DNA of 6,259 nt from Nitrospinae bacterium RIFCSPLOWO2_12_FULL_45_22 (GTDB lineage Bacteria > 2-12-FULL-45-22), in the NCBI GenBank assembly GCA_001803565.1, contig MHDQ01000206.1, positions 1 to 6,259 on the forward strand, read 5' to 3'. The notes below the pieces were generated by a model. It worked only from the letters and a program-made list of their open reading frames with translations. It was not told the DNA's origin and did no database searches. Below, piece by piece: positions 1-6,259 of this stretch (the stretch's first letter is position 1; every line of letters starts with the position of its first letter). The position numbers were made by a program, and so were the translations under genes.

Positions 1-76
1 CCTTTCCATTGCCATAAGCCCGGGTTCCAAATAAAGTTTGTATTTATAAAACTTTAGGTATTGAACGATCCAGTCA

Positions 77-108
77 CACTATGCCTGCTCAGTTCGAGAG
101 GCATAGTG
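77..108. repeat. Hairpin-forming inverted repeat in the left-edge cassette
   Basis: CACTATGCCT (77-86) is perfectly complementary to AGGCATAGTG (99-108). CTC (88-90) and GAG (96-98) extend the stem inside it, leaving G87 bulged and a five-base loop. A weaker outer pair, AAGCCCGG (16-23) with CCGGGCTT (127-134), encloses it. There is no T-run after the stem, so it does not look like an intrinsic terminator. It could be an RNA structure or a decayed attC, since a single bulged base on the left arm is attC-like. I could not find clean RYYYAAC and GTTRRRY ends around it. Confidence 0.5.
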
Positions 109-146
109 ATGATATCGTAGCACCTGCCGGGCTTGATCCATTAGTT

Positions 147-362
147 TTAAATTGGTATCCGGTCTGAATTTTCTATTGTTTTCCATAAGTAATAGAATAT
201 ATAATATCCAAGGCTAATTTTCCATTTTTGATCCTCTAATATAAAAATAGCGGGAATTTTTTGATTTTTATAGTCGCTATAAATAGAATATTTTCCATTT
301 ATTCTAACTTCCTTCGGACTTCGCTCCGCTCGGTCGGTTGGCACGGAAAATTGCATAAGCAA
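147..362 (-). CDS. Possible reverse-oriented small ORF, 71 codons, unknown
   Basis: I do not recognise this ORF. Its first 18 codons lie inside the attC at 302-407, which is odd for a real gene. The rest, past the attC, is AT-rich coding sequence with a protein-like composition: many Tyr, Ile and Lys, two Trp, and a run reading IPAIFILEDQKWKIS. The plus strand over the same bases is full of stops. Possible ATG starts are at 362 and 356; no clear ribosome-binding site was found. The stop lies about six bases from a candidate left cassette boundary near 141, so the ORF would fill a cassette of about 260 bp in reverse. It may be a genuine reversed cassette gene, a fragment of a longer gene, or chance. 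Confidence 0.3.
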   Translation of the reverse strand: MLMQFSVPTDRAERSPKEVRINGKYSIYSDYKNQKIPAIFILEDQKWKISLGYYIFYYLWKTIENSDRIPI

Positions 363-407
363 TTTCCGCCCCCAACCGACGGCGGCTCATCCCGCTGGCC
401 GTTAGAC
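302..407 (+). other. attC recombination site (long, 106 bp)
   Basis: The outer ends are TTCTAAC (302-308) and GTTAGAC (401-407). Between them GTCGGTTGG (333-341) pairs with CCAACCGAC (372-380), and GGAAA plus TTGC (345-354, with A350 unpaired) pairs with GCAATTTCC (359-367). The left arm also carries a small CGGA/TCCG hairpin around 315-326. The site closes the cassette to its left. The recombination point is G401|T402, and cassette 1 begins at 402. It is longer than the other sites here, but within the range known for attC. Confidence 0.85.
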
Positions 408-429
408 TCCGCAGAGTGAATTGCGGACG

Positions 430-436
430 AGGAGGT
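430..436 (+). promoter_or_regulatory. Ribosome-binding site deciding the cassette 1 start
   Basis: AGGAGGT sits five bases before the ATG at 442. This near-perfect site favours ATG 442 over an in-frame TTG at 421, which would add only seven residues and lie upstream of the site itself. Confidence 0.85.
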
Positions 437-441
437 ATCTC

Positions 442-2148
442 ATGAGTAATTATCTAGTCCTTGACGTTGAAGCCCAAAATCCTGTGGTTAAGCAGCATGT
501 TAAACGCGTGGCGAATCGCACATATCGTCTTCCGGAATTTCAAAGAACGTTTGTTTGGGACAACGATCGGGTCTTGAAGCTCTGGGACAGCCTTTACCGC
601 GGGTTTCCAATCGGCCAACTCATGTTGTGGAAGCCAGATAGTGAGGACTTTCCAATGCGTGGCTTGGGCCGTAATCAAGCAGAGTTGCAGTCTAATGGAC
701 AATGCGAGGCCATCATTGACGGCCAACAACGATTGACCGCATTGTATCTGGTTCTCACTGGTGACATCCGACTTAGATTTGACTTGGAGAGGGACCGCTT
801 CACCTATAGTGAGGGCGAGAACTGCTTGCGCCTTGATGTTCTTCGTGACCTCGATGGTCGGCCAATAGAATTCGATGACGCTGCTGGTCGCCAGTTTTTC
901 AACCGCCACGCTACCGAAGCTCAAAGAAGTACATTTGGCCTAGTAATTGATCATCTCAATGGAATTCTTACAGAGAGACAACTCCCTTCTCAACTTATCA
1001 AGTCAGCTAACTATGCCACAGTCCTCGGGGTATTCAAGCGCCTAAACCAGCAAGGAGAACCTTTGAACGAAGCGCAACTTACCTTGGCAGGAATCTCCCC
1101 CCACTGGCCTGGTGTCTTTCGCCGGACGTACTCGCTCTTGCTCCGGATGAACTCAGAGATGGGTTTCGACCGAGCTGATGATCCCACATTCGTTTTCCAA
1201 GTCTGGACAGCAGTGCACACGCAACAGCACCTTATCAGACACCTCGCTCCCGAAGATGAGCGTTCAAAATACAAGAGGCTCGTCGACCAACGCCTCTATG
1301 AAGATTCTTGGTCACGAACAGAGCGTGGTATCAGTAGTCTTATCGAGATCATGCAACGTGATCTTGACCTAACTAACTTTCAGTTCATCAAGGCATACTA
1401 CCCCCTTCAAGTCGTCGCTCACTACCTTGCCTCACACGATGAACCAAGTGATGAGGAGATCAAATCGCTTCGTCGTTGGCTCATCCTAAGTCTCGTTTCT
1501 GGTCGTTACCACGAGAGCGCCTTGAGTAAGTACGGGGCTGACATCAAGGCCACTACGGAAAAGAAGTCTCTTCAAGACCTGTTTAGCCACAAGGGGAATG
1601 TACTTGACCCGGCGATAGTGCAAACTACTCTTGTCGATACTGACCGACTACTAAGTGCTACGTTTCGTTCCGCATACGTCACTCTTCTATATCTCATTTC
1701 CCGACAACTCGAAGCTACCGACTGGATGAAAACGGAAATTAAAGTCGGAGAACAACTTGAAGATGGGCCGTGGCACTTTCATCACATCTTTCCTGATGAG
1801 AGGTTCGATGGAGAACGTGCTCGGCTCAGGGATGAACTTGAGGATGCACAGTCAAGAGGTGACCACGAAGTCGCCAGAACTCTGGAGCAGGAACGCCAGC
1901 GACTTGAGGATCGAGTTGCATCAGTTGCAAATCTTGCATTCCTAATCCCACCGACTAACCAGAGCATCGGGAATCGTGCGCCGATTGATTATTTGGCAGA
2001 ACTTGCTTCAACGCCGAGCGGTCGTAAGGCGCTTGAATCGCAGCTTGTGCCACTTGATCCAGATCTTTGGAAACAGCCCGCGTTTGAGTTGTTCCGACGT
2101 CGCCGCTGTGAGCTGATCGTAGCGAAGGCAAAGGAGCTCTTCTTTTGA
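442..2148 (+). CDS. DUF262/DUF1524 protein, GmrSD-like modification-dependent nuclease candidate
   Basis: This is a 568-residue cytoplasmic protein. The N-terminal DUF262 domain shows LPEFQRTFVW (30-39), GFPIGQLMLW (54-63) and the hallmark IIDGQQRLTAL (91-101), the nucleotide-using ParB/Srx-like motif. A typical FKRLN motif follows at 198-202. The C-terminal part has a DUF1524 HNH-type centre: FHHIFP (446-451), then NLAFLIPPTNQSIGN (497-511), giving candidate catalytic His447/His448 and Asn497/Asn506. A charged, probably coiled segment (about 455-490) separates the two halves of the HNH. GmrSD and SspE relatives use NTP to cut modified phage DNA, and single-chain DUF262-DUF1524 fusions are common. 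A role in restricting foreign DNA is inferred from family only, and no substrate can be read from the sequence. Both domains look complete, without a frameshift. The attC begins 18 bases after the stop. Confidence 0.9.
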   Translation: MSNYLVLDVEAQNPVVKQHVKRVANRTYRLPEFQRTFVWDNDRVLKLWDSLYRGFPIGQLMLWKPDSEDFPMRGLGRNQAELQSNGQCEAIIDGQQRLTALYLVLTGDIRLRFDLERDRFTYSEGENCLRLDVLRDLDGRPIEFDDAAGRQFFNRHATEAQRSTFGLVIDHLNGILTERQLPSQLIKSANYATVLGVFKRLNQQGEPLNEAQLTLAGISPHWPGVFRRTYSLLLRMNSEMGFDRADDPTFVFQVWTAVHTQQHLIRHLAPEDERSKYKRLVDQRLYEDSWSRTERGISSLIEIMQRDLDLTNFQFIKAYYPLQVVAHYLASHDEPSDEEIKSLRRWLILSLVSGRYHESALSKYGADIKATTEKKSLQDLFSHKGNVLDPAIVQTTLVDTDRLLSATFRSAYVTLLYLISRQLEATDWMKTEIKVGEQLEDGPWHFHHIFPDERFDGERARLRDELEDAQSRGDHEVARTLEQERQRLEDRVASVANLAFLIPPTNQSIGNRAPIDYLAELASTPSGRKALESQLVPLDPDLWKQPAFELFRRRRCELIVAKAKELFF

Positions 2149-2166
2149 GGGCAACGACTTTGCGGA

Positions 2167-2226
2167 GTCTAACAAGGGCATGCACCTGACGGGCTTTGCC
2201 CGCAGGTGATGCCCATGCCGTTAGGT
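2167..2226 (+). other. attC recombination site (60 bp, textbook fold)
   Basis: GTCTAAC (2167-2173) and GTTAGGT (2220-2226) bound a near-perfect hairpin. GGGCAT (2176-2181) pairs with ATGCCC (2209-2214), CACCTG (2183-2188) with CAGGTG (2203-2208), and CGGGC (2190-2194) with GCCCG (2198-2202), around a TTT loop. G2182 and A2189 are left unpaired on the same arm, as the extrahelical bases that orient IntI recombination are. It belongs to cassette 1; the exchange point is G2220|T2221. Confidence 0.95.
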
Positions 2227-2230
2227 TTCA

Positions 2231-2237
2231 GGGAGGA
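2231..2237 (+). promoter_or_regulatory. Ribosome-binding site deciding the cassette 2 start
   Basis: GGGAGGA lies four bases before GTG 2242, just inside the cassette. It supports GTG as the start, in place of the in-frame ATG at 2206, which falls within the preceding attC and would be lost whenever the cassette moves. Confidence 0.75.
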
Positions 2238-2241
2238 CAAC

Positions 2242-3000
2242 GTGGATCAGCTATATCGCCAAGCACTAGAGATGATGGGCATAGCTTTTGATGCTTTGTC
2301 CCGCAAAGTAGGCGACCCTAAGCGGCAGCCGATGGGTGATGGGTATGTGTACCGTTACAAAGAGAAGTCGATTTATCAGGCGATCGTCCAGAAGTTAGCT
2401 AGAGTGATTACCGGACTACAAGCGATAAGCCTCCTGAATAAGGCTGGCCGCCTTCAAGAGCAGGCAGCATTGCAAAGGACCCTCGATGAATTCGAGGAAG
2501 ATATTGCCTTTTTGTGCTTTGGAATAATTTTCAACGAGATAACCGATCTACACAGAGAATACTTGGCCGCGTTCTATGAAGAGGAATTCGATGATCCGGA
2601 AAGCGCAATTCGCTCTACGCAAAAGCGTCCGATGATACCTAGAAGGAAAATCCTGGCATTTGTAAGTAAAGATAGGGGTACCGGTTACGATCAAAGCTCG
2701 ACAATAGAGATTGGGAGAACTATTAGTAAAATGTATTCTGGCTATGTTCACGGAGCATCTCCCCAATTAATGGAACTCTATTTTGGCAACCCTCCGCGAT
2801 TCCAGTTATCAGGCGGAGCCGATTCGCCTTTTTACGAAGATCACTTGGAGGATTTGCTCAACTACTATTATCGATCCATACTCTCGTTTGCATTTGCAGC
2901 TAAAGCCTTCGGTGAAGAAGCCCTATTCGGGAGAGTCCGCGACTATTCAGGGGAGTTTGCTGTCGCTTCCGGCCGCGAAAATCAGCTCCGTGAAACATAA
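2242..3000 (+). CDS. Unknown cassette protein, 252 aa, mostly helical
   Basis: I do not recognise a family with confidence. With the GTG start the protein has 252 residues, no signal peptide and no clear membrane segment. It reads as largely alpha-helical: an N-terminal helix with Met and Leu heptads, a basic YRYKEKSIYQAIVQKLARV stretch, an acidic LDEFEEDIAFL helix, an EEEFDDPESA acidic patch followed by a basic RRK segment, and a SGYVHGAS motif near residue 180. A long helical layout with one conserved-looking His near the end loosely recalls DUF5677-type proteins, but this is a resemblance only. The stop is followed directly by the cassette's own attC, with three bases between them, and the leader is only 21 bases. 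It is a complete cassette gene that probably needs an outside promoter. Its function is unknown. Confidence 0.85.
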   Translation: MDQLYRQALEMMGIAFDALSRKVGDPKRQPMGDGYVYRYKEKSIYQAIVQKLARVITGLQAISLLNKAGRLQEQAALQRTLDEFEEDIAFLCFGIIFNEITDLHREYLAAFYEEEFDDPESAIRSTQKRPMIPRRKILAFVSKDRGTGYDQSSTIEIGRTISKMYSGYVHGASPQLMELYFGNPPRFQLSGGADSPFYEDHLEDLLNYYYRSILSFAFAAKAFGEEALFGRVRDYSGEFAVASGRENQLRET

Positions 3001-3003
3001 GAA

Positions 3004-3062
3004 ACCTAACCCGCCACTCCAGCGGACGCGAAAAACCGCGCCGCTGATTTAGGTTGTTAGAA
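3004..3062 (+). other. attC recombination site (59 bp)
   Basis: The ends are ACCTAAC (3004-3010) and GTTAGAA (3056-3062). CAGCGG (3020-3025) pairs with CCGCTG (3041-3046), and CGCG (3027-3030) with CGCG (3037-3040), leaving A3026 unpaired. The inner stem resembles that of the site at 4797-4853 but not the one at 2167-2226. It belongs to cassette 2; the exchange point is G3056|T3057. Confidence 0.92.
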
Positions 3063-3078
3063 CTAGAAATAGAGAGTG

Positions 3079-4248
3079 ATGTTAGTAACAAGAATCATAG
3101 GAAAGTGCCCCGGATGCAAAAGAGAAAATTCATTTGGTAATGTGAATATTAATCAAAATTTGTTGCTCCGCGGATGTATTCATTGTGATTATTCAATACA
3201 AATTCCATTGCCAGCGCTTTCTAAGAAGATCATATATTTGGATCAGTTTTTCCTATCGCATGCCTTTAGAGAAAATTTAGAACAATTTGTTGAAGCGGCA
3301 AATATTATAGCTGAATTGGCACATGCACAACTTATTATCTGCCCTTGTTCACCAATTCATAAAACCGAAACGCTTCAGTGGAGGCACTCGCAGAAGGAAC
3401 AACTTTTAGAATTCATAAAAAAGACATCGCGGGGCAACGAATTCAATCCCGAGTATAGGATAAAGAGGGCGCAAATAACCAATAGCTTTAAAAGGTTTCT
3501 TGAAAACGACGAAAAGGTGCCATCGATTAGCCTACGTGATGCCTTACCAAGAGAGATTAATAACTGGGAAGATTATTTTTGGATTGATGTGAAAGGACTT
3601 CCTGAAGATACAGAAAGAATAAGAAAATCTAAAGAAGACTCAGTTGCCCAGCTCGTAGGACTATTTCAAAATTGGCGAACTCAAAATACAACTTTTGAGC
3701 AAGACCATCAATTCGAATTAATTGATGGTGCAAAAATATATATACAATTATACATTGAAATGGCTCAGCGTCTAGCCAATGGTGATTTTACGACTCTATT
3801 AGAATCGCCCATGATTGTTGAGACTCTATTGTATTTTGATAAAGACGAAATGGATATACAAAATCGCTTGAATCGAGTGATTGGTTTTTTTAAGTCGAAA
3901 TATTATTATGAGGTGCCGTGTGAATATATTTCATCTGGATTATTTGCCGCATTGAAACAGAAAGTAAAAAATGGGCACTACGTTAATGAGGAAAAAGCCA
4001 AGAAAACACTCAGTGGCATCTTTTATGATATTAGTTTTATTTCCACCTATGCTCCATATTGCGATGCCATGTTCATTGACAACCCAATGATTGATCTCGT
4101 CAAAGAACCGAAGCTAAATTTAGAAGAGAGATTTAATACTAAGTTTTTTGCCAGGAAAACCTGGAATGAATTTATAGACTATCTCACAAAGATTAAAGAG
4201 CAGAAAAGCCAGGAAATAGACTGGGGCCTCAGTCTTGTTCATGTATAG
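3079..4248 (+). CDS. Zinc-ribbon plus PIN-like domain protein, putative RNase
   Basis: The product has 389 residues. An N-terminal zinc ribbon is visible as CPGC (10-13) and CIHC (33-36). A PIN-like pattern follows: IIYLDQ with Asp55, a segment ICPCSPIHKTET ending at Glu97 and Thr98, and a late SFISTYAPYCDAMFIDN block with Asp329 and Asp334 (Asp317 lies just before it). These acidic residues would form the metal site of a nuclease. A long, charged, helical middle part (about 100-300) separates them. Family knowledge suggests RNA cleavage by a PIN-like fold; the target is unknown and the assignment is by motif only. I start at ATG 3079; GTG 3076 is one codon earlier. The ribosome-binding site is poor (GAGAG, too close). 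The gene is distinctly AT-rich compared with cassette 1, which points to a separate origin. It lacks an obvious antitoxin partner in the cassette. Confidence 0.85.
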   Translation: MLVTRIIGKCPGCKRENSFGNVNINQNLLLRGCIHCDYSIQIPLPALSKKIIYLDQFFLSHAFRENLEQFVEAANIIAELAHAQLIICPCSPIHKTETLQWRHSQKEQLLEFIKKTSRGNEFNPEYRIKRAQITNSFKRFLENDEKVPSISLRDALPREINNWEDYFWIDVKGLPEDTERIRKSKEDSVAQLVGLFQNWRTQNTTFEQDHQFELIDGAKIYIQLYIEMAQRLANGDFTTLLESPMIVETLLYFDKDEMDIQNRLNRVIGFFKSKYYYEVPCEYISSGLFAALKQKVKNGHYVNEEKAKKTLSGIFYDISFISTYAPYCDAMFIDNPMIDLVKEPKLNLEERFNTKFFARKTWNEFIDYLTKIKEQKSQEIDWGLSLVHV

Positions 4249-4256
4249 GTAAATTG

Positions 4257-4316
4257 TTCTAACCAATGGATAGCAGGGAGGCTCGCTCCTAGCGCCCCAC
4301 ACCCAAATCGTCAGAA
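4257..4316 (+). other. attC recombination site (degenerate right end)
   Basis: The left end TTCTAAC (4257-4263) is clean. The right end is either GTCAGAA (4310-4316) or CTTAGAA (4319-4325); each differs from GTTRRRY at one base. The arms pair only loosely, with a short GGAG/CTCC hairpin near the middle. Position, spacing and the following cassette gene still support an attC that closes cassette 3. Recombination here may be weak. Confidence 0.7.
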
Positions 4317-4330
4317 TGCTTAGAATGCTT
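4313..4330 (+). repeat. Tandem 9-bp repeat at the cassette 3/4 junction
   Basis: AGAATGCTT occurs twice without a gap (4313-4321 and 4322-4330). The repeat straddles the attC right end, so it gives two possible cassette 4 starts nine bases apart. It may be a scar of imprecise recombination or slippage. Confidence 0.85.
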
Positions 4331-4336
4331 AAGGAG
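4331..4336 (+). promoter_or_regulatory. Ribosome-binding site of the cassette 4 gene
   Basis: AAGGAG stands seven bases before ATG 4344, a strong and well-placed site that begins directly after the 9-bp repeat. Confidence 0.8.
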
Positions 4337-4343
4337 AAATCTT

Positions 4344-4670
4344 ATGTCATGGTATAAAATTACAATCTCGGCGCATCAAACGAATTTCGGGGAACATGGG
4401 AAAATCCAGGATCAGTTTGAAAAGATCTTTATTGTTATACAAAACCGACAAGACGTAGCTCTCTTTAGCAGCGGTTGGTCCCATTCAGACACGTTTAATA
4501 TATATTTTACACCGGCTTGTACGTCACACCCCGCAATGAAAGCTCTTATGGATAGTTACGGTGCGACTCCTTGTGACGAGCCTACCCGAGAGACTGAAAG
4601 TGAATTGAGCCTGCTTGTTGGTGAATCAAATAGATGGAGGAACCATATCTGGTCACCGGATCTTTCTTAA
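4344..4670 (+). CDS. Small cassette protein of unknown function, 108 aa
   Basis: This is a soluble protein of 108 residues with no signal peptide or membrane segment. It opens with MSWYKITIS, likely a first beta strand. A helix follows with IQDQFEKIF, then DVALFSSGW, a strand-like FNIYFTPACTSHPAM, a helix and turn MKALMDSYGATPCDEP, and LSLLVGE near the end. The alternating alpha/beta layout and the sharp motifs (ALFSS, YFTP, YGATPCDEP, LLVGE) look like a compact conserved single-domain family, of the kind often listed as hypothetical proteins in proteobacteria. I cannot name it or give a function. The gene has a strong ribosome-binding site. It is followed by 126 AT-rich bases without a gene before its attC, an unusually long tail compared with the other cassettes here. 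Confidence 0.85.
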   Translation: MSWYKITISAHQTNFGEHGKIQDQFEKIFIVIQNRQDVALFSSGWSHSDTFNIYFTPACTSHPAMKALMDSYGATPCDEPTRETESELSLLVGESNRWRNHIWSPDLS

Positions 4671-4796
4671 AAGGACCTAATAGGATTTTGTCTATTTGCA
4701 ATTACACAAAGTCAACTTCTCTATACACAAAAAAACGAGAGGCCAAAAGCATAAGACGTTAAATATGATGATCTTGTTTGATCAAAGTAACAAAAA

Positions 4797-4853
4797 TTCT
4801 AACGAATTTCTCCAGTGGACTCGGTTCCCTCGCCGCTGAAAAATTCGTTAGAG
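4797..4853 (+). other. attC recombination site (57 bp)
   Basis: TTCTAAC (4797-4803) and GTTAGAG (4847-4853) mark the ends. TCTAACGAATTT (4798-4809) pairs perfectly with AAATTCGTTAGA (4841-4852), and CAGTGG (4813-4818) pairs with CCGCTG (4833-4838) through one G-T wobble, with A4819 unpaired. It closes cassette 4; the exchange point is G4847|T4848. Confidence 0.92.
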
Positions 4854-5115
4854 GGCTGTATTATGATGAACCTCCGTTATCCGGAGCTAAGCGCAACGAT
4901 GAGGAGATATTAACCTGAAACCGGCATATAGACTAATCTAGAAGGTATAACTCTTTGCTGATAAAGGGAAAAAGCCATATGATATTTGCTGTCTAGACAG
5001 CAAAAGCTTATGTAGCCATAAATTGACTAATATTAGCTAATTATTTCTTTCAGGTATTATTATTTACTATAAAATTAAAGATTAATAAATATATTTTTTA
5101 TAAATAGGTAGAAAA
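4854..5115. other. Region without a convincing gene: cassette 5 start and AT-rich spacer
   Basis: The region begins with the first bases of a fifth cassette. The only ORF placed like a cassette gene is 4863-4913, 16 codons (ATG ATG, preceded by GAGGG), which is too short to call. A CTCCG/CGGAG mini-hairpin lies inside it. After that come a perfect palindrome (4985-5004) and strongly AT-rich sequence up to the transposase leader. No second attC end was found. The cassette is therefore either interrupted by the insertion sequence or the array ends here. The left end of the insertion sequence may itself lie in this stretch. Confidence 0.6.
4985..5004. repeat. Perfect 20-bp palindrome
   Basis: TTTGCTGTCTAGACAGCAAA is self-complementary over its whole length, with no loop. 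It is not followed by a T-run on the plus strand. Gapless two-fold symmetry is typical of operators for dimeric regulators or of protein recombination targets. No gene for such a protein is visible nearby. Confidence 0.9.
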
Positions 5116-5196
5116 GCGATCTCCAATCCTGTAAAATAAGCATATTAGGAGATTAAATTTAGTATATAATCCTATTCTACACAGAAGGGAGATCGC
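5116..5196 (+). promoter_or_regulatory. Inverted repeat able to sequester the transposase ribosome-binding site
   Basis: GCGATCTCC (5116-5124) is perfectly complementary to GGAGATCGC (5188-5196), which covers the Shine-Dalgarno GGAG of the transposase. The left half also nearly pairs with ATTAGGAGAT (5143-5152), with one bulge, giving an alternative fold. RNA from the element's own promoter would start after the left half and stay open, whereas read-through RNA from outside would fold and block translation. This arrangement is known from other insertion sequences and is inferred here. Confidence 0.55.
5165..5170 (+). promoter_or_regulatory. Probable -10 box of the transposase promoter
   Basis: TATAAT is an exact consensus -10, 28 bases before the start codon, so transcription would begin near 5177. 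No good -35 box is found 16-18 bases upstream, so the promoter is probably weak, as is usual for transposase genes. Confidence 0.55.
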
Positions 5197-5197
5197 C

Positions 5198-6259
5198 ATG
5201 TATATTATAGCAGATAGACCCAAGGAAATTCAGCCCGAAAAACTACCCCCAAGGAGAGAGCGGCGTGTAGAGCAGTTGGAACTTTACAGGAGATTCAAAA
5301 AGCTCAAGAAGCGAATCAAGGGCTGTGATCTTCCGGTAGACTTTGATAACGATAGTTGTACCTCTGTGGGTAACTTTGCCTCCATAGAGAGCTTTAAGAG
5401 GGGCATCGGATTTCTGGAGCAGATAAAGGGGTCACTAACCTTAAAGAAAGGAGCAAATAGCATGTTTGGTGCCCCGGAGATGATTGACTATCAAGTAGAT
5501 GCCTTGCTAGCTGGTTACTCCCGCATTGAGCATACAGAGCAGCTGCGCTTTGACCCTGGTTATCTTAAGGTCAAAGGGATCAAGTCCTTTCCCAGTGAGA
5601 AATGTTTTCGGGATCTTTATAGCCAGATGGAGGAAGGGCATCTGGCTGAGTTGGAAGGGCTCAATCTCTGGCTTATCAAGCAGAAGTCCCTCTGGGAGGG
5701 TCCTTGCTCTGTTAGCCTGGATTATGACGATACTGTGATCACCTTGCATGGTCAACAAGAGTTAGGGGAGGTGGGCTACAATCCCCGCTATCATGGTCGG
5801 CCTTCTCTGAAGGTCAAGGTCTGCTTTATCAGTGGGACCGATGAGGTCTTAAGTGCCCAGATATACGGGGGTAAGACCCACAGTAACGGGGGTTTTTTAG
5901 AGTTCCACAATGCCTGTGAGGCCAAACTCCCTCATAACTATGTCCTCAAGCGAGTCAGGTTGGACAAGGGTTTCTTTGATGAGGTAAACTTCCAATATTT
6001 TGAAGAGAGCACTAGCGAGTATATCTGCAAGGCCCCTTTAAAAGAGAATCTAAAGCGTGTGGCCTTAGATATATCTGACTGGGAGGAAATAAGCAAGCGT
6101 CACAGTGTGGCCGAGAGGACCCTGATCTTGCCTAGCTGGTCCAAACCGAGAAGGTTCATCTTCATTAGGGAGAAGATGGATCAGAATGGTCAGTTGTTGC
6201 TCCCAGGTCTCTATAAATACCAAGCTATTGTGACCAATATCGAGGAAGAGACTCCCCTG
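5198..6259 (+). CDS. IS1380-family DDE transposase (3' end missing)
   Basis: The frame is open from ATG 5198 to the window edge, 354 codons with no stop; family members are usually somewhat over 400 residues, so roughly the last quarter or fifth is missing. AAGGGAG (5185-5191) is the ribosome-binding site. The N-terminal region is basic (PPRRERRVEQ, KKLKKRIKG), which suits DNA binding. The first catalytic region is SLDYDDTVITLHGQQ (from residue 173; Asp175 and Asp177/178), with the HGxQ signature typical of IS1380. The second is RVRLDKGFFDE with Asp256. The catalytic Glu would lie downstream, mostly outside the window. There is no frameshift, so the copy may be intact. It would cut and move its own element, and, as ISEcp1 of the same family shows, such elements can mobilise neighbouring genes. 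Confidence 0.88.
   Translation, partial: MYIIADRPKEIQPEKLPPRRERRVEQLELYRRFKKLKKRIKGCDLPVDFDNDSCTSVGNFASIESFKRGIGFLEQIKGSLTLKKGANSMFGAPEMIDYQVDALLAGYSRIEHTEQLRFDPGYLKVKGIKSFPSEKCFRDLYSQMEEGHLAELEGLNLWLIKQKSLWEGPCSVSLDYDDTVITLHGQQELGEVGYNPRYHGRPSLKVKVCFISGTDEVLSAQIYGGKTHSNGGFLEFHNACEAKLPHNYVLKRVRLDKGFFDEVNFQYFEESTSEYICKAPLKENLKRVALDISDWEEISKRHSVAERTLILPSWSKPRRFIFIREKMDQNGQLLLPGLYKYQAIVTNIEEETPL

Follow-up and report, generated by a model that had tools for sequence, protein, structure and literature searches.

The window, i.e., the whole stretch of 6259 bp analyzed here, is the entire contig C206 of a Nitrospinae genome bin (3.67 Mb, 85% completeness), and both of its sides are contig ends. The host lineage comprises just two genomes within the searched set. 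The following features were found, in the order of their position:

302-407, plus strand: attC site 1, 106 bp with a long central hairpin, R'' TTCTAAC and R' GTTAGAC, bottom-strand fold of -55.5
401-2219, plus strand: cassette 1, 1819 bp, start complementary to its own end along 13 contiguous bases
442-2148, plus strand: ORF1, 568 aa, predicted fused GmrSD-like type IV restriction-type protein (DUF262 and HNH)
2167-2226, plus strand: attC site 2, 33.6 bits with the R1 model (training site), also detected by the finder
2220-3055, plus strand: cassette 2, 836 bp, own-end complementarity of 10 bases
2242-3000, plus strand: ORF2, 252 aa, predicted helical protein with a GTG start preceded by GGGAGG
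3004-3062, plus strand: attC site 3, 34.8 bits (plus) and 35.5 bits (minus) with R1 (training site), also detected by the finder
3056-4309, plus strand: cassette 3, 1254 bp, own-end complementarity of 8 bases, one ORF
3079-4248, plus strand: ORF3, 389 aa, predicted zinc ribbon and PIN-type nuclease fold, the latter interrupted by a helical insert
4257-4316, plus strand: attC site 4 with the degenerate core GTCAGAA, scoring 15.9 bits (minus) and 5.5 bits (plus), hairpin fold
4310-4846, plus strand: cassette 4, 537 bp, start GTCAGAAT against end ATTCTAAC with one mismatch (7/8 by eye)
4344-4670, plus strand: ORF4, 108 aa, no relatives found
4797-4853, plus strand: attC site 5, 32.5 bits with R1 (training site), also detected by the finder
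4847-5197, no strand: further geneless cassette start or array remnant, with a core GTTAGAG at 4847, preceding the insertion sequence
5198-6259, plus strand: IS1380-family transposase (NCBIfam NF033539, 5.6e-54), open and cut by the contig end

The window is confirmed as part of an integron cassette array, with four cassettes and five attC sites. The preliminary description had proposed a four-gene array with non-identical attC sites, and this holds by a rule-based finder, a covariance model and the complementarity of cassette ends. The attC sites have R'' and R' boxes with an imperfect bottom-strand hairpin and lie between single-gene cassettes, site 4 being degenerate. The finder (R''/R' pairing with at most two mismatches, and cross-axis pairing of no less than 70% of the half-site on the bottom strand) returned four strong plus-strand sites in the window (sites 1, 2, 3, and 5), whereas 60 dinucleotide shuffles gave one match in total, a mean of 0.017 per window. 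Site 1 closes an upstream cassette running off the contig. The covariance-model search proposed earlier was run with a model (R1) of eight training attC sites from this genome, which include the three short sites of the window, and the 32.5-34.8 bits of these sites are partly by construction. The model also matches site 4 on the minus strand (E = 0.015 for the window). This site has an R' box GTCAGAA instead of GTTAGAA and folds into a single hairpin with both R arms paired; it alone could be a relic. The strand calls of the model were given no weight because the sites are near-palindromic and score on both strands. A search of the window at the Rfam gathering threshold gave no matches; to our knowledge, attC forms no Rfam family.

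A check that is independent of the training of the covariance model is the complementarity between the start of a cassette and its own end, which is expected of cassettes because the attC site closes in the circular cassette. The starts of cassettes 1, 2, and 3 are the reverse complement of their own ends over the lengths given above, compared with only 5, 5, and 0 bases for the following cassette. The ORFs start 20-45 bases past the core site (four out of four) and stop at most 20 bases from the next attC site (three out of four). A stretch resembling a ribosome-binding site precedes the start of ORF1 (GAGGAGGT), ORF2 (GGGAGG), and ORF4 (AAGGAG). The absence of any array, with chance palindromes or a misassembled contig in its place, could be argued from a short metagenomic contig without intI and from the one degenerate site, but is extremely improbable given the shuffle control, the complementarity of starts to their own ends, the fit of the ORFs to the sites, and the homologues of ORF2 and ORF3 in other genomes, whose ends fall on cassette boundaries (see below). 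For sites 1-3 and 5, the chance-palindrome reading is already refuted.

No intI gene is present on the 6.3-kb contig of the window. The bin encodes two full IntI genes over the curated cut-off, on contig C243 (1188-2132) and on contig C304 (4868-5809, plus strand), along with many IntI-like fragments. Contig C304 also carries at least six attC sites detected by the finder, and its cassette ORFs lie on the opposite strand (minus) to intI (plus), which is the usual divergent layout. A genome-wide attC search revealed further single sites on contigs C216, C23, C320, and C261. The attC matches in the window, the two IntI genes, and the further attC sites in the bin therefore leave the proposed array standing. 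None of the integrases of the bin is physically tied to the window contig; the array stretch may have been parted from its integrase by contig ends, with the IS1380 element at the border.

None of the products resembles a resistance protein in searches of family libraries, as noted in the preliminary description. At the sequence level, ORF1 carries a GmrSD N-terminal domain (Pfam GmrSD_N, 4.8e-29, 102 bits vs. a cut-off of 33.2); GmrSD_C is matched with 11.9 bits, under the cut-off of 23. ORF1 also matches PDB entry 7p9k (3.9e-10), a DUF262 protein that we take to be BrxU. Residues 91-101 (IIDGQQRLTAL) fit the (I/V)(I/V)DGQQRLT motif described for DUF262/GmrS (PMC4619093). The HNH motifs described for GmrD are (E/D)HxxPQ, L(G/A)NLxLLxxxN, and NxxFxxKK (PMC4619093); in ORF1, HNH-type motifs are present as HHIFP and VANLAFLxxxTN, while the third is diverged and reads NQSIGN. 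The key residues of DGQQR and HHIFP/N/N are invariant across five aligned relatives. ORF1 shares DUF262 with DGQQR and a putative HNH-type second domain with the type IV enzymes GmrSD, BrxU, and TgvB (PF03235, 7p9k; PMC4619093, PMC12409362) but differs from them in the sub-cut-off GmrSD_C match and the third motif.

ORF1 is 25-28% identical to four full-length plasmid relatives, three of which have a C-terminal tail past the end of ORF1 that is absent in ORF1 itself. According to a review, type II and type IV restriction genes in integrons are shortened (PMC12409362); the sequence of ORF1 fits such shortening, four relatives being too few as proof. The relatives of ORF1 are flanked by a methyltransferase and a type III res gene, or have a restriction endonuclease nearby, and in PADLOC ORF1 is known only as the candidate HEC-05. 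We infer that ORF1 is a GmrSD/BrxU-like enzyme that would bind and hydrolyze nucleotides via DGQQR, and whose HNH site, as predicted from fold and motifs, would cut foreign and probably modified DNA.

ORF2 has no match in the family libraries. A single homologue was detected (42% identity, E = 8.5e-62) in Candidatus Nitrotoga sp. CP45, whose genome also encodes IntI and a homologue of ORF3. The Nitrotoga homologue begins behind GTTAGGTTTC, and its end is GAAACTTAAC; these cassette ends closely match those of ORF2 in the window (GTTAGGTTTC and GAAACCTAAC). The homologue is followed by an 86-base attC-like hairpin ending with GTTAGAC. It is located between housekeeping-type genes and looks like a lone inserted cassette. 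A structure model of ORF2 from the single sequence was set aside (pLDDT 42). ORF4 gave no match in the family libraries or homology scans, and single-protein scans of viral contigs returned no relatives of ORF2 or ORF4. Both would be accessory cassettes. Searches for ORF2 and ORF3 within the order and phylum of the window reached one other genome only.

ORF3 has no match of usable score in Pfam, NCBIfam, PHROGs, or PADLOC, and its profile gave chance matches only against PDB sequences. The AF2 model from a 58-sequence alignment (pLDDT 92.9, pTM 0.89) is predicted to have the alpha/beta fold of PIN domains: the best 12 matches of VIA-align are all PIN-type (Z 5.1-7.6, i.e., all below 8, over 109-166 aligned residues), followed by matches with Z of at most 3.3. 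They include VapC21 (the best, Z 7.6), VapC11, VapC2, PRORP, and an rRNA-processing PIN protein. Foldseek found no significant match for the model. The two PIN halves span residues ~48-100 and ~313-363 and are separated by a helical insert of ~200 residues (~103-300). The acidic residues of the putative catalytic site are conserved over the 58 sequences, with D55, E97, and D317 in all of them, D329 in 56, and D334 in 54 (Glu in three more). The zinc ribbon (C10, C13, C33, C36) has Cys in 55-57 of the 58 sequences and otherwise only gaps, and resembles Elf1/RPB9-type ribbons with low Z. The earlier remark that two products look like nucleases thus agrees with the GmrSD-like sequence of ORF1 and the modeled PIN fold of ORF3.

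ORF3 shares the fold and the acidic residues with VapC and other PIN nucleases (5sv2, 6a7v, PRORP 7e8j) but differs from these in its large helical insert, its zinc ribbon, and the lack of an antitoxin, with 9-11% identity. The reading of ORF3 as a classical VapBC-type toxin with an antitoxin was rejected, the protein being 389 aa long and encoded in a single-ORF cassette too tight to hold an antitoxin gene as well. Large chromosomal integrons commonly carry toxin-antitoxin cassettes, and VapC toxins are the nearest PIN folds to ORF3, so that ORF3 might be an addiction or array-stabilizing toxin like VapC or the toxins of such modules. We consider this quite unlikely, since ORF3 is far longer than the ~130 aa of these toxins and its homologues, too, are solo.

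A family search seeded with two plasmid homologues returned 83 relatives of ORF3 in one species-level genome scan, of which 80 were kept. They are found in Pseudomonadota, Nitrospirota, Myxococcota, Bacillota, Planctomycetota, Acidobacteriota, Patescibacteria-type lineages, and others. Members of this family are mobile. In the Moraxellaceae genome UBA2477 (locus L041), the homologue lies exactly between two attC sites (7925-7982 and 9200-9270), and the cores GTTAGGG and CCCTAAC are the complementary ends of its cassette. Rhodanobacter fulvus encodes a homologue in a short array, directly followed by attC, and in an Oceanospirillales bin an attC site is located just before the homologue. IntI over the cut-off occurs in 15 out of 29 genomes of the near clade compared with one out of 40 of the distant clade, but this contrast is confounded by taxonomy, the distant clade being rich in Alphaproteobacteria and Patescibacteria, and the Fisher p of 1.7e-6 therefore overstates it.

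With a single-protein query, no relatives of ORF3 were found in viral contigs; an alignment query revealed six. Three prophage-type contigs encode near relatives (39-41% identity): in one (L114) the relative lies beside HsdM/HsdS of a type I restriction system and a terminase, in another (L113) beside baseplate, lysis, and methyltransferase genes. A DNA search of E. coli genomes with two homologue queries, which is blind to distant relatives, gave no ORF3-like DNA. In the ORF3 tree, a Nitrospira sequence and a gammaproteobacterial one pair up within a proteobacterial group, a sign of transfer across phyla. The neighbors of the homologues are mixed and include some defense genes (Lamassu LmuA, a TIR effector, and PD-T4-6) as well as housekeeping genes such as ThiC; the homologues are solo, with no conserved operon partner seen.

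Many cassettes have roles other than defense. Within a genuine array, ORF3 (and perhaps ORF2) could thus be a cellular stress or RNA-processing enzyme, carried by cassettes and prophages as general adaptive cargo. The occurrence of ORF3 in many phyla, including reduced genomes, and the housekeeping genes in its mixed neighborhoods agree with such a role, whereas its patchy, solo, and mobile distribution, the similar sequences in different phyla (Nitrospira with Gammaproteobacteria), the prophage accessory positions next to restriction genes, and the lack of a conserved operon partner speak against it. We regard this cellular role as rather doubtful.

Integrons of Vibrio and mobile integrons are known to store anti-phage genes, and anti-phage cassettes of chromosomal and mobile integrons have been described (Darracq 2025, Getz 2025, Kieffer 2025; all as cited in PMC12444791 and PMC12409362). 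Published screens have reported many hidden defense genes among cassettes. The array in the window shares with the published ones the compact, attC-delimited single genes, mostly unassigned and some with defense-type domains, but differs in a host lineage with two genomes in the searched set, genes whose roles are predicted, and an integrase off the contig. The preliminary description had recommended the array as a good place to look for defense modules. This is reasonable, as ORF1 is of the DUF262/GmrSD kind and ORF3 of the PIN kind, and defense by members of both kinds has been validated by experiment in other systems (PMC12409362, PMC13092281). The general idea itself has been published before, for Vibrio and mobile integrons.

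A close system by description is DS-3, a single protein found by DefensePredictor whose PIN domain is divided between the two termini; it was validated in E. coli, and its defense depends on catalysis and is antitoxin-free (PMC13092281). The same paper notes validation of a PIN domain elsewhere too, citing mobile-integron work among others. ORF3 is likewise a single protein with N- and C-terminal PIN halves (D55/E97 before and D317-D334 after the insert) but has an N-terminal zinc ribbon, the two being compared by description only. We infer for ORF3 a nuclease activity, a role in defense, and a mode of control. Its zinc ribbon and helical insert may recognize a trigger or nucleic acid, and the split PIN nuclease, as predicted from fold and motifs, would cut RNA; in the manner proposed for DS-3, it might stay inactive up to the time of infection with no need of an antitoxin. 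ORF1 and ORF3 would both guard the host against phages or plasmids, and cassette recombination would spread them. An integron array stretch in which ORF1 and ORF3 are predicted nucleases with a probable role in defense is in our opinion the best overall explanation, held with moderate confidence. More tentatively, and with clearly less confidence, ORF3 could be the founder of a large undescribed zinc-ribbon split-PIN family that acts as a one-gene, antitoxin-free anti-phage system, is spread by cassettes and prophages between phyla, and is unrelated in sequence to DS-3.

The array itself is of an already known type. The new part is the ORF3 family, a zinc-ribbon split-PIN variant of PIN nucleases that recurs as a cassette. 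Most cassette genes are without known function, and ORF3 provides a specific family that can be tested, a single scan having yielded more than 80 of its members. The array adds a concrete candidate to the recently recognized stock of cassette-borne anti-virus genes and places candidate defense cassettes in a phylum represented by just two of the genomes searched.

The four cassette stretches as cut differ in GC content (0.51, 0.48, 0.37, and 0.42 for cassettes 1-4). Behind the last attC site, the stretch 4847-5197 contains no ORF of at least 50 aa in the ORF list. The IS1380 transposase that follows has a 92% identical fragment at another place in the same bin.

The genome bin to which the window belongs encodes two full integron-integrase genes, alongside many partial or broken integron-integrase-like genes (contigs C115, C136, C7, C317, C17, C287, C248, C95, and C106). 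This suggests either the presence of several integrons or a repeated decay of intI in the genome. On contig C304 of the same bin, the IntI reading frame (4451-5815; 454 aa) is extended by about 130 residues N-terminal to the usual IntI start and is followed by a further integrase fragment at 6749-7054. The cassette array of this contig is separated from intI by a palindrome with perfect arms (CTCCAAC...GTTGGAG; 4140-4197), which is possibly attI-associated or a terminator.

The homologue of ORF3, the predicted split PIN-type nuclease gene of cassette 3, on the Mesorhizobium plasmid pOM4 (locus L026, 7995-9193) is split into two overlapping frames and has therefore probably been inactivated, while the prophage copy in locus L114 is whole. 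In another prophage locus (L113), a DUF4238 gene (2678-3673) ends directly upstream of the ORF3 homologue and is a possible partner of it.

Candidatus Nitrotoga carries one solitary cassette of the ORF2 type (locus L112, 1468-2232), flanked by a ubiA-like gene and a CorA-like gene, both named by reading and not by family search. The AT-rich left end of the window contains a minus-strand frame of 71 aa (147-362) with a protein-like composition.
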